DNA from: Halorubrum persicum
Lineage (GTDB): Archaea > Halobacteriota > Halobacteria > Halobacteriales > Haloferacaceae
DNA length: 34,287 nt
NCBI RefSeq assembly: GCF_002727125.1
Contig: NZ_NHOA01000048.1
Location: 1-34,287, forward strand
Direction: 5' to 3'
Positions 1-34,287 of this stretch are shown piece by piece. The stretch's first letter is position 1. Each line of letters opens with the position of its first letter. Under the pieces are notes generated by a model, which was not told where the DNA came from, did not search any database, and was given only the letters and a program-made list of their open reading frames with translations. Position numbers and translations under genes: made by a program.

Positions 1-2176
1 CTTCCACCGCCTCGATCAGGAGCTCCGCGACGTCGACGATCTCCACGTCATCCTCGAAGTTCCCCGTCTTCCGCCCGTCCTCGAACATCGTCGTGCACAT
101 CGGGCAGGCGACGACGAACTTCTCCACCGCGTCGCCCGCGTCGGTGTCCTCGAGCGCTTCTCGGAGGCGCTCCTCGCTCGGCTTGACCGCCTCCTCGTGT
201 TCGGTCCAGAGCCCGCCGCTGCCGCCGCCACAGCAGAACGAGTCGTCCCGCGAGCGCGGCATCTCGTGGAGGTCGGCGCCGGTCGCCGAGATTAGCTCGC
301 GGGGCGCCTCGTACTCGTCGTTGTACCGCCCGAGGTGACAGGGGTCGTGGTAGGTGACGGTGTAGTCGAGCTCGTCGCCCGTGAGGTTCAGCCGCCCGTC
401 GGCCACGAGCTCTTCCACCACCTGCGTCCAGTGGAACACGTCGATCGCTCCCTCCGCGTTCCACGGCTCCTCGCGGTCGAACGGCATCATCGGGTCGTCC
501 GCGAACTCCGCGAAGTCGACCTCGGGGTACTCGTTTTTGATGGTGTTGTACGAGTGCGGGTCGGTACAGACGATCTTGTCGAACTCGCAGTCGGCGAACG
601 TCTCGACGTGGTGCCCGGCGAGCTCGAGGTAGAGGAACTCCTCGCCGATCCGGCGGATGTCGTTGCCGTCCGTCTTCTCGTCGTCGAAGAGGATGCCGAA
701 CGACACGTCCGCCTCGTCGAACAGGCGGGCGAGCGCGCGGGCGACCGATTTGTTGCGGTCGTCGAAGCTCGGGTAGTCGCCGACGTACCAGAGGAACTCC
801 ACCTCCTCCTCGCGGGCGTCCGGGACCTCGACATCGTCCAGGTCGTCGGCCCAGTCGCCGCGGGCCGACTGCGACTCGCCGAAGGTGTTCCCCTTCTGCA
901 TCACGTCTTGGAACACGTCCTGGAGGTTCGAGTCGACTGCCCCCTCGTCGACGAGTTGGCGGTTCAGCTTCGTGAACGAGGTGAGGTGTTCGATGTCGAC
1001 GGGACAGGCCTCCATGCAGGCCATACAGGACATACAGGACTCCATCGACTCGCTGGCGATCACGCCGCCCTCGTCGGCGACGATCGGGACGGTGCCGCCG
1101 TCGTTGACGGGGGCGGCGCCGGCCACGCCGCCGTCGGTCGCCATCGCGTCGCGATTCCCGGCCACCGGGTCGTCGCTTACGGACTCGCGGTACGCCTTTA
1201 GATCGAGGATCACGTCTCGCGGGTCGAGGTTTCGCCCGACGGTCTCGGCGGGGCAGGCGGACGAACACCGCCCGCACTTCGTACAGGCGTCGCCGTCCAT
1301 GAGCTCCTTCCAGGTGAAGTCCTCGATCGACTTCGCGTTGGTGTGATCGAGGTCGGCGGGGACGTTCGGGAGCCGCGCGCCGGCCTTCTCGTCGCGGGCG
1401 ACGACGTTCGCGAACGAGGAGATCATGTGGAACGGCTTCGCGTACGGGATCCACGCGATGAAGGCGAACGCCAGCAGCGAGTGGCTCCACCAGACGACGC
1501 CGTAGATCGCTTCGGCGCCGGCGGGCGTCAGCCCGACCCACCGGAACCCGGCGGCCATCGCCATCCCGACGAAGCTCACCGTCTCGTCGGCTCGCGCCGG
1601 CTGGCCGACGATGCCGAGCGCCTGCACGACGAAGCCGCCGACGCCGAGCGCGAAGAGCGCCCAGACGAACGCGTCGTCCTCGAGCGAGGTGTGTTTCCCC
1701 CAGAGGCGCCCCTCCCGGTTCCGGTACCGGCGATACATCGCCATACCGACGCCGACGACGAACAGCAGCCCGAACGCGTCGACGGTGAACTGATAGGCCA
1801 GATAGAAGTCGCCCACCCAGAACGACTCGCCCGCGAGCGGTCGGTAGACGTCGATGTCGAACCCGAGGATGGTCGTCGCGACCAGCAGGGTGAGAAAGCC
1901 CCACAGCACGAACGTGTGCATCACGCCGGTGTACAGGTCCCCGTCGAACTGATTCTCGTTCGAGAGGACGGTCTTCGTCGCCGCGACGGTCCGGGCGGGG
2001 AGATTCGACAGTCGGTCCCGCGGGTCCTCGCTCCCGCGGGTGTACGCCGCGAATCGGGCGTACACCCCGTACAGGAACACGAGAATCGCGACCACAGCGA
2101 GCCAGTAGAACGCGACCTTCCCGATCGGGCCGATCGTCCAGAACGTCTCCCGGGTGGCCGCCTGCAACGGAGTCAT
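1..2176 (-). CDS. Membrane-bound heterodisulfide reductase-like Fe-S oxidoreductase (3' end outside window)
   Basis: The ATG at 2176 opens a frame that stays open to the left edge, giving about 725 residues with no stop, so the C-terminal tip is missing. The N-terminal part has about five hydrophobic segments (around residues 15-35, 70-95, 115-140, 155-175, 215-235) like a NarI/HdrE-type cytochrome b subunit. It is followed by two 4Fe-4S motifs, CTKCGRCSSACP starting at Cys298 and CMSCMACMEACP near residue 380. The C-terminal half is GlpC/HdrD-like, with a CCG-type cluster (DPCHLGRY ... SFCCGGGSGG ... CPMC). The family, widespread in haloarchaea, is a fusion of HdrE- and HdrD-like parts and is thought to pass electrons between a membrane quinone pool and an unknown soluble partner. 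The first CCG copy seems degenerate (CTDPHSYN in place of a full Cys set). The substrate cannot be told from sequence. A long opposite-phase open frame over the same DNA is a GC-skew shadow. Confidence 0.9.
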   Translation of the reverse strand, partial: MTPLQAATRETFWTIGPIGKVAFYWLAVVAILVFLYGVYARFAAYTRGSEDPRDRLSNLPARTVAATKTVLSNENQFDGDLYTGVMHTFVLWGFLTLLVATTILGFDIDVYRPLAGESFWVGDFYLAYQFTVDAFGLLFVVGVGMAMYRRYRNREGRLWGKHTSLEDDAFVWALFALGVGGFVVQALGIVGQPARADETVSFVGMAMAAGFRWVGLTPAGAEAIYGVVWWSHSLLAFAFIAWIPYAKPFHMISSFANVVARDEKAGARLPNVPADLDHTNAKSIEDFTWKELMDGDACTKCGRCSSACPAETVGRNLDPRDVILDLKAYRESVSDDPVAGNRDAMATDGGVAGAAPVNDGGTVPIVADEGGVIASESMESCMSCMACMEACPVDIEHLTSFTKLNRQLVDEGAVDSNLQDVFQDVMQKGNTFGESQSARGDWADDLDDVEVPDAREEEVEFLWYVGDYPSFDDRNKSVARALARLFDEADVSFGILFDDEKTDGNDIRRIGEEFLYLELAGHHVETFADCEFDKIVCTDPHSYNTIKNEYPEVDFAEFADDPMMPFDREEPWNAEGAIDVFHWTQVVEELVADGRLNLTGDELDYTVTYHDPCHLGRYNDEYEAPRELISATGADLHEMPRSRDDSFCCGGGSGGLWTEHEEAVKPSEERLREALEDTDAGDAVEKFVVACPMCTTMFEDGRKTGNFEDDVEIVDVAELLIEAVE

Positions 2177-2298
2177 GATCGATCACGCGGATACGGCGGG
2201 GTTAAAACTTGCCACAACGCCGGATGCGTCGCCCGGCGTTCCCGGGAAGGCGCCACGGCGATCGCCGAACTCCGACACCACGACCGCCGTACCGACGC

Positions 2299-3012
2299 CT
2301 ACACCACGGTCGCCGCGGCGGCCGCCGCCAACCCGCCGCCGACCGCGAGCGCCGGGTAGTCCGCGGGGCCGAGCGAGAGCCGCGGGAGCGTCGGGTTCCA
2401 CGCGAAACACCGGGCGTTCAGCGCGGTCCCCAGCCGGTCCGCCCGTCCGAACGCCCGGTTGATCCCCGCGACGGCGACGAGCCGCACGCGCTCACGGACC
2501 GGGAGGGCCCCGCCGCCGCGCGCCCGGACCGCCTCACGCGCCGTCAGCAGGTCCCGCTTCAACAGCGGGAGGAACCGGAACACGAGCGCGACGCCGACCC
2601 CGAGGAACTGTCCGGGTTTGCCGGGGATCAGGCGCTGGATCGCCGCCCGCGACTCTCGGACCGGCGTCGACCTGACGTATCCGGCGGCGACGACGAGGAT
2701 CAGCAGGACGCGGTAGCTCGCGAGCCCCGTGGTCGCGGCGCGCTCGACCCGGAACCACGGCGCCCCGAGCGTCGCGCCGGCGACCAGGGGGGCGACGAGG
2801 AGCACCGGGAACGCGGCTCGGTAGCTCCACAGGTCGCGCGGCCCGCCCCCCGCGAGGGAGAGGCAGGCGACCGCGAGGAGGGTGAGCGCGCCGAGCCCCC
2901 GCGGCGTCGTGTACGCGTACGCGACCGCCGCGAATCCGGCTTGGACGAGGAGCTTCGACCGGGGATCGAGCCGGTGAGCGAGCGAGTCGCCCGGGACGTA
3001 GGAGAGGGTCAC
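2299..3012 (-). CDS. bioN: ECF transporter transmembrane T component (biotin, BioN/EcfT)
   Basis: This 237-residue hydrophobic protein is the energy-coupling (T) subunit of an ECF-type vitamin transporter. It begins with the typical LAHRLDPRSKLLVQ segment. It has four to six membrane segments and, near residues 160-190, the cytoplasmic coupling helix region with an ARGGG stretch, equivalent to the Ala-Arg-Gly motif that grips the ATPase. The start is GTG at 3012; the preceding bioM stop overlaps it by 4 bases (GTGA), so translation is probably coupled. The partner genes are the ATPase directly upstream and bioY at the head of the operon, which gives the substrate assignment to biotin. EcfT proteins can serve several S components, so wider use is possible. 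Confidence 0.88.
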   Translation of the reverse strand: MTLSYVPGDSLAHRLDPRSKLLVQAGFAAVAYAYTTPRGLGALTLLAVACLSLAGGGPRDLWSYRAAFPVLLVAPLVAGATLGAPWFRVERAATTGLASYRVLLILVVAAGYVRSTPVRESRAAIQRLIPGKPGQFLGVGVALVFRFLPLLKRDLLTAREAVRARGGGALPVRERVRLVAVAGINRAFGRADRLGTALNARCFAWNPTLPRLSLGPADYPALAVGGGLAAAAAATVV

Positions 3013-3797
3013 TGGTCGACGGTGTCGGCGGCGTCGTTCGCGGGCGGGTCGGCGGCGTCGTTGACGGCGGCGTCTCCGGGCCGATCGCCGAACCCCGCCG
3101 GCACCCGAACGTCCAGCCCCGGCAGGCTCGCGGTCGCCTCTCGCGGCGCGGCGTCGACGGCGATCCGCCCCCCCGACAGGCCCACGACCCGGTCCGCGAG
3201 CCCCAGCACGTCGCGGAGGTCGTGCGTGACGACGATCACGCTCGTTCCGGCCGCGCCGAGTTCGCGCAGGCGCTCGACCACCGACCGTCGGGCCGGCTCG
3301 TCCAACCCGGTGAACGGCTCGTCCAAGACGAGGTGATCGGGGTCCATCGCGAGCGCGCCCGCGATGGCGACGCGCTCGCGCTCGCCCCCGGAGAGGCTCG
3401 CGATCCGGTCGTCCTCGCGGCCGTCCATGTTCACCGCCGCGAGGGCGTCGGCGACCCGCCGGTCGATCTCGTCGTGGTCACAGCCGAGATTCTCCGGGCC
3501 GAACGCCACGTCCGCGCCGACGGTCGCCGCCACCAGCTGGTCGCGCGGGTCCTGGAACACCATCCCGACCGCCGAGCGCGCGGCGACGAGGTCGTCGCTG
3601 ACGGGAGTCCCGTTCACCGCGACCGACCCGGCGTCGGGGTCGACGAGCCCGTTGAACGTCCGGACGAGCGTCGTCTTCCCGGAGCCGTTCGCGCCGGCGA
3701 CGATCAGGAACTCGCCGTCGGGGACCGAGAGGTGCACGTCGTCGACCGCGACGACGCCGCCGTCGAACCGACACGTGACGCCGTCGACGTCGATCAC
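3009..3797 (-). CDS. bioM: ECF transporter ATP-binding protein (biotin, BioM)
   Basis: A 262-residue ABC ATPase starting at GTG 3797. It shows Walker A GANGSGKTT, a Q-loop FQDPRDQ, the signature LSGGERERVAIAG, Walker B HLVLDEPF with the catalytic Glu, and the switch His in VVTHD. The FQDP form of the Q-loop is typical of ECF ATPases. The last 25 or so residues are a low-complexity Asn/Asp/Ala/Pro tail beyond the usual family length. It sits between bioY (31-base gap) and bioN (4-base overlap), so the three genes form one transcript that encodes a complete transporter. It would power biotin import across the cytoplasmic membrane, probably as a single ATPase homodimer. Confidence 0.9.
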   Translation of the reverse strand: MIDVDGVTCRFDGGVVAVDDVHLSVPDGEFLIVAGANGSGKTTLVRTFNGLVDPDAGSVAVNGTPVSDDLVAARSAVGMVFQDPRDQLVAATVGADVAFGPENLGCDHDEIDRRVADALAAVNMDGREDDRIASLSGGERERVAIAGALAMDPDHLVLDEPFTGLDEPARRSVVERLRELGAAGTSVIVVTHDLRDVLGLADRVVGLSGGRIAVDAAPREATASLPGLDVRVPAGFGDRPGDAAVNDAADPPANDAADTVDQ

Positions 3798-3828
3798 GCG
3801 ATCACCCCGACGCCCGCGGCGGGCTCGC

Positions 3829-4410
3829 TCACGCGGCCGCGACCGCCTCGGAGCGCACGATGCCGACCGCGGCGGCGACCTTCAGCGCCTCCGCGGGCAG
3901 GAACGCGACCGCCCCGACGGTGACCGCCTCGACGGGGCCGAGCGAGAGCGCGAACGCGAGCCAGGCGACGCCGAGCGCGTAGATGACGACGGTGCCGAGG
4001 GCCATCGCGCCCACGAGCGTCGGGAGTCCGACGGCGTCGAGGTCGCGGAGCGTCGCGCCGCGGTGGACGGCCGCGCCGACCGCGGCGGCGGCGAGCGGGT
4101 ACGACCAGAGGTACCCCGCCGACTGCCCGACGAGGGCGCCCGCGCCGGCGGAGCCCCCCTCGAACACCGGGGCGCCGACCGCGCCGGCCGCGAGGTAGAG
4201 GACGAGCGACGCGCCCCCCCACACGGGGCCGAGGTAGATCCCGGCGAGGAACACGCCGAGCACTTGGAGCGTCACCGAGACGGGCGAGACGGGGTTCGGG
4301 AACGTCACGTACGCGAACGCGCCGACGAGCGCGGCGAACAGCGCCGCGCGGGCGAGGTTCGTCGCCGCTTCGTCGCCGACGAGATCCACGGACTCCGTGC
4401 TGGTTGCCAT
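3829..4410 (-). CDS. bioY: Biotin transporter substrate-binding S component BioY
   Basis: BioY is the membrane protein that captures biotin and rides on the BioMN module. The start chosen is ATG 4410 (193 residues), which gives an N-terminus MATSTESVDLVGDE; an upstream in-frame ATG at 4536 would add 42 residues that run through the operator and are not family-like. The sequence has about six hydrophobic helices and the family region FPNPVSPVSVTLQVLGVFLAG followed by GPVWGGASLVLYLAAGAVGAPVF, where BioY proteins carry their biotin-contacting residues. It is the first gene of bioY-bioM-bioN. A BirA-type inverted repeat lies 14 bases before the start codon, so biotin-dependent repression is likely. 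Confidence 0.92.
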   Translation of the reverse strand: MATSTESVDLVGDEAATNLARAALFAALVGAFAYVTFPNPVSPVSVTLQVLGVFLAGIYLGPVWGGASLVLYLAAGAVGAPVFEGGSAGAGALVGQSAGYLWSYPLAAAAVGAAVHRGATLRDLDAVGLPTLVGAMALGTVVIYALGVAWLAFALSLGPVEAVTVGAVAFLPAEALKVAAAVGIVRSEAVAAA

Positions 4411-4423
4411 ACCCTCGAGACCC

Positions 4424-4455
4424 TCGTAAACCAACTTGAAGATACTGGTTGACGA
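4424..4455 (-). promoter_or_regulatory. BirA box operator of the bioYMN operon
   Basis: Two 9-base arms, TCGTAAACC (4424-4432) and GGTTGACGA (4447-4455), are inverted with one mismatch and separated by exactly 14 bases. This matches the known BirA operator (TTGTAAACC, spacer 14-16, GGTTTACAA), reported for bacteria and archaea, in sequence and spacing. It covers the region from -14 to -45 relative to the bioY ATG, where a leaderless haloarchaeal gene would carry its TATA box, so bound repressor would block TBP/TFB. Confidence 0.82.
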
Positions 4456-4551
4456 CGGCGACAGGCGTCCGACACGCCCCGCGTGACGCTCCCGGAGACT
4501 CCCGAAAGCGGACGCGAGGCCGTCGGAGGCTCTCACGACCGGACGCGAGGC

Positions 4552-4559
4552 TTATTTAT
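4552..4559 (+). promoter_or_regulatory. TATA box for the CMI4-type gene
   Basis: TTATTTAT lies 24-31 bases before the ATG at 4583, the spacing expected for leaderless transcription. Confidence 0.65.
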
Positions 4560-4582
4560 CGGCGGCGCGTAACCCACCGCCC

Positions 4583-5257
4583 ATGGACGAGAAGACCTCC
4601 GAGCTCCGCGATATCTTCGTCGAGACCACCGGGTCAGAGACGGTCACCGAGCAGCAGGCGGAGTCGCGCGGAACGCTCACCGACCGCGACGAGGCGGCGG
4701 TCGACGAGCGGGTCCGCGAACTCGTCGCCGCCATGCGCGAGCGGTACGACTTCTCGACCGACCTCGACGACGCGACCTACGCCCGGATCGCCCGCGGGCG
4801 CTTCGAGGCGGACGACGACGCGGCGATCGCGACCGCGCTCGCCGAGGAGCGGGAGGCGGACGCTGGCGACGATGGGCGCGCGGGTGGCTCGGACGGCGTC
4901 CCCCTCGTCGACCCCGAGGCCGTCCGCGACGCGCGGCTCGACCTCCACCTCGTCCGCGAGGCCGACCGCGACACCGACGACGCGTCGTTCGCGTACGACG
5001 ACCTGAAACAGCTGACCGCGGAGGGCCGCTCCATCCCCGAGTGCGCGGCGGCCCTCGACGCCGACCCCGACGCCGTCGCCGGGTACGCCCGCGTCGCTCG
5101 CGTGGACCTGACCTCCACCCGCGCGAACGACCGGTTCCGCGACGAGTTCCGCGACCTCCTCACCGACGCCGACATCGAGGGATCGCACGCCGAGACCGCC
5201 CGCGAGGACGGGCTCGAAGAGGCGACCGAGGACATCGAGACGGACGTGTCGCTGTAG
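4583..5257 (+). CDS. Conditioned medium-induced protein 4 (CMI4)-type haloarchaeal protein
   Basis: A 224-residue, strongly acidic soluble protein without membrane segments or metal motifs. Its opening, MDEKTSELRDIFVETTGSETVTE, and its place just before SRP54 match the haloarchaeal family annotated as conditioned medium-induced protein 4; that identification is from memory, not from a search. The middle (roughly residues 35-95) is a helical acidic region, and the part from about 140 to 200 (YDDLKQLTAEGRSIPECAAALDADPD...) reads like a helix-turn-helix or small helical-bundle domain. The biochemical role is unknown. It has its own TATA box, and 132 bases separate it from srp54, which has a separate promoter. 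Confidence 0.72.
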   Translation: MDEKTSELRDIFVETTGSETVTEQQAESRGTLTDRDEAAVDERVRELVAAMRERYDFSTDLDDATYARIARGRFEADDDAAIATALAEEREADAGDDGRAGGSDGVPLVDPEAVRDARLDLHLVREADRDTDDASFAYDDLKQLTAEGRSIPECAAALDADPDAVAGYARVARVDLTSTRANDRFRDEFRDLLTDADIEGSHAETAREDGLEEATEDIETDVSL

Positions 5258-5358
5258 GTCGCGGATTCCGGGAGCGACCGGGCTCCAGACGAGGATACGA
5301 CCGGGCCGACAGCCGACGCGCCCCGCGCCGAACGCCTCGCCGACGCCGACGAACAAAG

Positions 5359-5363
5359 CTTTA
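5359..5363 (+). promoter_or_regulatory. TATA-like element for srp54
   Basis: CTTTA within AAAGCTTTACC is centred about 29 bases before the ATG at 5390, in otherwise GC-rich DNA. Confidence 0.5.
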
Positions 5364-5389
5364 CCGCGTCGACCGCCTATCTCCGGCAA

Positions 5390-6784
5390 ATGGTACTCGA
5401 CGACCTCGGTACGTCCCTCCGGAGCAGCCTCGACAAGCTCCAGGGGAAGTCCCGACTCTCCGAGAGCGACGTCGAGGAGATCGTCAAAGAGATCCAGCGC
5501 TCGCTCCTCTCCGCCGACGTCGACGTCTCCCTCGTGATGGAGCTGTCGGACTCGATCAAGTCCCGCGCCCTCGAAGAGGAGCCGCCGGCCGGGACGACCG
5601 CGAAGGACCACGTCCTCAAGATCGTCTACGAGGAGATGGTCGACCTGGTCGGCGACTCGACTGAGCTCCCCCTCGAGAATCAGACGATCCTGCTCGCCGG
5701 CCTGCAGGGGTCCGGGAAGACCACCTCCGCGGCCAAGATGGCGTGGTGGTTCTCGAAGAAGGGGCTCCGGCCCGCGGTCATCCAGACCGACACCTTCCGC
5801 CCGGGCGCGTACGATCAGGCCAAACAGATGTGCGAGCGCGCGGAGGTCGACTTCTACGGCAACCCCGACAACGACGACCCCGTCGAGATCGCGCGGACGG
5901 GGCTCGAAGAGACCGCGGACGCCGACGTGCACATCGTCGACACGGCCGGGCGCCACGCGCTCGAAGACGACCTCATCGCGGAGATCGAGGAGATCGAGCA
6001 GGCGGTCGACCCCGACCGCTCCCTCCTCGTGCTCGACGCCGCGATCGGGCAGGGAGCGAAAGAGCAGGCCCGCCAGTTCGAGGAGTCGATCGGCATCGAG
6101 GGCGTGATGATCACCAAGCTCGACGGGACCGCGAAGGGTGGGGGTGCGCTGACGGCGGTCAACGAGACCGACTCCTCCATCGCCTTCCTCGGGACCGGCG
6201 AGACGGTTCAGGACATCGAACGGTTCGAGCCCTCCGGGTTCATCTCCCGGCTGCTCGGGATGGGCGACCTCAAGCAGCTCTCCGAGCGCGTCGAGCGCGC
6301 CATGGAGGAGGCCCAAGAGGAGGACGAAGATTGGGACCCCGAGGATATGCTGCAGGGCGAGTTCACCCTGAAGGACATGAAAAAGCAGATGGACGCGATG
6401 AACCGGATGGGGCCCCTCGACCAGGTGATGGACATGATCCCCGGCATGGGCGGCGGGATGATGGACCAGCTCCCGGACGACGCGATGGACGTGACCCAAG
6501 ACCGGATGCGCCGCTTCGAGCGCATCATGGACTCGATGACCGAGGAGGAGCTGGAGAACCCCCGCGTCGTCGGGCAGTCGCGCACGGAGCGGATCGCCCG
6601 CGGCTCCGGCACTGACAAGGAGACGGTTCAGCAGCTGCTCGAACAACACTCCATGATGGAACAGACGATCAGCCAGTTCCAGGGCATGGGCGAGGGCGAC
6701 ATGCAGCGGATGATGAAGAAGATGGGCGGCGGCGAGGGCGGCGGCCTCGGCGACATGATGGGCGGCGGCAAGGGCCCCTTCTAA
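5390..6784 (+). CDS. srp54: Signal recognition particle GTPase SRP54
   Basis: A complete 464-residue SRP54/Ffh. The N domain occupies about residues 1-95. The G domain follows with the P-loop GLQGSGKT (104-111), the [10 protein letters not shown] insertion-box motif (134-143), DTAGR (184-188) and TKLD (242-245). The methionine-rich M domain runs from about residue 300 to the end, with the signal-sequence groove segments and a Gly/Met-rich tail. The protein binds 7S RNA and SRP19, recognises signal sequences on the ribosome and delivers nascent chains to FtsY at the membrane. Length and motif order are normal. The neighbouring CMI4-type gene is a common haloarchaeal companion with no proven link. 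Confidence 0.97.
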
Positions 6785-6844
6785 CCACCGACCGACGGCG
6801 GCTCGCCGCGGGCCCCGCCGCCCTCCCGGTTCCCGTGCCCCCAA

Positions 6845-6857
6845 TTTCTTTCTTCCT
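6845..6857 (+). terminator. Possible T-rich terminator after srp54
   Basis: TTTCTTTCTTCCT is an unusual pyrimidine tract for this GC-rich DNA and lies 60 bases after the srp54 stop, between two convergent genes. Oligo-T tracts end transcription in haloarchaea. Confidence 0.35.
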
Positions 6858-6909
6858 CGCGTGCGCGCGCCGCCTCTCCGATTCTCGTCCCCGCCGAGCG
6901 TTCGGAGCG

Positions 6910-7806
6910 TTACCGCTCGACGAGCCGCGCGCCAGCGGCGTCGATCCGACAGCGCTCCGGGTCGTAGCCGGCGTCGGAGAGCCCGGTTCCGAGCGCGAAG
7001 ACGGTGCGACCGAGCATCGCCATCGCGGCCCCGTGGCCGCCAGAATCGCCGTCAGCCTCGGCGGTCGACTCCTCCACGGCCGCGATCGCCTCGGCGACCT
7101 CGGGGACGAGGAGGTCGGCCTCGCGGGCGAACGCGCGGGCCGCGTCCATCATCGTCGGAAGCCGCGGGTCCGCGCGGAGCCGATCGAGCGCGTCCTCGCC
7201 GGCGGCCGAGAGGGAGGCGGTGTCGCCGCCCAACACCTCCTCGGTCGACAGCTCGCCGAACGTGACGTACTCCACCCGACCGGTCGCCGGGATCCCGTCG
7301 AGCTCGCCGACCGCCGGTGCGCCGGGCTCCAGCCGGAGCGGGACCCCGCCGCGCGCCTGCGCGACGACGTCGCCCAGCCCCGTCCCGCGACCCACCTCCG
7401 CCTCGTGAGCGATCCGGACCAGGTCGTTCTCGAAGCGCCCGCGGTCGAGTGCGTCGTTCGCGGCGAGCGCCGCCCCGAGCGCGGCCGCCCCCGAGACCCC
7501 GAAGCCGGCGCCGATCGGGAGCTCCGTCTCGACGGCCACGTCGACATCGGCGGTTCCCAGCTCCGCGAGCACGTCCTCGACCGCGCCGATCGTCCCCGCC
7601 TCGCCGTTGACGGTGCGGGAGCCGCTCTCGTCCAGTGCGTCCGGCTCGCCCGCCCCGCCCGCGGCCGACACCCGAACCGTGACGCCGTCGGTGAGCGTCA
7701 CTCCGGCACCGCGCGATCCGGCGGCCGCGGGGCGCTCGGCCGGGTGCGCGCTGAAGAAGGCGGTGACGTGACCGGGAACGAATGCGCTCGCCCGCTGCCT
7801 GCTCAT
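6910..7806 (-). CDS. Pantoate kinase (archaeal CoA biosynthesis, GHMP family)
   Basis: A 298-residue GHMP-fold kinase starting at ATG 7806. The opening SAFVPGHVTAFFSAHP and the ATP-binding motif PIGAGFGVSGAA (97-108) are typical of archaeal pantoate kinase. In archaea this enzyme phosphorylates pantoate, and phosphopantothenate synthetase then adds beta-alanine, replacing the bacterial order of steps towards coenzyme A. The conserved glycine-rich C-terminal region (GRTVFALGTGLSDAGYDP) is also present. A TATA-like ATTAACGG at 7831-7838 fits a leaderless transcript. It is transcribed towards srp54 and divergently from the zinc-ribbon gene. The phosphopantothenate synthetase gene is not in the window. 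Confidence 0.88.
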   Translation of the reverse strand: MSRQRASAFVPGHVTAFFSAHPAERPAAAGSRGAGVTLTDGVTVRVSAAGGAGEPDALDESGSRTVNGEAGTIGAVEDVLAELGTADVDVAVETELPIGAGFGVSGAAALGAALAANDALDRGRFENDLVRIAHEAEVGRGTGLGDVVAQARGGVPLRLEPGAPAVGELDGIPATGRVEYVTFGELSTEEVLGGDTASLSAAGEDALDRLRADPRLPTMMDAARAFAREADLLVPEVAEAIAAVEESTAEADGDSGGHGAAMAMLGRTVFALGTGLSDAGYDPERCRIDAAGARLVER

Positions 7807-7830
7807 GGCGAGTCGGAGGGGTGGCCGTCG

Positions 7831-7838
7831 ATTAACGG
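7831..7838 (-). promoter_or_regulatory. TATA-like element for pantoate kinase
   Basis: The minus-strand sequence CCGTTAAT is 25-32 bases before the ATG at 7806. Confidence 0.5.
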
Positions 7839-7913
7839 TTGTTATCCGCGCGTCGGTGGGACGCCGAGCGCGACTCGGGAACCGACCGCCTCCGAGGCCG
7901 GTGACACCGCAGG

Positions 7914-7921
7914 CCTAAATA
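7914..7921 (+). promoter_or_regulatory. TATA-like element for the zinc-ribbon membrane protein
   Basis: CCTAAATA is 24-31 bases before the ATG at 7945. This spacing decides the start and makes the much longer in-frame open region upstream unlikely to be coding. Confidence 0.6.
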
Positions 7922-7944
7922 CCGGCCAACCGAACCGGCGAGGT

Positions 7945-8472
7945 ATGCGAGACCAGTTGCGTCCCCTGCTCGCCGCGGTGCTGGCGATGGCGCTGCCGGG
8001 CCTCGGCCACCTCATCCTGCGCCGGTGGGGTCGGGCGCTGCTGTGGCACCTGACGATCGTCGGCGGCACCGTGGCGCTGTTCGCCCTTTACGACGTCTCC
8101 GTCGGATCGACGATGTCGTTGACGGAGGCCACCGAGACGGCGGCCGCGCTGCCGACCGACGTGGTCTTACCGATCCTCATCCTGTACGCCCTCTCCGCGG
8201 TCGACGCCTACCTCGTCGGGCGCGCCGACATCGCTGAGCGGCGACGCGCCGACGCGACCGCCGAGGCGATCCGGCGGCGCGCCGCGAGCGAGGACGGCGA
8301 GACGAACGGCGACCGCCGCGGGACGAACGCTCTGGCCTCCGACGCGACCGTCGCCGAGAGCGACGCGGGACCGGCGAAGGTCGAGTGTCCGCACTGCGGC
8401 AAGCAGACCGACGCCGACCTCGACTTCTGCCACTGGTGTACCGAACCCCTCCCGTGGGCCGACGCGGAGTGA
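7945..8472 (+). CDS. Zinc-ribbon membrane protein (DUF7575-like)
   Basis: A 175-residue protein. The N-terminal third has two membrane segments with the LPGLGHLILRRWGRALLWHL pattern seen in small TM2-like helical hairpins, and a further hydrophobic stretch near residues 70-90. A charged, Ala/Arg/Asp-rich linker follows. The last 35 residues hold a zinc ribbon, CPHCGKQTDADLDFCHWC (two CxxC pairs). The architecture is common in haloarchaeal proteins of unknown function; the zinc ribbon probably binds protein or nucleic acid at the membrane. The in-frame ORF extends far upstream, but the TATA box and the composition support the ATG at 7945. Confidence 0.8.
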   Translation: MRDQLRPLLAAVLAMALPGLGHLILRRWGRALLWHLTIVGGTVALFALYDVSVGSTMSLTEATETAAALPTDVVLPILILYALSAVDAYLVGRADIAERRRADATAEAIRRRAASEDGETNGDRRGTNALASDATVAESDAGPAKVECPHCGKQTDADLDFCHWCTEPLPWADAE

Positions 8473-8571
8473 ATCCGGCCGTTCTCGGAGTGGCTCCGAA
8501 ACGGGCGAAGCGCTCACCGAGGGACGCGGTACCGCGTTCCGCGCGTCCGACCGCAGTAGTTTCTCACCGCT

Positions 8572-8592
8572 GATAATTGCGTGGCAACTATC
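8572..8592. promoter_or_regulatory. Inverted repeat at the promoter of the FlaD/E-actin operon
   Basis: GATAATTG (8572-8579) and CAACTATC (8585-8592) are inverted with one mismatch around a 5-base spacer, and abut a TATA-like CATATAT at 8592-8598. If that TATA is used, the transcript starts near 8622 with a leader of about 20 bases before the ATG at 8644. The repeat could be an operator; no regulator is known. Confidence 0.45.
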
Positions 8593-8643
8593 ATATATCC
8601 GGGCTGCGACGGACCGGATACGGACGCGAACGACGGACGGAAT

Positions 8644-9141
8644 ATGAGTCTGAATCCACGGCAATACGACGTACGGGAGCTGCGCCGGATCGCGGATGCA
8701 CCGCGGGACGGCGCCGACGAAGCGCCTCGGGAGCGGCCGCTTCGTCAGCCGAACCGGAACCGAGCGGAGCAGGCCGCCCGCTCGGCCGCGTTCACCGAGC
8801 TGCTCCAGCGTCAGCGGGGGGCGCGGCTGTCCGGCGGCGGAGACCGCTCCGGCGCCGGCGATCGGCCGTACCTGACGGCGATTCCCGCCTCCCCGGAGGC
8901 GGAACACGAAATCGGCGAGTGGCTCGGCTACCTCGTCGACGCCGGCGGCCACGTGCGGAGCCGGGACGCGCTGTCGTACTACGCCGAGCTCGGCTGGGTC
9001 GCCGCCGACGCAGTCGAGGCCCTCCGGCGCCGGTTGGAGGGGTTCGACGCCTCGCGGTACGACCGGCCTTTCACCCCCGCGGACCATCGGATCAGCCTCG
9101 TCTCCATCGTCCGGATCGCTTCGTGTGCGAGTGAATCATGA
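8644..9141 (+). CDS. Free-standing FlaD/E-domain archaellum accessory-like protein
   Basis: A 165-residue protein with the start taken at ATG 8644 (an ATG at 8581 lies upstream of the TATA-like sequence). Residues 1-72 are a polar, Arg- and Glu-rich, probably disordered region. Residues about 75-133 form the archaellum FlaD/FlaE (ArlD/E) domain: PYLTAIPASPEAEHEIGEWLGYLV, then the segment with DALSYYAELGWVAADAVEALRRRLEGF. In archaella, FlaD/E with FlaC link the motor to the chemotaxis machinery. There is no archaellum operon around it. Instead its stop codon overlaps the ATG of an actin gene by 4 bases (ATGA), which implies coupled translation and a shared role. The C-terminal 30 residues after the domain (ASRYDRPFTPADHRI...) are not typical of FlaD/E and could be the partner-binding part. 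Confidence 0.78.
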   Translation: MSLNPRQYDVRELRRIADAPRDGADEAPRERPLRQPNRNRAEQAARSAAFTELLQRQRGARLSGGGDRSGAGDRPYLTAIPASPEAEHEIGEWLGYLVDAGGHVRSRDALSYYAELGWVAADAVEALRRRLEGFDASRYDRPFTPADHRISLVSIVRIASCASES

Positions 9142-10193
9142 GCGACGACGACGAATCCACGGACATCAACAGTACAGACGGTCCCGAAGCGGTCGGCGTA
9201 AAACTCGGTAGCACCCGGACGGTGCTCGACCTCCCCGACGGGCGGGGCGGCCGCGAGCGACACTCGACGCTGACGTGTCTGGCGACCTACGAGGACGCCA
9301 TCACGGGCGAGGAGCAGGTCCTGTTCGGGCACGAGGCCGCGATCGAGTACCCCGACACGGTGCGCTTTATGCTCCGCTCGGGGCTGCCCGAGGACGACGA
9401 GAGCGTCGCCGACGCCGAGCGCTTCTTCGAGGCGCTCGTCGATGCCCACGACGTGCCCGAGGACAGCGCGGTCGTGTACGCGGTCCCCACCATCGACAAC
9501 GAGGCGGGCGTGAACAACCTCAAATCGGTGATCGAGGGCTCCTCGATCGGGCAGGTCGAGACGCGGAGCTACCCCGAGTCGCTCTGCGGGGCGATCCCCG
9601 CCTACGGCGACGACCTCTCCGCCATCGACGAGGTGTTCGTCTCGATCAACATGGGGTCGACGACGCTGGAGGCGTGCGCCTACCGGCGCGGCGAGCAGCT
9701 CTCCCCGTTCTCGACCGGCTCGGTGACGGGCAACGAGGTCGACCGCCGGATCGTCGCCGCCGTCGAGGAGGAGAGCCAGGGCCGCGTCCACATCGACCGG
9801 ACGACCGCTCGGGAGTACAAGGAGGAGCACGCCGACGTGTACGACTTCGAGCCGTTCACGGACGTGATCCAGCAGCCCGGCGGCGGGAGCCACGAGTTCA
9901 CCGTCGACCGCGGCGTGCGAGAGCCGGTCGACCGGTACATCGACGAGGCGGTCGATGTCGTCGCCAACGAGTTCCTGCCGGAGCTCGCGAACGACCACAT
10001 GAAACCGTACCAGCTCGCGCTGGGCCGCCCCATCGCAGCGACCGGCGGGATGGCCTGCATCCCCGGGCTCACCGAGGAGTTCGAGAAGCGGCTCGCCGCC
10101 GAACTCGACCGCGACGTCGAGGTCGTCTCCCCCGACGACCCCGCGACCGCCGCCGCGGAGGGCGCCGGTCGGATCGCCGAGCGCCTGATCTGA
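9138..10193 (+). CDS. Actin homologue (salactin/volactin type)
   Basis: A 351-residue member of the actin/MreB/Hsp70 ATPase superfamily. Phosphate-1 loop: AVGVKLGSTRTVLDL (Gly20-Ser25 region). Phosphate-2 loop: NMGSTTLEACAYRRGE, with the Gly-Ser-Thr at 173-175. Adenosine motif: ATGGMACIPGL from residue 301. Between them are VVYAVPTIDNEAGVNNL and SVTGNEVDRRIVAAV, the latter in the place of the actin/MreB segment that follows phosphate-2. The family was described in haloarchaea as salactin (Halobacterium) and volactin (Haloferax, linked to disk-shaped cells), which form dynamic filaments. A conserved acidic N-terminal tail of about 18 residues precedes the fold. It is the second gene of a coupled pair with a FlaD/E-domain protein. 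The DDPATAAAEGAGRIA C-terminus is typical of this family. Confidence 0.85.
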   Translation: MSDDDESTDINSTDGPEAVGVKLGSTRTVLDLPDGRGGRERHSTLTCLATYEDAITGEEQVLFGHEAAIEYPDTVRFMLRSGLPEDDESVADAERFFEALVDAHDVPEDSAVVYAVPTIDNEAGVNNLKSVIEGSSIGQVETRSYPESLCGAIPAYGDDLSAIDEVFVSINMGSTTLEACAYRRGEQLSPFSTGSVTGNEVDRRIVAAVEEESQGRVHIDRTTAREYKEEHADVYDFEPFTDVIQQPGGGSHEFTVDRGVREPVDRYIDEAVDVVANEFLPELANDHMKPYQLALGRPIAATGGMACIPGLTEEFEKRLAAELDRDVEVVSPDDPATAAAEGAGRIAERLI

Positions 10194-10231
10194 ACAGCGA
10201 CCTTCTCTCCGACCGCGTTTCGCCTGCGCCC

Positions 10232-10711
10232 TTACTCTGTGACCTCGAACAGCCGTTCGACGTCTTCCGCCTGCCGACGGTAGATACCCCGCCCCTTCAG
10301 GCGCGGGATCTCGTGTCGGTGTAGCGTCTCCGCTTCGCAGTCGTACACGATCGGAAACACGTTGGTCCGGCGGCGGGCGACCGTGTACGACCGTGCCGCG
10401 TCGATGACGGACTGATCGGGGTCTGCCGCCGCGAACGTGACGTAGCCGAGCGGCGTCGTCGACCCCCGCCGCTCGTCGACTCGGTCGACGAGCACCTCCC
10501 GGAACTCGTCGGCGGCCGCGGTGATGTCAGCGGGCCCCGGATTCGGTCGGTTCACCAGCGTCGCGAACACGGCGACATCGCCCACCGAGGCGTCGTCGTC
10601 GTCGTGAGTCACCCACACCGGGTCGAACCCCTTCGTGTACTCGTCGATCACCTCGAAGTCGTGTTTCCGCCGATTTTCGACGACCGCGTCGCGGTATTGG
10701 GTCGAGTCCAT
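10232..10711 (-). CDS. Conserved haloarchaeal hypothetical protein
   Basis: A 159-residue soluble protein that I do not recognise. The start is taken at ATG 10711 (MDSTQYRDAVVENR) because a TATA-like ATTTTTTACC (10732-10741) sits at the leaderless distance; an in-frame ATG at 10750 is upstream of that box. The sequence alternates beta-like stretches (DPVWVTHDDD, GDVAVFATLVN, PLGYVTFAAAD, NVFPIVYDCEAETLHRHEIPRLKG) with a helix rich in Asp/Glu, suggesting a compact alpha/beta fold. No membrane segment, signal peptide or metal motif is visible. It converges with the actin gene, with 38 bases between the stops. Confidence 0.7.
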   Translation of the reverse strand: MDSTQYRDAVVENRRKHDFEVIDEYTKGFDPVWVTHDDDDASVGDVAVFATLVNRPNPGPADITAAADEFREVLVDRVDERRGSTTPLGYVTFAAADPDQSVIDAARSYTVARRRTNVFPIVYDCEAETLHRHEIPRLKGRGIYRRQAEDVERLFEVTE

Positions 10712-10731
10712 GACGATCCCACGAACCCCAT

Positions 10732-10741
10732 GGTAAAAAAT
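10732..10741 (-). promoter_or_regulatory. TATA-like element for the hypothetical gene at 10232-10711
   Basis: The minus-strand sequence ATTTTTTACC is 21-30 bases before the ATG at 10711. Confidence 0.55.
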
Positions 10742-10750
10742 GACACACAT

Positions 10751-11079
10751 GCCGGAGACGGCGGGGGGCCGAACGAGTCCGAAACGAGCGCTCGCCTCCC
10801 TCGCGCTCCGGGGTCGAACCGCTGTGACAGTAACGCCTTGCGAGTTCGTTCGTCGCAGAATACCCTCGGCGGTGACATTCTACATTTTAAATGTTAAATC
10901 GAATCCGCCTGGAGTTCGGTCCGCTGTTCGTTTACGTAAGCAGAACGTTTGTCGCTGAACTCACATCCCCCTGAGGAAACTCAGATTCCGCTCCTCGACA
11001 CGTATCTGATTACCGCAACTGCTGTCCACAATATGATCGGCACCCGCAATTTAATCAGGGTACTACTGTATTCCAGAGT
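10751..11079. other. Intergenic junction at the left end of the restriction island
   Basis: No gene is visible in these 329 bases. The first 100 are GC-rich like the chromosome; from about 10860 the DNA becomes clearly more AT-rich and stays so through the McrBC genes. A perfect small inverted repeat, ACATTT-T-AAATGT (10882-10894), is present. The composition break near 10860 probably marks the island edge. Confidence 0.5.
11048..11056 (+). promoter_or_regulatory. TATA box for mcrB
   Basis: AATTTAATC is 24-32 bases before the ATG at 11080, fitting leaderless transcription of the mcrBC operon. Confidence 0.6.
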
Positions 11080-13758
11080 ATGGTCCTCGACGACCCCGAG
11101 GAGATAATCCGGGTGTGGGATTCGTACGCTGACGCCGAATTTCGCTATGCAAGCACTGACGGAACGATTCACGACCACGGGGAACAGAATTCGAAGCGCC
11201 GAGAGCAGCTTCCCACTCGGCGTGACATTCTTCATCGGTTTCTTGACCGTGAGATAGACCTCGAAACGTTCCGGAGCGAAATGGTGAGTGCGGAGGCCAG
11301 TAACCGGCTATGGGGGTTCAGCGGTACTAGTGGCGGGATGTTTCTGAACATGCTCATTTCAACGGCAGAACCCGACCACGAGCCGGAACTACCGGCGCTA
11401 CTCAGAGAGCTTCTCATCGCACCTGAGGATACAAACGCTGCCAGTGAGAAAATTCGGAGACTAGAGCAACGGGTCGAGGCTATCCGTTCTAACATAGACA
11501 ACGTCCAGAAAGCACCGCATGCTGGCTCAATTCCGTATTTTCTCTCGTACTTTTGGCAACTGCAGGAGCCTGATTCGTTCCCAATATACTACAAATCGAT
11601 CCGTGATGCGCTATCGGACCTCGATATATGGGAGCCGAGTGGGGACCTTGCTGAGGACTACGTCGAATTCTGGGAACTGAATGAGGAAATTCGCGAGACT
11701 ATTGAAGATCACACTGGGAAGGAGATTCACTTGTGGGGCATCGAACGCCTGTGCCTTTATTGGCTCAATAAGGAACAGATAGACAAGCCAGATACAACGC
11801 AGTTCTTCTGGATTAACTCCGCCAGCACAGGATGGTATCAGGAGGGCGGCGAGACGTTCTACAAAACCACCCAGACTGACGGGACGGAACGACGCAATAT
11901 CGAGGCCTACAACCAAGCTCAGCCCGGCGATCAAGTCCTTGTCTACCGAAATGCTCCACGGAGAGCAATCGTCGGAAAGGCGCACGTTACAGAAGGACTC
12001 CACGAGGAGTATGTCGAATCATACGACGGTCCAGCCGAAGGGATCACGATCGCATGGGACCGCTCACTCGAAGGGGTCGGGTGGGACAGTATTACAACTC
12101 TCCCGCAACTCGAAGGCAACCCTGTCGTCGAATCAAACAACCCGTACGTAGTCACCGAGCTTTCGGAGGATGCTTATAACACACTACTACGCCTCGCTGA
12201 GGCGGGAGGGCCGAACCACTACTGGGTGACCTCAAACCATCGGCAGTGGGACGTTCAGTCGATGGGCAAAGGCGAGGAGGTTTTTTACACCGCCACTAGC
12301 AAAGCTGGGAGCCCCCGGAACCAACAGGAGGCCTTCGAAACTGCCGGGGCAGGTGATCGCGTGCTGTTCTACGCGTCATCGCCAACGAGCGCCCTCGTTG
12401 GCGAAGGAACAGTTGTTGAGGGATTACACACAGAGCAGCCCGAAGGTTACGAGGGACCAGTCGAAGGCGTCACCATTCGCTACGATGGGTCGGTCGGGCC
12501 GTTGGACTGGAGTACGGTCGAGTCCGTGCCGGAAATGGCTGATTCTGTGGTTATCCGAACGAACGGGCGGGGAGCGATCTTCCCGCTCCCCGAGGAGGCG
12601 TTCGAGGCGCTTCGGCACCGAAACCCGATCGAAGACCAGATCGAATCCCTGCGAGGACGGTTATCCCAGCTATCAGTCTCAGTTCATCTGCCCGATGAGC
12701 TTTATTTCGAGTCGGAAGCCGAGCTCCAGCGGCAGATACAGGCATCACTAAACTCTGGAAAGCACATCATCTTCACCGGACCACCCGGAACGGGAAAGAC
12801 AAAGTTAGCAAAACACGTCTGCGAGCACGTTGCGGCTGCACAAGGGGAAATCGTGGACGGGTATCGGTTTACCACGGCAACAGCCGAATGGACGACCTTC
12901 GATACCATTGGTGGATACGTGCCGAACCGAACAGCAGAGGGGGATGAGCTGGTATTCCAGCCACGAATCTTCCTCGACTGTTTCCGGCGAGATGGAGAGA
13001 TCAGGAACGAGTGGCTGGTGATCGACGAAATCAACCGCTCCGATATCGACAAGGCGTTCGGGCAGCTGTTTTCGGTTCTCTCAGGCGACTCGGTGCAGCT
13101 CCCGTACGAACGCGATGACCCGGTCGAAATCGCTTCACTCGATGAGTCCGCCTCGGCAGAACGCCTGGAGTCCATCGTCACAACCCCGGACATCTTCCCC
13201 GTTACTCCTTCGTGGCGTCTCCTAGCCACGATGAACACCTACGACAAGACGTCGCTATACGAGCTTTCGTACGCGTTCATGCGCCGCTTCAACTTCGTCC
13301 ACGTCGGGGTTCCTCCGCTCGAAGAAGACGGGAAAGTTCGGACCTCACTGTTGGACCCGAACGGAGACGAGAACTATGCCACAGCGTGGGTCAAGGCCGA
13401 CGAGTCGCTACGAGACGTACTAGAGACAGCGTACAAACAGACTGCCGTGGTCTGGCACAAAGTGAACCAACACCAGACCATCGGCCCGTCCATTGTTCGC
13501 GATCTCCTTGGGTACCTCGCGGCAGCGGGCCCAGACGTATCCACTGACCCCGGTCCGGCACTCACTGACGCAGTCGTAGCGCTGGTGTTCCCGCAGCTCG
13601 AGGGGATGGCCCCACAGGCACAGCGCAGTCTCGTCGACTCCTTGACCGCAACCAGCGTTCAGACTGAAGCGGGGCCGGTTGACCTCACCTTGGATGGAGA
13701 TCGCCTCGAGCGGAAGGCTGAGGACTTCTTCGACCTCCCACCGCGCGCCGATGAGTAA
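11080..13758 (+). CDS. McrB-type AAA+ restriction protein with tandem EVE domains
   Basis: An 892-residue, multi-domain protein. Residues 1-240 are a mainly helical N-terminal region (FLSYFWQLQEPDSFPIYY, DYVEFWELNEEIRETIEDH) that I cannot name. Two EVE-domain repeats follow: FFWINSASTGWY from residue 242 and HYWVTSNHRQWD from residue 380. Each ends with a GDQVLVYRNAP/GDRVLFYASSP strand and a matching VTEGLHEE/VVEGLHTE segment. EVE and the related YTH and PUA-like domains read modified bases. The AAA+ domain has Walker A GPPGTGKT (567-574), the ATAEWTTFDTIGGYVP segment, Walker B VIDEIN (647-652) and the McrB sensor motif ATMNTYDKTSLYELSYAFMRRF with Asn719. This is the motor subunit of a type IV, modification-dependent restriction complex. 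It overlaps its nuclease gene by 8 bases, and the DNA is visibly more AT-rich than its surroundings. Confidence 0.9.
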   Translation: MVLDDPEEIIRVWDSYADAEFRYASTDGTIHDHGEQNSKRREQLPTRRDILHRFLDREIDLETFRSEMVSAEASNRLWGFSGTSGGMFLNMLISTAEPDHEPELPALLRELLIAPEDTNAASEKIRRLEQRVEAIRSNIDNVQKAPHAGSIPYFLSYFWQLQEPDSFPIYYKSIRDALSDLDIWEPSGDLAEDYVEFWELNEEIRETIEDHTGKEIHLWGIERLCLYWLNKEQIDKPDTTQFFWINSASTGWYQEGGETFYKTTQTDGTERRNIEAYNQAQPGDQVLVYRNAPRRAIVGKAHVTEGLHEEYVESYDGPAEGITIAWDRSLEGVGWDSITTLPQLEGNPVVESNNPYVVTELSEDAYNTLLRLAEAGGPNHYWVTSNHRQWDVQSMGKGEEVFYTATSKAGSPRNQQEAFETAGAGDRVLFYASSPTSALVGEGTVVEGLHTEQPEGYEGPVEGVTIRYDGSVGPLDWSTVESVPEMADSVVIRTNGRGAIFPLPEEAFEALRHRNPIEDQIESLRGRLSQLSVSVHLPDELYFESEAELQRQIQASLNSGKHIIFTGPPGTGKTKLAKHVCEHVAAAQGEIVDGYRFTTATAEWTTFDTIGGYVPNRTAEGDELVFQPRIFLDCFRRDGEIRNEWLVIDEINRSDIDKAFGQLFSVLSGDSVQLPYERDDPVEIASLDESASAERLESIVTTPDIFPVTPSWRLLATMNTYDKTSLYELSYAFMRRFNFVHVGVPPLEEDGKVRTSLLDPNGDENYATAWVKADESLRDVLETAYKQTAVVWHKVNQHQTIGPSIVRDLLGYLAAAGPDVSTDPGPALTDAVVALVFPQLEGMAPQAQRSLVDSLTATSVQTEAGPVDLTLDGDRLERKAEDFFDLPPRADE

Positions 13759-15082
13759 GTTGGGGCGACAAGCGCTGGTTGATGGCGTCCAACAGGAGCT
13801 GGTCACATATCTACAGAACGGGACGGTCAATGATCGGGCCGTCGCACAGTGGCTCGACATAACCGACCTGAACATCGAAAAACTCGATCGACTCAAGCGG
13901 ATCCATTTCTGTCTCAGCGACGGCGTCGTCAAGTTCGTAGCGCAGCTCCAGGAACGACTCCGCCGTGTTAAGACCGCCAACCAGCGCGAGCGCGAGGTCA
14001 CGCGAGGGGAAGTCCGTGGTGCAGTCGATTGGCCGGCGACAACGCGGCTCAGATACGCAGATCAGTCCGGTGACCGGACGAAGTTTGCCTGCAAGACGCC
14101 GTATACCGAGTACGACATCGACCAGAATCTGGTCCTCAAGAAGCTGCTTTGGACGATTCACTCCACGGTGGAGGAGGACATCGCTGCCATCGCGTACGAC
14201 TGGCGAGCGGACGCCTGGTCAGACGAACAGATCGCAGCATTCGACCGAACATACGCCAGGAATGTCCACTTGAGTCGTATCCGTGACGGAGCTGATATCC
14301 GCGTCACCTCCCGAATGCTCAACACGGCCCGGCGGTCGCGGCAGGCGCTGTACACCGACGCATTCACCCTTTATGATAGGTACCGGCGCTTACTGTCTGG
14401 AGCGTATGATGACCCGGACATCTCGCAGCTGCTATCGGACACACTTGTGGTGCCTGAACGTCTCCCGCGGCTCTTCGAACTCTTCTGTGTGTTCCGGCTG
14501 CTACGCGGGCTTCGCTCGCAGGCGTTCCAGCTCCAACCCATCGAGACGGGGGCCAGTCAGTTAGCCATCCTCCAGGACAAGGACCACACCGTTAATGTCT
14601 ATCACGACCGAACCGGCAGCCTCTCGTTCCACGTTCCGCTATCCGAACTCGATGGCGTGGAGGCAGACTACGCCGAGCGTGTCAGAAACGCCCAGAACCA
14701 GCACCAGCAGCTGACCAAGGCGTTTCTTGGCAATAGCACTACCCCCTCACTGTTCCACGGGCGGCCTGATCTCGTGATCGAAGTCTACGATGGGGAAGCT
14801 AAAGGAGCACCTGAAGCGGTCGTTCTCGGCGAAATCAAGTACAGCGACAGACAGCAGACGTTCACACGGGGACTCGAAGAGCTGCTGAAGTACATGGAGT
14901 TCGCACAGAAGGATGATTACGGATATTTATCTGAGCAAAATACAGAGGTTCTTGGACTACTGATAACGGACGCCGTCGAAGTAAACGACGACTCCCCAGC
15001 CGGTGGGCAAGTTACTCACATTTCTGCACAGGACTTCCTCACCGGCAACGTCCCGAGAGACTGGATCCCGGAGTCAATATGA
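13751..15082 (+). CDS. McrC-type PD-(D/E)XK nuclease subunit
   Basis: A 443-residue protein with the start at ATG 13751, inside the last codons of mcrB (8-base overlap), so the two are co-translated. The C-terminal nuclease core shows the PD-(D/E)XK signature: Asp340 in RPDLVIEVYD, then Glu361 and Lys363 in GEIKYSD, followed by a helix (GLEELLKYMEFAQ). The preceding 330 residues are mostly helical with an SRMLNTARRSRQALYTDAF segment and LFELFCVFRLLRGL, as in McrC/DUF2357-type proteins. It would assemble on the McrB hexamer and cut DNA on translocation. It is longer than E. coli McrC (348 residues), so the N-terminal part may carry an extra contact domain. A hairpin follows 12 bases after the stop. 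Confidence 0.85.
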   Translation: MSKLGRQALVDGVQQELVTYLQNGTVNDRAVAQWLDITDLNIEKLDRLKRIHFCLSDGVVKFVAQLQERLRRVKTANQREREVTRGEVRGAVDWPATTRLRYADQSGDRTKFACKTPYTEYDIDQNLVLKKLLWTIHSTVEEDIAAIAYDWRADAWSDEQIAAFDRTYARNVHLSRIRDGADIRVTSRMLNTARRSRQALYTDAFTLYDRYRRLLSGAYDDPDISQLLSDTLVVPERLPRLFELFCVFRLLRGLRSQAFQLQPIETGASQLAILQDKDHTVNVYHDRTGSLSFHVPLSELDGVEADYAERVRNAQNQHQQLTKAFLGNSTTPSLFHGRPDLVIEVYDGEAKGAPEAVVLGEIKYSDRQQTFTRGLEELLKYMEFAQKDDYGYLSEQNTEVLGLLITDAVEVNDDSPAGGQVTHISAQDFLTGNVPRDWIPESI

Positions 15083-15094
15083 TAAAACAAACTA

Positions 15095-15114
15095 CAGGCG
15101 GATAAATTCGCCTG
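15095..15114 (+). terminator. Hairpin after the mcrBC operon
   Basis: CAGGCG and CGCCTG form a perfect 6-base stem around an 8-base AT-rich loop. No T-run follows directly, so termination is plausible but not certain. Confidence 0.35.
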
Positions 15115-15402
15115 ACATTCATCTATCATAATCGGAATAACGACTGATCGACTCACCGATGGTTTTGACGGGTTCTCTTGGAACGCTCCCCGCAACCCTG
15201 ACCGGTGTTTATCGCATTCAATCTTGACCGGCGGGCCCGATGACGAAACAAGTACGCCGGGTAGACGAGTATTAAACGTCAATCCTCCTCGAACCGGTCG
15301 CTTACCCGCTTGGGAGCAGCACCCACCGACGTAGCCCTGGCGCCGGTCCTGGTCTGCCCGAGATCGGCAGGCGATGCTGAAGGATTCTGAACTCCGAGTA
15401 AG
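15115..15402. other. Non-coding gap between mcrC and tRNA-Gln
   Basis: I see no gene here. On the minus strand a frame runs from the tRNA 3' end to a stop at 15279-15281 and would end in KRVSDRFEED, which looks like a protein C-terminus, but it has no start codon of its own. It may be a remnant of a gene cut by island insertion, or chance. Confidence 0.35.
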
Positions 15403-15475
15403 TAGTCCCGGGCGGATTCGAACCGCCGTCAATGGCTCCAAAGGCCATTATGATTGGCCACTACACCACGGGACT
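15403..15475 (-). tRNA. tRNA-Gln (anticodon UUG)
   Basis: A 73-base cloverleaf. Acceptor arms AGTCCCG / CGGGACT pair fully and the discriminator is A. The anticodon stem ATGGC/GCCAT encloses loop CTTTGGA, giving anticodon TTG. The T-arm GGCGG-TTCGAAT-CCGCC is canonical. There is no intron and no encoded CCA. Weakness lies only in the D stem, with a G-T and a T-T apposition. The restriction island begins directly beyond the 3' end, the usual side for tRNA-targeted integration. Confidence 0.93.
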
Positions 15476-15588
15476 GCACTCGACGGTTGCCCGCCCGCAC
15501 TCAAGTAGGTTACTTTCCCGACCGTCGTCGATCGCGACCCGTTTGGCGGATCGCCGGAGTGACGTGTGGCGCTCGCCGACCTCCCCGC

Positions 15589-16491
15589 ATGGCGACTATC
15601 CTCGTTACGGGCAGTTGCGGCGGCGTCGGCAGTTGGACCGTGGACCACTTCGCGGCCGCCGGCCACGAGGTCGTCGGCGTCGACCTGCGAACGCCGCCGG
15701 GCACCCGCGAGAACGTCGAGTTCAAGGCCGCGGACCTGACCGACTACGGCGAGACGAAACAGCTGATCGAGGCCGCCGACCCGGACGCCGCGGTCCACCT
15801 CGCGGCGATCCCGGACCCGGAGAGCCACGCCGGGTCGCGCGTCTTCGAGAACAACGTCGTCAGCACCTACAACGTCCTCGACGCGGCGGGCGCGGCGAAC
15901 GCGCGAATCGCGTGGGCGTCGAGCGAGAGCCTCTACGGGACCGTCTTCTCGGACGCCGACTGGCTCCCGGACGCGTTCCCGATCGACGAGGAGACGCCGA
16001 CCGATCCGGAGGACCCCTACGGGCTCTCGAAGGTCGTCGGGGAGGAGATCGCGGCGCGCGTCGCCCGCCGGTACGGCGTCTCCGCCGTCTCGCTGCGGTC
16101 GTCGTGGGTGACGTATCCGGGGGCGGACAAGACCCGCGTCGCGCGGGAGGGGTTCGATCCGGAGACCGCCGACCTGAGCGGGAACTGGTGGTCGTACGTC
16201 GACGTTCGCGATCTGATCGCCGCGGTCGAGGCCGCGATCGCCCCGGACGCTCCGAAACCCCCGGTCGAGGGCCACGAGGCGGTGCTCGTGACCGCGGCGG
16301 AGAACTTCCTCGGGCGCGACACGGCCGCGACGATCGAGGCGGTCCACGGCGACCTCCCCGCCGACTGCGACATCGAAGGCGACGAGGCCGCCTTCGACTG
16401 CTCGAAGGCGAAGCGCCTGCTCGGCTGGGAGCCGGAGCACTCGTGGCGTGAGGCGGAAGACGCCGCCGTCGCGGGGCCGGAGTTCCTGTAG
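15589..16491 (+). CDS. NAD(P)-dependent epimerase/dehydratase-like extended SDR
   Basis: A 300-residue extended short-chain dehydrogenase. The Rossmann motif TGSCGGVGSW (GxxGxxG) is at residues 7-16, an Asp after strand 2 (VVGVDLR) suggests NAD preference, and the catalytic residues appear as SSESLYG and YGLSK (YxxxK). The C-terminal part carries the RYGVSAVSLRSSWVTYPG and WWSYVDVRDLIAA segments typical of UDP-sugar epimerase relatives and ends with LLGWEPEHSWREAE. The substrate is not evident; sugar or sugar-nucleotide oxidoreduction is likely. The start at ATG 15589 fits the family, and in-frame sequence upstream runs through the tRNA region and is not coding. It converges with the DUF5305 gene. 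Confidence 0.85.
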   Translation: MATILVTGSCGGVGSWTVDHFAAAGHEVVGVDLRTPPGTRENVEFKAADLTDYGETKQLIEAADPDAAVHLAAIPDPESHAGSRVFENNVVSTYNVLDAAGAANARIAWASSESLYGTVFSDADWLPDAFPIDEETPTDPEDPYGLSKVVGEEIAARVARRYGVSAVSLRSSWVTYPGADKTRVAREGFDPETADLSGNWWSYVDVRDLIAAVEAAIAPDAPKPPVEGHEAVLVTAAENFLGRDTAATIEAVHGDLPADCDIEGDEAAFDCSKAKRLLGWEPEHSWREAEDAAVAGPEFL

Positions 16492-16568
16492 TCGAGAGGG
16501 AGACGCGCGGAAGGGGCAGGCTGAGCGAGACGGAAGAGTAACCGCGAGTGGAACGGTACCGCGAGGCG

Positions 16569-17861
16569 TCAGTTCGCCCCGTCGGAGGGAGGTGACCCCT
16601 CGTCGTCCGGGTCGCGCTCGTCGTGGTCCTGCCCGTCGGGAGCCGGCGTCGACTGCCCGTCGTCCTCGCTCGCCCCGTCTCCGTCGGTGGCCCCGTCGAG
16701 AACGGCGGCGCCCGTCACCTCGCCGGCGACGATCCCGTCTGCCGACGCTTCCACCTCGGCCGTCTCGTTCTCGTCGCCGCTCTCGACCGGGAGCGTTGGC
16801 GGCGTGTAGGTGTAGACGAACTCCTCGGTCACGGCGTGGTACGCGTCGGTCTCCGGGTCCTCGACGACGCCGGTGTCGTTGTCGATCGCGAAGTCGACGA
16901 GGTCCCGAAGCGTCGACGCCTCGGCCTCGGGACGCTCGTGGACGGACTCGGGGAGCCGGATCATGGTGATCCACTCCGCGAACTCGGAGCGATCGTCCCG
17001 GTACGAGAGGTACTCCCGTTCGGCCGGCGTGAGCGTGAGGCCGATCTCGCGGCGGGCGTACACCACCCCACCGGCGCCGGCGAGCCCCGCGAGGAACAGC
17101 AGCGGGCCGCCCGTGGAGCGGAGCGGGCCGTAGCTCCGCTCGACGGTCATCGACTCCGTCCGTTCGGTCGTGTCCGACTGGAGTCCCGGCTCCGTGACCG
17201 TGTACGTGTCCCCTCCGTGATCCAGCGTCATCTCGATCGTCCGCGCGTACGAGGTCGCCTCGCCGTTGATGCTGCCCTCGACGGTCACGTCCGTCGCGAC
17301 GAACGTCTCCGTCTCGCCGGGCGAGGCGCCGAGCTCCGACTCGATCTCGCTGGCCGTCGCGTCGACCGCGGAGCTGTTGAGCGTGAACGACGCGGTCGCC
17401 GTCTCGCCGGGCTCGACGTCGGAGACCGTCTCGGTCACCAGCGGCTCCCGCTCGACCCAGTACACGGTTTCGCCCTCGTCGCCGACGTTCCGGACGATGA
17501 GCACCGAGTCGAAGGTGACCGCCACGTCGCTCGCGGCGTCCGCCGCGTAGCTCGTCTCCACGCCGACGTCGAGCACGGGCGCGACCCGCGTGAAGTAGGT
17601 GTCCCGGCCGTCGAGCACCGTTCCGGTGTCGAACACCGGGTTCGGCTCCGTCACCTCGGCCGAGTGGACGTACTCGCTCTCGACGGTCAGCGAGGAGACG
17701 GTCCGCGTCTCGGTCTCGGTCCCCGGGTCGACGTGGGTCGTGTAGACGAGCCCGCCCCCGACCGCCGCGGCGACGAGACAGACGGCGAGGATCAGGGTGA
17801 ACTGTGCGTTCAGTACCGCCCGAAGGCGGAGCCGTGTTTCGTCGGGAGCTGTCTGACTCAT
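16569..17861 (-). CDS. DUF5305 membrane protein
   Basis: A 430-residue protein of the haloarchaeal DUF5305 family. One membrane helix lies near residues 21-41, a long beta-rich extracellular domain follows (about 45-250, rich in Thr/Val/Glu), then a second helix near 252-272 (GGPLLFLAGLAGAGGVVYARR). A cytoplasmic domain of about 100 residues contains REYLSYRDDRSEFAEWITMIRLPES, and the end is a low-complexity acidic tail. The gene follows the signal peptidase with 4 bases between, so the two form an operon. Their pairing suggests DUF5305 helps process or assemble exported DUF1102-type proteins encoded further along; this is inference from position. Confidence 0.82.
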   Translation of the reverse strand: MSQTAPDETRLRLRAVLNAQFTLILAVCLVAAAVGGGLVYTTHVDPGTETETRTVSSLTVESEYVHSAEVTEPNPVFDTGTVLDGRDTYFTRVAPVLDVGVETSYAADAASDVAVTFDSVLIVRNVGDEGETVYWVEREPLVTETVSDVEPGETATASFTLNSSAVDATASEIESELGASPGETETFVATDVTVEGSINGEATSYARTIEMTLDHGGDTYTVTEPGLQSDTTERTESMTVERSYGPLRSTGGPLLFLAGLAGAGGVVYARREIGLTLTPAEREYLSYRDDRSEFAEWITMIRLPESVHERPEAEASTLRDLVDFAIDNDTGVVEDPETDAYHAVTEEFVYTYTPPTLPVESGDENETAEVEASADGIVAGEVTGAAVLDGATDGDGASEDDGQSTPAPDGQDHDERDPDDEGSPPSDGAN

Positions 17862-17865
17862 TCGG

Positions 17866-19029
17866 TCACCTGTATATCTCGCGGAGGATGCGGCGGTGGA
17901 GCGGTGGTTTCGCGCGCGATTCCCGAGACCGGATCCGCGCGGGCTCGCCCCGGAGCAGCAGCACGCCGAGCCCGACGATCCCGCCGCCGAGGAGGCCGTT
18001 TATCGCGACCAGCGGAGCCCACGGGTGGACGCCGTACAGTTCGTCGATCACGCTCGATGGCAACACGGCGAGGTACCGGTGTTCGGTGACGAACAGCCGG
18101 TAGTATCCCGTCTCGTCGGGCGCATTGAGCGTCACCGTCGTCGACGCCTCGCCCCGGCTCCCCACGGTGACGCGCCGGGGGTCGACGTCGACGCCCGGGC
18201 TCTGCGGAGTGACGTACGCGTACACCGGGACCAGCCCGGCGTTGGGGACGACGTACTCCAGCTCTTTGCTCGTGCCCCGCTCGATGACGGTCGGGTTATC
18301 GGACTCGAACTCGGCGCTCACGACGCCGTACTCCTGTGACCCCGCCGGAACGACCATCGCCGCGGTCGCGGTCGCCATCAGCACCAGCGCCAGCACGCCG
18401 ACGATCGCGAACACCGAGGTGCCGTCGTCGCGGGAGCGGTCGCGTTCCCGCGTCTCGCGGCTCCCCCTGTCGAGGTACCAGTCGACGGCGTACGCGACCG
18501 ACGAGAGCGCGAAGAGGATGTACGCGAGCCCCTGCGTGCCCTGCAGCGACCGGACTCCGAACGTGACCGCCAGCCACGTCTGGACGGAGTCGAGCGCCGA
18601 CTGGAACCCCATCGCCACGGTGCCGAGGTGCGGGATGACGACCACGCTCCCTCCGACCGTGGCCGCCTTCGCGACGATGTCGGCCTCCTGCACGACGGGC
18701 TCGCCGCCGTCCTGATCGGTGAACGGGTTGTTGTCCCCGCGCGTGATGTACCCGCGCTCCGTCTCCTCGACGACGCGGTGGGTCGTCAGCCCGCCGCCTT
18801 GGATCTCCTGGGCGTTGAACGTCACCACGTCGCCGGCGCCGACCCCGCCGGCGAGCGGCGCGGGGATCGCGACGAACCCGTCGCCGGGGTTGAGCACCGG
18901 CTGCATGCTGCCCGTCTCGACGTAGCTCAGAAGCACCGGCTGGCCGAGGTACTGCCCGACGATCAGCGAGGCGACGACCAGCACGGCTGTGACCTGCAGC
19001 GTTATCGAAATGGTGCGTTTGAGGGACAT
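17866..19029 (-). CDS. Type I signal peptidase (S26, SipW-like) with C-terminal extension
   Basis: A 387-residue membrane peptidase. A membrane helix at residues 10-30 is followed by the active-site serine in ETGSMQPVL (Ser41), the archaeal general-base histidine in THRVV (His84) and the conserved RGDNN (Asp99). The Ser-His arrangement is the ER/archaeal (S26B) type, shared with Bacillus SipW. Beyond the usual core of about 190 residues are two more membrane helices (about 206-228 and 345-366) with a beta-rich extracytoplasmic domain of roughly 110 residues between them, resembling the C-terminal modules of specialised haloarchaeal peptidases. It heads an operon with DUF5305. The best TATA box is about 100 bases upstream, implying a leader of some 75 bases. 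Confidence 0.9.
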   Translation of the reverse strand: MSLKRTISITLQVTAVLVVASLIVGQYLGQPVLLSYVETGSMQPVLNPGDGFVAIPAPLAGGVGAGDVVTFNAQEIQGGGLTTHRVVEETERGYITRGDNNPFTDQDGGEPVVQEADIVAKAATVGGSVVVIPHLGTVAMGFQSALDSVQTWLAVTFGVRSLQGTQGLAYILFALSSVAYAVDWYLDRGSRETRERDRSRDDGTSVFAIVGVLALVLMATATAAMVVPAGSQEYGVVSAEFESDNPTVIERGTSKELEYVVPNAGLVPVYAYVTPQSPGVDVDPRRVTVGSRGEASTTVTLNAPDETGYYRLFVTEHRYLAVLPSSVIDELYGVHPWAPLVAINGLLGGGIVGLGVLLLRGEPARIRSRESRAKPPLHRRILREIYR

Positions 19030-19130
19030 GGATCGTCTCTCGGGGGTCAGTCGGCGTGGGGTGTCATCGGCGGCCCGCAGTCACCGGTACCGGTCTCTCA
19101 GTCGTCGACTCGAGAATGTCATTGATGCGT

Positions 19131-19138
19131 TATAAATA
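19131..19138 (-). promoter_or_regulatory. TATA box for the signal peptidase-DUF5305 operon
   Basis: TATAAATA on the plus strand (TATTTATA on the minus) is the only strong AT box upstream, 102-109 bases before the ATG at 19029. It implies a 5' leader of about 75-80 bases, unlike the leaderless genes around it. Confidence 0.5.
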
Positions 19139-19217
19139 CGTGGTTCGGGGCAGTGCGGTGGCGGAAAATCGTGAGGTGCCGCGGCGGACGGCGACGGGCC
19201 GAGGCGCCGCCGGCCGG

Positions 19218-20123
19218 TCACCGCTCGAACGCTCCGGCCGCGAGCAGCGTGAACGACCCGATGAACGCGAGACAGAAGCCGAGCAGGTGGACGTACAGGT
19301 TCACCACGCTGCCGGCCCCCGTCGGATCGCCGGGAAAGCCGACGAGCGGGTAGCTGACGACCACGGCGATGCCGACCGCGAACAGGTCGCCGTAGCCCGG
19401 GTTCGAGACCGCGGCGCGGATCCCCTCTCGAACCGCCCCCCGAATTCGGATCCCGGCGGTCGACGCGTACAGCGACCCGAGTAGGAGTCCAGCGATCCCG
19501 ATCGCGACTCCGGCGAGTCCGGGGCCGTCGAGCGCCCCCGCAGAGACCGGTAGCGCCAGCAGCGCCATCCACCCGACGAGCGGGAAGAAGACCGCGGGGA
19601 GCGCGCGGATCGACGCGTCCGGGAAGAACCGCTCGCGGGCGTACACCCCGAGCAGGAGCGGGAGCAGCCCCGCGAGCGCCATGTTGATCCCGGAGAAGCC
19701 GAAGCCGATCGCGTTCCGGGGGACGGCGAGATTCAGCGCCGAGAGGACGATCGGGAAGGCAGCGAGGAACGTCACGAACGCGATCATGAAGAACTGCCGA
19801 TACCCCGCCAACACCGCGAGCACGTATCCGACGCCGACGAGGAGGCAGTACCCCGCCACGTTGCCGGCGAGGTGGCCCGCGTCGAGGTGGACGTAATGGG
19901 CGGTGAACGCGGTCCGCACCGTCGGGTCGGTGTACGCGAACACCAGCGACCGACGCGTCGACTCGGGGAGCGCGAAGACGGCGCCGAGGACGGCGGGCAC
20001 CGCCGCGAGCACCAACAGGTCCGCGAGCCGGAGTCGGGCGATCAGCTCGCGGCGGAACCCGGCGTCGCCGGCGTCCCGATCCGCCGCGGTCCCGTCGCCC
20101 CGCGCGTTCGAAGAGGCCGTCAC
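19218..20123 (-). CDS. Rhomboid-like intramembrane protease
   Basis: A 301-residue polytopic protein with a GTG start at 20123. After a polar cytoplasmic tail of about 35 residues there are six to seven membrane segments. Rhomboid landmarks are visible: HLDAGHLAGNVAGY (HxxxN in the second helix), GFGFSGINMAL with the GxSG nucleophile, and a histidine in NLYVHLLGF in a late helix, as candidate catalytic base. The family cuts membrane-anchored proteins within the bilayer. It lies between the signal peptidase operon and the large anchored DUF1102 protein, so it may release surface proteins; that link is positional. TATA-like CTTAACC at 20146-20152 gives it its own leaderless promoter. Confidence 0.78.
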   Translation of the reverse strand: MTASSNARGDGTAADRDAGDAGFRRELIARLRLADLLVLAAVPAVLGAVFALPESTRRSLVFAYTDPTVRTAFTAHYVHLDAGHLAGNVAGYCLLVGVGYVLAVLAGYRQFFMIAFVTFLAAFPIVLSALNLAVPRNAIGFGFSGINMALAGLLPLLLGVYARERFFPDASIRALPAVFFPLVGWMALLALPVSAGALDGPGLAGVAIGIAGLLLGSLYASTAGIRIRGAVREGIRAAVSNPGYGDLFAVGIAVVVSYPLVGFPGDPTGAGSVVNLYVHLLGFCLAFIGSFTLLAAGAFER

Positions 20124-20145
20124 GCTCCGACGGTCGCGGACCAGC

Positions 20146-20152
20146 GGTTAAG
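20146..20152 (-). promoter_or_regulatory. TATA-like element for the rhomboid gene
   Basis: The minus-strand CTTAACC lies 23-29 bases before the GTG at 20123 and supports that start. Confidence 0.5.
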
Positions 20153-20171
20153 ACCTGTCGCCGAGCGTCTC

Positions 20172-21755
20172 TCACGACCGGGGCATCCGACGGACGAGCG
20201 CGATCCCGACGACGATGAGCGCGACGAACACGACCAGCCCGCCGAGGTCGTCGAGATCGATGGCGCCGGGCTCCTCGGTCGGTCCCGAACCCGACCCGCC
20301 CGCCGCGCCGTCGCCCCCGGTACCGTCACCCGCGCCGGCGTCGTTGTCCCGCCCGGTTCCGGTCCCCGCGTCCGCCTCGTCGTCGGTGCCACCACCCGCC
20401 GCGAGGTCACCCACCAGCAGGCTCCCGGCGTCGGTCCCGTCGACCGCGAGGTCGTACTCGCGCGGGGTCTCGAACGCGGCCGTGAGCGCGACGGTCGCGG
20501 TCTCGTTCGGGGCCAGCGCGACCGTCTCGTTCGCGACCGGGTCGCCGTCGGCCGTCAGCGTCACCGACCGCTCGCCCGCCGCGCCGCCGCCGTTCTCCAC
20601 GGTCGCGCGGACGGTCGCCGTCTCGCCCGGATCGATCGCCCGCGGGTCGAGGCCGGTCTCGGTCACGTTGAAGCGGGCGGCGCGCTCCGCGACCGCGAAC
20701 GTTGAGAACTCCGTGGTCGTCGCCCGGAAGTGCACCCGGTCCTCGGGAAGCCCCCGCCTCCGGACCGCCTCCTCGCCGACGACGCTGGCGCCCTTCTCGG
20801 TCCAGTCGCCGGCGTCGCTCTGCCGGTAGAACGTCACGTTTCGCGGGTCGATCCCGGCGTCGGCGAGCGTCTCCCGAGAGGCGCTGAACCGGACCGTCAT
20901 CGCGTCGACCTCGTCGGCGTCGAAGTCGTGGTCGACGGCGAGGTACGCGATCGACCGCGGGTTCGTCGGCGCCGTCAGCGCGCTCCCGTTCCCGACGGGC
21001 TTGGGGGTCCCGGCCGCGTTCACCTCGATGCGGTCGTTTCGGACGCCCGCCACGTCGAGCCCGTCGAGCGTGACGTTCGCGCCGTCGAGGTGCATGCCGT
21101 CGGCCTCGAACCGGACCGCGTCGCCGCGACCGATCCCGCTCGCCACGAACTCGCGGCGGTCGTCGCTCTCGGCGCTGACCGTCTTGGTCAGCCCGCCACC
21201 GCCGCCGCCGCCCGCCCCCTGCGCGGATCGGTCGTTCGCCGTCGTCTCCGGCTGTGCCTCGCTCGCCTCGATCGAGAACTCGTCGGCGCCCAGATGCGCT
21301 CCGGCGGTCGCGCCCCGCGCGTCCAGTTCGAGCCCCACCGTGACGCTCTGGTTCGGCGCGAGCGTGACGTTGTTGGCGTTGCCCTCGACGGAGCCGCCGT
21401 CGGCCACGAAGGTGACGTTCTCGCTCTCGTACTCGATCCACACGTCGGCGGCCCGATCGCCCGTGTACGTGATCGTGAACACGTCGTCGATCGTCCCCGT
21501 CGCTCCGACGTTCACTCCCTCGAAGGAGGGGTCCTGGATGTTGGGGTTCGACGCCGAGACGTCGATCGCGATCTCGTCGTCGTCATTTAAATAGGCGTAC
21601 TGCCCGTTCGGCCCGTCGGCCGGCTGGACCGCGATCTTGTCGTCGGCGAAGGTGTCGGCGTCGCCGTCGATGACCGCCGCCCCCGTGGCGAACGCCAACG
21701 ACCCTGCGGCTACGAGCAGGAGGGCGAGGATCAGGGTACGGCGGAAATGTACCAT
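20172..21755 (-). CDS. Exported, membrane-anchored DUF1102/PGF-pre-PGF surface protein
   Basis: A 527-residue secreted protein. Residues 1-27 are a Sec-type signal peptide (RRTLILALLLVAAGSLAFATGAA). Residues about 30-170 form a DUF1102-like beta domain (GQYAYLNDDDEIAIDVS...). A Gly-rich hinge near 185-190 leads to a PGF-pre-PGF-type domain at about 195-355 (VSAESDDRREFVASGIGRGD ... NVTFYRQSDAGDWTEKG ... STFAVAE). A CARDB-like beta-sandwich occupies about 358-450. Then comes a low-complexity Gly/Asp linker and a C-terminal helix with RRMPRS as stop-transfer. There is no PGF motif before the helix, so it is probably a plain membrane anchor and not an archaeosortase substrate. It could be the base or adhesive cap for the small DUF1102 proteins. 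Confidence 0.78.
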   Translation of the reverse strand: MVHFRRTLILALLLVAAGSLAFATGAAVIDGDADTFADDKIAVQPADGPNGQYAYLNDDDEIAIDVSASNPNIQDPSFEGVNVGATGTIDDVFTITYTGDRAADVWIEYESENVTFVADGGSVEGNANNVTLAPNQSVTVGLELDARGATAGAHLGADEFSIEASEAQPETTANDRSAQGAGGGGGGGLTKTVSAESDDRREFVASGIGRGDAVRFEADGMHLDGANVTLDGLDVAGVRNDRIEVNAAGTPKPVGNGSALTAPTNPRSIAYLAVDHDFDADEVDAMTVRFSASRETLADAGIDPRNVTFYRQSDAGDWTEKGASVVGEEAVRRRGLPEDRVHFRATTTEFSTFAVAERAARFNVTETGLDPRAIDPGETATVRATVENGGGAAGERSVTLTADGDPVANETVALAPNETATVALTAAFETPREYDLAVDGTDAGSLLVGDLAAGGGTDDEADAGTGTGRDNDAGAGDGTGGDGAAGGSGSGPTEEPGAIDLDDLGGLVVFVALIVVGIALVRRMPRS

Positions 21756-21765
21756 TATTTATGGT
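21751..21765. promoter_or_regulatory. Small palindrome over the start of the DUF1102/PGF-pre-PGF gene
   Basis: ACCAT-TATTT-ATGGT is a perfect 5-base inverted repeat that includes the start codon at 21755. It could hide the start in a hairpin or bind a regulator. Confidence 0.3.
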
Positions 21766-21859
21766 ATTTTTCAATTCGTCCGGTGTAGTTCATCGATCCG
21801 ACATATCATACATTTAGTATAAATATAACGCTGATACTGTGTGAAAGGGGACTAATTAT

Positions 21860-22405
21860 TCATTCCTCTACTGCCTTTGCGATGATGCCGATATTTTCAT
21901 TGTATTCTTTCACACCTTCATCAGCTGTTTTTATATACAACCCGATGGTGAACGAATCGCCAGGATCTAGTACCACGCCAGTACTTTCCGATTGTAATAT
22001 CGCAGATGTCTGTCCACTTTTATATATGGCAAGTTCATCCAATTCGCCACTGTAGTCACTGTAAACAGTGACCGAATTTGTCCCCTGATTCTGGAGAACT
22101 GCCATATTATCGAACCAGTACTGCGACTGGTTCCCGATGCCATTGGGATCGGTTCCAGCGACAAGGTCGTCCTCTGGCCCTGGAATTCTGAACGTTGCTA
22201 CGTGCACACCGTCTCCGAGATTAACATCACTAGATCGACCAGCGATCCCAACATCAGTGTTAATCCGAAGATAGGCCTGACTGTCATCAACAATCTTTGC
22301 TGTGACACTACGCTCTGCTCGGGTGCTGGAGAATGCACCGGTCCCAACAGTCAGGGAACCAGCTAACAGACCGCCAGTAGCACCAAGCAGGCGTCTTCGT
22401 TTCAT
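21860..22405 (-). CDS. Small exported DUF1102 protein (SipW-type signal region)
   Basis: A 181-residue exported protein. The N-terminus MKRRRLLGATGG has a twin-arginine-like RRRLL followed by a hydrophobic stretch and GTGAFSSTRAER, which is shared with two other proteins in this cluster. After it comes a single beta-rich domain beginning VTAKIVDDSQAYLRI, typical of DUF1102. The pattern of a short signal, a GAFS-type cleavage region and one beta sandwich resembles TasA/camelysin proteins, which SipW peptidases process. It is the second gene of an operon (12 bases after the upstream DUF1102 gene). The DNA is visibly more AT-rich than the flanking genes, a sign of separate ancestry. Confidence 0.8.
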   Translation of the reverse strand: MKRRRLLGATGGLLAGSLTVGTGAFSSTRAERSVTAKIVDDSQAYLRINTDVGIAGRSSDVNLGDGVHVATFRIPGPEDDLVAGTDPNGIGNQSQYWFDNMAVLQNQGTNSVTVYSDYSGELDELAIYKSGQTSAILQSESTGVVLDPGDSFTIGLYIKTADEGVKEYNENIGIIAKAVEE

Positions 22406-22417
22406 TAGCTAGAATTG

Positions 22418-23077
22418 TTAGCTACTGCTGAAGTCTGAACCGTCTTCACTGGAACCATCAGCGTAGAATCCAATGTCGTCGGGAACGTCCGAAAGTGAAG
22501 TCGACGCGGTACTTCCCAGCGATTGAATGTCTCCGTTTAGGTAGAATCCGAAGTGAACATAGAGATCGTCACCCGGTGCGAGGTCCTGACTAGCCACGTC
22601 GGCACTGTTACTCCAATGAGAGGGAACGGATGGTACCGCAGCGAACGGAGTACTGTCCGCCAACGCGTCTGAAGTTAGTTCGTTATCCGTGTACGAAACT
22701 ACCATGGGTCCGTCTGGGAGAATGCCGATTGCAGAAGTCCCATTATCATCATCACCGAGTTGGAGTCGAACGGTGTTCGTGCCGTTGTTTTCAATCCTCA
22801 TCACGTTAGTAAAGGTCGTGTCTGCGTTGGCATTCAGACCGTTCCCATTCTGATTACTATTGCTGCCATCAAACTGGAGCTCGAGAGTGTCGCCAGTCTC
22901 TTTCGCGTACACACTCGTAGAGGCATCTAAGCCGAGGTACGCGCCAGAGTCACCAGCAGTACTGACATTGATAGCACGTTCCGCGCGAACGCTTGAGAAC
23001 GCGCCCGTACCCATTGCAGCCGCACTACCCGTAGCCAATGCGCCCAGACCGGCGATGAACTTGCGTCGGTTTGCCAT
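22418..23077 (-). CDS. Small exported DUF1102 protein (SipW-type signal region)
   Basis: A 219-residue protein with the start at ATG 23077 (an in-frame ATG at 23257 would add 60 residues of non-family, Arg/Trp-rich sequence across the intergenic repeats). The signal MANRRKFIAGLGALATG contains RRKFI, a good haloarchaeal Tat motif, and leads to GTGAFSSVRAER. The mature part starts INVSTAGDSGAYLGLD and is a Ser/Asn/Asp-rich beta domain with a Ser-rich tail (DGSSEDGSDFSSS). It is the first gene of a two-gene operon with another DUF1102 gene and is divergent from the winged-helix regulator. The coding DNA is AT-rich compared with its neighbours. Confidence 0.82.
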   Translation of the reverse strand: MANRRKFIAGLGALATGSAAAMGTGAFSSVRAERAINVSTAGDSGAYLGLDASTSVYAKETGDTLELQFDGSNSNQNGNGLNANADTTFTNVMRIENNGTNTVRLQLGDDDNGTSAIGILPDGPMVVSYTDNELTSDALADSTPFAAVPSVPSHWSNSADVASQDLAPGDDLYVHFGFYLNGDIQSLGSTASTSLSDVPDDIGFYADGSSEDGSDFSSS

Positions 23078-23543
23078 AGTTGTGTAACCTCGTTGTCCGC
23101 ACACGACCCGCGGGCCGTCGACGACGGGACATCCCGCCTCACCCGAGGTCGCTCTATGACACCCATGGGGCCTATCCCATATCGTTATGAATTTCCAGAA
23201 ACACTTCTGGGAGCGGCTGAACAGTCGACGGGTGGGTTCCGCCCTTGCCTGAACCACGATCCGAACGGTTCAGGTGCAGCCTGAGACCTCCAGAACCCCT
23301 GTTCAGGAGGGGCTTGAACCGGCAACGATTGCTGAGAGAGAATGTTCCATACGTGATAACTACCGAAGCACGGCGAACGTGATATCTTGAGTGGTGAGAA
23401 CTATACTGCGTTATCACGCCCTCTTCCGCCGGAATACGGCCACAAACGCGTCCGAATCGGCCTCCGTCTCAACGGCGAGAAAGTTTGTCTGAGTATCATA
23501 ACCACGGGATTTATGTTGGCGTGTTCATATTTGTCAGACAGAT
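23078..23543. other. Divergent regulatory region with a cluster of inverted repeats
   Basis: No gene is seen in these 466 bases between the DUF1102 operon and the regulator. It holds CCAGAA-ACAC-TTCTGG (23195-23210), CCTGAACC/GGTTCAGG with an 11-base spacer (23248-23274) and a 10-base arm pair CCTCCAGAAC/GTTCAGGAGG around CCCT (23287-23310, one mismatch). The recurring half-site is CTGAAC. A further CTTGAACCGG occurs at 23313-23322. Confidence 0.6.
23509..23517 (+). promoter_or_regulatory. TATA box for the winged-helix regulator
   Basis: ATTTATGTT lies 27-35 bases before the ATG at 23544. Confidence 0.5.
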
Positions 23544-24125
23544 ATGGCGTCGGTACAACAGGTAGACGGGGGAGGGTCTGAACCGGCGACGGAGGTGTCC
23601 GAGGACGAGCTGTTCGAGGTGTTGGCGAATCAGCGCAGGCGCTTCGCGGTCCATCTGTTGAAGCGCGAGGAGCCCGACTCGATCGCGATCGGGGACATGG
23701 CCGAGCAGATCGCGGCTTGGGAGAACGGGATCGAAACGGCGGAGATCACCGGGGCCGAGCGCAAGCGCGTGTACACCGCGCTTCAGCAGTCGCACCTGCC
23801 GAAGATGGACAACGTGGGCGTCGTCGACTTCAACAAGGACCGCGGGGTCGTCGAACCGACGCCCGCGCTGCAGAACGTCGACCTCTACATGGACGTCGTC
23901 GAGGGGAGGGAGATCCCCTGGAGCACGTACTATCTGGGGATCTCCGGGGTGGCCGTCGCGCTCACCGGCGCTGTGTGGCTCGACGCGTGGCCGTTCGTTC
24001 TCCTGTCCGACATGGCGTGGATGATCGCGATCGTCGTGGCGTTTACCTTCTCCGCGATCACCCACAAGTACTACACCGCGGAGATGAAGGTCGGCGAACC
24101 CGAGGAACCCCCGGAATTGACGTAG
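23544..24125 (+). CDS. Membrane-tethered winged-helix regulator (DUF7344-like)
   Basis: A 193-residue protein. Residues about 20-110 form a winged helix: ELFEVLANQRRRFAVHLLKREE, then IAIGDMAEQIAAWENG, then the recognition region AERKRVYTALQQSHLPKMDNVGVVDFNKDRG. This is the pattern of the haloarchaeal DUF7344 family. Two membrane helices follow at about 130-150 and 153-173, with a short acidic tail, so the DNA-binding part faces the cytoplasm from the membrane. Its position between DUF1102 genes, on the other side of an array of inverted repeats, makes it the likely regulator of this surface cluster. It may sense envelope state directly; the effector is unknown. Confidence 0.8.
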   Translation: MASVQQVDGGGSEPATEVSEDELFEVLANQRRRFAVHLLKREEPDSIAIGDMAEQIAAWENGIETAEITGAERKRVYTALQQSHLPKMDNVGVVDFNKDRGVVEPTPALQNVDLYMDVVEGREIPWSTYYLGISGVAVALTGAVWLDAWPFVLLSDMAWMIAIVVAFTFSAITHKYYTAEMKVGEPEEPPELT

Positions 24126-24227
24126 GGCGCCGGGTTTCAAGCGGCGCTTTCGGCGGTTCCGGGAGCGCATAACCTTAGGGTCGGAACACGTATTCCACGA
24201 CGAACGAAACGTGACCTCGCACTCATA

Positions 24228-24971
24228 ATGAAACGACGACACGCCATCCTCCTGCTCGGCGGTGCGAGCTCCGGCGCGATGAGCATCGGCACCGGCGCGT
24301 TCAGCAGCGTCGAGGCCGAGCGCGGCGTGGAGGTGAACGTCGTCGACGACGACGAGGCGTATCTGGGGCTACAGCAAGTGAATCGCTACCTTCCGACCGG
24401 CTCTAACACTCAACTGACCGAGCCGGGAGACTACCAGCCGAATGATGTCGTCCAAATAAAAAACCAGTTCTCTGACCCGCTTGATCTGACGGTGAACGTC
24501 TCTAAAGCAGCGGGCGTCGTCAGTGACGGTGATATCCGCGTCGACGAGCCACTCAAAGACGGCAACAAACTGGGAATCGGCGATGACGCGTTCGTCGCCG
24601 TCACGTGTGGAGACAGCGGGAATGGACAACTGACACTGTCGCTTGACGGCACCGCCGGCGGTGCCACTGTCGAGGTGACTCGGCAGTTTGCGGTGTCGTG
24701 TCTCGACGTCAGGTTCAATGGAAATAACGGAAATGCCGTGGTTGAGGGCGTGTTTACTGACCTCCCCGTGACTGTCGTGTTCGAGAGCGGCACAGAAGAA
24801 GAGAGAACCATCTCGTCGAACTCGAACAGTGGGACCGGAGCCGCGGAATCGAACGAGGGGGCTGCAAATACGAACAGACAGGCCGTTCTTCACCCACGAA
24901 ACGGCGGAGAAGGCGGAAATGACGCAATCGAACAAGTCGTAATCTCTGAGACGGTGTTCAAGCGGTCATAG
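24228..24971 (+). CDS. Exported DUF1102-type protein, third paralogue
   Basis: A 247-residue exported protein. The signal MKRRHAILLLGGASSG leads to GTGAFSSVEAERGVEVNVV and DDDEAYLGL, closely matching the two paralogues on the other strand. Its Arg pair (RRHAI) is a weaker Tat motif. From about residue 48 the sequence diverges, with a beta-rich body, one pair of cysteines (VTCGDSG, VSCLDVR) that may form a disulfide, and a Ser/Asn/Gly-rich region before a short C-terminal strand. The base composition also changes at the same point, from GC-rich to more AT-rich, suggesting a mosaic gene. It has a 102-base gap after the regulator, in the same direction. Confidence 0.78.
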   Translation: MKRRHAILLLGGASSGAMSIGTGAFSSVEAERGVEVNVVDDDEAYLGLQQVNRYLPTGSNTQLTEPGDYQPNDVVQIKNQFSDPLDLTVNVSKAAGVVSDGDIRVDEPLKDGNKLGIGDDAFVAVTCGDSGNGQLTLSLDGTAGGATVEVTRQFAVSCLDVRFNGNNGNAVVEGVFTDLPVTVVFESGTEEERTISSNSNSGTGAAESNEGAANTNRQAVLHPRNGGEGGNDAIEQVVISETVFKRS

Positions 24972-25067
24972 CGCTCCCCGGCGTCGTTCGCCCCACGTTT
25001 CGAGTCGGTCGCCGGAACGCGCGTCTCCGAACCGACGATCGACCGGGGCCGCGCCCCGTTCTGATGC

Positions 25068-25076
25068 CCTTATCTG
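25068..25076 (+). promoter_or_regulatory. TATA box of the first DUF7550 copy
   Basis: CCTTATCTG is 23-31 bases before the ATG at 25099; the same box and spacing recur before the second copy. Confidence 0.6.
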
Positions 25077-25098
25077 TCTCCCGTATTGGCACTCGGAC

Positions 25099-25248
25099 AT
25101 GGACGACCACTCACGCGAACCCGACCCGGACGAACGCGTGACATCCCCGATGCAGGGATTCGGCAGCCGCGAGGTCGGCATCGGCGCGGCCGTCGCCCTC
25201 GTCGGCCTGCTGGTCGCGTACACCGTTCCGTTCCTCGCGACTTTCTGA
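25099..25248 (+). CDS. Small single-helix membrane protein, copy 1 (DUF7550-like)
   Basis: A 49-residue ORF. It starts MDDHSREPDPDERVTSPMQG, a polar cytoplasmic head, and ends with one membrane helix (GIGAAVALVGLLVAYTVPFLATF). A near-identical protein is encoded at 27083-27232, and such 50-residue proteins are widespread in haloarchaea without known function. That both copies keep frame, promoter and helix shows they are real genes. It could be a small regulatory subunit of a larger membrane protein. Confidence 0.82.
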   Translation: MDDHSREPDPDERVTSPMQGFGSREVGIGAAVALVGLLVAYTVPFLATF

Positions 25249-25340
25249 GCGCTGCCGGAAGTACCCCGGCGATCGCGTCGATCACGGACACAGGGATCCC
25301 CCGTCGGATCGAAGCGAACAGAGCGCCAAGTGAAACGCCG

Positions 25341-25628
25341 TCAGTCGTCGCCCGGGCGATACGCTCCCGACCGGTGTTCGATGTCGTAGATACGCGGCGT
25401 CTTGCTCTCGCGATCGGCGTCGGCTCCGAGTCGGAAGTCGCCGATTCGGATCTTACCGTGCGGGACGCCCGACGGGGGTTCGATGTACGCCGACGGATCG
25501 CACCACTCGTCGGTGACGATCTCGTCGAGTTTCGACAAGGTACGTCGCTGTGTCGGCGTGTCCAAGTTCTCGAACGTCCGGGCGGCGGGAGGACGAAACT
25601 TCCACGTCCAGTCGTCACGCGTCGTCAT
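25341..25628 (-). CDS. RelE/ParE-family toxin
   Basis: A 95-residue protein with the RelE/ParE fold pattern: WTWKFRPPAARTFENLDTPTQ at the start, a helix (RRTLSKLDEIV), then the strands KIRIGDFRLGADAD and PRIYDIEHRSGAYR with the conserved basic residues. Family members are ribosome-dependent mRNA interferases or gyrase poisons. Here the Lys/Arg-containing strands and YDIEHRSGAYR end favour the RelE branch. Its start lies inside the antitoxin gene (14-base overlap), typical for a type II pair with the antitoxin first. Confidence 0.82.
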   Translation of the reverse strand: MTTRDDWTWKFRPPAARTFENLDTPTQRRTLSKLDEIVTDEWCDPSAYIEPPSGVPHGKIRIGDFRLGADADRESKTPRIYDIEHRSGAYRPGDD

Positions 25629-25905
25629 CGATCAGATCGACGACTTCCTCGCGGGAGACGGCCTCGCTCTCACCGTTCCGCATGGCGTACTCCTCGGTGG
25701 CGATGCTCGCGAGTATCTCGCGCGACGCACCGGGATGATCCGTCGCGTCCCGAATCGCGTGTCGAAGGAACTCGCTCCGCGAGGTGTATCCCTCCTCTTT
25801 CCAGACCGCGTCGATCTCCGCCAGCTGTCGTTCGGTGACGCGAATATTGATCGTCGTCGTCTCGGGATCGTCGATGTTGCCGCCGTTCGTACCTGTTTCA
25901 GACAT
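25615..25905 (-). CDS. Ribbon-helix-helix antitoxin
   Basis: A 96-residue antitoxin with the start taken at ATG 25905 (MSETGTNGG), since a TATA box GTTATATAAATA (25926-25937) fits a leaderless start; an ATG at 25920 is too close to that box. Residues about 17-58 form a ribbon-helix-helix DNA-binding domain (TTINIRVTERQLAEIDAVWKEEGYTSRSEFLRHAI). The acidic C-terminus (EEVVDLIDDDA) is the likely toxin-neutralising part. It precedes and overlaps the RelE-type toxin gene, and palindromes over its start are probable operators for autoregulation. Confidence 0.82.
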   Translation of the reverse strand: MSETGTNGGNIDDPETTTINIRVTERQLAEIDAVWKEEGYTSRSEFLRHAIRDATDHPGASREILASIATEEYAMRNGESEAVSREEVVDLIDDDA

Positions 25906-25923
25906 ACGTATGTATTGCATACG
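25902..25923. promoter_or_regulatory. Operator palindromes of the RHH/RelE operon
   Basis: ACATACGTATGT (25902-25913) is a perfect 12-base palindrome overlapping the antitoxin start, and CGTATG-TATTG-CATACG (25907-25923) is a perfect inverted repeat. RHH antitoxins bind such paired sites. Confidence 0.6.
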
Positions 25924-25925
25924 CG

Positions 25926-25937
25926 GTTATATAAATA
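25926..25937 (-). promoter_or_regulatory. TATA box of the RHH/RelE operon
   Basis: The plus-strand sequence GTTATATAAATA lies 21-32 bases before the antitoxin ATG at 25905, read on the minus strand. Confidence 0.65.
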
Positions 25938-26015
25938 CTATTCTGGCGAGGACGCCGTCCTCGGTGTCAGGAGGAACTATCCGCGCCAGAAACTACACCT
26001 GTCGCCGAAACGCTT

Positions 26016-26030
26016 GTATAGAATATATAC
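26016..26030. promoter_or_regulatory. Operator/TATA region of the UPF0175/PIN-like operon
   Basis: GTATA-GAATA-TATAC is a perfect inverted repeat at -13 to -27 from the ATG at 26043, so an operator overlaps the TATA element TTGTATA (26014-26020). Confidence 0.5.
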
Positions 26031-26042
26031 ATAGCATACACT

Positions 26043-26333
26043 ATGCCCACCATCTCGACGCGAGTCCCCGATGACCTCGAAGCGGAACTCGAAGCCTACC
26101 TCGACGAGGAGCGCCTCGACCGGAGTACGGCGGTCCGAAAGCTCCTCTCGGAGGGGCTCGAAGCGTGGCGACGCGAGCGCGCGCTCGAACGCTTCGCCGA
26201 CGGCGACGTTTCTCTCATAAAGGCCGCCGAACTCGCGGAGGTATCGGTGTGGGAGTTCGCGCGCCTCGCCGAGGAGGCCGACGACGCGTGGGTGTCCGGT
26301 GACCACCTCGAAGCCGACCTCGACGAGCTGTGA
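26043..26333 (+). CDS. UPF0175-type antitoxin with RHH N-terminus
   Basis: A 96-residue protein. The N-terminal part TISTRVPDDLEAELEAYLDEERLDRSTAVRKLLSEGL is a ribbon-helix-helix. The C-terminal part (ERFADGDVSLIKAAELAEVSVWEFARLAEEAD) is the helix-turn-helix-like UPF0175 segment. In archaea this family is usually the antitoxin of a PIN-like DUF3368 nuclease, which is exactly what follows, with a 4-base overlap (GTGA). It is divergent from the RHH/RelE pair. Confidence 0.85.
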   Translation: MPTISTRVPDDLEAELEAYLDEERLDRSTAVRKLLSEGLEAWRRERALERFADGDVSLIKAAELAEVSVWEFARLAEEADDAWVSGDHLEADLDEL

Positions 26334-26851
26334 GCTGGGTCTTCGACGCGACACCGCTGATCTATCTCGCGAAGGCGGAACGGCTCGGCGTGATCGAGAC
26401 GCTGGACGAGCCGCGAGTCGTCCCGGAGGCCGTCCACCGCGAAGTGGTTACGGCCGGCGTCGAGCAGGGGTACGACGACGCGCGTCGGATCGAGCGCGCC
26501 GTGGAGGAGGGCCTCGTCGACGTCGTCGCGGTCGACACCGACGACTCGCCGGTCGCGACGCGACTCGCGCGCCATCCGGGGTTGAGCGACGCCGACGCCG
26601 CGGTCCTGACCTGCGCGGCCGCCCGCGACGCGGTCGCCGTGATGGACGAGTCGGCCGGACGCTCCGCGGCCGAAGTAGAGGACGTCGAGACGCGGGGGAC
26701 CGCGTACCTCGTCCTCGCCGCCGTGCAGGACGGGCACCTGTCCACGCCGGAGGGACGTGACGCCATCGACGCGATGATCGATCACGGCTGGTACGTGGCG
26801 CCGGACGTGTACACGAAGATCGTCGGGACGTTGGAATCGCTCGGGGACTGA
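26330..26851 (+). CDS. PIN-like (DUF3368) ribonuclease toxin
   Basis: A 173-residue PIN-domain protein with a GTG start at 26330 that overlaps the antitoxin stop. The acidic active-site set is visible: Asp6 in VFDATPLIYLAKA, Glu in PEAVHREVV, the LSDADAAVLTCAA segment and the AVMDES Asp. PIN toxins cut RNA, often tRNA or rRNA loops, when the antitoxin is lost. DUF3368 proteins are typical partners of UPF0175. The length is normal and no residue of the site appears lost, so the module may be active. Confidence 0.85.
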   Translation: MSWVFDATPLIYLAKAERLGVIETLDEPRVVPEAVHREVVTAGVEQGYDDARRIERAVEEGLVDVVAVDTDDSPVATRLARHPGLSDADAAVLTCAAARDAVAVMDESAGRSAAEVEDVETRGTAYLVLAAVQDGHLSTPEGRDAIDAMIDHGWYVAPDVYTKIVGTLESLGD

Positions 26852-27051
26852 TCGAGGACTTCTCCGTCGATTCCGTGTCGGAGCGACTCGGGCGCTCGAT
26901 CTCGGGTTCCGTTTCCTCGTCGACCGCCTGCGCGCTCTCGATCTGCCCGTTCACCACCGCGTTCTGCTGTGGGCTCCACACCTCAGGTGGGTGTGGTCTC
27001 GAGTTCCTCCGAGCCGACTGTCTGCTCCGCTCGCCCGCCCCGTTCAGATGC
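26852..27051. other. Gap after the PIN-like toxin
   Basis: No supported gene. On the minus strand, 26981 down to about 26845 reads like acidic haloarchaeal coding sequence (NAVVNGQIESAQAVDEE...), but it then runs antisense into the toxin gene. It may be the remnant of a gene cut when the toxin module arrived. Confidence 0.3.
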
Positions 27052-27060
27052 CCTTATGTG
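27052..27060 (+). promoter_or_regulatory. TATA box of the second DUF7550 copy
   Basis: CCTTATGTG lies 23-31 bases before the ATG at 27083. Confidence 0.6.
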
Positions 27061-27082
27061 TCCCCCGCACTGACAGCCGGAT

Positions 27083-27232
27083 ATGGACGATCACTCCCAC
27101 GAGCCCGACCCGGACAAGCGCGTGACCGCTCCCATGCAGTCGTTCGACAGCCGCGCGGTCGGTATCGGCGCTGCCGTCACCCTCGTCGGTCTGCTCGTCG
27201 CGTACGTCATCCCCTTCCTGTTCACCTTCTGA
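27083..27232 (+). CDS. Small single-helix membrane protein, copy 2 (DUF7550-like)
   Basis: A 49-residue paralogue of the protein at 25099-25248. It has the same polar head (MDDHSHEPDPDKRVTAPMQS) and the same membrane helix (GIGAAVTLVGLLVAYVIPFLFTF). Differences are scattered substitutions with no gap, so both copies are under selection or the duplication is recent. The similarity extends upstream through the promoter to about 27036 (CGCCCCGTTC). The two copies enclose the toxin-antitoxin genes. Confidence 0.82.
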   Translation: MDDHSHEPDPDKRVTAPMQSFDSRAVGIGAAVTLVGLLVAYVIPFLFTF

Positions 27233-27286
27233 GCGACGCGGTCGCTCGCGGGTTCTGTACGAGAGAGCGCCCCGACAGCGACGCGC

Positions 27287-28453
27287 CTACCGCGGGTACC
27301 AGGCCAGCGGGTGATCGGCGGTGAGCTCCAGGCTCACCGCCTCGTCGAGGTCGAACTCCTCGACGTGGTTGTGGAGGCAGTGGACGACCTCGCCGGAGTC
27401 GAGCTCGACCCGATAGATGAACGATGGCCCGACGTACTGCCGCGAGACGATGGTCCCGTCGGCCAGCTCGGCGCTCGCGGGGCTCGCCCGGAGGTCGTCG
27501 GGCCGCACCAGAACGTCGACGGGCGCGCCGTCGTAGACGGTGTCGTACCCCTCCAGCGTGACGGCGTCGAACCGACCGACCCCGGTCTCGACCTTCCCGT
27601 CGCGGAGCTCGCCTTCGAGGAACGACGCGCGCCCGAGGAAGGAGGCGACGAACTTCGACTCGGGGCGCTCGAACACGGACTCGGGGCGACCGACCTGCTC
27701 GATCCGCCCGTCGTTCATCACGGCGACGCGGTCGGAGATGGAGAGCGCCTCCTCCTGGTCGTGGGTGACGGAGACGGCGGTGACGCCGGCCTGCTTCAGG
27801 ATCCGGCGGACCTCCTCGCGCATCTCGACGCGGAGCCGCACGTCGAGGTTCGAAAACGGCTCGTCGAGCAGGAGCACCTCGGGCTCGGGCGCGAGCGACC
27901 GCGCGAGCGCGACGCGCTGTTTCTGCCCGCCGGAGAGCTGGTCCGGGGTCTTCTCGCCGTGCTCGGGGAGGTCGACGAGGTCGAGCAGTTCGTCGACGCG
28001 CGCCGAGCTCGCGCCCGCGTCGTCGAGGCCGAACGCGATGTTCTCCCGGACGGTGAGGTGCGGGAACAGCGCGAAGTTCTGGAAGACGATCCCCACGTCG
28101 CGCTCCTCGGGCGGGACGAACGCCCCGTCGCCGGAGACGGCCTCGTCGCCGAGGGTGATCCGTCCCTCGGTGGGTTCCTCTAACCCGGCAATCGTCCGGA
28201 GCGTCGTCGTCTTCCCGCAACCGGAGGGGCCGAGGAAGGTGAGCAGCTCTCCCGGCTTGACGTCGAGGGAGACGCCGTCGACGGCGGTCTCCGGGCCGAA
28301 ATCCTTCGTCACACCCGACAGCGACAACACGGGATCCGGCGCGCTGCCGGCGCTCGATCCGGCCGCGTCGGCGTGCGCTTCGTTCGTGTCCGCGGGCGAC
28401 TCGCTCGCGTCCTGGGCCGACTGCGTCCGTTTGATTGATTCCGTGTGAGACAT
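27287..28453 (-). CDS. ABC transporter ATP-binding protein (FbpC/PotA-like, TOBE domain)
   Basis: A 388-residue ATPase. After a 40-residue low-complexity extension (residues 1-40) come Walker A GPSGCGKTT, Q-loop FQNFALFPHLTV, signature LSGGQKQRVALARS, Walker B LLLDEPFSNLD and the switch His in VTHDQEEAL. A C-terminal TOBE region (about 280-385) contains VDVLVRPDDLRA and SRQYVGPSFIYRVELDSG. This set is typical of importers for Fe(III), spermidine/putrescine or thiamine (FbpC/PotA/ThiQ branch). The permease and binding-protein genes are not adjacent: upstream is purL and downstream a small membrane protein gene of the opposite strand. A DtxR-type palindrome upstream favours iron. Confidence 0.87.
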   Translation of the reverse strand: MSHTESIKRTQSAQDASESPADTNEAHADAAGSSAGSAPDPVLSLSGVTKDFGPETAVDGVSLDVKPGELLTFLGPSGCGKTTTLRTIAGLEEPTEGRITLGDEAVSGDGAFVPPEERDVGIVFQNFALFPHLTVRENIAFGLDDAGASSARVDELLDLVDLPEHGEKTPDQLSGGQKQRVALARSLAPEPEVLLLDEPFSNLDVRLRVEMREEVRRILKQAGVTAVSVTHDQEEALSISDRVAVMNDGRIEQVGRPESVFERPESKFVASFLGRASFLEGELRDGKVETGVGRFDAVTLEGYDTVYDGAPVDVLVRPDDLRASPASAELADGTIVSRQYVGPSFIYRVELDSGEVVHCLHNHVEEFDLDEAVSLELTADHPLAWYPR

Positions 28454-28503
28454 CGGTGTGTCGGGCGCCGGACCGGCCGGCGTCCCGTAACTGCCACTAC
28501 GTA

Positions 28504-28521
28504 TTTTAGGAACACCTAAAA
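28504..28521. promoter_or_regulatory. DtxR-type (iron box-like) palindrome upstream of the ABC ATPase
   Basis: TTTTAGGAACACCTAAAA is a perfect 7-base inverted repeat with a 4-base spacer, 51-68 bases before the ATG at 28453. The half-sites TTAGG and CCTAA are those of metal-dependent DtxR-family repressors, such as the haloarchaeal Idr/SirR proteins. It overlaps the AT-rich box AAAATAC that would serve as TATA element. Confidence 0.65.
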
Positions 28522-28604
28522 GCGTATCGCTCGCTTTCCCTTCGCGATAACGCGAGTCCGGTATAACCGTCTCAGTCGGTGGCGGCGGGGTCGCCCTCGT
28601 CGAC

Positions 28605-30860
28605 TCAGGCGAGCTCGCGCTCGATGACGCCGCGGAGGTCCCGGATCGCCTCGGCGTCGAGGGTCGTCTCGTCGTCGCCGACCGACAGCGACAGCGTCCC
28701 GTCGGTCGTCACGTCGCCGAGTCGGAGGACCGGCAGCCCCCCGGCGCGGTCGGCGACCGCCTCGGGGTCGGTCGTCTGGACGACCAGCCGTCCGGGCGTC
28801 TCCTCGAACGCCGCGACCCGATCGGGGAGGGTCACGTCGGCGCCCGCCTCGTCGGTCACCAGCTCCGCGAGCGCGACCGCGAGCCCGCCGTCGCTCACGT
28901 CGTGGGTCGCGAGCGTCGACTCGTGGCGGGCGACCGCCGCGAGCGACGCGATCCGATCGGCGAGGCCGTCCGTCTCCGACTCCGGGAGCGTCGGGAAGCG
29001 GTCGGTCCCGCCCGCCTGCGCGAGGTACTCGGAGCCGCCGAGCGCGCCGCCGTCGGCGCCGCCGTCGCCGACCAACAGCAGCTCCGAGTCGCCGGCGCGG
29101 TCGGCGTTGAGGGCGGCGGGCGGGGCGTCGTACCCCGTACGTGTGCCGATCAGCGCGAGCGTCGGCGTCGGCGGGATGGGCCCCTCGACGCTGTCGTTGT
29201 ACAGCGAGACGTTACCGCCGACGACGGGGGTGTCGAGATCGGCGCAGGCGTCGGCGAGCCCGTCGACGATCCCCTTGAAGCCGCCGTACACGTCGGGCTT
29301 CTCCGGGTTGCCGCCGTTGAGGCAGTCGACCGCGGCGAGCGGGACCGCGCCCTTCGCGGCGAGGTTCGTCGCGTTTTCGAGGGCGACGGCGCGAGCGCCC
29401 TCGTAGGGCGCGGCCTCGGTCCAGTTCGGGTTCGCCCCGGCGGAGAGCGCGAGGCCGACGCCGGGTGATTCGGCGGCCGGCTCGGACTCCGACTCCGTCT
29501 CGCGGATCGCCATGATCGCGGCGTCGTCGCCGGGTTTCAGCGCCGTGCGGACGCCGACCTCGTGGTCGTACTGGCGGTACACCCAGCGCTTGCTCGCGGT
29601 GGAGGGAGCGGCGACGACCGACTCGACCGCCTCCTCGAGGGCCGGCTCGGGGTCCGGGAGGTCGCGATCCGGCTGAGTCGGGGTCTCGCTCGGAAGGTCG
29701 TTCATCGGGGCGCCGTCGGCGAGGTACGCGGCGTCCACGTCGACGACGACTTCGGATTCCGCGTCGTCTCCCTCGCCCGCGCCGCCGAACTCGCAGACGT
29801 AGTTCCCGTCGGTCACCTCGCCGATGACCGAGCAGCCGAGGTCGAACCGCTCGGCGAGCGCCTCGGCGCGCGCCACGTCTTCGGGGGCGACCTCGTAACA
29901 CATCCGCTCTTGGCTCTCGGCGAGCAGGATCTCCATCGCGTTCATGTTCGGTTCGCGCTGGTGGACGCTGTCGAGGTCGATCCGGGCGCCGAGCCCGCCC
30001 TTCGCGACGAGTTCCGAGGAGGCGCCGCCGAGGCCCGCCGCGCCGAGGTCGCGGGCCGACAGGACCAGATCCTCGTCGACCAGCGCCTCGTTGCACTCGA
30101 TCAGCCGCTTCTCGGCGTAGGGGTCGCCGACCTGCACCGCGGGGCGGTCCTCGGTCTCGGCGTCCTCGGCGAGGTCCTCGCTCGCGAAGGAGGCGCCGCC
30201 GAGGCCGTCGCGCCCGGTGCCGTTCCCGACGAGCACGAGCTTGTTCCCCGGCTCCTGGGCGGTCGCGGTCACGAGTCGGTCCTCGTTCGTGAGGCCGACG
30301 CAGGCGACGTTGACGAGGGGGTTCCCCTCGTAGCCGTCGTGGAAGGCGACGCTGCCGCCGACGGTGGGGACGCCGATGCAGTTGCCGTAGTGGGAGATCC
30401 CCTCGACGACCCCCTCGAAGAGGTAGCGCGAGCGCTCGCGGTCGAAGCCGCCGAAGTACAGCGAGTCGAGCAGGGCGATCGGGTACGCGCCCATCGACAT
30501 GGTGTCGCGGACGATGCCGCCGACGCCGGTGGCCGCGCCGTCGAACGGGTCCACGAAGGAGGGGTGGTTGTGACTCTCGACGCCGAAGGTGACGTACTGA
30601 TCGCTGTAGTCGTCGGCGTCGCGCTCGGCCGGGGGCGTGTCCGCCGCGGCGGGGTCCGGCAGCGCGAGGACCGCCGCGTCGTCGCCGGGGCCGACGACGA
30701 CCTGATCGCCCTCGCTCTCGAACGCCGACAGCAGAGGCCGCGAGGAGCGGTACGCGCAGTGCTCGCTCCAGAGGTTCTCGAACAGCGCGGCCTCGGCCGC
30801 CGTCGGCTCCCGGCCGAGCTCTGCGACGACGAGCTCGTGGTCCGGCTCGGACAGACTCAT
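28605..30860 (-). CDS. purL: Phosphoribosylformylglycinamidine synthase subunit PurL
   Basis: A complete 751-residue small-type PurL, which converts FGAR to FGAM in purine synthesis together with PurQ (glutaminase) and PurS. Characteristic motifs: [15 protein letters not shown] near the N-terminus; [30 protein letters not shown] with the catalytic His pair; [14 protein letters not shown]; then in the second half [20 protein letters not shown] and [12 protein letters not shown], and [14 protein letters not shown] near the end. A strongly acidic linker around residues 370-420 is a halophilic insertion. PurQ and PurS are not adjacent. TATA-like CATTAGAACC on the minus strand at 30883-30892 fits leaderless transcription from the ATG at 30860. 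Confidence 0.97.
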
Positions 30861-30882
30861 TCACTTACGTGGTTATCGAGCC

Positions 30883-30892
30883 GGTTCTAATG
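30883..30892 (-). promoter_or_regulatory. TATA-like element for purL
   Basis: The minus-strand CATTAGAACC lies 23-32 bases before the ATG at 30860. Confidence 0.45.
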
Positions 30893-30952
30893 CTTTTCTA
30901 TGTGCACGTTCGTGCGGTTGCCGGTGACTGCGAAGGCAGCACGGACCGCGGT

Positions 30953-31238
30953 GCTGTGCGGTGGCGCGCGCCGCCGAGTGGCCGCCCTCGGCGGCCATGA
31001 GGAGCGCGCGCGAGGGACACCGCGAGCGCTTTCAAGCGCGAGCGGCGAGGCTGGGGAGGTGTGAGGTATGGTCCTGTGCGGGGCGGGAGGCGGGGGGGAC
31101 TCGAAGGGGCAGTCGCGAGGACGAAGACTGACGACGCACGCACCGCAAAGAGAGCGAGTGAAACGAGCGACCGAGTGAAGAGCGCAGTGAGTGAGGAGCG
31201 CAGCGAGTCATGCGAATCGTCGCGACCGGGGATTTGGT
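30953..31238 (+). repeat. Dispersed GC-rich hairpin-forming repeat, copy 1
   Basis: The first 114 bases (30953-31066) match 34031-34144 with only two differences, in the same orientation; the rest (to about 31238) is alignable but diverged. Within the core are a perfect hairpin TGGCCGCC-CTC-GGCGGCCA (30979-30997), flanked by pairable GCGCGCG runs, and a stem GCGCTT-TC-AAGCGC. The second half is made of short GAGCG/AGTGA-rich units. Frames that can be read through it in both copies are by-products of composition. It could be a structured RNA gene or a non-autonomous mobile element. Confidence 0.75.
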
Positions 31239-31284
31239 GGTGTTTCCCGCCGTCGGTCTGCCGGCAGTCGTTTATAACCGATCG

Positions 31285-31662
31285 CTATACCAGTACAAGC
31301 GACGCGCCGTAGACCACCGACGCTCCGAGCGCGCCGACGGCCAGCGACTTCAGGTTCAGCCGCACCGCGCGCCGGCGGTCCGCCGCGAGCGCGGCCTCGT
31401 CTCGCACCTGCCGGGTCTCCCCGTCGACGTCGAAGACGCCGATCCCGGCGAAGCCGACGCAGAACCGCTCGCGGTACTGGAAGTACCCCATCGCAGCGCC
31501 GTACAGCGGGAACAGCGACAGGATGAGCGTCCAGCGCGGCCACTCCACGGCGACGATCGCGGCGACGGTGACGACCGCGAGCAGCAGCGACCCGACCCCG
31601 AGGAGGAGCCGCCGTCGCTGTTGGGCCGGTCCGATGTTGCACACGCCCGGTTGATACTCCAT
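31285..31662 (-). CDS. Small haloarchaeal membrane protein
   Basis: A 125-residue protein that I do not recognise. It begins MEYQPGVCNIGPAQQRRRLL and has two adjacent membrane segments (about 19-37 and 41-60, the latter WTLILSLFPLYGAAMGYFQYR). A central soluble stretch (GIGVFDVDGETRQVRDEAALAADRR) follows, then a third helix at the end (LKSLAVGALGASVVYGASLVLV). A CCCTTTTC element at 31687-31694 (minus strand) is at leaderless distance. It lies between repeat copy 1 and the hydrolase gene, divergent from the latter. Confidence 0.75.
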   Translation of the reverse strand: MEYQPGVCNIGPAQQRRRLLLGVGSLLLAVVTVAAIVAVEWPRWTLILSLFPLYGAAMGYFQYRERFCVGFAGIGVFDVDGETRQVRDEAALAADRRRAVRLNLKSLAVGALGASVVYGASLVLV

Positions 31663-31740
31663 ACCGATCGCATGGGGGCGGCGGTCGAAAAGGGCCCGGA
31701 TCGGGACGGGCGCTCCGGTTCGGATCCGCCCTCGGCTTCG

Positions 31741-31786
31741 CTTCGGCTCGCCCCCCGTCTCAACTTCGGCTCGCCCCCCGTCTCAA
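31741..31786. repeat. 23-base tandem repeat, two copies
   Basis: A 23-base unit starting CTTCGGCTCGCCCCCCGTCT is present twice without a gap, and the first 10 bases recur a third time at 31787. It lies in the divergent promoter region of the membrane protein and hydrolase genes. Confidence 0.8.
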
Positions 31787-31831
31787 CTTCGGCTCGGCCT
31801 CGACGCGGAACTCCGTTCCGCGGTGCCAACC

Positions 31832-31840
31832 CTCAAAAGG
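31832..31840 (+). promoter_or_regulatory. TATA-like element for the hydrolase gene
   Basis: CTCAAAAGG lies 22-30 bases before the GTG at 31862 and decides between that start and an upstream GTG at 31823. Confidence 0.5.
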
Positions 31841-31861
31841 GCTCCCGACGACCCTTCTCCC

Positions 31862-32908
31862 GTGAAACGGATCCAGCTCGGCAACACCGTCTTCGAGGGC
31901 GAGAACGACGTGTACCTGCTCGACGGCGAGACGACCGCGCTCGTCGACACCGGCGTCGCGCTCCCCGACGTGCGCGAGGAGCTGGCGGCCGGCCTCGCCG
32001 AGCACGGGGTCGGGTTCGCGGACGTGGACGCGGTCGCGCTCACTCACTGGCACCCCGATCACGCGGGGTTGGCCGGGGAGATACAGGCCGAGAGCGGCGC
32101 GGACGTGTACGTCCACGAGGCCGACGCGTCGCTCGTCGACGGCACCGAGACGCCGCTGTTCCTCGACCGCGACCTCCAGCGCGAGACGTTCGACCGGTGG
32201 GGGATGCCCGACTCCGATCGGAACCGGCTGACGGCGTTCTTCGACGCGGTGAGCACCAACCTCAGCGGGCGCCCCGCCGAGGTGACGACGTTCGGCGACG
32301 GCGACGTGATCGACGCCGGCGGCGTGACCCTCGAAGCGGTCCACCTGCCGGGCCACACCGCCGGGCTCACCGGGTTCGCCTTCGACCCGCGGACGGTTCC
32401 CGACCACGAGCCGGTCGCCGGCGCGGACGCGAGCGAGGAGCTGTTCGCCGGCGACGCGCTCCTCCCGCGGTACACCCCGAACGTCGGCGGCGCGGACGTG
32501 CGGGTCGACGGGCCGCTGGCGGCGTACGCCGAGAGCCTCGCGCGGATCGTGGCGCGCGACTTCGACGCGGCCCACCCGGGTCACCGCGAACGGATCGACG
32601 AGCCGAGCCTGCGGGCCGCGACGATCCTCGATCACCACCGCCACCGCACGCGGCGGGTGCTCGACGTGCTCGAAGGCGCGGGCCCCGCGACCGCGTGGGA
32701 GGTTTCGGCCGCGCTGTTCGGCGACCTCTCGGAGATCCACGTGCTCCACGGCCCCGGCGAGGCGTTCGCGCACCTCGATCACCTCGCCGACGCGGGCGTC
32801 GTCGAGACCGACGGGACCGCCTACCGGCTGATCGAGCCGGAGCCGAACGTCGACGCGCTGTTCCCGACCACGGCCCTCGACGACGCGGTCGACGGCTCGG
32901 AGGGGTGA
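31862..32908 (+). CDS. Metallo-beta-lactamase-fold hydrolase
   Basis: A 348-residue MBL-fold protein starting at GTG 31862 (then KRIQLGNTVFEGENDVYLLDGE, as expected at the N-terminus of the fold). Metal ligands: THWHPDHAG (HxHxDH), His in LPGHTAG, Asp in FAGDALLP and His in HPGH. The C-terminal 80 residues form a winged-helix-like region (RRVLDVLEGAGPATAWEVSAALFG ... HLDHLADAGVVETDGTAYRL), an arrangement seen in LACTB2-type and glyoxalase II-like enzymes. It could act on thioesters or RNA; the substrate is unknown. It is followed by the KDG kinase leader after 85 bases. Confidence 0.86.
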   Translation: MKRIQLGNTVFEGENDVYLLDGETTALVDTGVALPDVREELAAGLAEHGVGFADVDAVALTHWHPDHAGLAGEIQAESGADVYVHEADASLVDGTETPLFLDRDLQRETFDRWGMPDSDRNRLTAFFDAVSTNLSGRPAEVTTFGDGDVIDAGGVTLEAVHLPGHTAGLTGFAFDPRTVPDHEPVAGADASEELFAGDALLPRYTPNVGGADVRVDGPLAAYAESLARIVARDFDAAHPGHRERIDEPSLRAATILDHHRHRTRRVLDVLEGAGPATAWEVSAALFGDLSEIHVLHGPGEAFAHLDHLADAGVVETDGTAYRLIEPEPNVDALFPTTALDDAVDGSEG

Positions 32909-32963
32909 CCGGACGCCCCCCTCGCGGTCACGCCGCGCTCACCGTCCGTCGCCGATCGCGGGT

Positions 32964-32972
32964 CCTTTTGTA
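32964..32972 (+). promoter_or_regulatory. TATA box of the kdgK transcript
   Basis: CCTTTTGTA lies 22-30 bases before the ATG at 32994, not at the proper distance from either possible kdgK start codon. Confidence 0.5.
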
Positions 32973-32993
32973 CTCCCTCGCCGACGCTCCGGT

Positions 32994-33062
32994 ATGTACA
33001 CCGTAGCGACTGCGGCGCCCCCGGCGACCGCGGGGGACGCCCCGGCGAGGTGGTCGGCGTGA
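32994..33062 (+). CDS. Possible 22-residue leader ORF overlapping kdgK
   Basis: An ATG placed at the predicted transcript start opens a 22-codon frame ([14 protein letters not shown]...) whose TGA overlaps the GTG of kdgK by 4 bases (GTGA). It is in a different frame from kdgK. Leaderless mRNAs are translated from the first AUG, so this small ORF would be read first and kdgK reached by reinitiation. It could equally be a chance frame in GC-rich DNA. Confidence 0.45.
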
Positions 33063-34015
33063 CGGATCTGGTGACGTTCGGCGAGACGATGCTCCGCCTC
33101 TCACCGCCGCGCGGCGAGCGGCTGGAGACCACCGAGACCCTCGGCGTGCAGGCGGGCGGCGCGGAGAGCAACGTCGCGGTCGGCGCCGCCCGGCTCGGCA
33201 CCGACGCCGTCTGGCTCTCGAAGCTCCCGGAGTCGCCGCTCGGGCGCCGGATCATCGGCGAGCTTCGGAGCCACGGCGTCCGGACGGGCGTGTCGTGGGC
33301 CGACCCCGAGACGAGCCGGGTCGGGACGTACTACCTCGAACACGGCGGCGAACCCCGCGGGACGAACGTGATCTACGACCGCGCCGACGCGGCGATCACG
33401 ACGGTTACGCCCGCGGAGCTCCCCACCGGAGCGCTGGAGGCGGCCGAGCGCTTCCACACGACCGGGATCACGCCCGCGCTCTCGGAGCAGGCCGCGGAGA
33501 CGACGACGGCCCTGCTCCGCGCGGCCGGCGAGGCCGACGTGACGCGCTCGTTCGACCTCAACTACCGGGCGAAGCTCTGGGACCCCGAGACCGCCCGCGC
33601 CGCCTACGAGGAGCTCTTCGAACAGATCGACACCCTGTTCGTCCCCCGCCGTGACGCCCGGGAGGTACTGGACCGCGAGGGCGACGCGATCGAGATCGCC
33701 CACGGACTCGCCTCGGAGTTCGACTTCGGGACGGTGGTCGTCACCCGGGGCACGGAGGGCGCGGTCGCGCTCCGGCGCGGCGAGATCTACGAGCAGGGGG
33801 TCTTCGAGGCCGACACCTACGACGCGATCGGCACCGGCGACGCCTTCGTCGCCGGCTACCTCGCGAAGCGCATCCACGGCGGCGACGTGGCCGACGCGCT
33901 GGAGTGGGCCGCCGCGGCCGCCGCCCTGAAACGCACCGTCGACGGCGACCTCGCGGTGATCACGCCCGACGACGTTGCGAGCGTCGTCGACGGCGCGGGC
34001 GGGATCAATCGGTAG
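33059..34015 (+). CDS. kdgK: 2-keto-3-deoxygluconate kinase (PfkB family)
   Basis: A 318-residue PfkB-type sugar kinase. The start GTG 33059 gives [16 protein letters not shown], the family opening; an in-frame GTG at 33050 adds three residues. Motifs: substrate-side [15 protein letters not shown], the [10 protein letters not shown] strand typical of KDG kinases, [15 protein letters not shown], and the anion hole [14 protein letters not shown] with the catalytic Asp. In haloarchaea this enzyme phosphorylates KDG to KDPG in the semi-phosphorylative Entner-Doudoroff pathway of glucose breakdown. The gene has no pathway partner next to it. It is preceded by a 22-codon leader ORF with a 4-base overlap. 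Confidence 0.9.
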
Positions 34016-34030
34016 GACTCTTTACAAATC

Positions 34031-34287
34031 GCTGTGCGGTGGCGCGCGCCTCCGAGTGGCCGCCCTCGGCGGCCATGAGGAGCGCGCGCGAGGGACACCG
34101 CGAGCGCTTTCAAGCGCGAGCGGCGAGGCTGGGGAGGCGTGAGGCTGCGGTTGCGGTGTGGGGCGGGACTCAAAGGGGCGGCCGCGAGGACGAAGGTGGC
34201 CGCAGCAAGCACCGCAACGAGGGAGCGTCAGCGACCGAGTGAGGCGCGCAGCAAGGCCCCCGAGTCGTCGCGGCCGGGGCTTTGGAG
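34031..34287 (+). repeat. Dispersed GC-rich hairpin-forming repeat, copy 2 (runs off the edge)
   Basis: The first 114 bases (34031-34144) equal copy 1 at 30953-31066 except for two substitutions, in the same orientation, 3078 bases apart. The second half shares blocks such as GCGAGGACGAAG and the final CGAGTCGTCGCGGCCGGGG with copy 1. It starts 15 bases after the kdgK stop. Confidence 0.75.

What the first reader, a model, noticed from the sequence alone, without database searches (positions are those of the whole stretch)
11080..15082. Tandem-EVE McrB with McrC: a modification-sensing defence pair
The McrB-like protein carries two EVE domains in a row and a large unnamed N-terminal helical region, and its nuclease is encoded with an 8-base overlap. 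EVE domains read modified bases, so two readers could recognise two marks or a doubly modified site. EVE-McrB proteins are known in archaea, but the function of this tandem form and of the N-terminal region is open.
Basis: partly seen in the sequence, partly recalled or inferred. Interest (0 to 1): 0.62.

Follow-up and report, generated by a model that had tools for sequence, protein, structure and literature searches.

The report
Three-part DNA reader on archaeal McrBC
A salt-loving archaeon carries a two-gene system that probably cuts foreign DNA bearing chemically altered bases; its sensor protein has two EVE reader domains plus a swappable front module that also occurs, in other archaea and in bacteria, joined to FokI-type DNA-cutting domains.

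Summary
Window 11080-13758 encodes an 892-residue McrB-type AAA+ protein with two EVE domains (residues 240-376 and 378-518, 35% identical). Window 13751-15082, overlapping by 8 bases, encodes a diverged McrC with an invariant PD...ExK motif. The pair lies in a low-GC island that a related genome lacks, and it is under purifying selection (dN/dS 0.13 and 0.09). The best reading is a McrBC-type, modification-sensing (Type IV) restriction system.

The N-terminal region is not unique. It is an unnamed module with no Pfam, NCBIfam, PADLOC or PDB sequence match. It recurs in haloarchaea, methanogens and many bacterial phyla, mostly fused to a FokI-type cleavage domain, often inside restriction-modification operons, and sometimes joined directly to McrB without EVE. 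In sister systems the motor stays 67-84% identical while this module is replaced, twice by the MrcB_N type (the methylcytosine reader). Its confident model most resembles HhH DNA glycosylases (best Z 8.3, within the tool's caution range), but the catalytic Lys and Asp are missing in all 30 relatives. I read it as a third, swappable DNA-reading module. Cage residues and targets remain open. New variant of a known kind.

The parts
11080..13758 (+). McrB-type protein P0001, 892 aa: N-module, EVE1, EVE2, AAA+ GTPase-like motor
11080..11799 (+). N-module, residues 1-240: helical, HhH-glycosylase-like fold; exchangeable; elsewhere fused to FokI-type cleavage domains
11797..12207 (+). EVE1, residues 240-376; nearest solved folds VcaM4I EVE and PH1033 (Z 12.4 each)
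12211..12633 (+). EVE2, residues 378-518; nearest solved folds are canonical EVE proteins (Z 15-16)
12763..13290 (+). AAA_5 core of the McrB motor (residues 562-737): Walker A GPPGTGKT, Walker B LVIDEINR, signature MNTYD (NxxD)
   Evidence: motif definition PMC11090510
13751..15082 (+). Diverged McrC, 443 aa
13751..13758 (+). 8-base overlap of the two genes (atgagtaa)
14759..14839 (+). PD-(D/E)xK catalytic segment of McrC: G337-R-P-D340 ... E361-I-K363, invariant in 25 relatives
11050..11056 (+). TTTAATC, possible archaeal TATA element about 30 nt before the ATG (leaderless start; inference from sequence only)
10776..15399 (.). Inserted segment: in the related genome G097 the flanks are only about 78 bp apart; GC about 0.53-0.60 in 11-15 kb against about 0.65-0.75 in the flanks

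Best explanation
A horizontally acquired McrBC-type (Type IV) restriction system. McrB should assemble as a ring motor (known for McrB, inferred here). Its N-terminal half is a string of three DNA-reading domains: an exchangeable helical N-module with a glycosylase-like fold, and two EVE domains that hold flipped-out modified bases. When the readers find a modified base on incoming DNA, GTP-driven translocation with McrC, the PD-(D/E)xK nuclease, cuts the DNA. The two EVE domains and the motor form a constant core, and the N-module is the part exchanged between lineages to change or sharpen what is recognised. Shown: domain anatomy and predicted folds, motif conservation, module exchange, island insertion, purifying selection. 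Inferred: modification sensing, DNA as target, the reading role of the N-module, cleavage.
For: Motor: AAA_5 match, hits to E. coli McrB structures and the NxxD signature MNTYD, which marks the conventional branch. McrC: invariant PD...ExK in 25 relatives and collinearity with canonical McrC. Two EVE folds at Z 16 and 12.4; solved relatives THYN1 and VcaM4I bind 5mC DNA. Module exchange: among tandem-EVE relatives the motor is 92, 84, 80, 79, 79 and 67% identical, but only one (G198) keeps this N-module; G286 carries MrcB_N (PF12102, E 3e-31) in its place, the domain that reads methylcytosine in E. coli McrB, and G216 carries a homologue of it. The N-module elsewhere is fused to a FokI-type cleavage domain (PF09254 above cut-off in L058) or directly to McrB without EVE (L042, L050). 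Island: GC dip, empty site in G097, CTAG only in low-GC stretches. Selection: dN/dS 0.12 (N), 0.11 (EVE1), 0.18 (EVE2), 0.11 (motor), 0.09 (McrC).
Against: No activity is known for any member and no modified target is identified. Cage mapping is incomplete: one of the two classical pocket positions of 2eve falls in a loop that EVE2 lacks. McrC is too diverged for Pfam, and its profile match to canonical McrC is only 43% probable. The N-module's glycosylase-like fold rests on Z 8.3 with Foldseek E about 0.2 and no sequence-profile support. Carriers of the tandem-EVE core show no shortage of host C5 or N4/N6 methylases.
Confidence: 0.68

Rival explanations
1. Only one EVE domain reads a base (EVE2, the more canonical); EVE1 and the N-module are spacers or contacts for ring assembly, so the tandem adds no second mark.
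For: EVE2 matches canonical EVE proteins at Z 15-16 while EVE1 reaches 12.4; single-EVE relatives retain the EVE2-like copy next to the motor; the exchangeable N-terminal modules suggest loose constraint there.
Against: EVE1 is under equal purifying selection (dN/dS 0.11) and keeps many invariant aromatic residues in all seven tandem proteins (W244, W252, F260, Y261, W326, W335).
Confidence: 0.3
2. The N-module is not a reader: it is a dimerisation or nuclease-contact domain, or an active lyase/glycosylase with unusual catalytic residues, and specificity rests on the EVE domains alone.
For: No DNA-bound relative is known; the fold match is modest (Z 8.3); constant residues of the family (R40, G79, N90, S156, W159, Y170, Y194, E222) could form an unrecognised active site.
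Against: It is the sole N-terminal module before the McrB motor in L042 and before FokI-type cleavage domains in many phyla, the place where the recognition domain sits in FokI and in McrB; it is exchanged against MrcB_N, a known reader.
Confidence: 0.25
3. An RNA- or translation-directed system like the CoCoNuT branch of McrBC rather than a DNA restriction system.
For: EVE/YTH domains also read RNA, and YTH-like readers occur in CoCoNuTs (PMC11090510).
Against: The GTPase carries NxxD, not the NxD motif of that branch; there are no coiled-coil or extra RNA-binding domains found; CoCoNuTs are nearly absent from archaea (PMC11090510); the nuclease motif is intact.
Confidence: 0.07
4. A sequence-directed restriction enzyme whose host protection comes from a methylase elsewhere in the genome, rather than a modification-dependent one.
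For: FokI-fused relatives of the N-module often lie in Type I or III operons next to methylases; the host has a Dam-like methylase.
Against: No methylase lies in the island, and the host lacks PF00145 and PF01555 methylases; other N-module/FokI genes have housekeeping neighbours in the flanks checked (L062, L055); EVE domains are modification readers in the restriction enzymes studied so far.
Confidence: 0.08

Closest known systems
EVE-McrB / McrC systems (Bell et al. 2020, PMC7641849; McrBC census PMC11090510)
   Same: EVE fused to the N-terminal side of an NxxD McrB motor, with a PD-(D/E)xK McrC encoded next to it; EVE-McrB is the commonest defence architecture with EVE.
   Different: Two EVE copies in a row and the N-module, which is not described in the parts of these papers that I read; McrC is too diverged for Pfam.
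E. coli K-12 McrBC
   Same: Motor and nuclease partners; operon order McrB then McrC.
   Different: Reader is DUF3578/MrcB_N (ADAM) in E. coli; here EVE-EVE plus the N-module. Two sister haloarchaeal systems use MrcB_N or a homologue in the same position.
Thermococcus gammatolerans and Staphylothermus marinus McrB N-terminal domains
   Same: Archaeal McrB with a PUA/YTH-type reader; the S. marinus domain (6n0s) matches EVE1 at Z 9.0.
   Different: Single reader; no N-module (from general knowledge of these structures).
VcaM4I (EVE-HNH endonuclease, PMC7897488)
   Same: EVE fold as modified-base sensor; nearest solved restriction enzyme to EVE1 (6yex, Z 12.4).
   Different: HNH nuclease in the same chain, no motor; pocket residues W82/Y130 could not be placed on EVE1 or EVE2.
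FokI and related cleavage-domain enzymes (PF09254)
   Same: Relatives of the N-module carry this nuclease domain at the C-terminus, the arrangement of FokI (recognition first, cleavage second).
   Different: The window protein has no such nuclease; the N-module has no sequence match to any solved protein, FokI included.
HhH DNA glycosylases (archaeal Ogg2, OGG1, MagIII, EndoIII, MutY) and the related DUF2419
   Same: Overall fold of the N-module by VIA-align (Z 8.3, 7.0, 6.5, then 5.4-4.6), spanning residues 4-232.
   Different: No Lys at the nucleophile position and no Asp at the general-base position in 30 relatives; no significant profile-profile match.

Membership tests
McrBC (Type IV restriction) | McrB-type AAA+ motor with Walker A, Walker B and NxxD signature | tested here: met
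   GPPGTGKT, LVIDEINR, MNTYD; AAA_5 E 4e-13; phmmer to E. coli McrB 2.6e-7
McrBC (Type IV restriction) | McrC partner with N-terminal DUF2357 region and PD-(D/E)xK nuclease | tested here: inconclusive
   Nuclease motif invariant in 25; collinear with canonical McrC at 43% probability; DUF2357 only weakly in 2 of 25 relatives and McrBC PF10117 in 3 of 25, none significant
McrBC (Type IV restriction) | Specificity domain fused N-terminal to the motor; two-gene operon | tested here: met
   EVE-EVE before AAA; genes overlap by 8 bases
McrBC (Type IV restriction) | Cleavage of modified DNA, GTP-dependent | not testable with these tools
   needs expression and assay
EVE domain (PF01878) | Sequence match above cut-off and EVE/PUA-like barrel | tested here: met
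   PF01878 E 1.1e-10, two stretches; Z 15-16 for copy 2, 12.4 for copy 1
EVE domain (PF01878) | Aromatic pocket for a flipped modified base (2eve W26/Y82; VcaM4I W82/Y130) | tested here: inconclusive
   EVE2: W26 -> F402, Y82 lies in a loop absent here; residue-level superposition was not available
HhH DNA glycosylase | Helical two-domain HhH-GPD fold | tested here: inconclusive
   all of the top 14 VIA entries are HhH glycosylases or DUF2419, best Z 8.3; Foldseek E only 0.2-5; hhalign not significant
HhH DNA glycosylase | Catalytic Asp, and Lys in bifunctional enzymes (OGG1 K249/D268) | tested here: not met
   aligned by motif: I/V/A at 151 and Y at 170 in 30 of 30; no K at 150-153; D at 168-173 in only one relative (position 172). 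The register rests on motif spacing, not on a superposition
CoCoNuT branch of McrBC | NxD motif, coiled coils and RNA-binding domains | tested here: not met
   NxxD present; domain set is N-module, EVE, EVE, AAA

The most novel reading that the evidence does not exclude
The N-module is a new class of base reader: a DNA-glycosylase fold that has lost its catalytic residues and been turned into an exchangeable modification sensor for restriction enzymes (McrB motors and FokI-type nucleases) across archaea and bacteria. Together with two EVE domains it would make a three-pocket reader on one McrB.
Probability: 0.35. Interest if true: 0.78.

Novelty: new variant of a known kind. Interest (0 to 1): 0.55.

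Why it matters
Modification readers decide which viral DNA a Type IV enzyme can attack, and they are useful as tools for finding modified bases. The N-module is an undescribed family with a clear modular role, present in Halobacteria, a methanogen, Heimdallarchaeota and several bacterial phyla (Chloroflexi, Planctomycetes, Verrucomicrobia and others). It comes in a form ready for testing: a compact 460-residue fusion with a FokI-type cleavage domain. If it is a dead glycosylase used as a base sensor, it shows how repair enzymes can be turned into immune receptors. The constant-core, swapped-module pattern also gives a natural experiment for matching reader modules to targets.

Tried and rejected
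tRNA-Gln as an attachment site: no convincing direct repeat links the tRNA (15402-15475) with the other junction, so the insertion mechanism is unknown. Viral carriers: scans of IMG/VR with N-module and tandem-EVE profiles found no relative, and the viral structure library gave only E above 0.3. Brig1/Brig3 antiviral glycosylases: described as related to uracil-DNA glycosylases, so not the same fold family. Pfam OGG (PF21790) as a bridge: only short weak matches in haloarchaea, not used. Profile comparison of the N-module with archaeal Ogg2 and with the helical modules of other EVE-McrBs: not significant. Host methylases as a signature of reader target: no association of the tandem-EVE core with presence or absence of PF01555 or PF00145 methylases (6/7 against 364/391 and 2/7 against 188/391); with seven carriers the test is weak. 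Tandem EVE outside Halobacteria: none in a sample of 247 genomes of the phylum, only single EVE matches. Sigma-70 promoter scan: not applicable to archaea.
Full report
What is there. Window 11080-13758 encodes an 892-residue protein and 13751-15082 a 443-residue protein. The stop of the first and the start of the second overlap by 8 bases. The first protein has an EVE domain above the Pfam cut-off, in two stretches, and an AAA_5 motor; phmmer finds E. coli McrB structures. The sequence shows Walker A (GPPGTGKT), Walker B (LVIDEINR) and MNTYD, the NxxD signature that the McrBC census assigns to the conventional branch (PMC11090510).

The EVE pair. The two EVE domains are 35% identical to each other. 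An AlphaFold2 model of both (pLDDT 81.6) matches solved EVE proteins: copy 2 (residues 378-518) at Z 15-16 with 2ar1, 2gbs, 1zce, 2eve and THYN1 on 5mC DNA; copy 1 (240-376) at Z 12.4 with VcaM4I and PH1033, then YTH domains and the S. marinus McrB reader. By profile alignment W26 of 2eve falls on F402 in EVE2, and the loop with Y82 (W82 in VcaM4I) is missing. Many aromatic residues are invariant in both copies, but without coordinates I cannot say which line a pocket. The claim of two marks is open.

The nuclease. McrC has no significant Pfam hit. In an alignment of 25 haloarchaeal partners, G337-R-P-D340 and E361-x-K363 are invariant. Profile comparison with canonical haloarchaeal McrC aligns most of the length in register with the PD-(D/E)xK motif, at modest probability (43%, pairwise E 2.5e-4). 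I take it as a diverged McrC.

The N-terminal module. Residues 1-240 match nothing in Pfam, PADLOC, NCBIfam (whole-protein searches) or PDB sequences. In genomes they are far from unique. In a sample of 391 Halobacteria genomes the module turns up in about eleven other places, mostly proteins of about 460 residues. A scan of GTDB genomes gave 22 loci, among them Chloroflexi, Geomonas, Planctomycetes, Verrucomicrobia, Humidesulfovibrio, Zixibacteria, Methanoflexus and Heimdallarchaeota; the pattern-limited scan is a lower bound. Nearly all show a C-terminal domain of the FokI-cleavage kind (PF09254 tested in three: E 1.4e-6 above cut-off in L058, 3.4e-5 in L048, 0.0023 in L033; the others share the aligned PDG...DAK motif by eye). 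In bacteria these genes sit between or beside hsdS and hsdM (L058, L057, L060), next to a Type III-like helicase and a PD-(D/E)xK gene (L059) or beside an N4/N6 methylase (L049), while others lie beside housekeeping genes (L062, L055). In L042 and L050 the module is joined directly to a McrB motor without EVE, and in L041 to a McrB that lies beside a canonical McrC.

Its fold. With 30 sequences AlphaFold2 gives a confident model (pLDDT 90.4, pTM 0.89). Foldseek finds nothing significant (best E 0.2) but the top ranks are DUF2419 and 8-oxoguanine glycosylases. VIA-align gives MjOgg Z 8.3 (148 residues, 4.8 A), then 7.0 and 6.5 for further Ogg2 structures, and 5.4 to 4.6 for DUF2419, SsOgg, MagIII, EndoIII, MutY and mouse OGG1; the first fourteen entries all belong to this group. 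DUF2419 is itself described as similar to 8-oxoguanine glycosylases (PMC11592518). The tool warns that Z below about 13 can be chance for helical proteins; the consistency across separate glycosylase families is the argument, and profile comparison does not support it. In the segment corresponding by motif to the HhH and catalytic loop (GSIPYFLSYFWQLQEPDSFPIYY against [25 protein letters not shown]) the catalytic Lys position is I/V/A and the Asp position is Tyr in all 30 sequences. My reading is a glycosylase-like fold without glycosylase chemistry. The register is by motif spacing, so it is an inference.

Exchange of modules. Seven of 391 Halobacteria genomes carry the tandem-EVE core. Against the window, motor identity is 92, 84, 80, 79, 79 and 67%, and McrC 89, 75, 67, 68, 66 and 58%, but only G198 (the Halorubrum salipaludis locus L043) has the same N-module. 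G286 has MrcB_N, E 3e-31, and G216 has a homologue of that domain; G215, G270 and G265 have other modules. This is the strongest evidence that the N-module reads DNA. Other haloarchaeal EVE-McrBs have further PUA-like domains in arrays, as far as can be seen by eye, so the tandem form is one member of a series.

The island. GC falls from about 0.65-0.75 in the flanks to 0.53-0.60 across the genes. In G097 the flanks are about 78 bp apart; in four other Halorubrum genomes the same interval holds what looks by eye like a Mrp/Mnh antiporter operon. CTAG, which haloarchaea avoid (PMC6471742), occurs 9 times in the window against 49 expected, and all 9 lie in the two low-GC stretches, five of them in mcrB. 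dN/dS against G198 is 0.13 for McrB and 0.09 for McrC, so both genes are maintained.

The host. It has no PF00145 or PF01555 methylase in a 98%-complete assembly but has a Dam-like PF02086 gene, so GATC-6mA is an unlikely target if that gene is active. Across carriers of the tandem core there is no association with either methylase family. A second McrBC lies elsewhere in the genome.

How it most likely works. Inferred from McrBC biology: a McrB ring meets DNA with three reader domains per subunit, holds a modified base, hydrolyses GTP, and with McrC cuts the DNA. The readers could act together to require two features before cutting, which would lower self-damage, or each widen the range. Neither is shown. 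Rivals are one working EVE only, a non-reading N-module, an RNA-directed system, and a sequence-directed enzyme; the last two have clear evidence against them.

Novelty. EVE-McrB is known (PMC7641849). The tandem form, its constant-core and swapped-module evolution, and the N-module with its FokI fusions were not found in the papers I could read; absence from this library is not proof. I rate it a new variant of a known kind, with an undescribed module as its most interesting part.

Noticed in passing
L057, L058, L060 (also L059, L049, L045): N-module/FokI-type nucleases lodged inside or beside Type I or III restriction-modification operons, between or after hsdS and hsdM; possibly guard or back-up nucleases. 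No family model names them.
   Followed up: partly
window 15402-15475: tRNA-Gln here and in G065 lacks a 77-base insert that five other Halorubrum genomes (L078-L082) appear to have in the anticodon region of the same gene (probably an archaeal tRNA intron): a difference in intron presence between close relatives.
   Followed up: partly
window 11327-13423 and 21967-22593: CTAG occurs 9 times in the whole window against 49 expected, and all 9 lie in the two low-GC stretches: a cheap marker for recently acquired DNA in haloarchaea.
   Followed up: partly
interval between window 10775 and 15400; L077, L078, L081, L082: In four related genomes this interval holds what looks by eye like a Mrp/Mnh antiporter operon; it is absent here, in G198 and in G097.
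   Followed up: no
own genome C52:73421-75267 (L002, L128): A second, more canonical McrBC pair, with a further MethyltransfD12-like match nearby at C52:81908.
   Followed up: no
L007, L010, L012, L014, L018: Other haloarchaeal EVE-McrBs have arrays of PUA-like domains and a helical module with the motif LhP..YPIhN; two such helical groups are related to each other (hhalign 91%) but not detectably to the window's N-module.
   Followed up: partly
window 25615-25920 and 26330-26851: Short ribbon-helix-helix-like gene and a PIN-like gene that look like parts of a VapBC-type pair, though on opposite strands (by eye).
   Followed up: no
window 21860-24971: Second low-GC stretch with several small secreted proteins of one type (MKRR...GTGAFSS...AER), some kilobases from a signal-peptidase-like gene at 17866-19029 (by eye).
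   Followed up: no
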